Positions 1-57,642 of a stretch of DNA of 57,642 nucleotides are shown piece by piece. The stretch's first letter is position 1. Every line of letters starts with the position of its first letter. The stretch covers positions 1 to 57,642 of the forward strand of contig NZ_SSMQ01000080.1 in the NCBI RefSeq assembly GCF_005144585.1, in the 5' to 3' direction. The notes under the pieces were generated by a model. The model was not told the DNA's origin. It did not search any database and was given only the letters and a program-made list of their open reading frames with translations. A program made the translations under genes and the position numbers. The stretch comes from Polyangium fumosum. GTDB taxonomy: Bacteria; Myxococcota_A; Polyangia; Polyangiales; Polyangiaceae.

Positions 1-126
1 GGGTCCCGGTCTACGTACCCGAGGCACCGGTCTGCGCCACCCGAGCGGATGGGTCGACCCCTCGAGAAGCGAAAAAGTGTCACCCGAGGTCCCGGTCTGA
101 AGTGTCACCCAAGATTCCGGTTGCAC

Positions 127-317
127 ACCTCCGGAGGGTCGACGGCACGCCCCAGAGACACGTCCCCGTTCCTCCAAGGCACGGCCTCGTACCTCCGGAG
201 GGTCGACGGCACGCCCCAGAGACACGTCCCCGTTCCTCCAAGGCACGGCCTCGTACCTCCAAGGCACGACCTCGTACCTCCAAGGCACGACCTCGTGTCT
301 CCAAGGCACGACCTCGT
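127..317. repeat. 64-bp / 21-bp minisatellite
   Basis: A 64-bp unit is present twice, identically and head to tail, at 127-190 and 191-254. Its last 21 bases (core CTCCAAGGCACG) are then repeated three more times at 255-275, 276-296 and 297-317 with one to three changes. All unit lengths are close to multiples of three, but the frames through them give low-complexity Arg/Pro-rich peptides with no start signal, so I treat the array as non-coding. A weaker 22-bp pair beginning AAGTGTCACCC lies just upstream at about 76-120. Expected to be unstable by slippage or recombination. Confidence 0.85.
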
Positions 318-423
318 GTCTCCGGAGACTTGACGTCGTCTCTTCGGACCATGCTCCCATCTCTCGCACACACGTCCCCGTCGCCCTTGGGCTCGGCCCC
401 CAGGCTTGAAGACACGGCCTCAT

Positions 424-453
424 CGCTGAACTGCGTATCGCGCAGCTCATCGA
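424..453. repeat. degenerate hairpin repeat, copy 1
   Basis: A palindrome centred on GAACTGCG...CGCAG that matches the perfect hairpin at 557-585 with a few substitutions. Together they are two copies of one dispersed inverted-repeat element about 130 bases apart, in the non-coding lead-in to the first gene. Confidence 0.6.
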
Positions 454-556
454 ACCGACGCCAGCGAACCCCCCCATGGTCCTGCCACCGGCCCGCTGGA
501 TGGCCGCGCGCCTGTCTCGGTTGGCAACGTCGCTGCCGGTCTTGACCGGGCCTGTT

Positions 557-585
557 CGATGAACTGCGCATTGCGCAGTTCATCG
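557..585. repeat. perfect 13-bp hairpin repeat, copy 2
   Basis: Arms CGATGAACTGCGC (557-569) and its exact reverse complement (573-585) are separated by the loop ATT. There is no T-run, so it is a poor intrinsic terminator. It is the better-preserved copy of the element at 424-453. The rest of the 1-735 interval outside these repeats holds no gene I can support. Confidence 0.75.
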
Positions 586-605
586 ATCTTGGGTCCAGCC
601 CCTGG

Positions 606-667
606 CTGGTCCGGGTCCAGGGGCGGACAGCCCCGGTGGGGCCTGGGGCAAAGCCCCAGCTCCGCGG
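606..667 (+). repeat. dispersed GGGGC/GCCCC palindromic repeat (copy A)
   Basis: Contains GGGGCGGACAGCCCC followed by GGGGCCTGGGGCAAAG and then CCCCAGCTCCGCG. The same blocks occur in opposite orientation at 21621-21690 with only the spacer between them altered. The element is built of nested GGGGC/GCCCC inverted repeats and sits directly upstream of the first gene, as REP-type elements often do. Confidence 0.75.
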
Positions 668-735
668 CTTCGACCCGAAAGGACGCCGGGTTCGTCCCTG
701 GAATGCGCCTTCCGCGTTTGGCGTTTCGCGCCCCC

Positions 736-3216
736 ATGCGACGCCCGCGTGACGCCATCCTTCTGCTTGCGGTGTTTCTTTTCGTCCTCGGCCTCGGCGC
801 CTTTGCTGCCGCTGCGCCGCCGGAAGCAAAAGAATCCAAAGGCACCGTAACCCTTCCGTTATCACGGTGGCGAGCCCTCGAAGACGACGTCGCCGCCCCC
901 GCGCCTCCACATCCTGCCGCCGAGGGCGTCTCCTGGGTCGCGCGGCGTATCGAAGGCCGCTTCCGCAAAGGCCTCTGGACGGGCCGCCTCGTCGCCCGCT
1001 TCGACGTCCTGCCCGGCGGCTCGGTCCGCGTCCCTGTCCTCGATCATCGCGCCGTCCTCGGCGAGGTCACGCTCGACGGCGAGCCGGCTGCGTTGCTCGA
1101 AGACGGCGAGCGATATGCCCTCCCGCTCGATCGCGCCGGCCGTCATGAGCTCACCGTCGATTTCCACTGGGGCCGCGAGACCGAGCGGTTCACCCGCACG
1201 CTCGACCTCAGGCTCCCCGAGGGCGGCCCCGTCGCGCTCGAGGCCCGCATTGCCGAGCGTGGCATCACGCCGACCCTCGCCGGCGGCGCGCTCGCCTCGT
1301 TTACCGAGCAAGGCGGCGATACCGTCGTCACGGGCCACCTCGATGGCAGCGGCGAGCTTCGATTGTCCTGGAAACAGAGCAAGTCGAGCGAGCCCCGCGG
1401 CGAGGCCCGCATCGAGGCCCGCGAGCACACGCTCTTCCGCGTCAGCGAGGCCCTCGTCACCGGCCAGAGCCGGATCGATCTCCACGTCCTCGAAGGCGAG
1501 ACCGACACGATCCGCCTCTCCTTGCCGCCCGGCGTGGAGGTCCTTCGTGTCGAGGGCGACGCTGTCCTGCAATGGCATCCGCTCGCGACCGAAAAGGAGG
1601 GCCGCGTCCTCGTCGTCCTTCTCCGCCACCTCGTCACCGACGAGGCGCGGATTCGTGTCGATTTTCAGCTCGCGAACCAGCCGCAGGCGCCCATCGAGCT
1701 CGTGATGCCCCTGCCGAGCGCGCCCATTCCCACCGTGGGCTCGCTCGGCGTGCTCGGTCCGCCTGGATTGCGCCTGGATCCGCGCAGCGTCGAGGCCGCC
1801 GAGCGCCTCGCCCCGCGCGAGATCCCCGAGGAGCTCCAGGCGCTCGGCACGGGCCCCGTGCTCTTCGGTTATCGCTTCGACAAACCGCCGCGCATCGTCC
1901 TCTCGGCCTCGCCTTTGCCCGAGCTCGAGCTCGCGCGCACGGTCGTGGACGAGCTCTCGGCCTCCACGGTCGTCCTCGGCGACGGCACCGAACGCACGAA
2001 GGTCGCGCTCCGCATTCGCAATGACGGCCGGCAATACGTCGAGCTCGCCTTGCCCGAGGGCGCGCGTCCGTTGCGCTCGTTCATCGACGGCCGCGAGGTG
2101 CGTCCCGCCCTGCTCGGCCAGCGCCTCCTTTTGCCGCTCCGCCAGAGTGAACGCCTCGCCGCCGACCAGACGCGTATCCACACCGTGCGCGCCGGCGAGA
2201 CCCTGAGCGACGTCGCGAACCTCTATTACGCCGACCCCTCCGCCTGGCAGCGGATCTCTGCGAAGAACCGCGCCGTCATCCCGGAGAACGGCTCCCTCGT
2301 CGCAGGCACGCGCCTCGAAATTCCCCCCGCGGCCGAGGCCACGAAGGAGGCCTTTTTCGTCATCGAGGTCGCCTACGAGCGCCCGCTCCACGCGCTCGGC
2401 GCGTTTGGAATGGAGAAACTCCGCCTCCCGGGCCTCGACGTCGACACCACGAAGGCCGTCTGGCACGTCTATTTCCCGTCCTCGCACGAGCCGCTCGAAT
2501 TCCGGGGCAACCTCCGCCAGGCGTCCCGCATCAAATACGACCCGTTTCGCCGGCTGCAATGGTACTTGCAATCGGCGCTCGGCGTCTCGACCGCGTCGGC
2601 GGGCGGATACGAGAACATCCTCCAGAAGCGCCGCGCCATCTACAACGACGAGGCCACGGGCGGCGGTGAGCCTTTTGCCGCGCTGACCGAGTTCCCCCTC
2701 GTCGGCGAGCGCTACCGCTTCCGCCGGATCCTCGTCGGCCGCGAGATCCCTGAGATCACTGTCGTGTACGCGTCGAACGGCCTGCTCTCCTGGGTCCGGC
2801 ACGGCGCGCTCGCGGCGGCGTTCGTCGCGGCGGTCTTCGCGCTCCGGCGCCGGGGACGCGCGCCTCTCCTCGCGCTCGTCGCCACGCTCGTGCTCCTCCT
2901 CTGCCTCGCCCATTTCGTCCCCAGCATTCACCGCCGCATCTTGTGGGGCCTCGATTTCGCGCTTTTCATCGTACTCGCGCGCCGCGCTTGGCCCCGCGTC
3001 CGCCGCCTCGCGCGCGCCTTCGCCCGCGCGCCTTGGCTCTTCGCCCGGATGATCACCGCCCGCAGGCTCATCGCCGCCGCGGGTTTTTCCTGGCTCCTCG
3101 GCGAGCTCGCCGCGCACCCGATGCTCCTCTCCCTGGCCGCGCTCCTGTCCTTGTCCGCCGCGTGGTTCCGCCTGCGGATCCTCGCGGAGCGGCGGAGGTC
3201 TCGTCATGCAACGTAA
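736..3216 (+). CDS. exported membrane protein with internal LysM domain
   Basis: About 826 residues from the ATG at 736. I chose it because it gives a clean signal segment (Arg-rich start, then LLLAVFLFVLGLGAFAAA); an ATG at 703 is possible. Residues ~40-470 look like beta-rich extracytoplasmic repeats. Residues ~481-530 match LysM (HTVRAGETLSDVANLYY, then an Asn-Arg and a LEIPP ending), which binds peptidoglycan or other GlcNAc polymers. The last ~140 residues hold several hydrophobic segments, so the chain is anchored in the membrane with its bulk outside the cytoplasm. It overlaps the next gene by 11 bases, suggesting translational coupling. The two products share a similar opening motif (GTVTLPLSRW here, GTATVPLAEY in the neighbour) and similar architecture, so they are probably diverged duplicates. 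Specific function unknown. Confidence 0.85.
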   Translation: MRRPRDAILLLAVFLFVLGLGAFAAAAPPEAKESKGTVTLPLSRWRALEDDVAAPAPPHPAAEGVSWVARRIEGRFRKGLWTGRLVARFDVLPGGSVRVPVLDHRAVLGEVTLDGEPAALLEDGERYALPLDRAGRHELTVDFHWGRETERFTRTLDLRLPEGGPVALEARIAERGITPTLAGGALASFTEQGGDTVVTGHLDGSGELRLSWKQSKSSEPRGEARIEAREHTLFRVSEALVTGQSRIDLHVLEGETDTIRLSLPPGVEVLRVEGDAVLQWHPLATEKEGRVLVVLLRHLVTDEARIRVDFQLANQPQAPIELVMPLPSAPIPTVGSLGVLGPPGLRLDPRSVEAAERLAPREIPEELQALGTGPVLFGYRFDKPPRIVLSASPLPELELARTVVDELSASTVVLGDGTERTKVALRIRNDGRQYVELALPEGARPLRSFIDGREVRPALLGQRLLLPLRQSERLAADQTRIHTVRAGETLSDVANLYYADPSAWQRISAKNRAVIPENGSLVAGTRLEIPPAAEATKEAFFVIEVAYERPLHALGAFGMEKLRLPGLDVDTTKAVWHVYFPSSHEPLEFRGNLRQASRIKYDPFRRLQWYLQSALGVSTASAGGYENILQKRRAIYNDEATGGGEPFAALTEFPLVGERYRFRRILVGREIPEITVVYASNGLLSWVRHGALAAAFVAAVFALRRRGRAPLLALVATLVLLLCLAHFVPSIHRRILWGLDFALFIVLARRAWPRVRRLARAFARAPWLFARMITARRLIAAAGFSWLLGELAAHPMLLSLAALLSLSAAWFRLRILAERRRSRHAT

Positions 3217-5530
3217 TCGAACCGCTGCGTTTTTCGCGCTCCTCCTGCTCGTGCTCTCGTCCTTCGTGGCCACACACGCCGCGGCCGAGGAGGGCGAGGA
3301 AGAACAGGCGTCGGAAGAGGCCCAAGGCTCCGAAGGCGAGGGCAACGAGGAAGGGAAGGGGAGCGAGGGGGGGGCGGGCGAATCAAAAAAGCCCGAGGCC
3401 CCCACTTCGCAATTCGATGAGGTGATGAAGCTCAACGCGCCCCCCAAGGCCAAGGCCGAGGGCGAGGCGAAGGCCGAGGGGACCGAAGCCGCGCCCGCCG
3501 CGGAGGGCGGCACGGCCACGGTTCCGCTCGCCGAATACAGCGAGCTCGCCCGCCGCGCCGCGCGTGTCCGGAAAAACCGCGCGACGTTCGCGGGGGCGCC
3601 CGTGGTCCTCGGCGCCGCGTCGTACGAAGGCGAGGTCGAAGGCGGCGTGCTCGCGCTGCGGGAAAAACTCGTCGTCACGCTCGCCGGCGACGGCCTCAAA
3701 TTCGTGCCGCTCGTGGGCGACGACGTCGCGCTCGTCTCGGCCACCGCGAACGGCGAGCCCATCGGCGTCACGCGCAGGCCCGGATACCACGTTTGGGTCA
3801 CGGATCAAAAAGGCGTCGTGACGGTCGAGCTCTCCTTGCTCGTGGGCCCGCGCGGCGGCCGTGGATCCATCGAATACGCATTTCGATCCGCGCGCACGCC
3901 GAGCACCCGCGTCGCCATTCGCCTCCCCTCGGAGGGCCTCTCGCCTCGCTTCGACGGCGCCGTCGTGAGCGAGGTCCGCGCCGAGCGCGGCGGCACGACC
4001 GCGCGCGCCACGCTCGCGCCGACGACCGAGATCCGCGTCGTCGGCTTCCGGGACGTCGGCGGCGCCCCGGCCCCGGGCGCCGCGCGCGCCGTCGCCGAGA
4101 CCGTCTCGCTCCTCAGCATCGACGAGCGCGCCGTCGAGCTCTTCACGGTCGTCCGCTACACCATTCTCCGCGGCGCCATGCAATCGTTCGAGGTCGCGCT
4201 GCCCGAGGGCGTCGAGGTCGTCTCCGCCGAGGGCGAAGGCGCCTTCCATTCCACGACCGAACGCAAAGACGACGGAATCCTCCTCCGCGGCGAGACCGCC
4301 TTCCCGATCGAGGGCACGTACGAGCTCTCGCTCCGCCTTCGCCTGCGCGGCGGCCCCGACAAGAATCGCGCGATGGTCCGCCTCCCGCATTGCATCGGCG
4401 TCGAGCGCGAGCACGGATGGCTCGCCGTCGAGGTCCCGGGCAAGCTCCGCATCCGCGCGACCTCGCGCGAAGGCCTCGTCGCCGTCGCCGTCCCCGAGCT
4501 TCCGACCGAGGCGCGCGCGAGCGCGGTGAGCCCGATCCTCGAAGCGTATCGGTATCACGCGGCGTCGCCCGCGCTCGGCCTCTCCGTCGAGCGTTTGCCC
4601 GAACAGGAGCTCGAAGAGGGCGCGATCGACGTCGTCGAGGCCACGAGCGTCCTCGCGGCCGAAGGCAAGCTCGTCACGGATCTCCGTGTCGTCCTGCGCA
4701 ATGCCTCGCGCCCGAGCCTCGCGCTCGGATTGCCCCCGAACACCGAGGTTCGCGCCGTCCGCCAGGGCGGCGAGCCCGCGCGGCCGAGCCGCAGCGAAGA
4801 CGGAAAACTCCTCCTACCGTTGCAACGCTCGCGCGGGGCCGATCACGAGGAGCCCATCACGCTCGACATCGTCCTCGAATCGAGCCTGCCCCCGCTCGGC
4901 CTCTTCGGCGCCCCGGAGCTCGCGCTCCCCACGCTCGACCTCGGCGCCGCGGCGTGGCGGTGGCGGCTTCATTTGCCGGCCCACAACGAATACATGGACC
5001 TCCGGACCGACGTCCCCGCCGAGGTCTACGCGGGCGCGGCGAGCTGGCACAAGCCGCCCCATTTGAAGCGCGCGGTGCGCTGGAACGAGACGGGAGAAGG
5101 CGAGGAGCGCGCGGCCCCCGCCGTCGCGCCCACGTGGACCGAGCTCATCGCCGCGAGCACCGAGAAATTGCACGTGCGGTACTGGGTCGGACCCGGCACC
5201 GTCGTCCGCGCCCGCGTCCCATTTGTCCGGGCGTATCTCCTGCTGCCGCTGAAGTTCGCCTTCGTGCTCGCCCTCTTCGCGGGTGTCGGCTCGTTCCTGT
5301 ACCGGCGCGCCGGGCGCAATCGCGCCGCCGCGGGAAAACCACGGGCCTCGCTCGTCGAGCTCGCCGTGCGTTTGCCCGGGCGCATCAAGGCCTTCTGGAA
5401 ACGACAGACATTTTCGCGACCCCTCGCCGTGCGCCTGGTATTGCTCTCGCTCGGCTTCCTCGGGGTTGCCGGCTTCTTCGTGGATCGCTTCGGCAAGCTC
5501 GTGCGGGCGATTCTCGTGGATTCCGGCTGA
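3206..5530 (+). CDS. exported membrane protein, paralogue of upstream gene
   Basis: 774 residues starting inside the end of the preceding gene (shared ATGCAACGTAA). A signal peptide (residues 1-27, ending THAAA) is followed by a Glu/Lys/Ala/Gly-rich low-complexity linker to about residue 105. A beta-rich body follows, opening with GTATVPLAEYSELARRAARV, which parallels the opening of the preceding protein. Two hydrophobic segments at ~673-700 and ~740-765 anchor the C-terminus. Unlike its neighbour it has no recognisable LysM. Coupled translation and shared layout suggest the two proteins act as a pair in the envelope. No enzymatic motif was seen. Confidence 0.85.
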   Translation: MQRNRTAAFFALLLLVLSSFVATHAAAEEGEEEQASEEAQGSEGEGNEEGKGSEGGAGESKKPEAPTSQFDEVMKLNAPPKAKAEGEAKAEGTEAAPAAEGGTATVPLAEYSELARRAARVRKNRATFAGAPVVLGAASYEGEVEGGVLALREKLVVTLAGDGLKFVPLVGDDVALVSATANGEPIGVTRRPGYHVWVTDQKGVVTVELSLLVGPRGGRGSIEYAFRSARTPSTRVAIRLPSEGLSPRFDGAVVSEVRAERGGTTARATLAPTTEIRVVGFRDVGGAPAPGAARAVAETVSLLSIDERAVELFTVVRYTILRGAMQSFEVALPEGVEVVSAEGEGAFHSTTERKDDGILLRGETAFPIEGTYELSLRLRLRGGPDKNRAMVRLPHCIGVEREHGWLAVEVPGKLRIRATSREGLVAVAVPELPTEARASAVSPILEAYRYHAASPALGLSVERLPEQELEEGAIDVVEATSVLAAEGKLVTDLRVVLRNASRPSLALGLPPNTEVRAVRQGGEPARPSRSEDGKLLLPLQRSRGADHEEPITLDIVLESSLPPLGLFGAPELALPTLDLGAAAWRWRLHLPAHNEYMDLRTDVPAEVYAGAASWHKPPHLKRAVRWNETGEGEERAAPAVAPTWTELIAASTEKLHVRYWVGPGTVVRARVPFVRAYLLLPLKFAFVLALFAGVGSFLYRRAGRNRAAAGKPRASLVELAVRLPGRIKAFWKRQTFSRPLAVRLVLLSLGFLGVAGFFVDRFGKLVRAILVDSG

Positions 5531-5710
5531 GCACGTCGGTCTTCCTCGCGCCCGGCGGCGACCGCCGTTCCCTTCGAATCCATCCCGGACCAGCCGTGGC
5601 CGGCAGTTTTCACGAAACGAGAGGCTTGTGTCGCGATGGCCCGAAAACGCGCGGCGGAGGCGCGGCGGGCGGAATGACGGACGGCCGGGGGAGACCTCGG
5701 CCGGACTTGC

Positions 5711-6151
5711 TCAGCGGAATCGGATCGACGGCGGGGGGCTGTCGTGCTCGTCGTCGAGGAACCACTCGATCCACGGCATCGCGGCCTGCTCCGAGGCGAA
5801 GAGCTTCGTCGGCACGGCGGGCTTCGAGACCGTGATCACGAAGTTGCCGATCATGTTGCTGACCGGCGAGCTGCCCGTGATCACCGCGACGCATTTGCAG
5901 ACGGCCGGGACGTCGGGGCTCACCCAGAACTTGCGTACGGAGTGATCGGCGCCGCGCAGGCCCCGCTCGTCCACGAGCAGGGGACGCGGCTCGCCGCCGC
6001 CGAGCTTTTTGGCCGCCTCGAAATCCTCCTCGGCGTCTTGCAGCGTGTATTCCGCGCCGTCCTTCGTCACCTTTTTGACGAACCCGCGCGGATCGTACGA
6101 TAGCACGGCCCCTCGCGTCTCTATCTCGACCGGAACGTCGCTCGAAACCAT
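5711..6151 (-). CDS. STAS/SEC14-like small protein (DUF7793-type)
   Basis: 146 residues. The start is fixed by a TAATG junction: the stop of the upstream PAS-STAS gene overlaps this ATG by one base, and AGGAGAA lies eight bases before it. The N-terminus (about 45 residues) is a small beta unit. The middle has LLVDERGLRGADHSVRKFW and then a hydrophobic stretch ending NMIGNFVITVSKP, the usual pattern of short myxobacterial proteins related to the STAS/SEC14 fold. These generally accompany anti-sigma-antagonist or PAS regulators. Coupling to an RsbR-like gene supports a regulatory, non-enzymatic role. Family naming is from memory. Confidence 0.75.
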   Translation of the reverse strand: MVSSDVPVEIETRGAVLSYDPRGFVKKVTKDGAEYTLQDAEEDFEAAKKLGGGEPRPLLVDERGLRGADHSVRKFWVSPDVPAVCKCVAVITGSSPVSNMIGNFVITVSKPAVPTKLFASEQAAMPWIEWFLDDEHDSPPPSIRFR

Positions 6152-7338
6152 TATGAACTTCTCCTGGGAGCCTCGGCCTTCTGTGCCTTGCGGTTCATCG
6201 AGAGCGCAATGCCGCTCTTCAGCGTGCTGCACGTCCTGACACCGGGCAAATCGAGCCCCATGTCGACGAGGGTCTTCGCCACTTCGGCGCGCAGGCCCGT
6301 GAGGACCACGTCCACGCCGAGCAGGCGCGCCGCGTGCGCCGCGCGGACGAGCGCGCTCGCCACGTCCGCGTCCACCACGGGCACCGCCGTGATGTCGAGG
6401 ATCGCGACGCGCGGCTGGATCGCCGCGATGCCTCGCAAGAGGGATTCGAGCACCTGATCCGCCCGCTCTCGGTCGAGCGTGCCCACGAGCGGCATGACCA
6501 CGATCTCGTCGGTGATCGGGATGAGCGGCGTGCTCATCGTCCGGATGAGATCGTTCTTCGCGCGGATCGCCTCCTCGAGGCGCATGCGCTCTTCCTCGGC
6601 GCGCTTCCGGTCCGTGATGTCGCGGAGCACGCACACGAACCCCTCGCTCGTGCTGCCGCTCTGGAGCGGCGAGGACGACACCGAGGCCTCGAGGACCGCG
6701 CCCGACTTCGTCAAGCACTGCATCTCGTGCCCGTGGAGCGCGAGGATTTGCGCGGGATCGAGCTCCTCCAGGAAGAGCGTGCTCACGGGCTTGCCGACGA
6801 GCTCCCGATCGGTGAAGCCGAGCAGCTCCGTCGTCGCGCGGTTCACGGTCCGGACGAGGCCTGATGCGTCGACCACGACGAGCGCGTCCGCCATCGAGGC
6901 GAAGACGCTGTCGAGGTACGCGCGCGAGACCGTCGAGCTTTGCAGCTCCTCGCGCAGCATGTTCAGGCCCGCGGCGATCCCGTCGAGTTTGTCGTGTCCC
7001 GGGCTGATGGCGGCGCGCGCCTCGAAGTTCAGCGCGGCGAGCTGCACGACCACGTTCGTCAGCGTGGCGATCCGCTCGTCCTCGGTCTTGCGCTCCGAGA
7101 GGACCTTGCTCCCGAGGGCCTCGATCTCGCGGAGGATCTCGCCGATGAGCCCGCCGCGCTCGCGGCTCGGGAACACGAGATCCCCGGCGCGCAGGCGGCG
7201 CAGCATGGTCACGGCCTCGCGTAGACCGGCGTCGCTCGGCGGCCCCGCGCTCGGGGGCGGCCAATCTCGTCGTCCGTCGTCACGATCGTCTGTTCCCATC
7301 GGTGTCTGGCGGGGACCGAGCTGCTCGACGCGGAGCAT
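6151..7338 (-). CDS. PAS-STAS regulator, RsbR-like
   Basis: 395 residues. Residues ~60-130 are helical. Residues ~135-255 form a PAS domain (SVFASMADALVVVDASGLVR near its start), followed by a helical linker (RKRAEEERMRLEEAIRAKND). Residues ~270-385 form a STAS domain with IPITDEIVVMPLVGTLD, DITAVPVVDADVASAL and LTGLRAEVAKTLV, close to RsbR/RsbS stressosome proteins. The LTG threonine phosphorylated in RsbR is kept; the threonine expected after VVD is alanine. Likely senses a signal through PAS and passes it by partner switching. The ATG at 7338 lacks a clear ribosome site; an in-frame ATG at 7299 is an alternative start. Confidence 0.85.
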   Translation of the reverse strand: MLRVEQLGPRQTPMGTDDRDDGRRDWPPPSAGPPSDAGLREAVTMLRRLRAGDLVFPSRERGGLIGEILREIEALGSKVLSERKTEDERIATLTNVVVQLAALNFEARAAISPGHDKLDGIAAGLNMLREELQSSTVSRAYLDSVFASMADALVVVDASGLVRTVNRATTELLGFTDRELVGKPVSTLFLEELDPAQILALHGHEMQCLTKSGAVLEASVSSSPLQSGSTSEGFVCVLRDITDRKRAEEERMRLEEAIRAKNDLIRTMSTPLIPITDEIVVMPLVGTLDRERADQVLESLLRGIAAIQPRVAILDITAVPVVDADVASALVRAAHAARLLGVDVVLTGLRAEVAKTLVDMGLDLPGVRTCSTLKSGIALSMNRKAQKAEAPRRSS

Positions 7339-7371
7339 ATACCGACACCGCGGCCCTTGGCTAGCCGCGCC

Positions 7372-7944
7372 TCACCCGGGCCGCGATCCGCTTACGCGCG
7401 CGGCGAAGGCTGCGAGCGAGAGCACCTCGCCGAGGAACGGGCGCGTCACGTCGACGAACGACATCAGGTTCGAGGGGGAGTCTGACGCACCAATCCTCGG
7501 CCAGGGCGGCGGGGGCTTCTGGAACGTACCGTCCGGCAGGCGCATGTGCGAGCGGTCCGAGGCGAACGTCCGGGTGAAGAGATCGGCCTCTACGACGCGG
7601 AACGAGGGCAGGTACGGCGCCGGAACGCTGGGGTGGAAGCACTGCTCTAGCCACGTGATCGCGGGCAGGGGTGTGCCGAGGGTGCAGTCCACGTCCCAGA
7701 TCTCCAGGGGATCCCAGGTCAAGAGGACGACGTGGTAATCCCAGACGATGGGTTTGCCCCGGCCAGCCTTCTGGGACCACATCGGGCAGGCGCGCTCGGC
7801 GTTCGAGACGAACACCACGTCGCGCTTCCTGTCCACGAGCGCCGGCTCCTGGCAAAGCTGCCAGACGTTCTCTTCGCAATAAAAGGGCTGCCGCAGGAGG
7901 CGCGGCGCCCGGAGTTCCTCGCGCGGATCCGCGCGTCGTTTCAT
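7372..7944 (-). CDS. protein N-terminal glutamine amidohydrolase (NTAQ1/WDYHV family)
   Basis: 190 residues. Carries the two signatures of the NTAQ1 family: FYCEENVW with the catalytic Cys at residue 23, and WDYHVVLL with His71. IWDVDCTLG supplies the third triad member (Asp86, less likely Asp84). SNLMSFVDV near the end resembles the conserved C-terminal segment of the family. Known members convert an N-terminal Gln of proteins to Glu; in eukaryotes this feeds the Arg/N-degron pathway. Length fits the family (about 200). The gene stands alone on the minus strand, with no obvious aminoacyl-transferase beside it. Its bacterial substrate is not evident from the sequence. Confidence 0.9.
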   Translation of the reverse strand: MKRRADPREELRAPRLLRQPFYCEENVWQLCQEPALVDRKRDVVFVSNAERACPMWSQKAGRGKPIVWDYHVVLLTWDPLEIWDVDCTLGTPLPAITWLEQCFHPSVPAPYLPSFRVVEADLFTRTFASDRSHMRLPDGTFQKPPPPWPRIGASDSPSNLMSFVDVTRPFLGEVLSLAAFAARVSGSRPG

Positions 7945-8017
7945 GGCAAGGCCTCGAAGGCAATCATCGTAACCCGGACGGGCTTGGATGCGGAAGGCCG
8001 AACGACGGGTCGGTCCA

Positions 8018-8056
8018 CGCCCACGCCCACGCCCACGCCCACGCCCACGCGCGCGC
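8018..8056. repeat. CACGCC hexanucleotide microsatellite
   Basis: About five perfect copies of CACGCC run into a short CG alternation, in the gap between the divergent amidase and TPR genes, 50 bases upstream of the likely ATG at 8104. A slippage-prone tract in this position could alter promoter spacing; that is inference. Confidence 0.8.
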
Positions 8057-8103
8057 GAAAGCGCGTTCCGTGCGCGCGGCCTGCCGTGCTAGCGTGGCGG
8101 GCG

Positions 8104-10716
8104 ATGGCCGCCCCGCCCCTGCCGCTGCCGATTGCGGCGCTCGTCCGACGCGCGCGCAACGCCACGGATCCGACAAGGAAACACCTCGCGTCGTATTACG
8201 CCTGGGAGGCGAGCATCCGCCTCACGGTGGCGGCCGAGCCGCCCGCGGACGTGAGCGCGCTCGGCATGCCCTCCACGGGCCACTGGGTGAAGGCCATGCC
8301 GCCGCGGCCGGGGAGCCTCACGGATCCGGCGCTCCTCGCGCTGCACGCGCTGCTCGCGGAGGTCGGGACCGACCAGCGGCAGGCGCCGAAATCGACGAAC
8401 GCGCAGAAGCTCCTCGCGCTCCTGCCGGCGTACCGCAACAAGGTCATCGGACACGGCTCGACGCGGAACGACGCCTTCAATCAAGAGGCGGCGCGGGTCT
8501 TCCTCGAAGCGATCGAGCCCGCGTGGCGCGCCGGCGTGTTTTTCCCGACGGACAGCGTGCTCGTGTTCGTGGAGAAGGTGGAGATCGGCGCCGGGGGCGA
8601 CCGAAAGGCGCAAATCGTGCGGCTCGAAGGCCTCGCCTCCGAGCGCGAGGGCGAGGCGCAGGCGGCGGAGGACGTGCGGCCGGGCCGGGTGTACCTGCGC
8701 AAGGACGGCCATTTCGCGTCGCTCCACCCGTGGGTGCTCTTCGAGGGCGGCGAGGAGCGGGAGCGCGCGCTCTTCTTCAATGGATATCGCAACGCGGCCG
8801 AGTACCTCGATTACGCGAGCGGCGAGGTGGTGAAGAGCAAGGCGCTCGCGGCCGCGTTCCCCTCGCTCGACGCGGACGTCGCGGCGCTCGTGGGCGGTGG
8901 GGACAACCGCCCGCCCGGGCCGTCGATCCGCAAGACGCCCGCGCCGCGCCCGACCGAAGGGGAAGGGGAGGCGGAGGAAAAAGCCGCTGCGGGCGAGGTC
9001 GTGGCGGCCGTGAGCCAGGAGAAACCCGTTGTGGTCCCAAAGGCCTCGCGGCCCGCGTGGCTTTTCCCGGCGATCGGGGCCCTGGCATTGTCGCTCGGCG
9101 GGGCCGGGGTTTGGCTCGGTACGAAGGGCTCTTCGGGGACGAACCCGCCCAAGGGCGCCGTGGCGAGCGCGGCCGTGGCCGCGGCCGACGAGGAGGACAT
9201 CCCGAGGATCTCGCAGGACCCGGCCGTGCAGGCGGAGTTCCGGCGGGCGATCGAGAGCCTGCTCAAGGCGGACGTGTACGGCGCGGAGGCGGCGCTGCTC
9301 TCGGTGCGCGACAAGGCGCCGCGCGAGCCGTGGCCGCACGTGGGGCTCGGCATGACGGCCGCCCTGCAGAACCATTACGAGGACTCGACCCGGGAGTTCG
9401 ACGAGGCGGTCGCGGCCGCTCGTGGGACCACCGGCCGCGACGCGGAGCTCATCGCGATCCTCGGCATGTCGGACGAGGACGCCGCGAAGGGCCTCGCGGC
9501 ATGGGAGACGTTCAAGGCCAAGCACCCGAAGTTTTTCCTCGGGCACCTGCTCGTCGCGTATTACTTCATGCCCTATGGCACGGTGCCCGAGGGCATCGCG
9601 CGATTCGAGGCGGCGCGCGCGATCGACGGTCGGCACGCGCTCACCCACGTCCTCGCCGCGACGCATTACATGGATGCGGGGAAGTTCCCCGATGCGCTCT
9701 CCGAGGCGGGCAAAGCGTTCGATTTGCAGGGCGCTTCCCCGTGGATTATCGCGCTGCGCGGGATGGTGCGGATGCGCATGGGCGATACCGCCGCCGCGAG
9801 GGTCGATCTCGAACAGGCGATCGCCCGACGGGGTCCGTTCGCCGCGCACGTGACGTACGCGTTCGCGCTCTTGACCACGGGGAAAGCCGAGGACGAGGCG
9901 CTCTTTGCCCGCGAGCGGCAAACCCTGCTCGACACGAAAAACGTCGAGGATCGGCTGGCCTTCATGTGCACCCACCCGCTCGTGCTCCTGCGCGAAGGGC
10001 GCGCGCGGGAGGCGGACGCCTTGATCGAAGAGGCCGTCACGTTCGCCGTGGAGAAAGGCAAACAAGGCACCCTCGTCCGCTGCGTGCTCTTGCCGGCCTA
10101 TGCCGACGTGGTGCTCGGCCGCTTCGACCAGGCCGAGGCGAAATTCGCGAAGCTCTCGCGGATATGGGAGGGCTTCGGCCTCGCGAAGACCGACGAGGAG
10201 CGGGCCAAGATCATGCTGAAGGGCCTGAAGGGCATGCTCGCGCTGGAAAAAGGCGACGTCGCCCGCGCCGAGACCGAGCTCGCCGAATTGAAGCGCCTCG
10301 CGGCCGGTGGCAATGAAGAGCTCGGGTATGCCGTCGCCGTCGCGCGGAAGGAGGACGTCGTCATCCCGGACGCGCCCGAGGCGCGCGGCAAGTTCCCCCA
10401 GTTTCGCCGGAGGCACCTCCAGGCCCGCACCTTCGAGCTGCGCGGCAAGCTCGAGGAGGCCGAGCGCGTATACGAAAAGATCCTCGGCGAGCGCGAGAAA
10501 TGCGCGAAACGCGTGTTCGACATGCACCTGCTCTGCGGGCCCTACGTCGCCGACGGCCTCGTCCGGCTCGCGGAGCTCCAGCAAAAGCGGGGCGCGCACG
10601 CGGAGGCGCGCTCGACGCTCGACGCGCTCGCCGCGTTCTGGCCGCGGGCGGACGCCGATCTGGCGCCCTTCAAGCGCGCGGCCGAGGTGCGGAAGAAGCT
10701 CCCCCCGGCCAAGTGA
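8104..10716 (+). CDS. single-pass membrane protein with C-terminal TPR domain
   Basis: 870 residues from ATG 8104 (MAAPPLPLPIAAL); longer in-frame extensions would cross the microsatellite and are unlikely. The N-terminal ~290 residues are a soluble domain without a motif I recognise, followed by a Pro/Glu/Ala-rich linker. One membrane segment lies at ~320-340 (LFPAIGALALSLGGAGVWLG). From ~370 to the end helical pairs of TPR type repeat (for example WPHVGLGMTAALQNHYEDST and ALTHVLAATHYMDAGKFPDA). The arrangement resembles myxobacterial Ser/Thr kinases with TPR tails, but no kinase motifs are present. Probably a scaffold across the membrane. The gene ends in the bidirectional hairpin shared with the next gene. 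Confidence 0.85.
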   Translation: MAAPPLPLPIAALVRRARNATDPTRKHLASYYAWEASIRLTVAAEPPADVSALGMPSTGHWVKAMPPRPGSLTDPALLALHALLAEVGTDQRQAPKSTNAQKLLALLPAYRNKVIGHGSTRNDAFNQEAARVFLEAIEPAWRAGVFFPTDSVLVFVEKVEIGAGGDRKAQIVRLEGLASEREGEAQAAEDVRPGRVYLRKDGHFASLHPWVLFEGGEERERALFFNGYRNAAEYLDYASGEVVKSKALAAAFPSLDADVAALVGGGDNRPPGPSIRKTPAPRPTEGEGEAEEKAAAGEVVAAVSQEKPVVVPKASRPAWLFPAIGALALSLGGAGVWLGTKGSSGTNPPKGAVASAAVAAADEEDIPRISQDPAVQAEFRRAIESLLKADVYGAEAALLSVRDKAPREPWPHVGLGMTAALQNHYEDSTREFDEAVAAARGTTGRDAELIAILGMSDEDAAKGLAAWETFKAKHPKFFLGHLLVAYYFMPYGTVPEGIARFEAARAIDGRHALTHVLAATHYMDAGKFPDALSEAGKAFDLQGASPWIIALRGMVRMRMGDTAAARVDLEQAIARRGPFAAHVTYAFALLTTGKAEDEALFARERQTLLDTKNVEDRLAFMCTHPLVLLREGRAREADALIEEAVTFAVEKGKQGTLVRCVLLPAYADVVLGRFDQAEAKFAKLSRIWEGFGLAKTDEERAKIMLKGLKGMLALEKGDVARAETELAELKRLAAGGNEELGYAVAVARKEDVVIPDAPEARGKFPQFRRRHLQARTFELRGKLEEAERVYEKILGEREKCAKRVFDMHLLCGPYVADGLVRLAELQQKRGAHAEARSTLDALAAFWPRADADLAPFKRAAEVRKKLPPAK

Positions 10717-10746
10717 GCGTATTGACGCGCGGGCGCGTCAATACGC
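10717..10746. terminator. bidirectional hairpin between convergent genes
   Basis: GCGTATTGACGCGC (10717-10730) and its exact reverse complement (10733-10746) are separated by GG. It begins right after the TPR gene's TGA and includes the last three codons and stop of the convergent lipoprotein gene. A perfect 14-bp stem at a convergent junction fits a two-way transcription stop, though no U-tract follows. Confidence 0.65.
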
Positions 10747-11595
10747 GCAGAGCGGGTCGTGGGGAGGGCAGTGTTTTTTCGGTTTGCCCCCGTCTTTCCC
10801 GGGCGTCGCGCCCCGCGCCGGCGCGTCGCTGTCGACGCCGCCGACGAAACCCTCGGCGTCTTCGGGCTTGGCCTCCCCTCGCGGGATCGGCTTCGGCGGC
10901 CTCTGGAGCTCGATCCTGCGGGCGTCGTCGTCTCCCAGGCGCAGCGCCACGAGGTCCATCGATACGAGCGCGCCGCAGCCCGCGGGCGGCGTCGTCGCAT
11001 TCGCCTCGCCCTTTGCGCAGGCCGCCGCGTCGCCGGCCTTTTCCACCGTCGCGCCGGACGCCTCGGCCACCTCGAAGGCGCCGACCGTGTAGGCGCGGAC
11101 GACGTGCGTCGCCTCTTTGCACGCTTGCGTGGCCTCAGGGCTCGCGGTCGCGCCGACGAACGTGAATCGCCCCGCCTGCGCCACCTTCACGTGGACCACG
11201 CGGCCGCCGCCCATGACGACGCCGAGCCGGCCCTTGCCGAGCGGCACCTCGCGCGTGACGTCCGCCTCGCTCGACAAGGTGAACGAACCCTCCTCGGGCG
11301 CGGCCGTGTACTGCGCCGAGGCGCGGAGCTCGCACGCCGGGACGACCACGAGCTTGCACCCTTCGAGCTTCACGGCGACGGGCCCTTCTTCGAGCCGCTT
11401 CTCCAGCGCCTCGCGCTCGGCGGCGGGCATCGCCACGGCGCGCTGGCGCGCGGGTTCGTCCGGGAGCGGGCTGCACGCGGCCTCCTCCGCGTGCGGCGGC
11501 CCCATCGGCGCGGGCGCGGCGTGCTCCTGCGCCGCGCCGCACCCGGCGAGGAGGACGAGGGGAATCGTGGCGACGAGGAGCGAGAAGATCCGCAC
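10738..11595 (-). CDS. lipoprotein of unknown function
   Basis: 285 residues from a GTG start. The N-terminus is a lipoprotein signal (MRIFSLLVATIPLVLLAGC, lipobox LAGC, lipidated Cys19). The body has regularly spaced cysteines and a Lys/Val/Thr-rich beta pattern, with no enzyme motif. The C-terminal ~40 residues are charged and Pro-rich. It follows the von Willebrand-type lipoprotein gene in the same direction after 42 bases, so the two may be co-transcribed. Outer-membrane or periplasmic location is inferred from the lipobox. Confidence 0.8.
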   Translation of the reverse strand: MRIFSLLVATIPLVLLAGCGAAQEHAAPAPMGPPHAEEAACSPLPDEPARQRAVAMPAAEREALEKRLEEGPVAVKLEGCKLVVVPACELRASAQYTAAPEEGSFTLSSEADVTREVPLGKGRLGVVMGGGRVVHVKVAQAGRFTFVGATASPEATQACKEATHVVRAYTVGAFEVAEASGATVEKAGDAAACAKGEANATTPPAGCGALVSMDLVALRLGDDDARRIELQRPPKPIPRGEAKPEDAEGFVGGVDSDAPARGATPGKDGGKPKKHCPPHDPLCAY

Positions 11596-11637
11596 AGGCG
11601 GACCGTATCAGGGCCCGCGCGGCGGCTCAAGGCCGAC

Positions 11638-13974
11638 TCAATACGCGGGGCAGGACAAGAACATGGTGGCAGGGGAGGTGAACGCCTCGTCGCCGGTGAT
11701 GCGGATTCGCCTTTTTTGGGTTTCCGGGCAGGCCGAGACGAGCTCCGGGTTTCCCACGGGCGGCGATGCCGTGGCGTCGACGTAACACCATCGGTGGACG
11801 GGATTCCCCTGGGCGAGCGGCGGATCGGAGACGTCCTCCTGGCAAGCCGTCCGTGCCGTGCCCTCCTCGGCCTGCATGACCATGCAGAAGCAATCCCACT
11901 GCGCGCTCGCCGCGAGGGGATCGCTCTGGATGCGGGGGAGGAGCGAGGCGTGCTCCGGCGGGATGGCGAGCCGTCCCTTCGTCGAATCACACGTGCACAT
12001 GCCGCCTTGCACGTTCCGCGCCTCGATCAGCACGCACGGCAGGCCGCCTTCCTCGTCGGTTTCGAGGCTCCGGGGCAGGCAGGCCTCGTCGAAGCTCGTC
12101 GTCATTTGCTCGCGGAGCGCCGCGAGGGCCGGGCGATACCCGGCGCTGGGCCCACCCGTCGTCTCGATGCTGGCCGGACAAACCGAGGCCACGACGGCCT
12201 GCTCTTCGAGGCCTCGCAGCACCGCGAGCTGCCGGAGGCTGGGATACGCCTTCGCGCGGACCTGCAACGTGGGCGCGCCGCCGCTCGCCGGATTGCCCGC
12301 GCAGAGGGGACTGTCGTTCTCGGTCGCCTTGCAATCACAAGCGGCGAGGTTTTCGTCGGTGCAGTCGCGCTCCTGCCCCGCCGGCAGAGGGAAAATGCAC
12401 GCGTATTGCAGGTCGTCGCCGGCGATCGTCCGCTCGTGCCCGTTGATCGGGTTTTCCGCTGGCGCATTGGCGTCGACCAGGACGTCGCCCGTGATCGGGT
12501 TCGTCCCCGCGCGCTTCGCGACGGACTCGATCATCAGCGGATCGAGCGGCTGCAGGGGGATCGTGGGGTCCCCGAGGATCACGTTCCAGGTCGTGGCGCC
12601 GGTCGCGTCGATCGGCGCCGCGAGCTCCGCCGCGTCCTTCAAGCCCTTTCCGAGGTCCGACGGATCCCGGGCGACGTCCTGCCAGGGCACGCCGACGATC
12701 CCGGCGAGGAAGACATGACGTGGTTCGCGGGTTTGTCGGGTGTCGTCATTTGGATCGGGGTCCGTGAAGAGGGGGTTCGGGACGATGTTCCCCGCGCGGT
12801 CCTGGATTTCGGGCGACGTGAAGGCCTGCACGTATCGATCGACCGGATAGAGGAAATCAATGCCGAAGCGGCGTTTCTGATCCCAGCACCGGAGGTTGGG
12901 GTCGTCCTCCTCGGGCGTGAGCCGCGCGGGGTTGCCGTCGGGGCCTTCACACGTGGGATCTGCGGGGCAACTGCCCGGGTCCTGGCCGCAGGATTTGCAA
13001 CACGGATCGCGCGGATCGAGCGCGCATTCCTTCCGCGCGCGCGGAAGCCGCACGTCCGTCCCGTCGTCCTGTTTTCCCATTCCGACGTAATAAAACTGCC
13101 CGTATTCCTTGATGGAGCAATCGTTCTCGTCGGAGAGCATCACGATCGCGAGCATCGAGTCGGGCCGCAGGAAGGCCGCGCGTTGCTGGAGGAGCGCCGT
13201 GTCCTCGCCCTCGGGCGTCGCGCGGTGGTTGATGACGGAGATCGACGCGTAGGGCTCGGGATCGACGAGGAAACGGTACACGCTTTCGAGCTGCGATTCG
13301 TATTCGCAGCCGAGCGGCCCAACGCCGGCCACCATGTCCCGCAAGGACCCGCCGAGCGCGACGAGGTCGTGTTCACCGGCCGGCGTGAGCGATTGCGTCG
13401 GATCCCAGGCCAGAAAACCCCGGTTTTCATGGGTCGGCGCCGCGGCATCGCCGCAGGGATCGAGGCGCGCGACAAGGTGGCCTTTGTCGTTGTTCGTCGT
13501 GTTCGCCTTGCCCGCGCACGCTTTTTCGTCGGGCACGAGGTCGGGGCAACTGTCTGCGCCGTGGCCGCCGAGGCTCGAGCTGAGCACGCCGATATGGATG
13601 TCGAGCACGGGAGGCATCACGCGCCGGGTGCCCGCCGGGCAAAGATCGAGAGGATGCTCCGGCTGCTGCATGGCCGTGATGCCTTTGTCATCCACGCAAG
13701 GCGGGTTCACGAGGCCGAGGACGAGGTCGGGCACCGCGCTCGCGAGCAGGGCTTGTTTGTCGGCCATCGAGCGCGAATTGTCGAGCGCGAGCAGGAGGTC
13801 GATCTTTTCAATGGGGGACGCCGCGAGCCGAGCGATCCAGGGTTCGGAGGGGCAGTCCGGCCCTTCGCATGCGACGGGCGTCACCGCGTCGACGCAACCG
13901 ACGAGGCCGGACGCGACGAGGAGGAAGGAAGGCGCGACGAAAGCGAGCGAGGTACGGGAAGGGCGAGACCGCAT
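11638..13974 (-). CDS. lipoprotein with von Willebrand factor A-like domain
   Basis: 778 residues. The lipoprotein signal ends LVGC (Cys27). IDLLLALDNSRSM (Asp65, Ser67, Ser69) is a MIDAS metal site (DxSxS) opening a VWA-type fold, followed by a long insert rich in Cys, Pro, Asp and Gly. About thirty cysteines are spread through the chain, implying an extracytoplasmic, disulfide-rich protein. Such proteins are numerous in Polyangia and are usually thought to be surface adhesion or scaffold proteins; no direct partner is visible. It lies between a surface stalk protein upstream and a lipoprotein downstream on the same strand. Confidence 0.8.
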   Translation of the reverse strand: MRSRPSRTSLAFVAPSFLLVASGLVGCVDAVTPVACEGPDCPSEPWIARLAASPIEKIDLLLALDNSRSMADKQALLASAVPDLVLGLVNPPCVDDKGITAMQQPEHPLDLCPAGTRRVMPPVLDIHIGVLSSSLGGHGADSCPDLVPDEKACAGKANTTNNDKGHLVARLDPCGDAAAPTHENRGFLAWDPTQSLTPAGEHDLVALGGSLRDMVAGVGPLGCEYESQLESVYRFLVDPEPYASISVINHRATPEGEDTALLQQRAAFLRPDSMLAIVMLSDENDCSIKEYGQFYYVGMGKQDDGTDVRLPRARKECALDPRDPCCKSCGQDPGSCPADPTCEGPDGNPARLTPEEDDPNLRCWDQKRRFGIDFLYPVDRYVQAFTSPEIQDRAGNIVPNPLFTDPDPNDDTRQTREPRHVFLAGIVGVPWQDVARDPSDLGKGLKDAAELAAPIDATGATTWNVILGDPTIPLQPLDPLMIESVAKRAGTNPITGDVLVDANAPAENPINGHERTIAGDDLQYACIFPLPAGQERDCTDENLAACDCKATENDSPLCAGNPASGGAPTLQVRAKAYPSLRQLAVLRGLEEQAVVASVCPASIETTGGPSAGYRPALAALREQMTTSFDEACLPRSLETDEEGGLPCVLIEARNVQGGMCTCDSTKGRLAIPPEHASLLPRIQSDPLAASAQWDCFCMVMQAEEGTARTACQEDVSDPPLAQGNPVHRWCYVDATASPPVGNPELVSACPETQKRRIRITGDEAFTSPATMFLSCPAY

Positions 13975-14073
13975 ATGTCCTCCGCGGGCGCCGTGGGCCG
14001 GTCATTCGACCCACGGCAAACCTGGATGGTGTGGCAATCGATATGCCAACCCGCGGAGGCGGTCCGGCGAGGA

Positions 14074-15888
14074 CTATCGGCCGCGGCGCCGCGCGCCCCG
14101 GAGCGCAGCGAGCGCGAGGAGCCCGAACGCCGCGGTCGCGCCGCCCGCAGGAGCCGTTTGTCCCGGCACGGAGCAATCGCAGCTCCCGGACTCGCCGACA
14201 CCGCCGTCGCTGCCGCCCGCGGCCGCGCCGCCCGCACCGCCGGCACCACCTGCGTCACCACCCGCGTCACCGCCTGCGCCCCCTGCGCCGCCCGCGCCGC
14301 CCGCGCCGCCTGCGCCCCCTGCGCCGCCCGCGCCGCCGCCGCCCGCGTACTGGACGAGCTTCGATTGCGAGAACGACTCCGTCACGAGCGGTTTGTTGGG
14401 GCAAACCTCGAAGCCGTAGCCCCACTTCGCCTTGAGGAAGTAACCCGCGAGCTGCGGCGCGCTCTTCACTTCGAGGTCGAGCGTCACCGATTTCGTCTTG
14501 CCGGCCGGCAGATCCCCGACCGGCACGCCGGCCGTGAGCTTCGCGCCGTCAACGGGGTTGCCAGAGGCGTCACCGGGGGTGCCGTCGACCGCGAACGACA
14601 CGATGCCGAGGCTCGCATCCAGCGGGAGCGAAAAGTCGATCTGCTCGGCCGCGACGTCGCCGTTGTTTGCGAGGATCGCCGTGACCGTGAAGGTGTCGCC
14701 GAGCGAGACCGAGCTCGGCGCGTCGATGACGCTGCTCGCCACGCCCTTGAAATTCGGCGCATTCACGTCGATGGAGAACGCCGCGAGGATCGGGGCATAC
14801 GAGTCGCCCGTCGTGAGCGTGCGGATGACGGCCGAGCTCTGCCCATTCTGGAGCTGCTCGTCCACCGAGCTCAAGGGCACCGTGGTCACGTCCCAGCCCT
14901 GGCGGCCGCCGCTCACGTTCTTGCCGCCGGCCGCGTCCTGGTTCCGATCGCCGAACGTGCCCTGCGTGTCGAGGTTGCCGTCTCCGTCGTTGATCTGCGA
15001 GCTGAAGAAATTGTCCGAGGGATTGTTCGGCCCCGAAAGGTTCTTGAACGGCCCGGCCGCCGTGGGCGCGATGCGGAGCTGATCGCCGACGAAGTTCGCG
15101 TCGCCCTCGATCGCGCTCACGATGACGGCGCCCTCGACGACGCCCGCCGGCGGCGCGCAGAAGCCGCTCACCGTGTAGTCCTGGGTCGTGTTCTCATCGA
15201 CGAACGAGCCGCCCACGAAGATGCTGAGGTTGCGCATGGGGACGCCCTCGTCGCGGTAGGCGACGACGAGCGTCCAGCCCGCGGCGCTCAAGTTGTTGAT
15301 CGCGGTCGTCTGCGTGGCCGGGACGCCGGAGACCTCGTACGTGCCCTTGCCCGCCTGCTTGACGAAATCCGTCACGTCCGCCGAGCGCATGTAATAACGG
15401 ACCGCGAAGCCCGAGGCGGCCGTCTCGTTCATCGTGAGCGCCGTCGCGGGGTCGGGCGTGACCATCATCGTCGCGCCGTTTGCCGCGATGGTGACGGCGG
15501 TCTCGAGCATCGACGTGACGTTCTCCCCACCATAGTCGTAGCTGCCGCCCCAGAGCAGCTCCGCGTAGAGCACCTCGGCCTCGGGGAGCGTGAGCACGGC
15601 GCTCGACCCATTCATCTTCCAGTCCGCTGTGGTGCCCATCGGCCAGGGGTTCTGCGGGTCCGTGGGGGGCTCGTCGACCGTATTGCCGAGGGAGGTGAAC
15701 GTGCCGATGGAGTCGCGCTCTCCCGGGCCGTTCGCATTGGTGGCCTTGCTCAGGCCGAGCGCGTTGCCCGTGCCAGCGATTCCGCCCGGCACCGTCGCGG
15801 TGAAGCGGAGCTGTTGCGCGGACGCGGACGACGCAGGGGCGAGCGCCGCGCAGGTGAATGCAAGGAGGAGAGGTGCACGAAGCTTCAT
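14074..15888 (-). CDS. surface protein with Gly-Gly-Ala stalk and MYXO-CTERM-like sorting tail
   Basis: 604 residues. A signal peptide (MKLRAPLLLAFTCAALAPASSASA) precedes a beta-rich ectodomain: ~30-400 without a familiar enzyme motif, ~415-510 an immunoglobulin-like repeat (SVSLGDTFTVTAILANNGDV). A run of Gly-Gly-Ala/Asp triplets forms a flexible stalk at ~525-560. The tail has a Cys-x-Cys (SCDCSVPG), a short hydrophobic helix (ATAAFGLLALAAL) and ends RGARRRGR, the layout of MYXO-CTERM signals processed by myxosortase for surface anchoring. Overall layout recalls AgmC-like proteins of myxobacteria, but I cannot confirm homology. Confidence 0.8.
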   Translation of the reverse strand: MKLRAPLLLAFTCAALAPASSASAQQLRFTATVPGGIAGTGNALGLSKATNANGPGERDSIGTFTSLGNTVDEPPTDPQNPWPMGTTADWKMNGSSAVLTLPEAEVLYAELLWGGSYDYGGENVTSMLETAVTIAANGATMMVTPDPATALTMNETAASGFAVRYYMRSADVTDFVKQAGKGTYEVSGVPATQTTAINNLSAAGWTLVVAYRDEGVPMRNLSIFVGGSFVDENTTQDYTVSGFCAPPAGVVEGAVIVSAIEGDANFVGDQLRIAPTAAGPFKNLSGPNNPSDNFFSSQINDGDGNLDTQGTFGDRNQDAAGGKNVSGGRQGWDVTTVPLSSVDEQLQNGQSSAVIRTLTTGDSYAPILAAFSIDVNAPNFKGVASSVIDAPSSVSLGDTFTVTAILANNGDVAAEQIDFSLPLDASLGIVSFAVDGTPGDASGNPVDGAKLTAGVPVGDLPAGKTKSVTLDLEVKSAPQLAGYFLKAKWGYGFEVCPNKPLVTESFSQSKLVQYAGGGGAGGAGGAGGAGGAGGAGGAGGDAGGDAGGAGGAGGAAAGGSDGGVGESGSCDCSVPGQTAPAGGATAAFGLLALAALRGARRRGR

Positions 15889-15949
15889 GGAACCATGGCT
15901 AACCCGGGGGCGCGTGAGGGTCAAATCCTGTATTCTAGCGTCGAGCGGC

Positions 15950-16375
15950 ATGCAGACCCGGACGACGTACGGCGTTAGCGAGATGATCATCGAGCCGCCG
16001 GACACGGTCGTGATCAAGCCGCGTGGGGACTTCGACGGCGCGATCGCGGCCGCGATGATGGAGGCGCTCGTCACCTGGGCGCGAGATCGCCCCTTTGTGC
16101 TCCTGCGCATGGATCTGACGTACGTCGGAGCGATCTCGCCGGCGGCGCGGCACGCGCTCACTTCGAACGGGCACCGGCTGCCGCCGCGCGCGCTCGCGAT
16201 CCACGGCGGGAGTTTCACGGTGCGCGTGCTCTCGCAGATGATGGACCGGGCGAGCTGGCTCCGCGGCAGTCGCAATCGCTGGGTATGGCATGCGCCCGAC
16301 GAGGCGACCGCGCGGGCGTGGCTCGACGAGAAACGGAAGGTGCTCGCGGCGGGCGTCCGTCCCGCCGAACGGTAA
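15950..16375 (+). CDS. STAS-like small protein
   Basis: 141 residues from ATG 15950; an ATG at 15983 is also possible. IIEPPDTVVIKPRGDFDGAI, a central helix, then VLLRMDLTYVGAISPAARHA follows the beta-alpha pattern of a minimal STAS domain, as in myxobacterial anti-sigma-antagonist-like proteins. The threonine/serine usually phosphorylated in SpoIIAA is not clear. It is divergent from the surface-protein gene with 61 bases between starts. Could act with the PAS-STAS system at 5.7-7.3 kb; that is a guess. Confidence 0.6.
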   Translation: MQTRTTYGVSEMIIEPPDTVVIKPRGDFDGAIAAAMMEALVTWARDRPFVLLRMDLTYVGAISPAARHALTSNGHRLPPRALAIHGGSFTVRVLSQMMDRASWLRGSRNRWVWHAPDEATARAWLDEKRKVLAAGVRPAER

Positions 16376-16467
16376 TGGCTGGCATCCCGCTTGCCCCAGC
16401 CAGGACGGAGCGAGGTTCGGCTGTGCAAATGGGAACCAGGTGGGCGACGCCGGGCAGGAGCCGTCGA

Positions 16468-17136
16468 ATGGGTCTTTTCGCGCGCCTCGCGGCGCTGTGC
16501 GTGGCCCTCGTGTTCGTCGCGGGCTGCGGCGGGGCGACGATCGGGGCCACGGTGCCGCTCGGCTATGGCTCGGTGTACGGATACTCCGTCGTCGGCGCGG
16601 GTGGCGTCCCGTACGACATTTACGATTACCCGAGCTACTACTGGAACGGGAACTACGCCTATCTCGTCGGTTCGTCCTGGTATTATCCAATGGGCGGCGG
16701 CTGGGTGGTCTTCCAGGACGAGCCCTGGGATCTCTACCAGTACCGGAGATCCATGCCGGTCCAGGTCGCGCCGCCGGCCGTGCAATATCCCGCCTATCCG
16801 GCCTACCGCACGAGCCCTGCCTATCGCACCCCGGCCTATCGTACGTATCCCGCGTACCGGACGCCCGTGCAGGTAGCGCCTCCGGCTTTGCGAACGCCCG
16901 CCGAGGTCGCGCCGCCCGTGCAAGTCGCGCCGCCCGCGCACCTGGACAGGCCGACGCAAGTCGCGCCGCCCGTGCAAGTCGCGCCGCCGGCCCCGCGCGG
17001 GGAGACCTACCGCAGGAGCGAGCCGCCTCCGCCCGACGTGATCCACAGCCCCGCGCCGGGAGGAACACGTCTGCCCTCGGCGCCGCCTTCGCGTGGCAGG
17101 GCCGTGCAATCGGCGCCGCCTGCGCCGAGGCGGTAG
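16468..17136 (+). CDS. lipoprotein with Tyr/Pro-rich repeat tail
   Basis: 222 residues. The ATG at 16468 is preceded by GGCAGGAG and gives a good lipoprotein signal (MGLFARLAALCVALVFVAGC). Residues ~20-90 are rich in Tyr/Gly/Trp. From ~95 the chain becomes repeats of PAYRT and then of VQVAPPA, ending in a Pro/Arg-rich stretch. Low-complexity Pro/Tyr tails of this sort are typical of cell-envelope spacers. No catalytic motif. The short repeats in the DNA are prone to length change. Confidence 0.75.
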   Translation: MGLFARLAALCVALVFVAGCGGATIGATVPLGYGSVYGYSVVGAGGVPYDIYDYPSYYWNGNYAYLVGSSWYYPMGGGWVVFQDEPWDLYQYRRSMPVQVAPPAVQYPAYPAYRTSPAYRTPAYRTYPAYRTPVQVAPPALRTPAEVAPPVQVAPPAHLDRPTQVAPPVQVAPPAPRGETYRRSEPPPPDVIHSPAPGGTRLPSAPPSRGRAVQSAPPAPRR

Positions 17137-17198
17137 CGGTCCTTTCGTATCGCGGCGCGGGGAGGTGGTGGTAGCATCGCGCGGCTTTCGGGCCGACC

Positions 17199-20120
17199 AT
17201 GAACGACACCGCCACGCAGACCCCCGCGCCCGAGCGCGCGACCCCCTCGCCCCGCGTCCGCATCGACGTCATTTCCACGGTGGTCCAGCGCGCCCTGCCG
17301 AACGGCGTGCGCATGGAAATCCGCCCGCCGCGCCCGGTGACGGCGGCGTGGGATCAGGCGCTCCCGCTCTTCGAAGGCTGGATGCAAAGCGCCGAGCTCC
17401 GCGTCCGCGTCTCCGGCCTGACGGACAGCCCGTTCTTCGCGGCGCTCGAGATCGAGGGCGCGAAGGCCGGGACCGCCATCGCCGCGTCGATCGGATCCAC
17501 CCCCGCAGAAGCGGGCGCAGGGCCGCTCTCGCCGTTCTCCGTCGAGTTCGTCGTGCCGCTCGCGCTGCTCGCGCCGCACGCAGGCAAACGCTGCGCGCTC
17601 CGGCTGATCCTGTCGCCGCAGAGCTCGCTCGCGGGAGGGCGGAAGGTGACGCTCGCGCGGGCGCTCTTCGTCGGCATTCCGGGCTACGGGCCGCTGCTCT
17701 CGGCGCTGGATCTTCTTGAATCGACGGACTCGGTCCTCGTCGACGCGCCCGAGCGGCGCCTCTTCGATCTGCAAAACCCCGAGGAAGGGCTCTGGATCGG
17801 CACGGGCAAGTGGCGCCTTCGGCTCTTCGCGGACTGGGGGTTCGGGGGCGAAGCTCGGCTCGCCCGAGCGGAGCCCCCGAGCGCAGGACAGACGAAGCTC
17901 GAAGGTGAGCCCTTCGTCATCGACACGAAGCCCTCGCACGTCGTGCACCGCTTCCAGCGCGACGACGACGCGCCCGCCGTGGTGGTCGAGGACGCGACGC
18001 GGCGCGCGGGCGGGCGGCGCACGTACACCGAGCTCGTCCTGGATTCCTCGCATCCGGACCTCCTGCCGATCCCCGAGGAGGGCAAGGACGTGCCGCTCGA
18101 TCTGACGGTCGAGCACGCGCTCACGTACGGCGAGCACACGGGCGTGTGCACGTGGCACGCGGCGCTGCCGGTGCGCTTGCGCGACCCGCGGCCGCTCCTG
18201 AAATCGTTCCAGCGCCTCTCGGCCGTGGGCATCGATTTCGGCACGACCGCGACCGTCGCGGCGCTCTACCAGAAGGGCTACCGCTCGCTGCTCCGCCTCG
18301 GCAGCGGCAGCGCGCCGGCCTCGAAATCGGCGGAGAACCCGACGTACCTGCTCGTCGAGGATCACGAGCGCCTGTGGGCCGAGGTCGAGCGCGCCGCGGC
18401 GGGCGACGCGCGTTTCCCGAACCTGCTGCGCGTCGTGCGAGGCAGCCACGCGGCGCGCGAGGCCATGACGGATTCGCCGAACGCGGTCGTGGGCGAGCTC
18501 AAGAGCCTGCCCGAGCGCGTGCTCAGCCTCGATCAGTCGCCGCAGCTCCGCGATCGCGAGCGCCGCCGCGACTTCCTGCTCGACGAGAACCGCGTCCGCA
18601 TCCTCGTGCGCGCGTACGCCTACCTGCTCTCGCGCGCGATCAACCGCCCGGGGCAGGACGTGTACCTGCGCTACTGGCTCACGCACCCGGCGAAGTTCGA
18701 TGAGCGCGCGCGCAAGCTGCTCGAAGAAGAGATCCGCCGCGGGATCTTGCTCGGCATCCCGGAGGGGATCCCGGCCGAGGAGATCGTCGTGGAGATGAGC
18801 GCGAGCGAGCCGGAGGCGTTCGCCGCCGAGGTTTGTCCCGAGCTCGCGACGTACGCCGAGCTCGAGCCGGTGATCTCGAAGTTTGGCGAGATGCGCTTCG
18901 CGGTTTTCGATTTCGGCGGCGGCACGCTCGACATCGCCTGTGGCCGTTTCCGGCCCGCGACCGAGCAGGAGGCCGAGGAGCTCGGCAGCCGGACCGTGAT
19001 CGAGACGCTCCAGGTGAGCGGCGACGATCACCTCGGCGGCGACTACCTCACGCACGAGCTCGTGTGGCTCACGCACCAGCACGACAAGCACCTGCCCGAG
19101 ATGGAGGACAAGGAGGTGCCGATGATGCGGCCGCAGACGGTGCCTCCGAACAACCTCGCGAACAAGCCGCACCTCTACAAGCGCAGCCTCGCCGGGCGGC
19201 AGAACCGCTTCCGCTTCGAGCGCGAGCTCGGCCTCGAAGCGGTGAAGTTCGCGCCGGAGAACGAGCCGCGCCGCGCCGCGGATCTCTCCGCCGCGCGCCT
19301 CGACGGGAGCGAGGTGCGGCTCGAATCGATGGCCACGGACGTGCCGGCGTTGCACGCGAAGCTGAAGGAGCACCTGCAGACGCGCATCCGTGACGGCGTG
19401 AAGCTCATGAAGAGCATGCTCGCGATTGCGCCGTGGGGCGCGGGGGTTGGGGGGCAGAGCCCGGCTGGCCGGGCGGAGCCCCCCACGTCGACTGGCGAAG
19501 GGGACTGGCGCGAGCAGGGCGTGACGATCTTGCTTGCTGGCAACTCCTCGCGCAGCGCGTTCGTGGAGCAGGCGCTCGCGGACGAGCTCGGGATCCCGGG
19601 GCTCAAGGTCTGGCGGCCGGGCAGCAGCGATCCGTTCCAGCAGGTGGTGCTCTACGAGACGCCGCAGCGCACCGAGCGCGGCGTGACGATCGTGGGCGTG
19701 ACGCCGAAGACGGCCGTCGCGCTCGGCGCGCTGAAGATCGCGAACCGCGAGGTGCACCTCGTGCGGCGGGCGCAGGGGTTTTCCTACTTCGTGGGCGATC
19801 TGCGTGGCTTCCCGCCGAAGTTCGTGGCGCTCGTGCAGATGGGCACGCCGGTCTCGGATCCGGCCGTGTTCGGGCCGCATTACGTGGACTTCGGCAAGTG
19901 GGACACGAAGACGCCGCTGCGCGTGGCGCAGGAGTACGCGCCCGGGAAGATGACGTCGAACGATCCGCGCGTGTCGATGATCCCGACGGGCCTCGCCGCC
20001 GGGATCGTGGGCCGGCTCTTCGTGTGCGTCTCGGGACCGGACGAGCTCACGCTGGCCTTGCAGCAGGGCGGGCAGGACCCGCTCGTGACGACCTTGAACC
20101 TCGCGAAGTACATGCGGTGA
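17199..20120 (+). CDS. Hsp70/actin-fold ATPase with extra N-terminal domain
   Basis: 973 residues. Two hallmark nucleotide-binding motifs are visible: phosphate-1 GIDFGTTAT (344-352) and phosphate-2 DFGGGTLD (571-578). Late in the chain ILLAGNSSRSAFV matches the adenosine motif. Unlike DnaK, about 340 residues precede the ATPase fold; this region is beta-rich and of unknown function. The C-terminus lacks a canonical DnaK substrate-binding domain. Overall size and layout recall SrfB-type Hsp70-like proteins, but no clear homology is claimed. The next gene, a coiled-coil protein, starts seven bases downstream. Two short palindromic elements are inserted in frame (17836-17880 and 19442-19486). 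Confidence 0.85.
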   Translation: MNDTATQTPAPERATPSPRVRIDVISTVVQRALPNGVRMEIRPPRPVTAAWDQALPLFEGWMQSAELRVRVSGLTDSPFFAALEIEGAKAGTAIAASIGSTPAEAGAGPLSPFSVEFVVPLALLAPHAGKRCALRLILSPQSSLAGGRKVTLARALFVGIPGYGPLLSALDLLESTDSVLVDAPERRLFDLQNPEEGLWIGTGKWRLRLFADWGFGGEARLARAEPPSAGQTKLEGEPFVIDTKPSHVVHRFQRDDDAPAVVVEDATRRAGGRRTYTELVLDSSHPDLLPIPEEGKDVPLDLTVEHALTYGEHTGVCTWHAALPVRLRDPRPLLKSFQRLSAVGIDFGTTATVAALYQKGYRSLLRLGSGSAPASKSAENPTYLLVEDHERLWAEVERAAAGDARFPNLLRVVRGSHAAREAMTDSPNAVVGELKSLPERVLSLDQSPQLRDRERRRDFLLDENRVRILVRAYAYLLSRAINRPGQDVYLRYWLTHPAKFDERARKLLEEEIRRGILLGIPEGIPAEEIVVEMSASEPEAFAAEVCPELATYAELEPVISKFGEMRFAVFDFGGGTLDIACGRFRPATEQEAEELGSRTVIETLQVSGDDHLGGDYLTHELVWLTHQHDKHLPEMEDKEVPMMRPQTVPPNNLANKPHLYKRSLAGRQNRFRFERELGLEAVKFAPENEPRRAADLSAARLDGSEVRLESMATDVPALHAKLKEHLQTRIRDGVKLMKSMLAIAPWGAGVGGQSPAGRAEPPTSTGEGDWREQGVTILLAGNSSRSAFVEQALADELGIPGLKVWRPGSSDPFQQVVLYETPQRTERGVTIVGVTPKTAVALGALKIANREVHLVRRAQGFSYFVGDLRGFPPKFVALVQMGTPVSDPAVFGPHYVDFGKWDTKTPLRVAQEYAPGKMTSNDPRVSMIPTGLAAGIVGRLFVCVSGPDELTLALQQGGQDPLVTTLNLAKYMR
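17836..17880 (+). repeat. in-frame palindromic element, copy 1
   Basis: Begins GGGGGTTCGGGGGC and ends CGGAGCCCCC around the inner stem CTCGGCTCGCCCGAG. It encodes GFGGEARLARAEPPS without breaking the reading frame of the Hsp70-like gene. It aligns with the element at 19442-19486, differing mainly in the loop and by one base of length. Confidence 0.7.
19442..19486 (+). repeat. in-frame palindromic element, copy 2
   Basis: Begins GGGGGTTGGGGGGC and ends CGGAGCCCCC around CCCGGCTGGCCGGG. Encodes GVGGQSPAGRAEPPT in frame. Both copies in this gene give a peptide of the form G-x-GG-(6-7 residues)-RAEPP, so the DNA element contributes protein sequence twice. Confidence 0.7.
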
Positions 20121-20127
20121 GCTCGCC

Positions 20128-20898
20128 ATGAAAGAGACGTTTTCCGCGGCGCTGCGCGCCGAGATCGAGGCGATCGTGATGCGCTACGAGGCGCTCGTAT
20201 CGTCACGCGTGGAGGCGGCCGAGCGCGAGGGCGCGCGGGGCACGGAGGCGGCCGAGCGCGAGCTCGCCACGCTGCGCGCTTCGCTCGACGGGATGGCGCA
20301 GGAGCTCGCGGCGCTGCGATCGGAGCGGGACACGCTCGCGCGGGAGCTCGCGGCGCTGCGATCGGAGCGGGATGGGATCGCGGCGCAGTTCGAGGCGTCG
20401 CGCGGGCGGGTCGAGTTGCTCGAAGCCGAGGTGCGCGCGGGGGCGGCGGTCGCTTCGGCGCTGGAGGAGCAGTTCTCGGCGGAGAAGCGGTTCGTCGTGG
20501 CGTGCGCCGACGTGAGCGGGACGATGATGGAGAGCGCGCTCTGCGCGGCGCTCGGGCGTGACCTTTCGGCGAGCCCGGCGCTTTATGCGGCGCTCAAGGC
20601 GAAGGGGCTCGAGGGCGTGCTGGTCGGCGCGTTCAAGGAGCGCGGCCGCGCGATCGCGCACGCGCCCTTGCTGGAGCGCGAGCGCGCGCCGCTCGCGGCG
20701 CTCGCGTCCGCGGCGGGGTGCGAGCTCGTCACGCCCACGGCGGGGACGCGGTTCTCGGCGTCGTCGATGGAGAAGGCGGCGACGACGAGTGATCCGGCGG
20801 AGGAGGGCAACGTGGTGGAGTGCATGTTGCCGGGGCTGCGCCGGGCGGGGACCGAAGGAATGCTGGTGTTCCCGCGGGTGCGTGTGGCGACGGGGTGA
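20128..20898 (+). CDS. coiled-coil partner of the Hsp70-like ATPase
   Basis: 256 residues, starting seven bases after the Hsp70-like gene. Residues ~1-115 form a long coiled coil with two exact ELAALRSERD repeats. Residues ~120-250 are a compact domain with no recognised family (FVVACADVSGTMMESALCAA; CELVTPTAGTRFSASSMEKA). A coiled coil next to an Hsp70-type ATPase recalls nucleotide-exchange factors such as GrpE, though sequence similarity is not apparent. Tight spacing indicates an operon and probably a physical complex. Confidence 0.75.
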   Translation: MKETFSAALRAEIEAIVMRYEALVSSRVEAAEREGARGTEAAERELATLRASLDGMAQELAALRSERDTLARELAALRSERDGIAAQFEASRGRVELLEAEVRAGAAVASALEEQFSAEKRFVVACADVSGTMMESALCAALGRDLSASPALYAALKAKGLEGVLVGAFKERGRAIAHAPLLERERAPLAALASAAGCELVTPTAGTRFSASSMEKAATTSDPAEEGNVVECMLPGLRRAGTEGMLVFPRVRVATG

Positions 20899-20998
20899 GC
20901 CCGCACGAGGCGGCCATACGTTCTCGTTGACCGCGTCGCTTCGTTCCTGTACCCACCGCGCCAGCCGGCGCGTGCCGTATGCGGAGGTTTGGGCGAAG

Positions 20999-21535
20999 AT
21001 GATTCGGTTCGGTGGGAAGATCCTGTGGATCGGGATGCTCGTCGTTTGTGGGTGCAGCAAGGGGGAAGACGCGCAGCAGGCGAAGGGGGCGTCGTCGGCG
21101 GCGCCTGCCGCTGGAAAGCTCGTGCACGTGACGTTCACCAAGAATGAGTGCACGTTCGATTTCGACACGCCCGAGGCCTTGAAGGAGAAAACGAGCGACG
21201 CCGTGAGCGTCACGTACGAGGGCGCCTCGTTTGGCCTCCAAGGCTTCTCCGGCGCGGCGCTCTACAAGCTCGAGGGGCTCGTCGGGCAACTCGCGCTGTG
21301 GCACAAGAAGACGCCGACGTACCAGGGGACCGAGGGAGGCGTGAACCTCGTGATTGCGCCGCGCGATACGCCAATGTCTCCCCTCCACGCCATCGGGGGA
21401 CACGGGGAAGAGGCCGCCGATCGCTCGATGGGTTGCTCCTTCCTCTGCAATGGCACGAAGGAGCGCGAGGCCGATGTTATCGCGATGTGCAAGAGCGTGC
21501 GTATCAAGTATGACGCCTCGAAGGCGCCGAAATGA
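20999..21535 (+). CDS. lipoprotein, possibly in the Hsp70-like operon
   Basis: 178 residues from ATG 20999, with GGAGG about 12 bases upstream. The lipoprotein signal ends VVCGC. The rest is a small beta domain with four cysteines that could pair (KNECTFDF, MGCSFLCNG, AMCKS). Lies 100 bases after the coiled-coil gene on the same strand, so co-transcription is possible but not certain. Function unknown. Confidence 0.7.
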   Translation: MIRFGGKILWIGMLVVCGCSKGEDAQQAKGASSAAPAAGKLVHVTFTKNECTFDFDTPEALKEKTSDAVSVTYEGASFGLQGFSGAALYKLEGLVGQLALWHKKTPTYQGTEGGVNLVIAPRDTPMSPLHAIGGHGEEAADRSMGCSFLCNGTKEREADVIAMCKSVRIKYDASKAPK

Positions 21536-21597
21536 GGGGATGAGTCCTGCCCCGGCCGCGGCCCCCGCCGCGCAGGGCAGGGCCCCCCCGAAAGCCC

Positions 21598-21692
21598 GCT
21601 GGAGCGCCGACCCGTTCGGCGCGGAGCTGGGGCTTTGCCCCAGGCCCCAGCAGGGGCTGTCCGCCCCCCGCGGGGACCGGGGCAGCGCCCCG
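21598..21692 (-). repeat. dispersed palindromic repeat (copy B) plus hairpin 1 of the double-hairpin family
   Basis: The reverse complement of 21621-21690 repeats the blocks seen at 606-667, including GGGGCCTGGGGCAAAG. It is preceded by GGAGCGCCGACCCGTTCGGC, which matches the first hairpin of the element at 42534-42590. The gap 21536-21708 between convergent genes is filled by these elements and may also stop transcription. Confidence 0.7.
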
Positions 21693-21708
21693 GCGCGGCG
21701 CATCAGCC

Positions 21709-22962
21709 TCACGCGGGCAGGGCCACGCGGCGGGATCCACGAAAGCCGAAGTGGACGATGTAGAGGTAGCAAAGCGCGGGCAGGAGGAAGGCCTGGTGAA
21801 TGCCGATCGCGTCGGCGAGCCGGCCGAAGAGCACGGGGACGATCGCGCCGCCGACGATCGACATGACGAGGATGCTCGACCCCTGGCTCGTGAGCTTGCC
21901 GAGGCCCTCGATGCCCAGCGTGAAGATGGTCGGGAACATGATGGAGTTGAAGAGGCCGACCACGAGAATGGTCCCCATCGCCACGGGCCCGTCGAGCAAG
22001 ACGGTGCATGCCACGAGCAGCGCCGCGACGATCGCGCTCGCCCCGAGCACCCGCCCCGGATCGTGCTTGCGCAGGATCGCCGAGCCGATGAAGCGGCCCA
22101 CCATCGCCCCGCCCCAGTAGAGGGATACGTATTTGGCCGCCTGCGCTTCGGTCATCGCCCCGATCGCGGCGAGACCGAAGAAATTGACGAGAAAGCTGCC
22201 AATCGAGACTTCGGCGCCGACGTACAGGAAAATGCCGAGGGCGGCGCGTCGCAAATGCGGAAAACGGAGCGCGTCGAGGAACGAGCCGCGTTTCGCCTCC
22301 TCGCCCTCGACCGCCGTGATCGTCGGGAGCTTGAGGATCGCGAGCGCGAAGGCGAGCACGAAGAGCATGGCCGCGAGGCCGAGGTAAGGCATGCGGACGG
22401 CGTGCGCCTCGGCGAGCGGGTTGTCCGCGTGTTTCACGGCGCCGAGGATGAAGTATCCGCCGAAATAGGGCGCCACGGTGGTGCCGAGCGAGTTGAAGGC
22501 CTGCGTGAGGTTCAGGCGGCTCGACGCGGTGGCCGGCGGGCCGAGCACGGCGACGTAGGGATTCGCGGTGACCTGGAGGATCGTGATGCCGGTCGCGAGC
22601 ACGAAGAGCGCGGCCAGGAAAAATGGATACGAGGGCAAACTGGCGGCCGGATAAAACAGGAGCGCGCCGACGCCGGCGGTCGCGAGGCCGAGCGGGAGGC
22701 CTCGTTTGTAGCCGATGCGCGCGACGAGCTTGCCGGCCGGCAGCGACATCAGGAAATAGGCCGAGAAAAATGAGAATTGCACGAGCGCGCCCTCGGCATA
22801 CCCGAGGTGGAACACGTTCTTCAGGTGCGGGATGAGGATGTCGTTCATGCAGGTCATGAAGCCCCACATGAAAAAGATCGTGGTCACGACGCCGAGCGCG
22901 CCCACGTGGGTCCGGGAAGGCACGTCCGCGACCGCCGTCGCCCGAGGGGTCGATACCTCCAT
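21709..22962 (-). CDS. FHS-family MFS sugar permease (GluP/FucP-like)
   Basis: 417 residues, 12 predicted membrane helices. FFMWGFMTCMNDILIPHLK at the first helix, QVTANPYVAVLG and NLTQAFNSLGTTVAPYFGG are the conserved segments of the fucose/galactose/glucose proton symporters. The N-terminal ~20 residues are cytoplasmic. Likely imports a hexose using the proton gradient. Monocistronic; the nearest gene on this strand is 117 bases upstream and unrelated. Substrate cannot be fixed from sequence. Confidence 0.9.
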   Translation of the reverse strand: MEVSTPRATAVADVPSRTHVGALGVVTTIFFMWGFMTCMNDILIPHLKNVFHLGYAEGALVQFSFFSAYFLMSLPAGKLVARIGYKRGLPLGLATAGVGALLFYPAASLPSYPFFLAALFVLATGITILQVTANPYVAVLGPPATASSRLNLTQAFNSLGTTVAPYFGGYFILGAVKHADNPLAEAHAVRMPYLGLAAMLFVLAFALAILKLPTITAVEGEEAKRGSFLDALRFPHLRRAALGIFLYVGAEVSIGSFLVNFFGLAAIGAMTEAQAAKYVSLYWGGAMVGRFIGSAILRKHDPGRVLGASAIVAALLVACTVLLDGPVAMGTILVVGLFNSIMFPTIFTLGIEGLGKLTSQGSSILVMSIVGGAIVPVLFGRLADAIGIHQAFLLPALCYLYIVHFGFRGSRRVALPA

Positions 22963-23079
22963 GCCCTTGTCTTCTCACGGCCGGCGCAGGCGCGCCACGA
23001 TCAATGACGCTGCGCTGGCTCGTCTCGTCTCCAGGGCACGCGCGAGCAGCCTGGACATCTTCGTCGCGAAGCTTGGCCT

Positions 23080-23769
23080 TTACGCGGGGCGGGCGAATGC
23101 GTGCAGCACGTACGAGGTGGCGCTCAGGCTGAACGGGTAGGCGCCGGCGCCATAACATTGCACCAGCGGGAAAAAGGGATTTGTGTCGAGGTGGTCATGG
23201 TTCTCGGCGAGCTGCCATTCGAGGCAATCGACGAAGTCCACGTTTGCATATCCGAGATACCACTGTGCCGCCTTGACGCGGTCGGGGGGCAGCGCGGCGT
23301 GTAGGTCCACCGCGACGTACGCGTTCCACACCACGATGTCGGCGATCTTCACGATGAGGTCGCCGGTGCAGGGGCGAGGGCCGTCTTTCCACACGAGCTG
23401 CCGCGCATGCGCCTTGCGATCCCAGCCCTGCGCTTCCATGTGCCGGCGCGAGAGGTGCTTGAGCACCCCGTACTTCCAGTCCCATGTCCCCATGGATGCG
23501 CTTGCTTGCTCGCACAATGTCGAGAAGTGGGCGTCGTCGCCGATGACCGGACGCACCTCGAAACGCTCGGAGAGCAGCGCCGGCTGGTACGACCTCACCA
23601 GGGTGTGGTGTTCGCGCAAAAGCTCCACGGCGCGCTCCACGTCGGAATCGTGGTGCGGCGGCTCGAACCAATCCACGGATAGCCATTCGTGGAGGATCCG
23701 CCGGATCGCCCCGGTCGCAGGGCCATACTCGCACAGTTCGGGATCGAAATACGGGAACGTACCTCTCAT
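23080..23769 (-). CDS. conserved-looking protein of unknown function
   Basis: 229 residues, soluble. Trp/His-rich, with several motif-like stretches (WLSVDWFEPPHHDSDVERAV, TWDWKYGVLKHLSRRHMEA, VVWNAYVAVDLHAALPP). I recognise no family. Its ATG overlaps the stop of the upstream gene in an ATGA, so the two are translated together. Confidence 0.75.
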   Translation of the reverse strand: MRGTFPYFDPELCEYGPATGAIRRILHEWLSVDWFEPPHHDSDVERAVELLREHHTLVRSYQPALLSERFEVRPVIGDDAHFSTLCEQASASMGTWDWKYGVLKHLSRRHMEAQGWDRKAHARQLVWKDGPRPCTGDLIVKIADIVVWNAYVAVDLHAALPPDRVKAAQWYLGYANVDFVDCLEWQLAENHDHLDTNPFFPLVQCYGAGAYPFSLSATSYVLHAFARPA

Positions 23770-24131
23770 GGCGAGAGGCTCCCCAGCGTCGAGATCCGAC
23801 CCTCCCGGTCCACACGAACGAGGAGGGGACCCGCCTCCGCGGGGACGATCCCGACGCCCGAGATAAGGGATCCGACGATCGGGCCGCTCTCGGTGGCGCC
23901 GAGCAGATACACGCGCCCCGCCGGGATCAGCTCCTCGACCGACGCTTCGAGCGCGCGCAGGGCTTCCTGGAAATCCAAGGGCGCACCTTCGAGCCGCCGC
24001 CGCGTCAGCGCGAGGATCCTCTGGTCGCGCGTGCTGAGCCCGAGGTGGGCGAACGGCGCCGAAGGGGCTTGGCGGCGCCGCGCGACGAGCTCGGACCTCT
24101 GCACGAGGGTCGGTTCGGAAACAGAAAGCAT
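23766..24131 (-). CDS. small protein coupled to the downstream unknown gene
   Basis: 121 residues. The C-terminal half reads as a small beta-alpha unit (GRVYLLGATESGPIVGSLIS, then GPLLVRVDREGRISTLG). The N-terminal half is helical and Arg-rich. No family recognised. It ends in the ATGA overlap with the next gene, so the pair probably works as one unit. A 205-base gap separates it from the divergent TerC gene and would hold both promoters. Confidence 0.7.
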   Translation of the reverse strand: MLSVSEPTLVQRSELVARRRQAPSAPFAHLGLSTRDQRILALTRRRLEGAPLDFQEALRALEASVEELIPAGRVYLLGATESGPIVGSLISGVGIVPAEAGPLLVRVDREGRISTLGSLSP

Positions 24132-24336
24132 GGTTCCAGCCTACCCGAGCTAGGCGCGATCGTGTAGCGCCTCACGTGGGGCGGCACCGTTGCGGCAGGG
24201 GAGGGACGTGGGCGCGCGCTCTTCCCTTCGCCGAAGCGCGCCCTAGAACCGAGAACCCCGGCGCGCGCCGCCGATGGTTGGTGTAGAAACGAGTCCGTGT
24301 CGCCCGCCATGAGGCAGGAAAGGGACGTGTGAGAGG

Positions 24337-25107
<771 letters not shown>

Positions 25108-25227
25108 CGAGCTCGCTCGGTCCCCGCGTGATGCCTCGACCGACCCCCGAAACACGCCCGACGCCATGGCGATCGCGGCGGCAGGATTTGGTCGACGAGG
25201 CCACGCGGGGTCCCGCAGAATCGATGT

Positions 25228-26904
25228 ATGTCCTCCTCGGATTGCATCGGCCTTCCGCAGCACGCGACCGACGGCGAGGCGCGAAAGGAGCGCCTCGCGC
25301 GGACGCGGCGGCTCTACGAATACGAGCCGCGTGATCCCGAGACGCACTGGCTGTACCCCGTCCCGACCGCGAAACGTTTCCCGCTCCGCGAATGGTACAG
25401 CCCGGGGTGGGTGCTCAAGCTTTTGCCCGTCCTCCTGCCTTCGCTGACGCGAAGGGCCCTGCAAACCGGCCTCGGCCGCGCCGCGGAGGCGCTTGGCCTG
25501 CTGCGCGACGCGGATCGGTTTCGTTTGCTCTCGCTGGGCGTCCCGCGGCCGCGCTGGGTCGACGCCGCCGATGCGCTCGACGACGCCTTCGCCCGGCAGC
25601 GCCTGGACGGCCCCTGTCCCGTGTTGATCGAGCGTGTCCTGGACCCCGCCCACCTCACGGCCCTTTTTTCGTCCGATGCTGCATTCGCCCAGCCGCTCGT
25701 GCCCGAGGTCGAGGCCGGCCGGCTGTTTGCCGTCGACTTTTCGTTGCTCCGGCGCGCCCTGCACCCGCGTCGGCCCCGCGATTCGCGTTGGCGTGATCGC
25801 TACATGGCCGCGCCCCGGGTGCTCTTCCAGATGCGCCCCGAAAAAGGTACCCTCTGCGATCTCCACCCCATCGGCCTTCAGCTCGACGGCCCGGACGCGC
25901 CCGCGCCGAACCCCCTGTATCGCCCCGGCGACGGGGCTGCCTGGGAAATGGCGAAGCTCTACGCCCAGGCCGCCGAGATGAACGTGCATATCTTCGGGAG
26001 CCACCTCGGCCAGGTCCATACGATCATCGAGGCCTTCGCGATGGCGACGCCGCGAAGCCTTGCCGCCGAGCATCCGGTGCATGTTCTGCTCGAACCGCAT
26101 TTGCGCTGGACGCTCCAGGTCAACGCCGACGGCAATGATCTCCTGCGCGATACCTCCAGCCATTTCGGCACCATCTACGGCGGCACGCTGGCCGAGATGC
26201 GCGCCGTGCTGGTGGAGGCGCGGACCAGCCGCACGTTCTACGACCTGGAGCTGGAGCGTGATCTCACCCGGCGCGGGGTCGCCGCATCCCCCCTCGACTA
26301 CCCGTATCGCGACGATGCGCGCCTGCACGTCGCGGCAATTCGGCGTTTCGTGGCCTCGTACGTAGAGCTGTTTTACCGCGGCGACGCCGATGTGGCGGAT
26401 GATCACGAACTGCAAGCCTGGTTCGCCGAGCTTTTGGCGCCCGAGGGCGGCGACCTGGGCCGGGTGACGGAAGACGGCCGGTTGTGCACACGGGAGGCGC
26501 TGGTCGAGGTCCTGACGCAGGCGCTCTTCACCGCGGGCCCCAAGCATTCGGCGCTGCATTATGCGCAGCCCGACTTCTATTCGTTGATCGAGGGGTTCCC
26601 CGCCGCCATCTATCGCCCGCCCCCTCGTGATGGCGCGCCCCTCTCCTTCGAATCCCTGTTCCCACCCCTCACCCCGGCGGCGACGCAGGTTCATTACAGC
26701 GCCATCGCCGTCCACCGCGCCAGCCGCTTCGGGGACTACCGGTCGTCTCGCCTCGGGCGCTCGCTCCCGGCGCGGGCCGCGATCCAGCGGTTCCAGCGGG
26801 ACCTTTTGGCGATCGAGGTGGAGATCGAAGAGCGCAACCGGCGCCGTCCCCGGCCGTATCGGTACCTCCTCCCCAGCCTGGTCCCGGGCAGCGTCCATTT
26901 CTAG
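25228..26904 (+). CDS. lipoxygenase
   Basis: 558 residues, short for a lipoxygenase and without an N-terminal PLAT domain, as in other bacterial forms. The exact lipoxygenase signature His-x4-His-x4-His-x17-His-x8-His is present at 254, 259, 264, 282 and 291. Expected iron ligands are His259, His264, His440 and His444 (GPKHSALH). His at the last position, where plant enzymes have Asn, also occurs in mammalian 12/15-lipoxygenases. The C-terminal carboxylate ligand is normally Ile; this protein ends PGSVHF, so Phe would serve. Likely dioxygenates polyunsaturated fatty acids. The flavoprotein gene starts six bases later, so the two form an operon. Confidence 0.9.
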   Translation: MSSSDCIGLPQHATDGEARKERLARTRRLYEYEPRDPETHWLYPVPTAKRFPLREWYSPGWVLKLLPVLLPSLTRRALQTGLGRAAEALGLLRDADRFRLLSLGVPRPRWVDAADALDDAFARQRLDGPCPVLIERVLDPAHLTALFSSDAAFAQPLVPEVEAGRLFAVDFSLLRRALHPRRPRDSRWRDRYMAAPRVLFQMRPEKGTLCDLHPIGLQLDGPDAPAPNPLYRPGDGAAWEMAKLYAQAAEMNVHIFGSHLGQVHTIIEAFAMATPRSLAAEHPVHVLLEPHLRWTLQVNADGNDLLRDTSSHFGTIYGGTLAEMRAVLVEARTSRTFYDLELERDLTRRGVAASPLDYPYRDDARLHVAAIRRFVASYVELFYRGDADVADDHELQAWFAELLAPEGGDLGRVTEDGRLCTREALVEVLTQALFTAGPKHSALHYAQPDFYSLIEGFPAAIYRPPPRDGAPLSFESLFPPLTPAATQVHYSAIAVHRASRFGDYRSSRLGRSLPARAAIQRFQRDLLAIEVEIEERNRRRPRPYRYLLPSLVPGSVHF

Positions 26905-26910
26905 GATCCT

Positions 26911-28242
26911 ATGCAAACGTCATGGGAAAACTGGAGCGGGAACCTGCGCTGCACGGCGCGGGTGGTGGAGCCGGAGAGCCTCGCGGAGCTCGCGCGCGCG
27001 GTGAAACAGGGGGCGTCCCGAGGTCGGGTGCGGCTCTGTGGCGGAGGGTATTCGTGGAGCCCGCTGGTGCCGACGCGGGACACCTTGATCCACATGCGGC
27101 GCCTGGATCGTTGCCTCTCGCTCGACCTGGGCGGGGATCCGCCCACGGTCCGGGTCGAGGCGGGCATCACGATCCGGGCGCTCACGCGTTTCTTGCGCGC
27201 CCAAGGCTTCTCGCTGATCAGCCCGCCGATGTTCGATCTCGTAACGGTGGGCGGGGCCGCCGCGACGGGATCCCACGGGACACGGCTCAGCGCGGGATGT
27301 TTTTCCGATGGTATCGAGTCGCTTTCATTGATCACCGCGCGGGGCGAGGTGGTGGAGATCGACCGGACGGACCTGTCCGCGCTGCGCGCCGCGCGGGTGA
27401 GCCTCGGCGCGCTGGGCGTGGTCCATGCGGTCACGTTGCGCTGCGAGCGGGCGTTCCGCGTGAAGGTGGAGCAGCGGTATCACCCGCTCGATCGTGTGAT
27501 TGCGGAGCTCTCCGATCTGACGAGCACCTACGAGTTCGCCGAGCTGATGTGGATGCCGGGCGAGGCGGACGTGCTGGTGCGGGGGCTCGAGCGGACGACG
27601 TCGCCCGAGACGCCGGCGTTATGGCCCAGCGGCGTGCTGCATCCCTTGCGGATGCGGACGGGGGTCCTCGCCGGTGAGGTGCTGTTGCCCGGGATCGAGC
27701 GATTGCGTCCGGATCTGGCGCCCCGGCTGATGCGGTTCGGCCGGGTGGTGATGTTCGCCGAGGGCGCGTGGGTGCGAGACGCGACCCGGGAGTGGCACCA
27801 CATCGATCGGTATCCGCGTTGCCTGGACTTCTCGTGTTCGGTGCCGATCGAATCGGCTGGGCGGGCGTTCCAGATCCTCCGGGTCGCGCTGGAGGATTCC
27901 CGGGCGAGGGGGCGATACCCGGTGAACCTCGGGCTCCTGGCGCGGTTCACGGGGCCGAGTGATTCGTACCTGGCGGCGTGCGAGGGCCGTACGAGCTGCT
28001 TCATCGAGGTGGCCACGGTGCGAGGGACGCCCGACTTCGATCGGTTTCGCCACGAGGTGCATGACCGGCTGATCGAAGCGATTCCAGCGATGCGACCGCA
28101 CTGGGGGAAGCTCTTGCTCGCGCCGGCCACCTGGCGGCATCGGTTCGATCGGATGGGGGATTTCCTGGTGCAGCGGGCGCGATTCGATCCGGAGGGGGTG
28201 TTCTTGAACGAGTTTTTGGAGCGGGAGGTGTTCGGGCTCTGA
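26911..28242 (+). CDS. FAD-dependent aldonolactone-oxidase-like enzyme
   Basis: 443 residues of the VAO/PCMH flavoprotein fold. VTVGGAAATGSHGT (112-124) is the FAD pyrophosphate loop of L-gulono-/D-arabinono-lactone oxidases, and RPHWGK near the C-terminus is their conserved substrate-site motif. The usual GGGHS, whose His carries covalent FAD, reads GGGYS here (Tyr47), so flavin is predicted to be non-covalent. Substrate unknown. Co-transcription with a lipoxygenase suggests oxidation of a hydroxylated lipid or sugar-lipid, which is inference. Confidence 0.85.
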   Translation: MQTSWENWSGNLRCTARVVEPESLAELARAVKQGASRGRVRLCGGGYSWSPLVPTRDTLIHMRRLDRCLSLDLGGDPPTVRVEAGITIRALTRFLRAQGFSLISPPMFDLVTVGGAAATGSHGTRLSAGCFSDGIESLSLITARGEVVEIDRTDLSALRAARVSLGALGVVHAVTLRCERAFRVKVEQRYHPLDRVIAELSDLTSTYEFAELMWMPGEADVLVRGLERTTSPETPALWPSGVLHPLRMRTGVLAGEVLLPGIERLRPDLAPRLMRFGRVVMFAEGAWVRDATREWHHIDRYPRCLDFSCSVPIESAGRAFQILRVALEDSRARGRYPVNLGLLARFTGPSDSYLAACEGRTSCFIEVATVRGTPDFDRFRHEVHDRLIEAIPAMRPHWGKLLLAPATWRHRFDRMGDFLVQRARFDPEGVFLNEFLEREVFGL

Positions 28243-28610
28243 GCCTGCACCCGTGGATCGGGGGAAGATGCGGACAAATACGCGGCCCCGTGCCCCGATG
28301 TCGCGCCGGACTGCACGCAGTCGACGGAAGATCCACCTGCGATGGTGCGGCGTGGCCCGCGACCGGCTCGCGGGGGGGCGAGGGATGGCGCAGAGGCGCG
28401 CTCGGGCGGCAGAGGCGCTCTCCGCACCATCGTGGATCGCGTGGAAAGCCGATTGCGGACGGCTTCGTGGCGCTGCGGGCGCGCACGCAGGCGGTCGCGG
28501 AGGCTCCTGCACCATCGCGGGTGTGTGCCTCGGGCGCTCGCGGAGGGGCCTGCACCATCGCGGGGGTATTCTCCGACGCTGGAGTCGCCGTCCGCGCGTG
28601 CGCGGGGCTT
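28243..28610. other. intergenic stretch with 31-bp direct repeats
   Basis: No gene is supported here. It carries two near-identical 31-base units at 28491-28521 and 28534-28564, sharing TCGCGGAGG and CCTGCACCATCGCGGG. Further partial CACCATCG matches lie upstream at about 28430 and, inverted, at about 28345. Frames through it are compositionally unlike the flanking genes. Confidence 0.6.
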
Positions 28611-28916
28611 TCAGGGGGTGGTTTCGGTCGCGGGGGACGCGGGTGTGGCGTCGCGCGTGGCCTTGCTCGTCTTGCGCCACGGGATCGTGAACAGGGCCGT
28701 CTTGTCGCTGCCGCTCTGGAGCTCGAGGCGGGGCTGGTCCTCTTTCTTGTCGGCTTCGATGAACTCTTCGAGCTCCAGCTTCAGCTTGTCGAGGAAGGCC
28801 AAGCGGAGCGGGTCCTCGGCCTGGAGCGCCGCGAGGTTCGAGAGGGCCGCGCCCGCGCGCTCCGCGAACGTGGCGGCCCCGAGCTTACCACGCTTGCAAC
28901 CGCTCGCGACGAACAT
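28611..28916 (-). CDS. small hypothetical protein
   Basis: 101 residues; GC-bias and amino-acid use look coding. Central amphipathic helix (DPLRLAFLDKLKLELEEFIE) with an acidic Lys/Glu segment, then a Thr/Pro/Ala tail. No family recognised. The start is only 15 bases from the divergent lipoprotein start, so either an internal start is used or the two promoters overlap the coding ends. Confidence 0.55.
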   Translation of the reverse strand: MFVASGCKRGKLGAATFAERAGAALSNLAALQAEDPLRLAFLDKLKLELEEFIEADKKEDQPRLELQSGSDKTALFTIPWRKTSKATRDATPASPATETTP

Positions 28917-28931
28917 GTAACTTGTCAGACT

Positions 28932-30245
28932 ATGCGTTCCTTTCTCTCTGTTGCGCTCGTCACCCTCGTAGCTTGTTCATCTCAACCGCCACCCCTGTCG
29001 GGAGCGCCGCCGCGCGTGGGGGCGGGGACGGCTCTGGTTGCACCATCGGATGCACCTGCGTCACAGCCCGCGCCGTCGAACGCGCCCACGGGCGAGGGGC
29101 CCGCGGCCGGGCGCGCCGGCGCTCCAGGCGACGACAAGCCCGATCCCAACGTCCCGCAGCTCAAAGCCTCGTCGCCGCTGGGCACCGACGATGCCAAATG
29201 CGCCCAAAAATTCGACAAATTCAACGCTGCGTCCGACGAGGAGCGCAGGCAGATCCTCGCCCAGCGCGACGAGATCCATCAGCTCTTGGCCTACGCCGTC
29301 GTCGTGAACGACTGGCAGTCGCAGGCCGCGAGCAGCGCGGGCGGCGCGTCGGTGCGCGGGCACAACATCGGCGGCGTCCTTGTCGACCAGAATTGGCGGC
29401 CGGTCTGGTGGGAGCGCAACAGCAACGCCATCACCTGCAATGGTACGCAGCATGGAGAGACGCGCATCATGTGGAGCTACCTCGAATACGCCAAGACCAA
29501 GGACCTGAGCTGCCACATGATCTACACCTCGCTCGAGCCCTGCGCGATGTGCAGCGGGATGATGGCGCAACAGAAGATACGCCGCACCGTCTACGGCAAT
29601 ACCGACTTCGGCTTCGGCAAGGCGATCGAGCGCCTGCACGAGCCTCCGCCGAAGGGAATCTGGACCAACGAGCCGTCGGATCCGCACAGAAGGATCGTCG
29701 AGCAGCCCTTCCCGCGCACGCCGACCTCGGTCGTCTCCGCGTCTCCCTTCCGCATCGCCCTCGACAAGGACCTCTACGCTTTCGAGAGGGTGCTACGTAA
29801 CGGTAAAGGTATAGGTAATACGACGGAGTACCTCGCGACCGAGAGCCAGACGTGTGCCGCCAGCGTCGACCCGAATGGCAAGATGCCGGAAACAGAAAAA
29901 GTCGGCTGCGCCCGGAAGATCTACGAGGCCGCGCGCGCGGCCTTCCTCGATTACCCGAACTACGTGAAGAAACGGACCGATCCGATCACCGGCGAGCCGC
30001 TCGCCAAGGTCGAGGACAAGGCCTGGGGCGTGACGCTCCTGAACGAACTGCACAAGGAGAACGAGCCGATCTACAAGGCCGCGAAGCAGTTCTTCCTCGA
30101 CAACGTCACCAGCTTCTACGTCACGCTCGAGGACCACGTAGCCGCCGCGCGGGAGACGAAAAACGACAAGGTCGCCGAGTACCTCAAGAAGAACAGAAAG
30201 ACCCCCGCCAAGGCGGAATGCGCGACGAACCCCGGCAAGCTCTGA
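28932..30245 (+). CDS. lipoprotein with cytidine-deaminase-type domain
   Basis: 437 residues. The lipoprotein signal ends LVAC (Cys15), followed by a Pro/Ala/Gly linker to ~75. Residues ~105-235 carry the zinc-dependent deaminase site: HGE at 174-176 (zinc ligand His174, catalytic Glu176) and PCAMC at 203-207 (ligands Cys204 and Cys207). GHNIGGVLVDQNWRPVWW before it and the helix TRIMWSYLEY after it fit the deaminase fold. About 200 residues of unknown, mostly helical sequence follow. Housekeeping deaminases are cytosolic; an envelope-tethered one is unusual. No immunity gene is obvious nearby. A weak TTGCAA/GTAACT promoter would make the message nearly leaderless. Confidence 0.8.
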   Translation: MRSFLSVALVTLVACSSQPPPLSGAPPRVGAGTALVAPSDAPASQPAPSNAPTGEGPAAGRAGAPGDDKPDPNVPQLKASSPLGTDDAKCAQKFDKFNAASDEERRQILAQRDEIHQLLAYAVVVNDWQSQAASSAGGASVRGHNIGGVLVDQNWRPVWWERNSNAITCNGTQHGETRIMWSYLEYAKTKDLSCHMIYTSLEPCAMCSGMMAQQKIRRTVYGNTDFGFGKAIERLHEPPPKGIWTNEPSDPHRRIVEQPFPRTPTSVVSASPFRIALDKDLYAFERVLRNGKGIGNTTEYLATESQTCAASVDPNGKMPETEKVGCARKIYEAARAAFLDYPNYVKKRTDPITGEPLAKVEDKAWGVTLLNELHKENEPIYKAAKQFFLDNVTSFYVTLEDHVAAARETKNDKVAEYLKKNRKTPAKAECATNPGKL

Positions 30246-30452
30246 AGACCGCTCCCTCCCCGTTTCACGCCATGCGCACCTCATCGGAGGGGGCGATGCC
30301 GTAAGCCATGGGGTCGAGCGCGCGTCGGAGCAGGGGCCCGTGATCAACCATGCCCGTGGCGGCGCCGGGGGGCCGTCGAAGGCGGCGGCCATGTACAGGC
30401 ATTCTCGTCTTCGTATAGTCTCCTGCGTGACGCCTCACGACATGGAGGAATC

Positions 30453-31310
30453 ATGCACGCTTCGAAGGCCTTGCCTTTTGCCGCTGCCACCCTCGCCCTC
30501 GCGCTTGGCGCTTGCAGCAAATCCGAGCCGGCCGCGGAGCCGCAGAAAAACGCGCCCGAGGCGAAGCCCGCGACGACGGCCGCCGTCGCCACGGCCCCCG
30601 CGGCAGCCGCCACCCCGGCCGCAATCGCGACGGCTCTGCCCGCGGGTCGCTCGGCCATCCCCACGCGCGCCGAGTGGGACAGCCAGCAAAAAGAGGTCAC
30701 GGTCAAGGGCTCTTCGGCCTTGAGCTGTGAGACGAAGGTCGTCCGCGAGTATCTGCGTGTCTCCTGCCGCGGCAAGAACGACACCGGCGGCACCCCCACG
30801 AACGTCGTCGTCAAGAAGGGCGGCCACGGCGAGGCGTTCACCTACGTCGGCGCCGGCGTCACGAGCCTCGTCGTCCCCTTCGTCGAGGGGATCGATCTCG
30901 CCGCCGATTTCTCCTGGACCGACAAGAGCCACACGCTCGGCGTGTCGTGGCCCCGCGGCAGCGCTCGGCCCGTCGTGGTCGGCGTCTTCGAAGGCGCGAA
31001 ATCACCGCTCGACGCCTCGTTCGACAAGGCCCTCGCCGACAGGGCTTGCCAGTGCCACAAGCAGGTCACCGGCAAGGCGAACTGCGACGATCTCCTCGGC
31101 GTGAACGCCGATTGCGCGCGAACCTACCCGAACGACTGCGCGAGTTTCCTCGAGTGCAGCCGCGGCGAGCCCGGCGTCTGGCCGCGCTGTCAGGCCGGGT
31201 TCCTGAATGGCCCCTTCGGCTTCTGTTACAAGCAATGCGACCCCAGCAAGAGCCAGTGCGGGCCCGACGAGAGCTGTCAGGGTGACAGCAAGTACGCCAT
31301 CTGCTTGTAG
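30453..31310 (+). CDS. Cys-rich lipoprotein
   Basis: 285 residues; GGAGGAAT precedes the ATG. The lipoprotein signal ends LGAC (Cys21). An Ala/Pro/Thr linker runs to ~65, then a beta-domain (~70-185), then a C-terminal module with about a dozen cysteines (CQCHKQV, NCDDLL, CASFLECSRG, CYKQCDPSKSQCGPDESC). The Cys spacing resembles small disulfide domains of secreted proteins. No enzyme motif. Probably an exposed envelope protein. Confidence 0.8.
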   Translation: MHASKALPFAAATLALALGACSKSEPAAEPQKNAPEAKPATTAAVATAPAAAATPAAIATALPAGRSAIPTRAEWDSQQKEVTVKGSSALSCETKVVREYLRVSCRGKNDTGGTPTNVVVKKGGHGEAFTYVGAGVTSLVVPFVEGIDLAADFSWTDKSHTLGVSWPRGSARPVVVGVFEGAKSPLDASFDKALADRACQCHKQVTGKANCDDLLGVNADCARTYPNDCASFLECSRGEPGVWPRCQAGFLNGPFGFCYKQCDPSKSQCGPDESCQGDSKYAICL

Positions 31311-31386
31311 GTCGCAGCGCGGATCCCGCGCGCTTTCGCCCCCGCGACCGCTTCCCTGTTGACACCCTCCGCCCGCATGGCTTGCC

Positions 31387-34014
31387 ATGTCGGCCATGTG
31401 GAGCCCTGAAGGCCGCAAGGAAAACGCTCGTGAGCTACGCCGGATCGCCGACAAGGTCCTCCGGTACCGCCAGCTCTGCGACCGCTTCGCGAGTTACTTC
31501 CAGCCCGAAAGCGACAACGCCCGCCAGCTCCGTCAGATCCGCGGCAAGCTCGAGGATCTGCGCGGCCGCGCGCTCGATCGGGAGAAGCGGCTCGCCAAGG
31601 GCGTCGTGAAGATCGGCGTCGTCGGCCTCGAGAAGCAGGGCAAGAGCGCGTTCCTGTCCGCGTGGCTGAAAAGTGAAAAACTCCTGCCGAGCGAGGCCGA
31701 GCGCTGCACCTGGAGCACCACCGTCATCGAGCCGGGCGAGGCCGGGCAGTTCGCCGCGACCGTCACCTACTACAACGAGGCCGATTTCAAGGCCCGCATC
31801 CAGAGCTACTTCGACGCGCTGGAGCCCGGCAGCGTCGAGCGCTGGCAAGGCCTGAACCAGAGCGAGATCCTTCGGCTCAAGGCGAGCTTCAAGACACGCG
31901 AAGGCTACGACGTCGACGATCCGGATCGCGCAGGTCGGCGCGAGCAGACGGCGCTCGCCGAGCTCGTGGAGATCAGCGCGAGCCTGTCCGAGATCAAGGC
32001 GCGGCTCGGTCGGCCGCCCGAGAAGATCACGGCGAGTAGCCTCGACGCGCTCGCCGAGCAGATCCGGCCCTACATCGCGCTGAAGGACACGAAGAACGGC
32101 AACAGGCCTTATCCCGGCGTGCGGGCCGTGAAGATCGTCACGGTCACGATCCCCGTCGAGGGCGCGATGCCCGGCGTCGAGCTGATGGATCTGCCCGGCA
32201 TCGACGCGCCCTCGGACAAGGCGCGGCGCGACACCGAGGAGGCGCTCGCGAACGAGGTCGACGTCACGATCTTCGTCAAGGACATCACCCGGCCCTCGCT
32301 CGTGCGCAACGAGGTCGAGCTGCTCCGCATGGCGCAGACGGCCGACCGGAGCATCTCGCTGAAGGACCGGATCTTCGTGGTGCTGACGAAGGTGGACCTC
32401 TTCGATCACGCCGACGAGAACGGGAACTGGCACTGGTCGCTCGCGGCGCGGAACTTCCGCGAGCAGGGCGTCGATCGCATCTTCCCGTACTCGAAGGTGT
32501 GGGTGCACCAGGGCGTCGACACGCAGCACCCGGTGGCGCGCCAGCTCATGGACTTCTTCAGCGCGACGACGCCCGTGAACGGGCTCGACAAGCTGAAGGA
32601 CGCGGTGGAGCGGTACCTGTCGACCGACGTCGAGGCGCTCGATCGCAAGGTCACACAGGCGATCAACGCGGAGTTCGGCGAGGTCGAGGCGCTGCTCCGC
32701 GGCGTGCTCGTGACCGTGAAGGACGGGCTCAGCGATCGGGAGTTCGACAGGCGCGCCGAGCAGGTCTTCGATCTGCACTACGAGCACATCCAGTCGGGCG
32801 AGGATCCGACGGGGCTCTTGCCCGAGATCCGCAAGCGCATGTCGGGCTTCATGGACTTCGAGATGAGCGACACGCAGCGATCGGCCCGGGCCGCGCGCGC
32901 GGACGTTCGCATCGATCAGATCCGGAGTGATCTGCTCGCGCGGCTCACGCCCGAGGAGGCGGAGGCGAAGCGGCGGCAGATGCCGAGCCCGGGGCTCATG
33001 AACGAGACCGCCGTCGAGATCGAGATGCGCAAGCAGATGCGCGAGCGCGTGGCGTCGCGGATCGCGGGGCTCGGCGAGGATTTCCGCAACACGGCGCGCG
33101 AGAGCGTGGAGCGGATGCTGCACGAGATGTTCATCGAGGCGACCTACGAGGGCGGGCGGCTGGAGGTGCTGCTCGCGCCGGGCAAGACGCTGATCGAGCG
33201 GATCGACGCGCTCGGCCGGTCGGGGCACGTCTCGGAGAGCGTGGTTCGTTACCAGAACCAGGAGATGGCCAAGGCCGACGTCGCGTTCGAGGTGCTCTCG
33301 CGGTACTTCGCGCGGCAGATCGTGGACATCCTCGACGCGACGGACCCTTACGATCGCGAGATCCGCGAGCGCGAGATGCGCGGGCTCGAGCAGTTCTTCG
33401 GGATGGGGATCGCCGACAAGGCGCAAGGGACGGCGACGGGCGCGGCCGCGGCCGCGAGCGGCGTCATCGGCTCGGTGAAAGCGAAGCTCGGGTTCGGAGA
33501 GCCCGACGGGAGCGCGGCGGCGGGCGCGGCGCCCGCGGCTGCGCCGGCGCCTGCGATCGGCGGGTTTCCCACGGTGGGCGCGGCGATGCCCGTGGCGAGG
33601 CCGCAGCCGGCCCCGCAAGCCGGCGCGGCGCCGGCCGGCAGCACGAAACCTCCGCAGACGAACTCCGGCGCGGCGGCGGCGCCCGCGGCGACGGGGCACG
33701 GGCGCGACTGGTCGAAGATGCTGTCGCGGGTGCGCGTGGACGTGGAGCGGATCTGCGACTTCCTCGAAGCGCTGGCGAAGCACCCGCGGGGCCTGCAGAA
33801 GTACCACGAGGAGGCGGTGCGTACGGTGCACGACTCGTGGCTCGATCGTGAAGGGGAGCAGTCGCTCCGGCGGTGGGTGCGCAGCGAGTGCGCGCGGATC
33901 TGGCCGCACAAGTTCGCCGCGATCGAAGCGGAGAAGGAGCGGGCGCGCGCGGACATCGAGGCGCTCGAGGAGCTCTTCGGCGGAAACGCACCGCCCCAGA
34001 AAGCAGGAGCCTAG
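31387..34014 (+). CDS. dynamin-like GTPase
   Basis: 875 residues. G1/P-loop GLEKQGKS (80-87), G3 DLPG at 268-271 (VELMDLPGIDAPSD) and G4 TKVD at 334-337 define a GTPase. A Thr in STTV (~110) fits the switch-1 position. The ~75 helical residues before the P-loop and ~350 helical residues after the G domain fit the stalk of dynamin-superfamily proteins. Residues ~680-770 are an Ala/Pro/Gly-rich linker, then a final helical segment. No transmembrane helix is obvious. It forms an operon with the coiled-coil gene, whose GTG follows after three bases. Likely membrane remodelling or a scaffold role, inferred from the family. Confidence 0.85.
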   Translation: MSAMWSPEGRKENARELRRIADKVLRYRQLCDRFASYFQPESDNARQLRQIRGKLEDLRGRALDREKRLAKGVVKIGVVGLEKQGKSAFLSAWLKSEKLLPSEAERCTWSTTVIEPGEAGQFAATVTYYNEADFKARIQSYFDALEPGSVERWQGLNQSEILRLKASFKTREGYDVDDPDRAGRREQTALAELVEISASLSEIKARLGRPPEKITASSLDALAEQIRPYIALKDTKNGNRPYPGVRAVKIVTVTIPVEGAMPGVELMDLPGIDAPSDKARRDTEEALANEVDVTIFVKDITRPSLVRNEVELLRMAQTADRSISLKDRIFVVLTKVDLFDHADENGNWHWSLAARNFREQGVDRIFPYSKVWVHQGVDTQHPVARQLMDFFSATTPVNGLDKLKDAVERYLSTDVEALDRKVTQAINAEFGEVEALLRGVLVTVKDGLSDREFDRRAEQVFDLHYEHIQSGEDPTGLLPEIRKRMSGFMDFEMSDTQRSARAARADVRIDQIRSDLLARLTPEEAEAKRRQMPSPGLMNETAVEIEMRKQMRERVASRIAGLGEDFRNTARESVERMLHEMFIEATYEGGRLEVLLAPGKTLIERIDALGRSGHVSESVVRYQNQEMAKADVAFEVLSRYFARQIVDILDATDPYDREIREREMRGLEQFFGMGIADKAQGTATGAAAAASGVIGSVKAKLGFGEPDGSAAAGAAPAAAPAPAIGGFPTVGAAMPVARPQPAPQAGAAPAGSTKPPQTNSGAAAAPAATGHGRDWSKMLSRVRVDVERICDFLEALAKHPRGLQKYHEEAVRTVHDSWLDREGEQSLRRWVRSECARIWPHKFAAIEAEKERARADIEALEELFGGNAPPQKAGA

Positions 34015-34017
34015 ACC

Positions 34018-35991
34018 GTGGCCTACGATCTCGCGCGTTTGTCGAGTTACGTCCGGTTCTACCAGACGGTCGTGAACCAGATCGGCGCGGCCTGGCAGAA
34101 CCTGACGCGCCTGCACCTCACGGCGAAGGACGCGCTCGGTCCGCTCGCCGAGCCGCTCGCGCCCGTCGCTTACGCGCCGCTCCTCGCCGCGCTGGAAGAT
34201 CCCGAGCCGTCCGCGGACGCGATCGCCGCGCTTTGGCGGCCGGTCGACGAGAAAGACCTCTCGGATCTGAACGATATCTACGAGGTCGCCGGCAGGTTCG
34301 GCTTCCAGGGCGAGGACAACCAGAACCTCTCGCGTGTGCAGCGGCTCGTCGCATCCGCGCGGAACGAGATCCTCGGGCACCGGCGCAGGCTCTCCGATCT
34401 GCGGGAGCTGCCGAACGCGGCGCGCACCGCGGCGGCGCGTCTGCGCGCGGAAGAAGAGGCGCGCGCCGCCGCCGAGCGGGCCGAGAAGATGGCGGCGTTT
34501 GGTCCGCTCGCCGAGACCGTGGTGATCCGCGCGAAGCAGACGATCGACGCCGTGCGCACCGTGCCGTTCCCGGATCTCTCGAACGCCGAGACCGCGGCCG
34601 AGGAGTACCGCAAGTACGCGGCGAAGCTCGATCACGTCTACCAGACGTGCCTGCCTTTCCTGCGCAAGGCGATCCAGAACCTCTACGCGTTCGTGAACGC
34701 CGAGCCGACGGCGTCGTGGCCCGATACGCTGCCGATCACGAAGGATCTGCCGCCGGAGCTCGTCACGGTGCCGCCGGCCGGATCGGTGGAGCTGACGCAG
34801 GCGCGCGCGAGCGTCACGTCCCTCGCCGAGGAGGAGATCCAGCTCGGCCGGGCGCGGGACGCCGTGTCCACGGCCGCGGCGCGGCTCGAAGGCGAGATGG
34901 CCGCGGCGCAGATGAAGGACGCCGAGATCGGGCAGGAGATCACGACGGCCCACGCGATCCTGGATCTCGCGGTGGCCGCGGAGCAGGCGGAGCTGACGCG
35001 GGTCGAGCTCGAAGGGCTCGCGGCGCAGCGGGCGTCGCGGGTCGAGAGCGCGGGCGCGGTGCTCTCGCGGCAGCGGCAGATCGAGGCGGCGATCAAGCTG
35101 CTCGAAGACGAGCTGCGGCGGAGGCACGCCGACCTCGGGGCGCTCGAAGCGCAGCTCGTGGAGACGCGCAAGGACGAGCCCGTGCTCTTCGGCAAGGACG
35201 AGTGGCGCGCGAAGGTCGCCGCGATGGAGGAGCAGAAGGCCCAGCAGCAGGCGACGTACGGGCAGCGGCTCGCGACGCTGCAGCAGTTCCAGATCGATCA
35301 CTCGAGCGTGTCGGTCGAGGTGCAGACGGAGCAGCAGAAGCAAGCGCTGCTGGAGCGGCAGATCGGGGAGGCGCAGAGCAAGGCCGCGACGCTGGAGCTC
35401 ACGATCCGGGAGATCGGGACGAAGCTCGGGGCGTCGCGGCCGTCGCGGGCGGTGTCGGCGGACGACGCGCGCAAGGCGCTTGGCTCGCTCCAGCAGGCGA
35501 AGCTCGGCGTGGCCGAGCGGATGGAGGCGCTCAAGGCCGAGATGCGGCGGCAAAAGGACGAGGCCGTCCGCGTGCTCAACCGCATGAAGCAGATCGGCGT
35601 GGAGCGGCAGCACGTGACCACGATGGTGCAGAGCGCGGAGACGGCCGCGACGCAGGGCCGCGAGGAGGCGCTGCGGCAGCTCGCGCGCGAGCGGCGGGCC
35701 GGCGTGGAGCGACACGTGGGCGAGGTGCTGGCGACGCTGGAAAAGTCGATCGCGCACGTGGGGCCGGTCTTCGTGGATCCGGCGCGGGATCTGCTCGTGG
35801 CCGCGACGGAGCCGAAGACCGAGGTGACGACGCGGGTGCTCGAAGCCGCCGAGGCGGCCGTGCCCGTCGTGGATCGGCTCTACAAAGAGCTCGATCCGGA
35901 TCTGCTCGCGCAGGACGCGACGCTCGGGCAGATCCAGCGCGAGTTCTGCGACGTGGCCGAGGCCGCGTGTGTCACGGCGTGGGGCGGATGA
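34018..35991 (+). CDS. long coiled-coil partner of the dynamin-like GTPase
   Basis: 657 residues from a GTG start; its AGGAG lies inside the last codons of the GTPase gene. Predominantly helical with extended coiled coils at ~265-330, 340-400 and 415-520 (Gln/Glu/Lys/Ala heptads). Short globular ends: MAYDLARLSSYVRFYQTVV at the start and DPDLLAQDATLGQIQREF near the C-terminus. No ATPase site, so not an SMC itself. Overlap with the GTPase gene's regulatory signals indicates stoichiometric production. Its last 20 bases overlap the convergent kinase gene. Confidence 0.8.
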   Translation: MAYDLARLSSYVRFYQTVVNQIGAAWQNLTRLHLTAKDALGPLAEPLAPVAYAPLLAALEDPEPSADAIAALWRPVDEKDLSDLNDIYEVAGRFGFQGEDNQNLSRVQRLVASARNEILGHRRRLSDLRELPNAARTAAARLRAEEEARAAAERAEKMAAFGPLAETVVIRAKQTIDAVRTVPFPDLSNAETAAEEYRKYAAKLDHVYQTCLPFLRKAIQNLYAFVNAEPTASWPDTLPITKDLPPELVTVPPAGSVELTQARASVTSLAEEEIQLGRARDAVSTAAARLEGEMAAAQMKDAEIGQEITTAHAILDLAVAAEQAELTRVELEGLAAQRASRVESAGAVLSRQRQIEAAIKLLEDELRRRHADLGALEAQLVETRKDEPVLFGKDEWRAKVAAMEEQKAQQQATYGQRLATLQQFQIDHSSVSVEVQTEQQKQALLERQIGEAQSKAATLELTIREIGTKLGASRPSRAVSADDARKALGSLQQAKLGVAERMEALKAEMRRQKDEAVRVLNRMKQIGVERQHVTTMVQSAETAATQGREEALRQLARERRAGVERHVGEVLATLEKSIAHVGPVFVDPARDLLVAATEPKTEVTTRVLEAAEAAVPVVDRLYKELDPDLLAQDATLGQIQREFCDVAEAACVTAWGG

Positions 35992-38900
35992 TCAGGCGAC
36001 GGCTCGGGTCGTCGCCCGGGTCGTCCGCGAGCCACTCCTTGCAGAGCTGAAGCAAGCGGGCGTTCGCGGCGCGCCCCTTGAGGAACGATTGCCGTAGCTC
36101 GTCGTCGAGGAGGGTCGCCGCGCGCTTGTGGATGTCGGCGCGGGCCGCGGCGAGCGTCGCGCGCGCTTCGTGGTGCGCGCCGAGGAGGAGCTGCGCCTCG
36201 ACGCGGAGGAGCGTGAGCTCGGGCGGCGCCGGGGCCGGGTGCGCGCCGCGGGAAGGGCGCAAGGCGAGCGCGCGATCGAGGAGCGTGAGCGTGTGGTCCG
36301 GCTTCTTCGAGGCGAGGAAAAACGCCGCGCGCACGCCGTAGAGCGCGCCCGGCGGGGTGGAGGCGGCCCGGAGCGCGCCGAGCATCCGATCGGCCTTGTC
36401 GAGCTCGCCGAGCGCGATGCTCGCGCGCGCCGCGAGCAAGCGCGCCCGCCGCGCCGCGAGGCGCTCGCCCCGGGACTCCGCCAGGGCGGCCACGTCCTCG
36501 GCCATGTCGCGCGCCGGGACGAACGCGCCGCGCTCCAGGCTGCGCAGGGCCTCGAACGTGCTGCCCACGATCGAGGTCAGGCTGCCCTCGGGCTCCTGAT
36601 CGAGTCCCTCCTGGAGCGCCTTGTCCGCTTGCTCGTGCGCGCCGAGCAGCAGGAGATCGAGGCCGACGTGGATGCGCGCATAAGGGAGGTAGCGGCGGTC
36701 GCCGATCGTCTTGAAGCGCAGGACGCTCTCGCGATCGAGCCCGAGCGCGGCCCATGGGTCCTGCTCGACCGCGCGTGTCCAGTGGGCGTGGGCGTGCAGC
36801 ATCCACGCGGCGACGACGGGCTCTCGTTCGGCGGCGGCGGCCGTCACCTGTCGCATGCGCTCGAGGTAGGGCAGGGCCGCGGCCGGCTCGTGATCGAGCA
36901 GCGCGTCGATCGTGGCGCTGAAGGCCCACGAGAGCGCGAGGACCGCGTCGGGCGCGGGGCGCTCGTCGAGGAGCTTGTGGAAGAGCTCGGCCGTGCCTTG
37001 CGCGTCGCCCTGGGCGAGCGCGGAGCGGATCGCGCCGCCGAGGGCGCGGGCGTGGTGGCGGCTGCCCGGCTTCGCGAAGAGGAAGGCGCAGCGGGCGGCC
37101 TCGTAGGCGCGGGCGTGGCTCGATCGCCAGCTCTGCGCGTCCGTGGCGATGGCCCAGAGCTCGGCGGCGGCCTCGCCGTCGGCGCCGAGCGCGAGGCCCC
37201 GCTTGGCGAGATCGATCGCCGCTTCGAGGGCGCCGCCCGAGAGGGCCTGCTCGGCCGCGCGTACGTAAAACGCGACCGCGCGGGGGCTGTCGCCGGCGCG
37301 GTCGAAGTGGAGGGCGAGCACGCTCGCATCGTTCTCGCCCGCCGCGAGCAACCACTCGGCCGCGCGCTTGTGGCCGAGCTTGAGATCGTCGTCCGTCAGG
37401 CGCGCGTACGCCGCCTCGCGCAGGAGCGGGTGGCGGAAGGCGTACTCGGTCTCGCCCGCGAAGCGGCTCTGCCGCCTCCGCGTGAGCAGCTCGCAATCGC
37501 AGAGTTTGTCGAGCGTCTTGCCGAGCGAACCCGTGGGTTCGCCGTGCCCGAAGATGAGCGGCCCGAGCGCCCCCTCCCACGCCGCCTCGCCGAAGATGCT
37601 CGCGGCGCGCAGGACCCGCCGCGCCTCGTCGTCGAGCGACTTCGAATCGATCCGCGCGTCCACCATGCCGAGCACCGACTCGGGCAGGGCGCCGCCGCGG
37701 CCTTCGTTCACCGCGCGGATGAGCTCTTCCAGGTAAAACGCGTTGCCGGCCCCGAGCTCGACGATCCGGTCGACCACGGCGCGCGGCGTCTGCGGTCCGA
37801 GCGCGCTCCGGACGATCCGCGCGGCGTCGTCCTTGTGGAGCGGGTGGAGCCGGACGTCTTGCACCTCGCGGCCTTCCCAGAGGCCGGGCAGCCGCTCGCG
37901 GACGTCGGGCCGTGAAAGCGCGAGCACCGCGAAGTTCTGATCCCGCAGCGCATCGAGCGCGGCGTCCACGAGCTTCAGCGACGCGGCGTCGCTCCATTCG
38001 AGCTCTTCGAGCACGAGCAGGAAGGGCGTCTTGTCCGTGAGGGCGCGGACGAAATCGAGGAACGCTTCCTTGATGTGATCGGCCATGAGGACCGCGTCGC
38101 TGCGCGCGGCCCGGAGCTCGGTGCGCCCCTCGTCGGGGAAATGCAGGCCCACGACCTCCCCGAGAAACTCCGCCACGCGCCGTTTGTCGCTCCCGCCGAG
38201 GTAGGTCCCGACGAGCGCGCGGAGCTTCTCCTGGCTCGCGTCGGTCGGCTCGCCGGCCGAGATCCCGGCGGCGCTGCGCAGCGCCGAGCCGACGATGGAG
38301 AAGGCCGAGCCGGCGCGGAGCGGATCGCCGCGGCCGAGGACGACGCTGAGGTTCGGCTTCTCGACGGAGAGGCGCTCGACGAGCTCGAAGCGGAGGCGCG
38401 ACTTGCCTGCGCCCGGCTCGCCGAGCACGAGCACGGCCCGCGGCCTCCGGCCCTGGAGCGCCTGCTCGACGTACTTGCGGACGGTGCCGAGCTCCTCGTC
38501 GCGCCCGATGTAGGGGCTCTTCTTGCCGAGCAACGTGCGCACGGCGCGCGTGGTCTCGCGCTCGCTGCGCAGCCAGAACTCGCCGAGGTAACTCGTCACC
38601 TCGAAGCGCGCGTCGAGGAAGGCGCACGCGACGTCGTTGACGCGCACGGGCCGCGGCCCCTTGCCCCCGTCGAGGGTGGGCATGTCGAGCAAGTGGAAGA
38701 CGCCGTCGAGCATCTTGCCCACGGGCGCCTTGTCGTTCGCCTCGGCGTACGCCGCGAAGATGGCCACGCGCGAGCCCTTCGCGAGCCCCGCGATCTCGAG
38801 CGCGAGCCTCGCCGCGCGGCCGGCGATCTCGGCGGGGTTGCCCCGGCCCTGGATCTTGATGAGCAACGCGACGCCCGGCAGCTCGTGGAGCTGCTCGTTT

Positions 38901-40015
38901 TTCTTCGGATCGATCTCGGCGCGGATCGCGGCGACGACCTCGGGCGGCAATCCGCGCGGGGGTTTGTCGGCGAGGAGGTCGTCGACGTCGGGGACGGGCT
39001 TCGCCGCGACCACGAAGTGGAGCTGTTTTTCCAGCGGGCTCATCCGCTCGCTCGCGGGGACGGGCGGCGCCGGCGGGATCGGCGTGAACCTGAGGGCCCA
39101 GGGGTCGCTCGGCGAGGCGGGCGGGTACGTCGTGATGACCGGGTTCGTGCGTCGCTCCGGCGGCCTCGTCGAGGCTTTTTTGGCGATGCCTTCGAGCGTG
39201 TTCGCGACGGTGGCGCCGTTCTGCGGCCGCTGCGAAGGGTCCTTCGAGAGCATGCGGGCGATGAGCTCCGAGAGCGCGAACGGCACCTCGGGGCGGAGTT
39301 CTCCGACGCGCGGCACTTCTGCCATCAGGATCTTCGCGAGCACGACGTGCTGCGGGCCGCCCTCGAAGGCCCTGCGGCCCGTGAGGCATTCGAAGAGCAC
39401 GGCGCCGAGGCAAAAGATATCCGCCGCCGCGTTCACGTTCCCGCCGTAGTCGATCTGCTCGGGCGACATGTAGCCCACGGTCCCGATGACCACGCCGGTC
39501 GACGTCATGTGGCCGCCCGCGAGGAGCGCGATGCCGAAATCGATCACCTTCACCCGCTCGACGTCGGAGCCCACGAGGTAGATGTTCGAGGGCTTGATGT
39601 CGCGGTGCACGACGTCCGCCGCATGCGCGGCGCCGAGGGCCTGCGCGACGCGATGGCCGAGCCTGAGCGTGTCCTCGATGCTCAGCGGCCCATTTTCGAG
39701 CACCTTGTCGAGGCCCCGGCCGTCGAGCCACTCCGTGGCGAGCCAGGGCTCGTGGTCGATCACCCCGTGGTCGACGTAACGGACGATGTGCGGGTGGTTT
39801 CGCAGGTGCCGGAAGAGGATCTCGATCTCGCAGCGAAACCTCCGGAGCATGCTCTCTTTGGGCGTGGAGCCGTCCCGGGGTTCCGCGACGAACTTGAGCG
39901 CGACGCGCGTCCGCGCGTCCTTGTCGTAGGCGGGCCAGACGATGCCCATCCCTCCGAGGATGGGCCGCCCCTCCAGCACGAAACGACCGCCGATCACGTC
40001 ACCTGATTTGTGCAC
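35972..40015 (-). CDS. Ser/Thr protein kinase fused to AAA-type ATPase and TPR-like arm
   Basis: 1347 residues from a GTG start. Kinase domain ~5-275: glycine loop GGMGIV, Lys41 (VALKFV), catalytic HRDIKPSN (137-144), DFG (159-161) and activation-loop end GTVGYMSPEQ. A linker of ~225 residues leads to an ATPase module with Walker A GEPGAGKS near residue 531 and a FLLVLEELEWSDAASL Walker B/sensor region. The C-terminal ~500 residues are helical repeats of TPR type. This is the Pkn architecture common in myxobacteria: kinase input, nucleotide-dependent oligomerisation and a protein-binding arm. Cytoplasmic. Convergent with the dynamin-like operon, sharing 20 bases. Confidence 0.9.
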   Translation of the reverse strand: MHKSGDVIGGRFVLEGRPILGGMGIVWPAYDKDARTRVALKFVAEPRDGSTPKESMLRRFRCEIEILFRHLRNHPHIVRYVDHGVIDHEPWLATEWLDGRGLDKVLENGPLSIEDTLRLGHRVAQALGAAHAADVVHRDIKPSNIYLVGSDVERVKVIDFGIALLAGGHMTSTGVVIGTVGYMSPEQIDYGGNVNAAADIFCLGAVLFECLTGRRAFEGGPQHVVLAKILMAEVPRVGELRPEVPFALSELIARMLSKDPSQRPQNGATVANTLEGIAKKASTRPPERRTNPVITTYPPASPSDPWALRFTPIPPAPPVPASERMSPLEKQLHFVVAAKPVPDVDDLLADKPPRGLPPEVVAAIRAEIDPKKNEQLHELPGVALLIKIQGRGNPAEIAGRAARLALEIAGLAKGSRVAIFAAYAEANDKAPVGKMLDGVFHLLDMPTLDGGKGPRPVRVNDVACAFLDARFEVTSYLGEFWLRSERETTRAVRTLLGKKSPYIGRDEELGTVRKYVEQALQGRRPRAVLVLGEPGAGKSRLRFELVERLSVEKPNLSVVLGRGDPLRAGSAFSIVGSALRSAAGISAGEPTDASQEKLRALVGTYLGGSDKRRVAEFLGEVVGLHFPDEGRTELRAARSDAVLMADHIKEAFLDFVRALTDKTPFLLVLEELEWSDAASLKLVDAALDALRDQNFAVLALSRPDVRERLPGLWEGREVQDVRLHPLHKDDAARIVRSALGPQTPRAVVDRIVELGAGNAFYLEELIRAVNEGRGGALPESVLGMVDARIDSKSLDDEARRVLRAASIFGEAAWEGALGPLIFGHGEPTGSLGKTLDKLCDCELLTRRRQSRFAGETEYAFRHPLLREAAYARLTDDDLKLGHKRAAEWLLAAGENDASVLALHFDRAGDSPRAVAFYVRAAEQALSGGALEAAIDLAKRGLALGADGEAAAELWAIATDAQSWRSSHARAYEAARCAFLFAKPGSRHHARALGGAIRSALAQGDAQGTAELFHKLLDERPAPDAVLALSWAFSATIDALLDHEPAAALPYLERMRQVTAAAAEREPVVAAWMLHAHAHWTRAVEQDPWAALGLDRESVLRFKTIGDRRYLPYARIHVGLDLLLLGAHEQADKALQEGLDQEPEGSLTSIVGSTFEALRSLERGAFVPARDMAEDVAALAESRGERLAARRARLLAARASIALGELDKADRMLGALRAASTPPGALYGVRAAFFLASKKPDHTLTLLDRALALRPSRGAHPAPAPPELTLLRVEAQLLLGAHHEARATLAAARADIHKRAATLLDDELRQSFLKGRAANARLLQLCKEWLADDPGDDPSRRLIIRPTP

Positions 40016-40071
40016 CGCCTACAAAGATGCACCAGCGGTGGGGGAGGAAAGCAAGGGGGACGGGGGCGGGT

Positions 40072-41361
40072 TCACGGCGGCGTCGGATTTTCCGGCAGCG
40101 TGGTGCCCGTCAGCGAGCAGGCTTCGAGGTACCCCTGCTGGCAGGCGCGCGCGCGCAGGTCGCGCTCCCACGCCGGGTCCGGACGGAGGCCGCCCAGGCT
40201 CTCGTGGTGCATCCGGGCGAGGGCCGCGCAGGACTTGCCATGGGCCCTGTCGCAGGCGATCCGGTGGTACTTCGCGGCGAGGCCGAGGTCCTGCGGGGCG
40301 GGGAAGAGATCTCCCTGCTCGTAGATGCGGGCGAGGTTGTGGCAGGCGAGCGGCTCCTTCTTGTCGCAGGCGAAGCGGTAGAGCTCGAGCGCCCGGCTGA
40401 CGTCCTGCGGCATCTCCTCGCCGCGCTCCAGGTAGACGGCGAAGTTGTTGCAGCCGAGAGGTTCGTCCTGGTCGCAGGCGCGGGTGTGCAGGGCGAGCGC
40501 GCGGCGCGTGTCCTTGGGCAGGCAGGCGCCTTTTTCGTAGGCGTGGCCGAGGTTCGTGCATCCGAGCGGCAATTCGCCCTTGCAGGCGCGCTCGTACGCG
40601 GCGACGGCTTTGCACATGTCCTGCGCGACGCCGAGCCCCTTGTCATAGAGGAATCCGAGGTTGTTGCAGCCGAGCAGATCGCCACGCTGGCAGGCTCGCG
40701 TGAAGAACTCGCGCGCGCGGTTGAAGTCGACCGGGCCGCCGCGCCCCTGGCGAAGGAGGTTGCCGAGGTTCACGCACGAGCCGGTGTCGCCGAGGTTGCA
40801 GCCGCGCTCGTAAACGTCGCGGGCCGAGGCCGAGTCCTCGCCGATGCGCCCGTAATTCGTTTCGCGGATCAGGCCCTCGTTGCGGCAACCGACGGCGAAC
40901 CCGAGCTTACACGCATAAATATAGTACTGGGCCGCCTGGAAGGTATCCGCCAGCACGCCGAGCCCGTGCTCGTAGAGGTTGCCCATGTTCGTGCAGGCCC
41001 GGCCGTCGCGGAGGTCGCATCCGATGTCATAGAAGTGTGCCGCGCGCCGCAGGTCGACGGGCACGCCTTTGCCATTGTGGAAGAGCCACCCGAGGTTGTT
41101 GCACGCGACCGCGCTGCCGTGATCGCAGCCCTTTTCGTAGAACGAGGCGGCCGTCTCGCGGTCGACGAGGTCGCCTCGTTCGATCCGGGTCCCGAGCTCG
41201 GTGCAGCTCGGCCCATCGCCCTCGGCGCAACGCGCGCGGAGCGTTTGGGGGGACGCGGTGGCGACGGCGACCGGGGCCTGCGCGTTCGGGATCGCCGGCG
41301 TGGCGCAGCCGAGGAGCGCCGCGGCGGAGAGGGCGAGGAGGGCAGAGCGCATGGTGTGCAT
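40072..41361 (-). CDS. Sel1-repeat lipoprotein (HcpA-like)
   Basis: 429 residues. Start at ATG 41361 (MHTMRSALL) or 41352; the lipoprotein signal ends LLGC. The mature chain consists of about ten Sel1-like repeats of 36-44 residues, each with a paired-cysteine pattern such as ACNNLGWLFHNGKGV followed by the next repeat's Cys. The HcpA family uses the same Cys pairs to lock helices in oxidising compartments. Probably a periplasmic or surface scaffold. Monocistronic. Confidence 0.85.
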   Translation of the reverse strand: MHTMRSALLALSAAALLGCATPAIPNAQAPVAVATASPQTLRARCAEGDGPSCTELGTRIERGDLVDRETAASFYEKGCDHGSAVACNNLGWLFHNGKGVPVDLRRAAHFYDIGCDLRDGRACTNMGNLYEHGLGVLADTFQAAQYYIYACKLGFAVGCRNEGLIRETNYGRIGEDSASARDVYERGCNLGDTGSCVNLGNLLRQGRGGPVDFNRAREFFTRACQRGDLLGCNNLGFLYDKGLGVAQDMCKAVAAYERACKGELPLGCTNLGHAYEKGACLPKDTRRALALHTRACDQDEPLGCNNFAVYLERGEEMPQDVSRALELYRFACDKKEPLACHNLARIYEQGDLFPAPQDLGLAAKYHRIACDRAHGKSCAALARMHHESLGGLRPDPAWERDLRARACQQGYLEACSLTGTTLPENPTPP

Positions 41362-41521
41362 GGGGCTAGCCGAGCCGCGTCCGGGAGCCAAGAGGCTCGG
41401 CGCGTAGCTTTTTGCGCAGCCAAGAAGCCCTTGCGGACCTTGCCTCGGCGCGCGAGGTTGGATAAGAGCACGCGCACCGAAGCTTCTTCTTCGCCCGGAT
41501 CCACGGGTCACCTTTCGGACC

Positions 41522-42523
41522 ATGCAGGGAAACGAGCTCGTCGCCGTCACGCGGCCCTTTGCCTCCGAGAATCGGGCCCGCAGCATTTATCACGTCGCCT
41601 CGACGTTCGGGGTCCTCGCGCTCGCGACGGCCGTGGCCGCGGCCGCGCCGTACAAGCCGCTCCGGATCGTCGGCAGCGTGATCGAGGGCCTCGTGATCGT
41701 GCGCGCGTTCATCCTGGCGCACGACTTCCATCACGGCGCGCTCCTGCGCAAGTCCAAGGTGGGCAGCGTGATCTTCGGCCTCTACGGCGCGCTCGTGCTG
41801 ACGCCGCCGCGGGTCTGGCGGCAGACGCACAACTACCACCACGCGCACACGGCGAAGATCGTGGGCGCGCAGATCGGCTCGTACCCGGTGATGACGGTGG
41901 AGATGTGGAAGCGGGCGCCGCGCAGCAAGCGGATCGCGTATGCGCTCGCCCGCCACCCGCTGACGATCCTCTTCGGTTACGTGACGATCTTCCTCGCCGG
42001 GATGTGCATCTCGGCGTTCCTGCGCAATCCGAAGGAGAACTGGGATTCGGCGGCGGCGCTCGTGCTGCACGCGGCGCTCGTCGCGACGATCACGTATTTC
42101 TTCGGCTGGGAGATGACGCTGCTCGTCCTCGTGGGCCCGCTCTTCATCGCCTGCGCGCTCGGCTCGTATCTCTTTTATGCGCAGCACAACTTCCCGGGCG
42201 TGCACATGCAGCCGCGGCAAACCTGGACGTTCGCGCGCGCGGCCGTGGAGTCGTCGAGCTTCATGCGCTGCGGGCCGCTCATGAGTTATTTCACGGGGGA
42301 CATCGGGTACCACCACGTGCACCACCTGAACGCGGCGATCCCGTTCTACCGGCTGCGCGAGGCGATGGCCGCGATCCCCGAGCTCCAGGTCGAGCCGCAG
42401 ACGAGCCTGTCGCCGCGCGACATCGTGCAATGCTTCTCGCTGAAGCTCTGGGACCCGCAGGCCGGCAAGATGGTGCCGTACCCGAAGGACGCACCGCCGG
42501 AAGAAGTGGCGGAGCCGGCCTGA
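41522..42523 (+). CDS. membrane fatty acid desaturase
   Basis: 333 residues. The three histidine boxes of membrane di-iron desaturases are HDFHH (67-71), HNYHH (103-107) and HHVHH (264-268). Four or more hydrophobic segments flank them. Introduces a double bond into acyl chains of phospholipids or acyl carriers in the inner membrane. A monocistronic gene; the lipoxygenase 15 kb away could use polyunsaturated products, but there is no genetic link. Regiospecificity cannot be read from the sequence. Confidence 0.88.
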   Translation: MQGNELVAVTRPFASENRARSIYHVASTFGVLALATAVAAAAPYKPLRIVGSVIEGLVIVRAFILAHDFHHGALLRKSKVGSVIFGLYGALVLTPPRVWRQTHNYHHAHTAKIVGAQIGSYPVMTVEMWKRAPRSKRIAYALARHPLTILFGYVTIFLAGMCISAFLRNPKENWDSAAALVLHAALVATITYFFGWEMTLLVLVGPLFIACALGSYLFYAQHNFPGVHMQPRQTWTFARAAVESSSFMRCGPLMSYFTGDIGYHHVHHLNAAIPFYRLREAMAAIPELQVEPQTSLSPRDIVQCFSLKLWDPQAGKMVPYPKDAPPEEVAEPA

Positions 42524-42533
42524 TCGGGCGGGA

Positions 42534-42590
42534 CTAGAGCGCCGACCCGTTCGGCGCTCTGCGAGATCGCGAAGCGAGCTCGCCTCGGGG
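42534..42590. repeat. double-hairpin dispersed repeat, copy 1
   Basis: Hairpin 1: GAGCGCCGA and its complement TCGGCGCTC around CCCGT. Hairpin 2: GCGAG-TCGC / GCGA-CTCGC around GAA. It matches 56155-56211 almost base for base, but in hairpin 1 the paired bases change together (GC/GC to AT/AT), preserving the stem. Confidence 0.8.
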
Positions 42591-42617
42591 GGTGAATCGA
42601 CCGGGCTTTGCCTGGGC

Positions 42618-42696
42618 GAGAGGGGGACGCGAGGCGTCCCTCTCGGGACAAAAGAGCTAGAACATCGAGCGGTTGTCAAACCGATCGATGTTCTAG
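42618..42696. terminator. paired hairpins between convergent genes
   Basis: The first stem at 42618-42644 is GAGAGGGGGACGC / GCGTCCCTCTC. The second at 42657-42696 has 12-bp arms CTAGAACATCGA / TCGATGTTCTAG enclosing a further CGGTT/AACCG stem. The second overlaps the stop codon of the cytochrome gene. A two-way transcription barrier is likely. Confidence 0.6.
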
Positions 42697-43475
42697 CGGG
42701 CCATGCGGCGGACGTAGGCCCGGAGCGCCTGCACGTCGGCGTCCGTGAGATCGGTGTTCGAGGGCATCATCATGCTCTTGCCCACGGCGCGGCCGCCCTC
42801 GCGGACGATGCGCTCGATCGATTCGTCCTTCGTGGCCGTTTGCCATTCCGGATCGCCGAAATCACGCGGCCGCGGGACGAGGTTCACCGCGGCCGGGCCG
42901 TCGCCGCGCCCGTTCACCCCATGGCAGGGGGCGCACCGGAGATCGTAGAGCTTGCGCGTTTCTTCGAGCGCCGCGCCCGTGAGCGCCTGCCGCGGCGCCT
43001 CCTGCTCTACGGAGAGCCGCGCGAGCGGGCGGGCATAAGGCATGAACGGCCAGGGGATCCCGACGAGGAGGCACACGACCGCGAGGCCCGCGCCCCACGC
43101 TGCGCGCTTGTGCTTGTCGGCGTCGCTCGTGCTTCGACGCACGCGCACGCGGCCCACGTGCGCGCAGGCGAGCGCGAGCACCATCGAGAAGGCGTGCTCC
43201 ACGAGGAAAAACCGGAGCGCCGAGGAGCGCATCGCGCCCGCCGGATCCTGGAAGGCGAGGTGCGTCATGGGGCTCAGCCACAGGTACATCACGAGGCCGA
43301 GCGTGATCTGGAGGTCGAGCGCGGCGACGAAGAAGAGGCCGAGGCGGTCGTGGAAGTGCTTGTACGGGCCGGAACGCGCGCGCGCGCGGGCTGACGCGAC
43401 GGCGGCGGCGAGGCCGAGCCCGAGGACGATCCAGCGGAGCCACGAGTGGAGCGTGAGGACGATCGGATAGAGCAT
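42693..43475 (-). CDS. membrane-anchored cytochrome c
   Basis: 260 residues from ATG 43475. The N-terminal ~150 residues hold four membrane helices (MLYPIVLTLHSWLRWIVLGL first). The C-terminal domain has the class I haem site CAPCH (181-185), and MMMPS around 234-237 offers the distal Met ligand. GDPEWQTATKDESIERIVREG is typical of cytochrome cbb3/alternative-complex type c-domains. Carries electrons at the periplasmic face of the inner membrane. No oxidase subunits adjoin it, so its partner is unknown. Confidence 0.85.
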   Translation of the reverse strand: MLYPIVLTLHSWLRWIVLGLGLAAAVASARARARSGPYKHFHDRLGLFFVAALDLQITLGLVMYLWLSPMTHLAFQDPAGAMRSSALRFFLVEHAFSMVLALACAHVGRVRVRRSTSDADKHKRAAWGAGLAVVCLLVGIPWPFMPYARPLARLSVEQEAPRQALTGAALEETRKLYDLRCAPCHGVNGRGDGPAAVNLVPRPRDFGDPEWQTATKDESIERIVREGGRAVGKSMMMPSNTDLTDADVQALRAYVRRMAR

Positions 43476-43725
43476 TCCCGCGGCCGCACCTTGCCACGCG
43501 CGCGCCTGTTCTGGAGAGGACGATCGAGCGGACGCGGCGGCGAACGTAGGGCCGATCGAGGCTTCGCCGGGCTTGCAGAGCGGTGGGCGAGAGGCGCAGA
43601 CTCGCGCCCGCCCGAAGGGGCGCGGAGGGCAGTCGGTGGGACGTTCTATCGAGGTCTCGGCAGGGATCGGGGGCACGACGGTCGTGGCCCGGTGTGCGTC
43701 GGAGCAGGCGCTCGAAGCACGCACG

Positions 43726-44274
43726 ATGATCGAGCGGGGGTTCGGCCCGCTCGCCGGGCGAAAGCCGGGGCTCGAAGGCGCGGTGGTCGTGTTCGGCTGG
43801 GCCGCCTACCGGCTCGAACGGCGTGAGGGTCAGCTCCTCGTGTGCGAGCCCGACTTCGACGAGGATCCGCGGCGGTTCCGGCCGGACGTGACCGCGTCGC
43901 TCCGGGTCGTGGCGCGGCAGGTGGGGCTCGTGAAGATGCTCGGGATCAAGCCGGAGGGGTGCCGCTTCGACGACAAGATCGTCGCGGATCGGGCAGCCCT
44001 GCACGCCCCGGCGGTGTACTTGCATCGGACGGGGACCGCGAAGGGCGGGGACTCCGGCTGGTACATGGGCCGCGCGGAGGCCAAGGAAAAACCGTCCCCC
44101 GAGGAGCTCGCCGGGTTCATGAGCTGCGGGCTCGTGCGGCTCGGCCGCGAGCGGCTGCTCGACGTGCTGGCGCTGCCCGTCGGGTACATCGCGCGATTCG
44201 ACGGCGATACGCTCCTCGGGATCGCCGACGCGCGGAGCCGCGAAGTGTATTCACCGAAGCGCGGGCGGGGCTGA
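43726..44274 (+). CDS. Imm33/DUF2185-like protein
   Basis: 182 residues from ATG 43726; a GTG at 43684 would add 14. The segment GDSGWYMG, the spacing to LLDVLALPVGYIARFDG and the preceding VYLHRTGTA resemble the DUF2185 (Imm33) fold. Some members are immunity proteins in polymorphic-toxin loci, others stand alone. No toxin gene adjoins. The N-terminal ~70 residues have no match I can name. Alternative: an unrelated alpha/beta protein. Confidence 0.55.
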   Translation: MIERGFGPLAGRKPGLEGAVVVFGWAAYRLERREGQLLVCEPDFDEDPRRFRPDVTASLRVVARQVGLVKMLGIKPEGCRFDDKIVADRAALHAPAVYLHRTGTAKGGDSGWYMGRAEAKEKPSPEELAGFMSCGLVRLGRERLLDVLALPVGYIARFDGDTLLGIADARSREVYSPKRGRG

Positions 44275-44332
44275 CCGGCCTCTCGTCCGTGGCGCTTGGC
44301 AGGACCTCCGAGGCGCGGTAAGCCGCCGGGCC

Positions 44333-44962
44333 ATGCCGGACTCGATCACGCGCCCGAAGAGACCGTGGACCGTGCTTTTCGTGGCGACCCTCGCCGCGTG
44401 CAGCCGCGGCTCCGCGCCGTCGGAGGTCTCCTCGCCGTCGGGTGGTTCGTCGGGGTCGACCGAGGCGGCCGCGGGCGCGCCGGCATCGGCGAACGCGCCG
44501 CCGCGGAGGAGCCCGCGGCTCGACGAGCCGCGATGGCAGCGGGCGATGGATGACGATCCGGCGGGGCTTCAGGCGCTCGCGGACGCGCTCGGCGCGGCGG
44601 GGCTCGTGGAGGCGCTCGGGGATGGAGGGGCGATCCTGAAGACGGCGCTGCTCGCCTTGCCGCTCGCGGACGACGCGGATCTCGCGCTCGGCGCGCTCGG
44701 CAAGCGGGCGCTCGCGGCGACGGACGAGGAGCGCGGGCCCACGCTCGAAGCCGTCCTCGGCGTGGCGGGTCGGCCCGCGACGGCGCGGGAGCCGCTCGAT
44801 CCGGAGGGCGCGTCGGAGGCGGGCGCGGCCCTGCTCTCGATCGCGGCGAACCCAGCGCTGCCGCGCGAGCACCGGGCGCTCGCGGTCTCGGCCGCGCGGG
44901 CGCTCGCCGAAAAGAAGATCCTCGACCCGGCGAAGATCCCCGGCGATCTCGATCCGCCCTGA
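44333..44962 (+). CDS. small helical lipoprotein
   Basis: 209 residues. The signal ends LAAC (Cys23), then a Ser/Gly/Ala linker to ~60. The rest is Ala/Leu-rich helical sequence with HEAT-like spacing (ADALGAAGLVEALGDGGAIL; ALLSIAANPALPREHRALAV). No family recognised. Followed by a 9-bp hairpin. Confidence 0.7.
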   Translation: MPDSITRPKRPWTVLFVATLAACSRGSAPSEVSSPSGGSSGSTEAAAGAPASANAPPRRSPRLDEPRWQRAMDDDPAGLQALADALGAAGLVEALGDGGAILKTALLALPLADDADLALGALGKRALAATDEERGPTLEAVLGVAGRPATAREPLDPEGASEAGAALLSIAANPALPREHRALAVSAARALAEKKILDPAKIPGDLDPP

Positions 44963-44967
44963 CCCGA

Positions 44968-44998
44968 AAACCCTGGAAGACCGGGAGCGCCAGGGTTT
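44968..44998. terminator. hairpin after lipoprotein gene
   Basis: AAACCCTGG (44968-44976) and CCAGGGTTT (44990-44998) form a 9-bp perfect stem with a 13-base loop six bases after the stop. A short T-run lies in the right arm only. Probable terminator. Confidence 0.5.
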
Positions 44999-45114
44999 GG
45001 CGCGCCGACCGGGCTTTCCATTCGGGCGGGTAAGCACATTTCTGGCAGCTTCGCGCCCGATATCGAGGCGGGTCCCGCTTGAGTGGACCGGGTTTGCCGG
45101 GTGAAGCTCCGTGC

Positions 45115-46626
45115 ATGACAAACGGATGGACCCTTCGCCGCGGGGCCGTGGCGGGGGTTTTCGGAGCGACGCTCCTGGTCTCGTCGAGCGCATTCGCCAC
45201 GACGTATCAGGTCGGGCCGGGCAAACCCTATACGAGCGTGAAAGCCGTGGCGTCGCTGCTGCAGCCGGGCGACGTGGTGGAGGTCTCTGGGAACACGACG
45301 TACGCGGGCGACGTGAAGCTCACGAAGTCGGGGACGAATTCGAACAAGATCACGATCCGGGGCGTGCGCGTGAACGGCAAACGCCCGGTGCTCTCGGGCG
45401 GGACGAACACGCTGGAGGTCGGGGCCGACCATTACGTGATCGAGGGCTTCGAGGTGGTGGGGGGCAGCTCGCGTTGCGTGTTCCACCGCGGGCACGACAT
45501 CACGATCCGGGACACGGCGGTCCACGATTGTCCCTCGCACGGCATCCTCGGGGCGATGGACGGCTCCGGCTCGCTGACGCTCGAATACGTCGAGGTGTAC
45601 AAGGCGGGGGCAGGCGACAAGCGCCACCCCATTTACATGGACACGGACGAGCACGCGCACCCGGGCGCGGTGTTCCGGATGCAGCATTGCTACGTACATG
45701 ACGGCCTGGGCGGGCACGCGGTGAAGAGCCGGGCCGAGCGGAACGAGATTTATTACAACTGGATCGAGGGCGCGTATTACCGGGAGCTCGAGCTCGTGGC
45801 GCCCGACGGCGAGGCCGAGGACGTGGCGCGCGAGGACGGCGACATCGTGGGGAACGTCTTCCGCAAGACGGGGACGTTTTACACGGTGCGGATCGGGAGC
45901 GACGCGACGGGCGGCTCCACGAACGGCCGCTACCGCTTCGTGAACAACACGTTCCTCCTCGCGCAGGGATCGAAGCCGGTGGTGGAGATCTTCTGGGGCA
46001 TCGAGAGCATCGAGATGCACAACAACGCGTTTTATCGGGTCGGGGGAGGCGCGGTGTCGATCCTGAAGCTCACGGACGTGGAATGGGCGGCGGGCAAGGT
46101 GGTGATCGGCGGCCAGAAGAACTGGGTGCCGCAGGGGAGCACGGTGCCGACGCAATGGCAGGGGACGATCCAGGGCACGAATCCGAAATTCGCGGACCTC
46201 GCGGCGTTCGATCTGCGCCCCGCGGCGGACAGCCCTTTGCTTGATGCAGGCGCGGCCGCTCCGGCGAGCCCGGCCGGGTTTCCCTTCCCTTCGCCGCTCG
46301 TGACGCCGCTGTTTGTGCCGCCGGCGAAGAAGGTCGTGGCGAACGCAGGGCAGCTCGGTCGGGTCCCGGCAGGCGCGATCGATATCGGCGCGTACGAGGG
46401 GGCAGGGCTCGGCGGGGGCAAGGAAGAGGCGGGAGCGGAGGCGGAGGCGGAAGCGGAGGCGGAAGCGGAAGCGGGAGCGGAAGCGGGAGCGGGAGCGGAT
46501 GTCGGCCAGGAAAACGCCGCCGGCATTGCGTGCGCGGTCGGGCCCGGACGAACGACGGGCGCGGCCTGGATGGGCGCGCTCCTTTCGGGGATGGCGCTGC
46601 TTTGGGGGAGGCGGCGGCGGGGGTGA
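45115..46626 (+). CDS. secreted parallel beta-helix protein with MYXO-CTERM-like tail
   Basis: 503 residues from ATG 45115 (MTNGWTLRRGAVAGVF), with a signal peptide ending AFA. Residues ~35-340 form right-handed beta-helix turns (KPYTSVKAVASLLQPGDVVE, then HYVIEGFEVVGGSSRCVFHR), like pectate-lyase-fold or polysaccharide-binding proteins. The acidic DGEAEDVAREDGD loop could bind metal. A Glu-Ala repeat tract (~440-465) acts as a stalk. The end (ACAVGPG, a hydrophobic helix, then GRRRRG) fits myxosortase-type sorting. No catalytic residues can be assigned. Confidence 0.75.
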   Translation: MTNGWTLRRGAVAGVFGATLLVSSSAFATTYQVGPGKPYTSVKAVASLLQPGDVVEVSGNTTYAGDVKLTKSGTNSNKITIRGVRVNGKRPVLSGGTNTLEVGADHYVIEGFEVVGGSSRCVFHRGHDITIRDTAVHDCPSHGILGAMDGSGSLTLEYVEVYKAGAGDKRHPIYMDTDEHAHPGAVFRMQHCYVHDGLGGHAVKSRAERNEIYYNWIEGAYYRELELVAPDGEAEDVAREDGDIVGNVFRKTGTFYTVRIGSDATGGSTNGRYRFVNNTFLLAQGSKPVVEIFWGIESIEMHNNAFYRVGGGAVSILKLTDVEWAAGKVVIGGQKNWVPQGSTVPTQWQGTIQGTNPKFADLAAFDLRPAADSPLLDAGAAAPASPAGFPFPSPLVTPLFVPPAKKVVANAGQLGRVPAGAIDIGAYEGAGLGGGKEEAGAEAEAEAEAEAEAGAEAGAGADVGQENAAGIACAVGPGRTTGAAWMGALLSGMALLWGRRRRG

Positions 46627-46660
46627 GGCTTCGCCCGACTTGCGTTACCGTGACGCCCCC

Positions 46661-47716
46661 GTGACCACTCCCTACGCGAGCGAGGCGTTCCTCCACCAGA
46701 TCCTGGCCAAGGCGCAAGCGGCCCAGGCGAGCGACATCCACCTGCGCGTGGGGCAGCCGCCCGGGGCCCGGGTGCACGGAGACATCGTCTACTTCCGCGC
46801 CGAGCCCCTCAAGCCCGAGGACACCGAGGCCGTCGCGCGGCTCGTGCTCGCCCGGCGGCCCGCGGTCCTCGGCGCGCTCGGATCGCTCCGCGAGGTCGAT
46901 GTCTCCTACGAGGCCGAAGGCCTCGGGCGCTTCCGCGTCCACGTCTACCTGCAGCGCGGGACGATCGCCCTCGTCCTGCGGCTGATCCCCGCGAAGATCC
47001 CTTCGTTCGAGGCGCTCGGCGTGCCGCCCGCGGCGCGCGGGTTCGCCGACAAGAGCCGCGGGCTCGTGCTCGTCGTGGGCGCCGCGGGGCAAGGCAAGAC
47101 CACGACGCTCGCGTCGATGCTCGCGCACATCGTCGAGGCGCACCCGCGGCACGTGGTCACCGTCGAGGATCCGATCGAGTTCGTGCACGACGGTGGGCGC
47201 GCGACCGTGAGCCAGCGTGAGGTCGGCAGCGACACGGAGTCGTTCGCGTCGGGCGTTCGCGCGGCCCTCCGGCAGGATCCGAACGTGCTGCTCGTCGGCG
47301 AGATCCGCGATGCGGCGACGCTGGAGGCCGTGCTGCAAGCGGCCGAGACCGGGCACCTCGTGCTCTCGTCGCTGCCCACGCCGGACGTGGGCCGGACCGT
47401 GAGGCGGCTCCTCGCGATGGGCCCGACGCCAGAGGAGACGCGCGAGCGGCTGAGCGCGTGTTTGCAGGGGATCGTGGCGCAACGCCTGCTCCCGCGACGC
47501 GAAGGAGGTGGGCTCGTGCTCGCGTCGGAGGTGCTCGTCGCGACGGGCGCGGTGCGCGGCGCGATCGAGCGTCCGGAGGGCAACCCGTCGCTGCGTGAGC
47601 TGATGGAGAAGGGCGTGACGCCCTCCGGGATGCAGACGTTCGCGATGCACGTCGAGCGCCTCGTCGCGGAGGGGCTCGTGCATGCGGACGTCGCGCGCGC
47701 CGCGACGCAGCTCTAG
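46661..47716 (+). CDS. PilT/PilU-like secretion ATPase
   Basis: 351 residues, GTG start 46661. Full PilT layout: N-terminal PAS-like domain (~1-110), Walker A GAAGQGKT (140-147), Asp box VTVEDPIEF, and Walker B LLVGEIRD (~214). The His box, normally TLHT in PilT, reads SSLPT here, so the usual His is missing. Drives type IV pilus retraction in relatives; it may be a PilU-like accessory or act in another filament. No pilin genes are in this window. Stands alone, convergent with the CBS gene. Confidence 0.85.
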   Translation: MTTPYASEAFLHQILAKAQAAQASDIHLRVGQPPGARVHGDIVYFRAEPLKPEDTEAVARLVLARRPAVLGALGSLREVDVSYEAEGLGRFRVHVYLQRGTIALVLRLIPAKIPSFEALGVPPAARGFADKSRGLVLVVGAAGQGKTTTLASMLAHIVEAHPRHVVTVEDPIEFVHDGGRATVSQREVGSDTESFASGVRAALRQDPNVLLVGEIRDAATLEAVLQAAETGHLVLSSLPTPDVGRTVRRLLAMGPTPEETRERLSACLQGIVAQRLLPRREGGGLVLASEVLVATGAVRGAIERPEGNPSLRELMEKGVTPSGMQTFAMHVERLVAEGLVHADVARAATQL

Positions 47717-47733
47717 TCCCGAGGGGGAGTGTT

Positions 47734-48645
47734 CTAGCCGGCGCGGCGATACGGCATCGGCGGGAACAGATCCTTCATCGCGGCGGGCAGCTCCGAGCGG
47801 ACGTCCTCGATCTCGCCCGCGGAGACGCTGTCGGCGATGACCTCGCACGTCGCGTAGAGCACGTCCGTCGCGGCCTCGGGCGAGAGCTGGAGCGCGCGGC
47901 GCAGCTCCGCCTCGATCGTGTCGGGCGTGATGCCCTTGTTCGAGCCGCCGAGCGTCGCGTCGAGCTGCGGGACGAGCTTCGACGGGAGCTGCGCGAGCAG
48001 GTGCTGCGCTTCGTCCTCCGTGAGGCGGCTGCACAGGTTCGAGAGCACGATGAGCAGCGCGCGCTCGGCCTGCTCGCGCGTGGAGAGGCCCGTCTGGCGC
48101 ATGCAGGCGTGCAGGAGGCGCCCGTACGTGTTTTCCGCGCGCGCGGCGCGGCGCTGGCGCGCGCGTTCGCCGCCGCGGCCCGGCGTCACGCCGGCCGGGC
48201 TCGTCGCGCCTGCAGGCTTGAAGCGCGCGGCAATTTCGAGCTGCGTGGTGATGATCGAGCGGGCGGTGTCGAGGTCGACGGCGCGTTCGAGGACGAGGTC
48301 GTCGAGCGTGACGATGCCGACGGGCCGGCCCGCTTCGAGCACGGGGACGCGGCGGCAGGCGTGCTCGCGCATGACGCGCACGACGTCTTCGATCGTGTCG
48401 TCGATGTCCACGGGGGTGACCTCGTCGCTCATGACGTCGCGCAGGGGCGTCGTGCGCGGGTCGAGGCCGGCCGCCACGACGTCGAGGGCGAGGTCGCGGT
48501 CGGTCGCGATGCCGACGAGGCGCTGGTCCTCGACGACCAGGACGGCGCCGACGTGGTTGTCGGCCATGGCACGGGCGGCCTCGTAGGTCGTGGAGCGGGG
48601 GTGGAGGACGATCAACCGGGGGCGGCGGTAGCGATCGAGGGACAT
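47734..48645 (-). CDS. CBS-domain pair fused to DUF2267
   Basis: 303 residues. ATG 48645 with AGGAG upstream. Two CBS motifs (~7-62, [11 protein letters not shown]; ~70-125, GIVTLDDL) bind adenine nucleotides in other families. Residues ~170-295 match DUF2267 ([20 protein letters not shown]), which is found in many stress-related proteins. Likely a nucleotide-sensing regulator. Divergent from bioB with a 136-base gap. Confidence 0.85.
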
Positions 48646-48781
48646 GGGGCACTCCTCTGCGGTTTTTGCCGAGAAGAACGTGCCAGATCGATGCCAGTCT
48701 CCGGGCGCGCGAGGGGGCGCGCTCGGGCGGGCGGGGGTGATGGCTTTTCGCGCGGGCCTTTGTCGGCTACACCGGCCGGCC

Positions 48782-49789
48782 ATGACCGAGGCTCACCCCT
48801 TTGCCGCTCCCATCCGCCACGACTGGACCGTGGACGAGGTCGTCGCGATTCACGACCTGCCGTTTTTTGCTTTGATGGACCGCGCGCGTGGTGTGCACCG
48901 GGCGCACCACGTCGATGGGGAGGTGCAGCTCTGCACGCTGCTCAGCGTGAAGACGGGCGGCTGCCCCGAGGACTGCGCGTACTGCCCGCAGTCGTCGCAC
49001 CACGACACGAGCACGTCGCCGGAGAAGATGCTCGACGTCGACGGGGTGCTCGAAGCGGCCGACCGCGCGAAGGCCGCGGGCTCGACGCGCTTTTGCATGG
49101 GCGCGGCGTGGCGCGAGGTGAAGGACGGCCCGGCGTTCGACCGGGTGCTCGACATGGTGCGCGGCGTGAAGGAGCGCGGGCTCGAGGCGTGCGTGACGCT
49201 CGGGATGCTCACGGAAGAGCAGGCGAAGAAGCTGAAGGACGCGGGGCTCGACGCGTACAACCACAACCTCGACACGTCGCGCGAGCACTACCGCTCGATC
49301 ATCTCGACGCGCACGTACGACCAGCGGCTCGTGACGCTGCGCAACGTGCGCAAGGCGGGGATCACGGTGTGCTCGGGCGGGATCATCGGGATGGGCGAGT
49401 CGGTGCGGGATCGCGCGGCGATGCTGGTCGAACTCGCGCGCCTCACGCCGCACCCGGAGAGCGTGCCGATCAACGCGCTCGTGCGGGTGGCGGGCACGCC
49501 GCTCGAGAGCCTGCCGCCGCTCGATCCGGTGGAGTTCGTCCGGATGATCGCGACGGCGCGGATCGTGTTCCCGAAGAGCATGGTGCGTCTGTCGGCGGGC
49601 CGAACGGACCTGTCGCGCGAGGCGCAGATGATGTGCCTCTACGTGGGAGCGAACTCGATCTTCTACGGGGACAAGCTGCTCACGACGCCGAACCCGGAGG
49701 CGGACGAGGACACGGCGCTCATCCGGGACGCGGGGCTTTCGGCGAGGAAGCCGTCGGTGGGGATGGCGGAGGCGGCGGCGGAGGAGTGA
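48782..49789 (+). CDS. bioB: biotin synthase
   Basis: 335 residues. The radical SAM Cys triad is in CPEDCAYC (Cys61, Cys65, Cys68). [12 protein letters not shown] and [15 protein letters not shown] carry the residues of the auxiliary [2Fe-2S] site and substrate pocket. Converts dethiobiotin to biotin by inserting sulphur. The last ~20 residues are an extra Ala/Glu tail. No other bio genes adjoin, so biotin synthesis genes are dispersed. The only well-known core metabolic gene in the window. Confidence 0.97.
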
Positions 49790-49899
49790 GGGAGGGCGAG
49801 GGCCCGCGTGTCAAGCCTTTTGGCGGACACGCGGGCGGCCTGGCGATCGACACATCAGGCCGCAGGGGGCTACCCAGCGGGAGGGGTGGTCAATCAACT

Positions 49900-50205
49900 C
49901 TGGCGACGCAGGATGTGCCCCCGTCGAGTCCACCGGCCGCATCCGCACTTCCACCATCTGCTTCCAAAGACGAGCCCTCACGCCAGCGACGTTCGGAGCA
50001 TTGGGTGAGCCGCGCCTCGCGGTGCTGCGGTGCGCTTGACCATAATGCCAAGGCCGCCCCGCAGGCAATGAAAGTGGAATACCTGGCGGCAAGGCGCGTC
50101 TGCGACAAGTTTGTCGACCAATTGGTGCCTGAAATAGAAGATGCGTGGCTCGCTGAAATTCGAGTGCCCCTTGTAAACGCGCCTATTCCAGCAGCGTGCA
50201 ACTGA
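49900..50205 (+). pseudogene. remnant of a lipoprotein gene
   Basis: An in-frame stretch ending at TGA 50205 reads as the C-terminus of a small envelope protein: Pro/Ser/Ala linker, then SRASRCCGALDHNAKAAPQ, YLAARRVCDKF and a final AACN. The CC-x8-AAP-x6-YLAA-x3-C pattern recurs in Polyangial lipoproteins. No start, signal or ribosome site is present, so the 5' half has been lost. Base composition falls from here to about 51.1 kb, suggesting insertion. Confidence 0.5.
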
Positions 50206-50211
50206 TGCCCT

Positions 50212-51108
50212 ATGACACACGGGAAGAGTGTACGAATTTACCTGGCCGATGGAATTTCGACAGGTATCCGCCACGCAGAAATCGTGAATTGGACCGGTCA
50301 AGCCATTGCCTGCCCGCGCGCGCGGTTTTCGGAACTCCAACATTGGGCAGAGGTGTCGAGGCCAGGTGTCTACTTTCTGCTCTCGCGACCGACTGGATCT
50401 CGTGAGGGGCTCACGTACATCGGTGAGGCGGAGAATGTCCTCGTCCGGTTGAAAGCTCACCTGAAGGAGAAGGAGTTCTGGAATGAGCTCGTCGTATTCT
50501 CCAGCAAGGACGAGAACCTTACGAAGTCCCATGTGAAGTTCCTGGAGGCTCGGCTGATCCAGCAGGCCGTCGCAGTCCGTCGCTTCCAGGTGGAGAACGT
50601 CGACGGCTCGTCAGCACCAAGCTTGCCTCGCGCCGACCTCGCTGCGATGGAGGAGTTCCTCGAGTACTTGCGCCTCGTCCTTGGCACGCTTGGATACCCG
50701 GTGCTGGAGCCGATCGAAGACACTTCTCGACTTGCAATCCAAGGGCTTCAAGCCAAGCCGCCCCCGCTGTCATCGGTGCAGTTTTTCATGAGCGGCAAGT
50801 CCTACAATGCTCGGGGACGATTGGTTGATGAAGGATTCTTGCTCCTCAAGGGGTCCGAGGTTGCTGCTGCCCCGGCAGCTAGTATGCCCGGCGTCGTGCG
50901 TGAGCTCTGGGAAACTGCCACGGCCACTGGCGATCTCGCGAGCAACGGCACGACCATGGTCGTGCAGAAGAATATGCTGTTCAACTCGCCATCCTACGCC
51001 GCGGCATTCGTCACGGGTCAGTCCAGAAACGGACGTAAGGATTGGAAGGCCCAAGATGGCCGAACATTCGGCGAGATAGAGGACGCTGCTACCATGACAA
51101 TTGTCTAA
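50212..51108 (+). CDS. GIY-YIG nuclease-family protein with DUF4357
   Basis: 298 residues. GVYFLLSRPT and TYIGEAENVLVRLKAH are the GIY-YIG core, with Arg and Glu (LEARLIQQ) in the expected catalytic positions. The C-terminal ~100 residues end in WKAQDGRTFGEIED, typical of DUF4357, a domain that often follows GIY-YIG or restriction-type nucleases. Seven bases after the lipoprotein remnant. Less GC-rich than neighbours, a sign of transfer. May be a defence or mobile-element nuclease. Confidence 0.8.
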   Translation: MTHGKSVRIYLADGISTGIRHAEIVNWTGQAIACPRARFSELQHWAEVSRPGVYFLLSRPTGSREGLTYIGEAENVLVRLKAHLKEKEFWNELVVFSSKDENLTKSHVKFLEARLIQQAVAVRRFQVENVDGSSAPSLPRADLAAMEEFLEYLRLVLGTLGYPVLEPIEDTSRLAIQGLQAKPPPLSSVQFFMSGKSYNARGRLVDEGFLLLKGSEVAAAPAASMPGVVRELWETATATGDLASNGTTMVVQKNMLFNSPSYAAAFVTGQSRNGRKDWKAQDGRTFGEIEDAATMTIV

Positions 51109-51183
51109 CGTGGCACTGCTGCGCGCGGTGCTTCGCGCTGCGGCTCATCCGTGCGTTGGGCGCCGGAAACCAAAGAGAAGATC

Positions 51184-51597
51184 ATGTCGCTCACCGGTGG
51201 TTGTTTCTGCGGAAAAGTTCGATACCAGATCGATGCTCCGCTTGGACCCGGGCGCTGTTGCCATTGCTCGCGTTGCAGAAAAGCATTCAGCGGGACGGGG
51301 TCTGCTTATGCTGAAGTCGTGCCGGGGTCCTTCTCGTGGCTCAGCGGGGAAGACAATCTCACCTCCTATGAAACGACGCCGGGATGGGGCATGGGCTTCT
51401 GCCGGACCTGCGGAAGTACGCTGTGCGGCATGTCCGGAGCGAAGGTGCACGGCGTGACGCTCGGCAGCGTGGATGGAGATCCCGGCGTTCAGATCGAGAT
51501 GCATATCTTCGTCGGTTCGAAGGCGCCCTGGGATCACATCGGGGGAGATGCCCCTCAGTACGACGCGTTTCCTCCCCAGATGCCGCCGAACGGATGA
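51184..51597 (+). CDS. GFA-family zinc protein
   Basis: 137 residues. Zinc ligands GGCFCGKVRY (Cys7, Cys9), CCHCSRCRK and CRTCGSTL are those of the GFA (glutathione-dependent formaldehyde-activating) fold. Many members have other, uncharacterised roles. Alone between the GIY-YIG and phosphatase genes. Confidence 0.85.
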   Translation: MSLTGGCFCGKVRYQIDAPLGPGRCCHCSRCRKAFSGTGSAYAEVVPGSFSWLSGEDNLTSYETTPGWGMGFCRTCGSTLCGMSGAKVHGVTLGSVDGDPGVQIEMHIFVGSKAPWDHIGGDAPQYDAFPPQMPPNG

Positions 51598-51738
51598 GCG
51601 GCACATCCAGCCATGGAAAATGGGCGTTTCACGACAAGGGCGGCGGTCTGAAGGCGACTGGCGCCGGCGCCCATTTCACTCCGGCGGGTGCTCGTCACTG
51701 AATCCCCGTCTCGTTCGCCGGACGTCCCGAGCGGCGCG

Positions 51739-52446
51739 ATGAAGTACGTCTTTTTCTTCCTCCTGCTGGCTCTCGCGCAAGGCGTATGCGTGGCGCTGCT
51801 CGCGCATCCCGCGCGTCATCTCCTGCTGTGGCCCGCCCTCTCCTGTGTCGTGCTCGCCTACGCGTACGCGAGAAATCGCCCGCATCTGGTCCTCGGGAAG
51901 TCGAGCGACGGACGCATCTCCTGGTTTTGGACGACGCTGAACCTCCCGTGGTTGTTCTTTACCTGGACGACCTGGATCGTCCTCGCGGTCTTTTCTCGGG
52001 AGCCGCGGGTGAGCCGGCTCGAAGGGACGAACATCCACCTCGGTCGTTGGCCGCTCCTCGGGCCAGACTTGTCGAGGTTCGACGTCGTGGTGGACCTCGC
52101 GGCCGAGCTGCCGCGCTGGTACCGTTTCGCCCATCGATACGAAGCGCTCCCGAATCTCGACGGCATGCCGCTGGTGCACGACATGCCCCGCGTGGAGATC
52201 GGCCCCGATACCGTGGTGCTGGTGCACTGTGCTCAGGGGCATGGCCGCACGGCTTCCTTCGTCGCGCTTCTTCTGTGCCGTAGGGGCATCACGAGCACGG
52301 TCGAGGAGGCGATCGCGTTGATCCACGACGGTCGCCCGCTGGCGAGAATGTCTCGCTCGCAAAGGAGGGCCGTGGTGGCGAAGTTGAACGTTCAGCCGCC
52401 GGCCGACGACGCCGGCCGCGAAGAAGAGAAAGGGGCACGCGAATGA
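51739..52446 (+). CDS. membrane dual-specificity protein phosphatase
   Basis: 235 residues from ATG 51739. Three hydrophobic segments (MKYVFFFLLLALAQGV; LLLWPALSCVVLAYAYA; LPWLFFTWTTWIVLAVF) precede the cytoplasmic phosphatase domain. The signature loop is HCAQGHGRTAS (catalytic Cys and Arg) and an Asp in VVDLAAELPR precedes it. Hydrolyses phosphotyrosine or phospho-Ser/Thr, or possibly lipid phosphates given the membrane anchor. The stop overlaps the next ATG in an ATGA. Confidence 0.8.
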   Translation: MKYVFFFLLLALAQGVCVALLAHPARHLLLWPALSCVVLAYAYARNRPHLVLGKSSDGRISWFWTTLNLPWLFFTWTTWIVLAVFSREPRVSRLEGTNIHLGRWPLLGPDLSRFDVVVDLAAELPRWYRFAHRYEALPNLDGMPLVHDMPRVEIGPDTVVLVHCAQGHGRTASFVALLLCRRGITSTVEEAIALIHDGRPLARMSRSQRRAVVAKLNVQPPADDAGREEEKGARE

Positions 52447-52700
52447 GAACATATCAAGCATGGATCCTCGCTGGTCTGGCGCTGTTCGGGTGCGGGGGAA
52501 CGGAGGGGACGGAGGGGACGGAGGGAATGGGAACCACGCAGGGGACGACCCTCACGCTGGCGCACGAGCCCCTGACGCTCGACGAGCCCGCCACGGCGCA
52601 CATCACGCTGTGGGGCTACGATTCCAGGCTCGCCGACGCGAAACCGCCTGCTCGAGTCAGGGGGATGGTGCGACGAGGATCCGGGCCTGGTAGAGCGTGA
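52443..52700 (+). pseudogene. lipoprotein truncated at the RiPP cluster boundary
   Basis: 85 residues, coupled by ATGA to the phosphatase. Starts as a lipoprotein (ALFGC), continues GGTEGTEGTEGMG (a 9-base DNA repeat) and an exported beta strand (LTLDEPATAHITLWGYDSRL). It then loses coding character at about codon 66 and runs into the 3' end of the convergent Cys-rich gene. Probably cut off by the event that placed the cluster here. Confidence 0.5.
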
Positions 52701-53733
52701 GGAGGAGGTCGTCGGGGAGACGTACGCCCTTGTCGTGCGCCAGCCGAGCCTGGTTCTCCGCGACGGTCTGGTCGCCCCGGAAGTCGCAGAGGACCTCTTG
52801 AAGCTCCAGCGGTAGAAAGAGGGTTTCATAGCGGCTGTGGCTCCTCACGTACATGCCGCCGTCCCCGGGGATGCAGACCATAGCTGCGTTCATCACGAGG
52901 CGGTCGGGCAAGGTCGGCGCCGTGGCCTGCCGGTAAGCTCGGACCGCTTCGTCGAGCAGAGCTCGGCCATCGCCATTGTTTGCAATGGCCTCGAATTCAT
53001 GGCGGTCGATGGCGGCGACGTGCTCGTGGCAGCGGAGATAGAGCTCCTCCTCGCGTCCTTCCCACTCGCTCCAGCACACGGAATAGTGGGCAGGCGGCCG
53101 GTCTTCGAGGTCCTCCAGGGTGAGCTCGCCGGGCGTCGCCTCGGGCTCGCGGAGTTGCGGCGCGACGCGCTGGAGGGCGTGCTCGGCGAGCCTGCGCTCC
53201 ACGTGAGAGAGGTAGCTGCGCATGGCCGTCCAGAAATTCGCGCCATCCGCGCCTGCCGAATAACGGCAGAAGAAGGTGGAGCAAATCGAATCACGGTGCC
53301 GCCATACGGTGCAAAGGCCGCTCTCGACCTCGTAATAGGGACAGCGCAGCACGAGCGATCGGCCAAAGCTCGTGCGGCGGGTGGCCTTCAGCAGGAGCTG
53401 CGTCTTTTCGGGAGGCGAGATCCATTGCGGCGTCACGCCGGAGCGCGCGGCGATCTTGGCGCGGATGCGGCGGCGGCCCTCGTCCATGTCAGGGCTGTCG
53501 TCAGACAGGATCGCGCCGACGAGATAGTTGGGGAGCCTGGGGTGAAAGCTGCAGCATTTGACATCGGGACGAAAATGGATGGCGCCTGGCAAGGCATGGC
53601 CGCCCTCAGCGGGCGAGGCCATGGCACAGCGGTCGCACGTGGCCTTGTCTTCCCGGGGCGCAGGCTTGGTGAAGAACGAGGGCAGGAAGCTCCAGTAAAC
53701 TGGAGGGAAAACGCTGCGCAGCGTTTCGCTCAT
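52657..53733 (-). CDS. Cys-rich protein of the RiPP cluster, PqqD-like C-terminus
   Basis: 358 residues. Clustered cysteines suggest metal or Fe-S binding: CDRC (33-36), KCCSFHP (60-61), CPYYEVESGLC (131, 141) and CSTFFC (151, 156). Relatives in Polyangia pair such a domain with WRHRDSICSTFF-type segments. Residues ~300-355 (PLELQEVLCDFRGDQTVAE then a final LYQARILV) follow the PqqD/RRE helix pattern used to bind leader peptides. It overlaps the MNIO gene in an ATGA, so it is part of the operon. A maturation or electron-transfer role is inferred. Confidence 0.7.
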   Translation of the reverse strand: MSETLRSVFPPVYWSFLPSFFTKPAPREDKATCDRCAMASPAEGGHALPGAIHFRPDVKCCSFHPRLPNYLVGAILSDDSPDMDEGRRRIRAKIAARSGVTPQWISPPEKTQLLLKATRRTSFGRSLVLRCPYYEVESGLCTVWRHRDSICSTFFCRYSAGADGANFWTAMRSYLSHVERRLAEHALQRVAPQLREPEATPGELTLEDLEDRPPAHYSVCWSEWEGREEELYLRCHEHVAAIDRHEFEAIANNGDGRALLDEAVRAYRQATAPTLPDRLVMNAAMVCIPGDGGMYVRSHSRYETLFLPLELQEVLCDFRGDQTVAENQARLAHDKGVRLPDDLLLTLYQARILVAPSP

Positions 53734-54635
53734 GGGACTCCCTCCATGGCGTCGCGTGGAACATTGGGCCTTGGAGACTCGAGCCGCGAGGCCGCCTCTC
53801 TCTGCTTGCGCGCCGTCTCCAGGATATCCCGCGCCTGGGTCACCTCCAGGAGCAGCTCCTCTATCGGCGGGTAGTTGTCGTCCCGCTCGATGATCACGCC
53901 CTTGATGTCGGTCCGCAGCGCGAGCGCCCGAAGCACGTCCCAGCTCCCCTCTTCGACCGCATGGGAGTGCGAATCGAAGAGCAGCCCGTCCGCCCGAACG
54001 CCGCCGGCCATGTGCACCTGGATGACCCTGTCGAGTGGTATCTGTTCGAGGAAGTGAATGGGATCATAACCATGGTTGGTCGCGTTGGTGTACAGGTTGG
54101 TCGCATCGAGGAGGAGCCCGCAACCCGTGCGCTCCACGATTTCGTTCAAGAGATCCGCCTGGGAGAGCTCGCCTCCAGGGATGTCGAAGAAATAGGTTAT
54201 ATTCTCGACAATCAACAGCTTGCCCGTATGGTCCTGTACGGTCGAGATGTTGCGCACGACGCTCTCGAGGCTCTTTCGGGTGAGCGCGACCGGCGAGAGG
54301 TGTCCGAGATCGATGCCTGGTGCGGAGGTGACCGCTAGATGATCGCTGTAGTAGGGAGCGCCGGTCACTTCGAGAACTCTCTTGATACACCGCAGGTATT
54401 CCGTCGTAGGCGGCGCCGTCGAACCGACCGAGAGCTGGAGCCCGTGCGGCACGCAGGGCAGGAGGACACGGAGCGCCGCGAGCTCGTCGAGCTGGCGCGG
54501 CGTCATGAAATGCTCCGTCGTGACCTCGATGAAATCGATGGAGCTCCGATGCGCCAGGATGTCTGATTTCATGCGGCGCCGAAATCCGAGGCCGGAGCCG
54601 AGGTGGGGGATCGCATGCGTGGAGGACTGCGACAT
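53730..54635 (-). CDS. DUF692/MNIO multinuclear iron oxidase
   Basis: 301 residues, TIM-barrel family. Metal-site motifs known from MbnB/TglH-type MNIO enzymes are present: PHG (His64), SDHL (His99), VEN (Glu144), LLLDATN (Asp177), NHG (His188), VHMAGG (His208), FDSHSH (Asp221, His223) and IIERDD (Glu250). Such enzymes oxidise cysteine or other residues in precursor peptides with two or three iron ions and oxygen. AGGAG sits at the end of the preceding gene, four bases before this ATG region, so translation is linked. Confidence 0.92.
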   Translation of the reverse strand: MSQSSTHAIPHLGSGLGFRRRMKSDILAHRSSIDFIEVTTEHFMTPRQLDELAALRVLLPCVPHGLQLSVGSTAPPTTEYLRCIKRVLEVTGAPYYSDHLAVTSAPGIDLGHLSPVALTRKSLESVVRNISTVQDHTGKLLIVENITYFFDIPGGELSQADLLNEIVERTGCGLLLDATNLYTNATNHGYDPIHFLEQIPLDRVIQVHMAGGVRADGLLFDSHSHAVEEGSWDVLRALALRTDIKGVIIERDDNYPPIEELLLEVTQARDILETARKQREAASRLESPRPNVPRDAMEGVP

Positions 54636-54639
54636 TGCT

Positions 54640-55506
54640 TTAGCTCCTGAGAATCCCCATCGACGCCATGTGTCCCAGCGCCTGAATCAGATCCTCCGTG
54701 AGGCCTTCGATGGCAAGCTGATGTTCGAGCGCAGCGACGATGCTTCGTACGGTCCTCACGCCGTCGCACAGGTCGAGCAGGCTCCCCAGAGCCTGGTTCA
54801 CCTCGAAGACGCGCGGAGAGGAAGACCCTGCCAGATGTTGGAATACGATCCAACCCGGGGCCTCTTCGATGCGGCTGGGGAGCTCATCGTGTCGCAGCGA
54901 GGCGACGATGTCCGTGATGTTGTACTCGAATTCGCCAAAATAAACGCCGCTCTTCACGGCGGGGCAGGCGGCCATTGGAATGTCGCCGGCGGGCGCCCCT
55001 GCGTCCTCGACGTCCTCGTCCGCTCGCGTCGGGGGGAACCCGGCTGCGCAAAAGAGGCGCTCATACCGGGCGAGCTCCGCGGCGTATGTCGGGACATCCT
55101 CGTCCCCCCGGAGCGCCTCTTCCAGAAACGTGCCAAAGTCGACGAGGTACTCCTGCGTGGAGGCATGAGGTCTCGCCGGGAAGAGCTGGTAAAATCGATC
55201 GGTATAACGATCCATTGCAGCGGGGACGAGGCGGCCAGAGAGCGCGTAGTTCTCCAGGACCCGCTCGAGTCGCTTTCCCTTCAAAGAGGCTGCGAACGTT
55301 TCGAGCATGTCGCGGTCGATCTCCGTGACAGCCCGGCTCTCTTCAGGCGAGAGCGCGTACATGGGGAGCGTCTTTTCTGGAGCGATCTGGGCCAACATCC
55401 GAAAACAATCGTCCGTGTACAGGCGGACGAGGTAATGCTGCATCTCGCTCAGGCTCACGAGCCACCTCTTCCAGTTCGGAGGAGGAACGAGCGGCTGCAT
55501 CCTCAT
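54640..55506 (-). CDS. MNIO partner protein with PqqD-like RRE domain
   Basis: 288 residues from ATG 55506. Residues ~60-160 (RLERVLENYALSGRLVPAAM; YLVDFGTFLEEALR; AAELARYERLF) follow the pattern of DUF2063-type MNIO partners. The region ~160-230 is a beta linker. The C-terminus ~232-286 (FEVNQALGSLLDLCDGVRTV and LGHMASMGILRS) is PqqD-like, the fold that recognises RiPP leaders. It therefore likely delivers the precursor to the oxidase. It sits directly after the peptide gene and before the MNIO gene. No clear ribosome site is visible; a TTG at 55518 is an alternative start. Confidence 0.85.
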   Translation of the reverse strand: MRMQPLVPPPNWKRWLVSLSEMQHYLVRLYTDDCFRMLAQIAPEKTLPMYALSPEESRAVTEIDRDMLETFAASLKGKRLERVLENYALSGRLVPAAMDRYTDRFYQLFPARPHASTQEYLVDFGTFLEEALRGDEDVPTYAAELARYERLFCAAGFPPTRADEDVEDAGAPAGDIPMAACPAVKSGVYFGEFEYNITDIVASLRHDELPSRIEEAPGWIVFQHLAGSSSPRVFEVNQALGSLLDLCDGVRTVRSIVAALEHQLAIEGLTEDLIQALGHMASMGILRS

Positions 55507-55579
55507 GGTGTCGCGCAACGCATTGTGCGGCAGGTCCAGGGCGCAGCCGCTCCCCTCACGACGCTACGCTAGCTCCCTT

Positions 55580-55711
55580 TCAACTGTTGAACGACTTGCA
55601 TTTACACTCGCACTTGCAGGATTCCCAGTCGAGTGTCTTCTGCGTCCCTGCCGCAGCGTTCACCTTGGTCGAGACCTCTTTGATCTGGAAAATGCTCTTG
55701 TGCGTGGCCAT
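55580..55711 (-). CDS. RiPP precursor peptide with CKCECKCK core
   Basis: 43 residues, easily missed by gene finders. Starts MATHKSIFQIKEVSTKVN; after a short Ala/Gly/Thr stretch and TLDWES comes the core CKCECKCK, then SFNS and the stop. The four cysteines alternate with Lys/Glu and are the only ones in the peptide. A strong AAGGAAGG lies seven bases before the ATG. The N-terminal ~31 residues fit a leader (helical, charged) for the RRE domain encoded next. It is the first gene of the MNIO operon. Core and leader limits are inferred; a proteolytic site cannot be assigned. Confidence 0.9.
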   Translation of the reverse strand: MATHKSIFQIKEVSTKVNAAAGTQKTLDWESCKCECKCKSFNS

Positions 55712-55718
55712 GTGGATG

Positions 55719-55726
55719 CCTTCCTT
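55719..55726 (-). promoter_or_regulatory. strong ribosome binding site of the precursor gene
   Basis: AAGGAAGG seven bases before the precursor ATG. It is the main evidence that this 43-codon frame is translated. Confidence 0.7.
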
Positions 55727-55767
55727 TGAAATGCGCGATTCATTTCGCGAATTCGTAGGTGCATTCG

Positions 55768-55796
55768 ATTCATCGAGCCGTCGCCTGTTTCGTCAA
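55768..55796 (-). promoter_or_regulatory. candidate promoter of the RiPP operon
   Basis: TTGACG (minus strand, 55796-55791) and ATGAAT (55773-55768) are 17 bases apart. The -35 is good, the -10 poor. Transcription would start ~50 bases before the precursor ATG. Confidence 0.3.
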
Positions 55797-56089
55797 GGAC
55801 GAAGGCAGCCTCATCCTCCGAAATTTTCGGGGCACGGATGCGGTGCTTGTTCCCAAGTTTTACGATTGGTTGGGCGCCTGGCCTCGACGGCTTTTGCCGA
55901 TAGGGATCCTCCGTAGGCCTTCATGGCCGCCCTTCTTGAAGGACGGCCTCGGCGGCCTCCTCGGGAACGGCAGCGAGCGGCGGCTCTCACGGCGGGTGCG
56001 CGAGGTTCGTGCAGCCGGGTGGGCCGCTTCGCGTCGAGCACGTCGCTGAGGGTGCGAGGCAGCTCGGACATGAGACGCCGCGACGCTCG
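55797..56089. other. gap between integrase and RiPP operon, with hairpin
   Basis: No gene is supported here. At 55925-55948 GGCCGCCCTTC-TT-GAAGGACGGCC forms an 11-bp stem. In minus-strand RNA its one mismatch becomes a G-U pair, so it may end transcription from the integrase side. Flanking small frames show no start or codon bias. Confidence 0.4.
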
Positions 56090-57613
56090 TCATCTTCGAT
56101 TCCTGAGGCCCGGATCGCGCGCCGGGCCTCGCGGCGCCCGTCGGGCTCGGGTTGCTAGAGCATCGAACGGTTCGATGCTCTGCGAGATCGCGAAGCGAGC
56201 TCGCCTCGGGGAACAGTTCTGATCATCCTGACCCGGGGTCGCCAACCCCGCGGATCTTGGCTGGATCTCGACAGACAGAGGGGTCCCCCGCCGCGAGCGT
56301 GGTGCCCTTTCCGCCGCCCTTTCCTTCGTACGGGCCTGCTCGGCGCCCATCCGGGGAGCCAGCTCGGGAATCGCCTCATGGAGCGGACGGCACTCCTTGA
56401 GCCCGAGCTCGGCCGCCGTGCGTGCGGCACGTCGGTAGCGGTTGATCATGTCGCTTGACTTGTGCCCCGTTCGGTCCTGCACCCACGCCTCCGTCCGTCC
56501 GTTCGCGAGCGCCAGCGTGACGAATGTCGCCCGCGTGTCGTGCAGCCGGATCCGCATCCTCGTCTCCGTCCGCGCGAACAGCTCCGGCCGGCGAACGCCT
56601 GCCAGCTCCAGATGTCCGCGGAACCGGCCGGCAGTGTCGCTCATGGCAAGCCGCTGTCCCTTCTGGCTTCCTTCGTCGTACACGAAGACGGGCGCGTCTC
56701 CTGACACGCGCACGCCTCTCGCCGCGCAGTGATCTCTCCAGGCGCGCAACGCAGCGACGACCCCAGGCGACAATGCCCACGCGCGGGGCTCGTCCGTCTT
56801 GTTCACGTCGAGCACGATCACTCCGAGGTCCAGGTCAATGTCGGACCACCTCGTGTGGAGGGCTTCCGTGCGGCGCATCCCTTCCCGATGAAGGAAGCCG
56901 TAAAACAACCGCCATTCAAGCGGAACCTGCGTGCAGCCCAGCAACGTCGCGTCCTCGTCGGGATAGAGCCAGCCCTTCGCTTTTCCTGTCTGATACCGCG
57001 GCACGAATCCCCGCGGGAGCGGATGCACGGCGATATGGCGCAGGGGAAGGACCGCCAGCGAGCAGATCCGATACACGAGTTGCGCGACGGAGCGCCGCGA
57101 GTTCGGCGCGAGACTCGCGGGCAGGCTCCGCATCACGGCTTCCGCGTGGTCGAGAGTGAACTTGTCGATCGCCACGTCCCCGACCATCGGATAGACGTAC
57201 CTGTCGAGCACGTACCTGTTGGTTCTTGCACTTCGTCGTCGCTTGACTCGGTCGGGATGAAGATCCGCCAGTTCGCCGCTCGTCCACCGCCTGCCGATTT
57301 CCTCGATCGTCGGCGTGCGGTTCTTCTGTACCACCTGCCCTGACGCGATCATGTCCACGGCTTTGCGCACCTCGTCCAGCGCCTTCCCGTCACGCACCGC
57401 AGCGCGCTTGATGATGTCCGGTGCGATGTCGTCGCGTCCGCATTTGCGGAGCTTCGCGGCCAATTCCGCCAAAATGGCGAGGCGAGACATCGCGCTTGCC
57501 TCGTCCTTGCAGGTATCGAGCATGAAGCTCTGCCGCTTCTTCGCTCCGATCGTGAGCCGCGCGAACCACTTGCCGCGCCGCTCGTAAACGTTGCCTGTTG
57601 CTACCCTGGGCAT
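56090..57613 (-). CDS. tyrosine recombinase / integrase
   Basis: 507 residues from ATG 57613 (MPRVATGNVYERRGKWFARL), with GGAG eight bases before. Catalytic residues: Arg in HREGMRRTEAL, His-x-x-Arg in LHDTRATF, His in GHKSSD and Tyr in INRYRR. The N-terminal ~150 residues form the arm- and core-binding domains. After about residue 420 the chain lacks family character, and the end (SPRRARFAISQSI onward) is read through the dispersed double-hairpin repeat at 56155-56211, so the original C-terminus was likely replaced. Marks a mobile element next to the RiPP operon. Confidence 0.85.
   Translation of the reverse strand: MPRVATGNVYERRGKWFARLTIGAKKRQSFMLDTCKDEASAMSRLAILAELAAKLRKCGRDDIAPDIIKRAAVRDGKALDEVRKAVDMIASGQVVQKNRTPTIEEIGRRWTSGELADLHPDRVKRRRSARTNRYVLDRYVYPMVGDVAIDKFTLDHAEAVMRSLPASLAPNSRRSVAQLVYRICSLAVLPLRHIAVHPLPRGFVPRYQTGKAKGWLYPDEDATLLGCTQVPLEWRLFYGFLHREGMRRTEALHTRWSDIDLDLGVIVLDVNKTDEPRAWALSPGVVAALRAWRDHCAARGVRVSGDAPVFVYDEGSQKGQRLAMSDTAGRFRGHLELAGVRRPELFARTETRMRIRLHDTRATFVTLALANGRTEAWVQDRTGHKSSDMINRYRRAARTAAELGLKECRPLHEAIPELAPRMGAEQARTKERAAERAPRSRRGTPLSVEIQPRSAGLATPGQDDQNCSPRRARFAISQSIEPFDALATRARRAPRGPARDPGLRNRR
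56155..56211. repeat. double-hairpin dispersed repeat, copy 2 (inside integrase tail)
   Basis: Hairpin 1 is GAGCATCGA / TCGATGCTC around ACGGT; hairpin 2 is identical to copy 1 at 42534-42590. It lies inside the integrase reading frame and supplies its last-but-one segment. Not an att site by itself, since the copies do not bound a recognisable element. Confidence 0.8.
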
Positions 57614-57642
57614 GTTCCAAACTCCAATCAATGACGATGCAG

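Follow-up and report, generated by a model that had tools for sequence, protein, structure and literature searches.

A compact MNIO operon that probably oxidises a small four-cysteine peptide in Polyangium fumosum

Organisation and conservation of the operon

The window analysed here is a 57,642-nt stretch of Polyangium fumosum DNA (contig NZ_SSMQ01000080.1), on the minus strand of which we confirmed a four-gene operon running from 55711 to 52657 in the order preA, partner gene, MNIO gene and ccD. Its features and surroundings are as follows (basis of each assignment in parentheses).

52443–52641, plus strand: remaining 5′ end (~66 codons) of a gene for a small lipoprotein, disrupted by the shared block (intact copy in G004)
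52638–56041, no strand: block common to the window and G004, comprising the operon and ~330 bp upstream (90% identical)
52657–53733, minus strand: ccD, 358-aa Cys-rich protein, distantly like the CxxCxxCC domain (ORF, alignment)
53730–54635, minus strand: MNIO (PF05114), 301 aa, with catalytic Asp252 and with Asp253 at the substrate-selectivity site (profile, alignment)
54640–55458, minus strand: partner, modelled as PME-type 2 (TglI-like N-terminal half and RRE-like end), 272 aa (fold model, start comparison)
55580–55711, minus strand: preA, 43-aa precursor MATHKSIFQIKEVSTKVNAAAGTQKTLDWESCKCECKCKSFNS (ORF, G004 homologue)
55595–55618, minus strand: core CKCECKCK, residues 32–39 of PreA (sequence; pattern match at 55598–55618)
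56090–57631, minus strand: tyrosine recombinase (PF00589) adjoining the block (Pfam; several close copies in the genus among the matches listed)

An earlier reading of the same DNA, made from the sequence alone (hereafter, the sequence-only reading), had described four genes in one direction with the Cys-rich gene coupled to the MNIO gene by ATGA; all four frames were found as described, and the last two genes overlap at 53733–53730. Ribosome-site-like stretches lie ahead of each of the four genes, and AAGGAAGG is located at 55719–55726, upstream of the preA ATG. No sigma-70 promoter was found on the operon strand, a candidate hairpin in the preA–partner intergenic stretch was not significant (z = −0.94), and there is no exporter or metal gene among the four. 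Taken together, this is a compact MNIO RiPP operon, probably oxidising a small four-Cys peptide.

The same 3.4-kb block, with the same operon, is present in a second genome of the genus (G004), and the operon is known from these two genomes only. Between them, dN/dS is 0.33 for preA (resting on just 7 synonymous and 12 nonsynonymous substitutions), 0.23 for the partner gene, 0.29 for the MNIO gene and 0.43 for ccD. The flanks of the block differ between the two genomes, and the lipoprotein gene that is cut in the window is whole (160 aa) in G004, at another place; when the 3′ part of this gene was searched for in the window's own genome, none of the matches listed began before query position 511. 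Because the block interrupts the lipoprotein gene and adjoins a tyrosine recombinase, it is probably mobile, moving as an insert.

Precursor peptide

The PreA homologue in G004 is 77% identical and keeps all four Cys, with core and leader also conserved, so that a small CxCxCxC peptide beside an MNIO is retained in a second genome. The core was said to end the peptide; it is present, but SFNS comes after it. Within the core, Cys34 precedes Glu rather than Lys. The 43 residues, as read from the sequence, contain no hydrophobic stretch or Sec signal. A single CxCxCxC is found across all six frames of the window; the chance expectation, taken from 40 Markov simulations, is a mean of 0.075 (three simulations had one). 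We also considered a wider CKCxCKC family: the pattern is found in 5 of 183 genomes of the order, two of them with it beside an MNIO, and the candidate was rejected, as the matches in the other three are repeat-like stretches.

Outside the genus, the PreA leader aligns with one precursor at a Pseudoalteromonas byunsanensis locus (L079; SIFQIKEVSTKV / SLFIIAEVSQSV), the best of 154 short ORFs there (shuffle p = 0.003, or 0.015 when the G004 leader is used). The other two peptides of that locus did not align significantly with the window leader. Related MNIO loci have short Cys-ended peptides at the place equivalent to preA, and the Cys spacing in the precursors of distant relatives is not CxCxCxC.

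Partner protein

A longer frame for the partner begins at TTG 55518 (54640–55518, 292 aa), and the start is probably GTG 55458 instead, where three related partners also begin, with GGAAGAGG a short distance upstream. DUF2063-like and PqqD-like parts had been proposed for this protein. The former gave no match to PF09836 at E ≤ 1 (control: the Methylocystis L085 partner, 2.4e-17), and Pfam PqqD reached 22.2 bits, just under its cut-off of 23.4; the fold model has an RRE-like end. That model (pLDDT 83) resembles TglI (8hi7; Z 15.9 over 257 residues, Foldseek E 1.9e-6) and 3dee, an NGO1945-like fold (Z 14.2); judged by its modelled fold, the partner is of PME-type 2, i.e., TglI/NGO1945-like without the DUF2063 signature, and not of the DUF2063 type. 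Model residues 186–292 match the TbiB1 RRE (Z 10.0) and PqqD (Z 9.7), and because the methyltransferase chain 8hkr outscores both (Z 11.1), an RRE in the C-terminal half is likely but not proved. With the RRE a modelled one, our results support the reading of the locus as a RiPP operon built around an MNIO and an RRE-type partner. On residues 20–83, the NHLP clan profile (Os1348) gave 26 bits versus 40 (E 7.4e-6), and the match to 6lk7 (Z 7.3 over 64 residues) falls in a range common for helical bundles. The partner had no match on plasmids at E ≤ 0.001 and none in viral contigs.

MNIO enzyme and its selectivity residue

The enzyme matches PF05114 at 259.6 bits (cut-off 25; E 3.6e-77). Its metal ligands were claimed to be intact, and indeed the columns of H64, H99, E144, D177, N180, H208, D221, H223, E250 and of D252, the catalytic base, show no variation across the alignment (65 of 65 MNIOs). 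Among equivalog models, BufB (207.4 bits, cut-off 310) and HvfB (198.7, cut-off 360) rank first by a wide margin over the others (131.2, 49.8 and 37.5), and the enzyme lies below every curated cut-off (BufB, HvfB, ApyH [131.2 versus 400], MbnB [49.8 versus 325] and ChrH); the Methylocystis L085 MNIO, used as a control, scores 375.5 for BufB. Elsewhere in the same genome, two further full-length MNIOs share 31 and 36% identity with it, and a third match is weak.

In the MNIO tree, the window enzyme forms a clade with those of G004, Pseudoalteromonas and Methylobacterium (support 98/96; L079 joins L080 on long branches, flagged by the tree), outside the 53-row group holding the Sec-type (Sec/bufferin-like) rows, and the partner gene precedes the MNIO gene in all four loci of this clade. 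The PME-type 2 rows require two changes because L082 falls outside the others, whose 11-row group includes L007, L008 and L130 (partner type unassigned); partner types were judged by eye, and were Pfam-based for the operon proteins and a subset of related loci.

The residue after the catalytic Asp252 is a second Asp (Asp253), a feature linked to Cys-Lys substrates in captophorin work (PMC12668002). Based on the 51 of 65 enzymes with an assigned precursor (8 by hand, 43 picked by rule), a mean of 0.66 of precursor Cys are followed by K/R/H where Asp is present (28 loci), and 0.11 where another residue is found (23 loci). The unthinned p-value (1.2e-8) ignores relatedness, and thinning gives a fairer test: p = 0.0003 for 26 enzymes below 75% identity and p = 0.010 for 19 enzymes below 60% (0.023 without the window), in both cases leaving out L082, whose precursor pick is probably wrong. 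Exceptions are L010, L024 and L030, which have Asp and few or no basic neighbours, and L031 and L083, which have Ala and many; the Pseudoalteromonas MNIO has Asp253 too, yet a mixed core. The window enzyme keeps a second Arg (R20), found in 5 of the 65 aligned MNIOs; the captophorin paper states in one sentence that Lys-Cys enzymes conserve this Arg and that Cys-Lys enzymes have lost it, and in another sentence the reverse (PMC12668002).

Proposed product and alternative chemistries

Because the BufB/HvfB models score best and Asp follows the catalytic base, the chemistry may be captophorin-like, with a different recognition system (no Sec signal, a leader and a PME-type 2 partner). The suggestion of a different class therefore survives in part: recognition differs and all curated cut-offs are missed, but the best models and Asp253 point to captophorins. 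In our best explanation, for which the balance is about even, the operon would be a leader-guided RiPP pathway to a short, thiooxazole-type ligand of soft metals. PreA would be recognised through its leader (~residues 6–17, SIFQIKEVSTKV) by the partner, whose RRE half would bind it and whose helical half would dock on the MNIO. This enzyme, using a mixed-valent di-iron centre (a state inferred from HvfB and MbnB work, PMC13419390), would then oxidise core Cys, likeliest those before Lys. Each modified Cys would lose four hydrogens to give a 5-thiooxazole, so that the finished peptide would be short, rich in sulfur and suited to binding copper or another soft metal. ccD may have joined the pathway in an accessory role, donating electrons, handling metal or making a second modification. 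Several points count against this explanation. MNIO chemistry also includes oxazolone-thioamide formation, carbon excision and hydroxylation, and known captophorin MNIOs use Sec-signal precursors and PME1, neither of which accompanies the window MNIO. Cys34 before Glu, the retained R20, the exceptions to the Asp253 trend, the two Pseudoalteromonas peptides without a similar leader, the methyltransferase match of the partner's C-terminal half, the lack of an exporter or metal gene among the four and the occurrence in two genomes only weigh on the same side.

ABC transporters (two) and glycosyltransferases fused to the partner or to an RRE-like domain (two) occur in related loci, which fits a family making peptide products. 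Together with asparagine synthases, they resemble the equipment of a secreted natural product, and it is conceivable, if rather unlikely, that the same leader, partner and MNIO logic ends in a different Cys modification (an oxazolone-thioamide, excision of the beta-carbon, a thioether or a macrocycle) and that the peptide serves as a signal or toxin, not as a metal ligand. The nearest fold to the partner is that of TglI, whose MNIO excises carbon (PMC10880893), and the window MNIO is under every curated cut-off. However, the wide lead of the BufB/HvfB models, core Cys that are internal rather than C-terminal, an operon without a further gene and the lack of an exporter among the four genes speak against this alternative.

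The fourth protein, ccD

Eight Cys of ccD (33, 36, 60, 61, 131, 141, 151 and 156) are invariant in 24 of 24 aligned members. The protein scores 15.2 bits for CxxCxxCC (PF03692), below the gathering score of 23, and has no PDB sequence relatives at E ≤ 1; its identification as a named enzyme was rejected, as no family in Pfam or NCBIfam reached its cut-off. A search for relatives covered 183 genomes of the order and found them in 29, the two operon genomes and 27 others. An MNIO-linked family was likewise rejected: by tblastn, MNIO, partner and preA were absent from the 20 regions fetched around relatives (the gene lists of these regions were incomplete by themselves, lacking ccD in 4 of the 20). 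By sequence comparison, ccD is a member of an uncharacterised eight-Cys family not linked to MNIOs elsewhere, and it probably holds Fe-S or Zn.

More speculatively, the locus could represent a mobile leader-guided MNIO class, in which the docking half of the partner has its origin in a RiPP leader domain of the NHLP type and the CxCxCxC core becomes thiooxazoles on every second residue of a compact, signal-less metallophore finished by ccD, as a new eight-Cys metalloprotein family; we consider this doubtful. Also unlikely is ccD as a second core enzyme (e.g., an Fe-S enzyme altering the Lys between Cys) that would give a doubly modified product. The ATGA coupling, co-transfer in both genomes and eight invariant Cys would suit such a role, but relatives in 27 further genomes, without the other operon genes in the 20 regions fetched, count against it, as do the lack of a family above cut-off and a useless single-sequence model (pLDDT 36.6).

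CxCxCxC is typical of thiolate clusters, and PreA might thus be metallothionein-like, binding metal via free thiols while MNIO and partner act on another substrate; a Cys-rich, metal-type protein (ccD) does share the operon. This is improbable, given that preA directly precedes the partner gene, its N-terminus is leader-like and partly conserved, short Cys-ended peptides occupy the same place in related MNIO loci, and CKCxCKC elsewhere in the order occurs only in repeat-like stretches. A decaying or non-functional insert is very hard to credit: the block sits in a cut gene near the contig end, but it has four open frames with dN/dS of 0.23–0.43, ribosome-site-like stretches before each gene and all catalytic residues of the MNIO.

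Comparison with known systems

By profile score, the closest MNIOs are those of captophorins, bufferins and oxazolins (BufABC, HvfABC, FonABC; 5-thiooxazole), and the Cys-Lys core and the Asp after the catalytic Asp are as in the Cys-Lys captophorin group (PMC12668002). The window differs in a precursor without Sec signal, a partner without DUF2063, a partner gene before the MNIO gene and an MNIO below both cut-offs. TglHI (3-thiaglutamate, pearlin) shares the partner fold (Z 15.9 over 257 residues) and a short signal-less precursor; however, the window has internal Cys rather than an appended C-terminal one, its MNIO is more like BufB/HvfB, and Pfam found no TglB-like PEARL enzyme among the four operon genes. 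PME-type 2 MNIO loci (adjamnio families, PMC12452194) likewise pair a partner of this type with a Cys precursor that has no signal sequence, and a Plesiocystis PME-type 2 protein is among the models of that landscape paper; unlike the window, the portions of its text available to us mention neither a CKCxCKCK core, nor a partner gene placed first, nor a gene like ccD. The Pseudoalteromonas locus resembles the window in its MNIO (45%), partner (29%), partner-first order and one of three peptides with a similar leader, and differs in three tandem short Cys precursors, a glycosyltransferase-fused partner, an ABC transporter and an asparagine synthase; ccD has no match in that locus. Methanobactin MbnABC shares the MNIO fold and a Cys substrate, but the window MNIO scores 49.8 bits against a cut-off of 325 and the partner matches MbnC at only Z 6.1.

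Among MNIO systems with PME-type 2 partners and precursors that have no signal sequence, few products have been characterised. The 3.4-kb operon offers one four-Cys precursor, a modelled partner and specific predictions (−4 Da per Cys; specificity residue Asp253), and its small size, single precursor and specific predictions make it testable in one co-expression. It would join a probable mobile insert, unusual Cys chemistry and an uncharacterised eight-Cys family in a soil myxobacterium, within a known enzyme family of which this branch has been little studied.

Operon structure and conservation

All four co-directional genes proposed by the sequence-only reading were found on the minus strand, running from 55711 to 52657, as was the ATGA coupling, shared by the MNIO stop and the ccD start.

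55580-55711, minus strand: preA, first gene of the operon, 43-aa precursor (PreA)
54640-55458 (or 55518), minus strand: partner protein
53730-54635, minus strand: MNIO (PF05114, 301 aa)
52657-53733, minus strand: ccD, Cys-rich protein (358 aa)
56090-57631, reaching the contig end: tyrosine recombinase (PF00589), adjoining the block

The partner stop and MNIO start are 4 nt apart, and each of the four genes is preceded by a ribosome-site-like stretch. Judged from sequence, GTG 55458 is the most likely partner start, because three related partners begin at the same residue and GGAAGAGG lies directly upstream. CxCxCxC occurs once in the window over six frames (expected mean 0.075; one occurrence in 3 of 40 Markov simulations of the window).

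A search for conserved co-occurrence of precursor and MNIO, proposed earlier as a check, recovered the operon with its four-Cys precursor in a second Polyangium-genus genome (G004). There the block (window 52638-56041) has 90% nucleotide identity and unlike flanks, and the precursor (MSTHKNIFQLKEVSAKVNAAAETQKPLDWEDCKCKCKCKSFSD) is 77% identical to PreA with all four Cys retained. Nei-Gojobori dN/dS values were 0.33 for preA (from a low count of changes: 7 synonymous, 12 nonsynonymous), 0.23 for the partner, 0.29 for the MNIO, and 0.43 for ccD. Within the order, 3/183 genomes gave partner matches (the third short and weak), with none in the genus's other four genomes. A partner profile matched 15/377 genomes of the phylum at E <= 0.001, at full length only in the two operons; the next-best match (G370, 1.2e-17) shares a contig with the Plesiocystis locus L084, and those below it were weak and short. 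The core motif CKCxCKC was found in five of the 183 order genomes: the two with the operon, and three where it sits within repeat-like stretches, with no MNIO in the fetched surroundings, some of which end at a contig edge. No title or abstract on this operon or on a CKCxCKCK MNIO precursor was found in a literature search with subscription papers, many preprints, and supplements outside its scope, which does not prove absence.

Probable mobility of the operon block

To the left of the block, the window carries a phosphatase-like gene plus ~66 codons from the start of a lipoprotein gene. This flank has its G004 counterpart at 4.93 Mb, with the lipoprotein gene intact (160 aa), and the G004 operon copy is located elsewhere, at 12.17 Mb. 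We infer that insertion of the block, which is probably mobile, split the lipoprotein gene of the window genome; a search for the right end of the insert did not locate it. Close copies of the adjoining recombinase occur at several other sites in the genus (88-96% identity among the matches listed). The recombinase family is apparently multi-copy in the genus, and this member may move the block. A hairpin-containing dispersed repeat of 57 bases (GAGCATCGAACGGTTCGATGCTC) is present at 42534-42590 and at 56155-56211, where it overlaps the recombinase ORF at its 3' end; among the matches listed, copies occur in all six genus genomes searched, with many in most.

Partner protein

DUF2063-like and PqqD-like parts had been claimed for the partner: the former had no Pfam match, and the latter persisted as a hit of 22.2 bits, below the cut-off of 23.4. 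Modelled with AlphaFold2 from seven sequences, the 292-aa form (mean pLDDT 83, pTM 0.75) resembled TglI as found in TglHI (Foldseek E 1.9e-6; Z 15.9, rmsd 4.2, 257 residues) and NGO1945 (Z 14.2). Model residues 186-292 matched two RREs, the leader-binding one in TbiB1 (Z 10.0) and PqqD (Z 9.7); methyltransferase chain 8hkr scored higher on this part (Z 11.1), which leaves an RRE here as a candidate assignment. On this model, and in the terms used in part of PMC12452194, the partner is PME-type 2, a type tied in the same text to precursors lacking a Sec signal; inspection of the PreA sequence revealed no such signal. At partner residues 20-83 (window 55270-55461), a profile comparison shows a likeness to the NHLP-clan peptide Os1348 (E 7.4e-6, below the cut-off) that 3/5 related partners share, and the fold of the predicted model also resembles it (Z 7.3 over 64 residues). 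Since the TglHI paper (PMC10880893) reports that no structural relative was found for the TglI N-terminal domain, this likeness merits a proper test.

MNIO relationships and related precursors

NCBIfam scores of the window MNIO against their cut-offs were 207.4/310 (BufB), 198.7/360 (HvfB), 131.2/400 (ApyH), 49.8/325 (MbnB), and 37.5/600 (ChrH). A search of genome contigs yielded 33 MNIO loci. In a maximum-likelihood tree of 65 MNIOs, the window and G004 enzymes form a clade (support 98/96) with those of Pseudoalteromonas byunsanensis (L079; 45% identity to the window MNIO) and Methylobacterium sp. WSM2598 (43%). Sorangium, Plesiocystis, and G023 form another group (100/97), with which L007, L008, and L130 (partner type not assigned) are placed. 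The 53 other rows, Sec-type loci included, are separate (100/99), and the Bryobacterales MNIO (L082) lies beside them. Gene order differs between the loci: partner before MNIO in the window, G004, L079, and the Methylobacterium locus L080, and MNIO before partner at the Sorangium, G023, Plesiocystis, and Bryobacterales loci. At G023:C4 about 840574-840977 (L006:2434-2837), two near-identical 39-aa precursors ending in CHCCGYVNDE stand in tandem before the MNIO; Sorangium precursors are similar.

L079 encodes three short peptides in tandem (MSNSLFIIAEVSQSVGDVDIAGCKGCRSCHAEAVF; MPFSNSIFTSAQTTSHTGDSELSGICCYQEHAI; MSFSNNIFAAAQATSQNDASLQGGHCGGCTGCSGCYHYAQL). Of the 154 short ORFs in the locus, the first peptide gives the best alignment to the window leader (SLFIIAEVSQSV with SIFQIKEVSTKV; shuffle p 0.003; p 0.015 against the G004 leader), and the third matched the G004 leader (p 0.006) and not the window leader (p 0.21). 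The second gave no significant alignment to either leader in the shuffle test. Small ORFs with CxxC, CxxxxC, CC, or CxC groups occur in L080, L081, L082, L083, L084, and L035 (listed lengths 39 to about 160 aa, with uncertain start codons). Unlike the window operon, L079 has a partner fused to a glycosyltransferase (L079:3838-5982), an ABC transporter, and asparagine synthase; from this gene content, its product is perhaps glycosylated. The window operon also lacks the glycosyltransferase with a C-terminal PqqD/RRE-like domain found beside the MNIO and partner in Plesiocystis (L084:7839-9809), the asparagine synthase of L082, and the ABC transporter of L083.

Predicted Cys chemistry

According to portions of PMC12668002, captophorin MNIOs form 5-thiooxazoles from Cys, and enzymes of the Lys-Cys type have Phe directly behind the catalytic Asp where those of the Cys-Lys type have a second Asp. 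The window MNIO has Asp253 at this position, and its precursor core is CKCECKCK. Precursors were assigned for 51/65 MNIOs (43 by rule, 8 by hand); the mean fraction of core Cys followed by K/R/H was 0.66 in 28 Asp loci versus 0.11 in 23 non-Asp loci. With the set thinned at 75% identity, the means were 0.55 (10 Asp) and 0.08 (16 other; p 0.0003), or 0.53 for the nine Asp loci remaining without the window (p 0.0006); at 60% identity, p was 0.010, and 0.023 without the window. Four loci with Asp (L030, L010, L024, L079) and two without it (L031, L083) depart from this trend. The window MNIO retains the second Arg (R20), at odds with the Cys-Lys enzyme description in PMC12668002, two sentences of which disagree on this point. 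The same portions report that the Lys-Cys enzyme FonB is blocked when Cys is followed by a charged residue, and therefore the two types are not interchangeable. The data for these loci support a Cys-Lys choice by the window MNIO and, more weakly, captophorin-like chemistry.

ccD and the nature of the operon

Matches to ccD were found in 29/183 order genomes, including both operon genomes (the G121 match is weak). Within 20 fetched regions (240,809 bases in total), no MNIO, partner, or preA was detected near ccD relatives at E <= 0.001. Two ccD relatives are in tandem at L065:5781-8043 (G140:C145). No family exceeded its cut-off for ccD. Eight Cys are invariant in all 24 correctly framed members, including the window, with spacing like CxxC...CC and C...C...C...C, and we take ccD to be a putative Fe-S or Zn protein recruited to the operon. 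By its sequence features, the locus is a genuine MNIO RiPP operon that belongs to the leader-guided PME-type 2 branch and has a compact core of alternating Cys; its chemistry and function are predictions.
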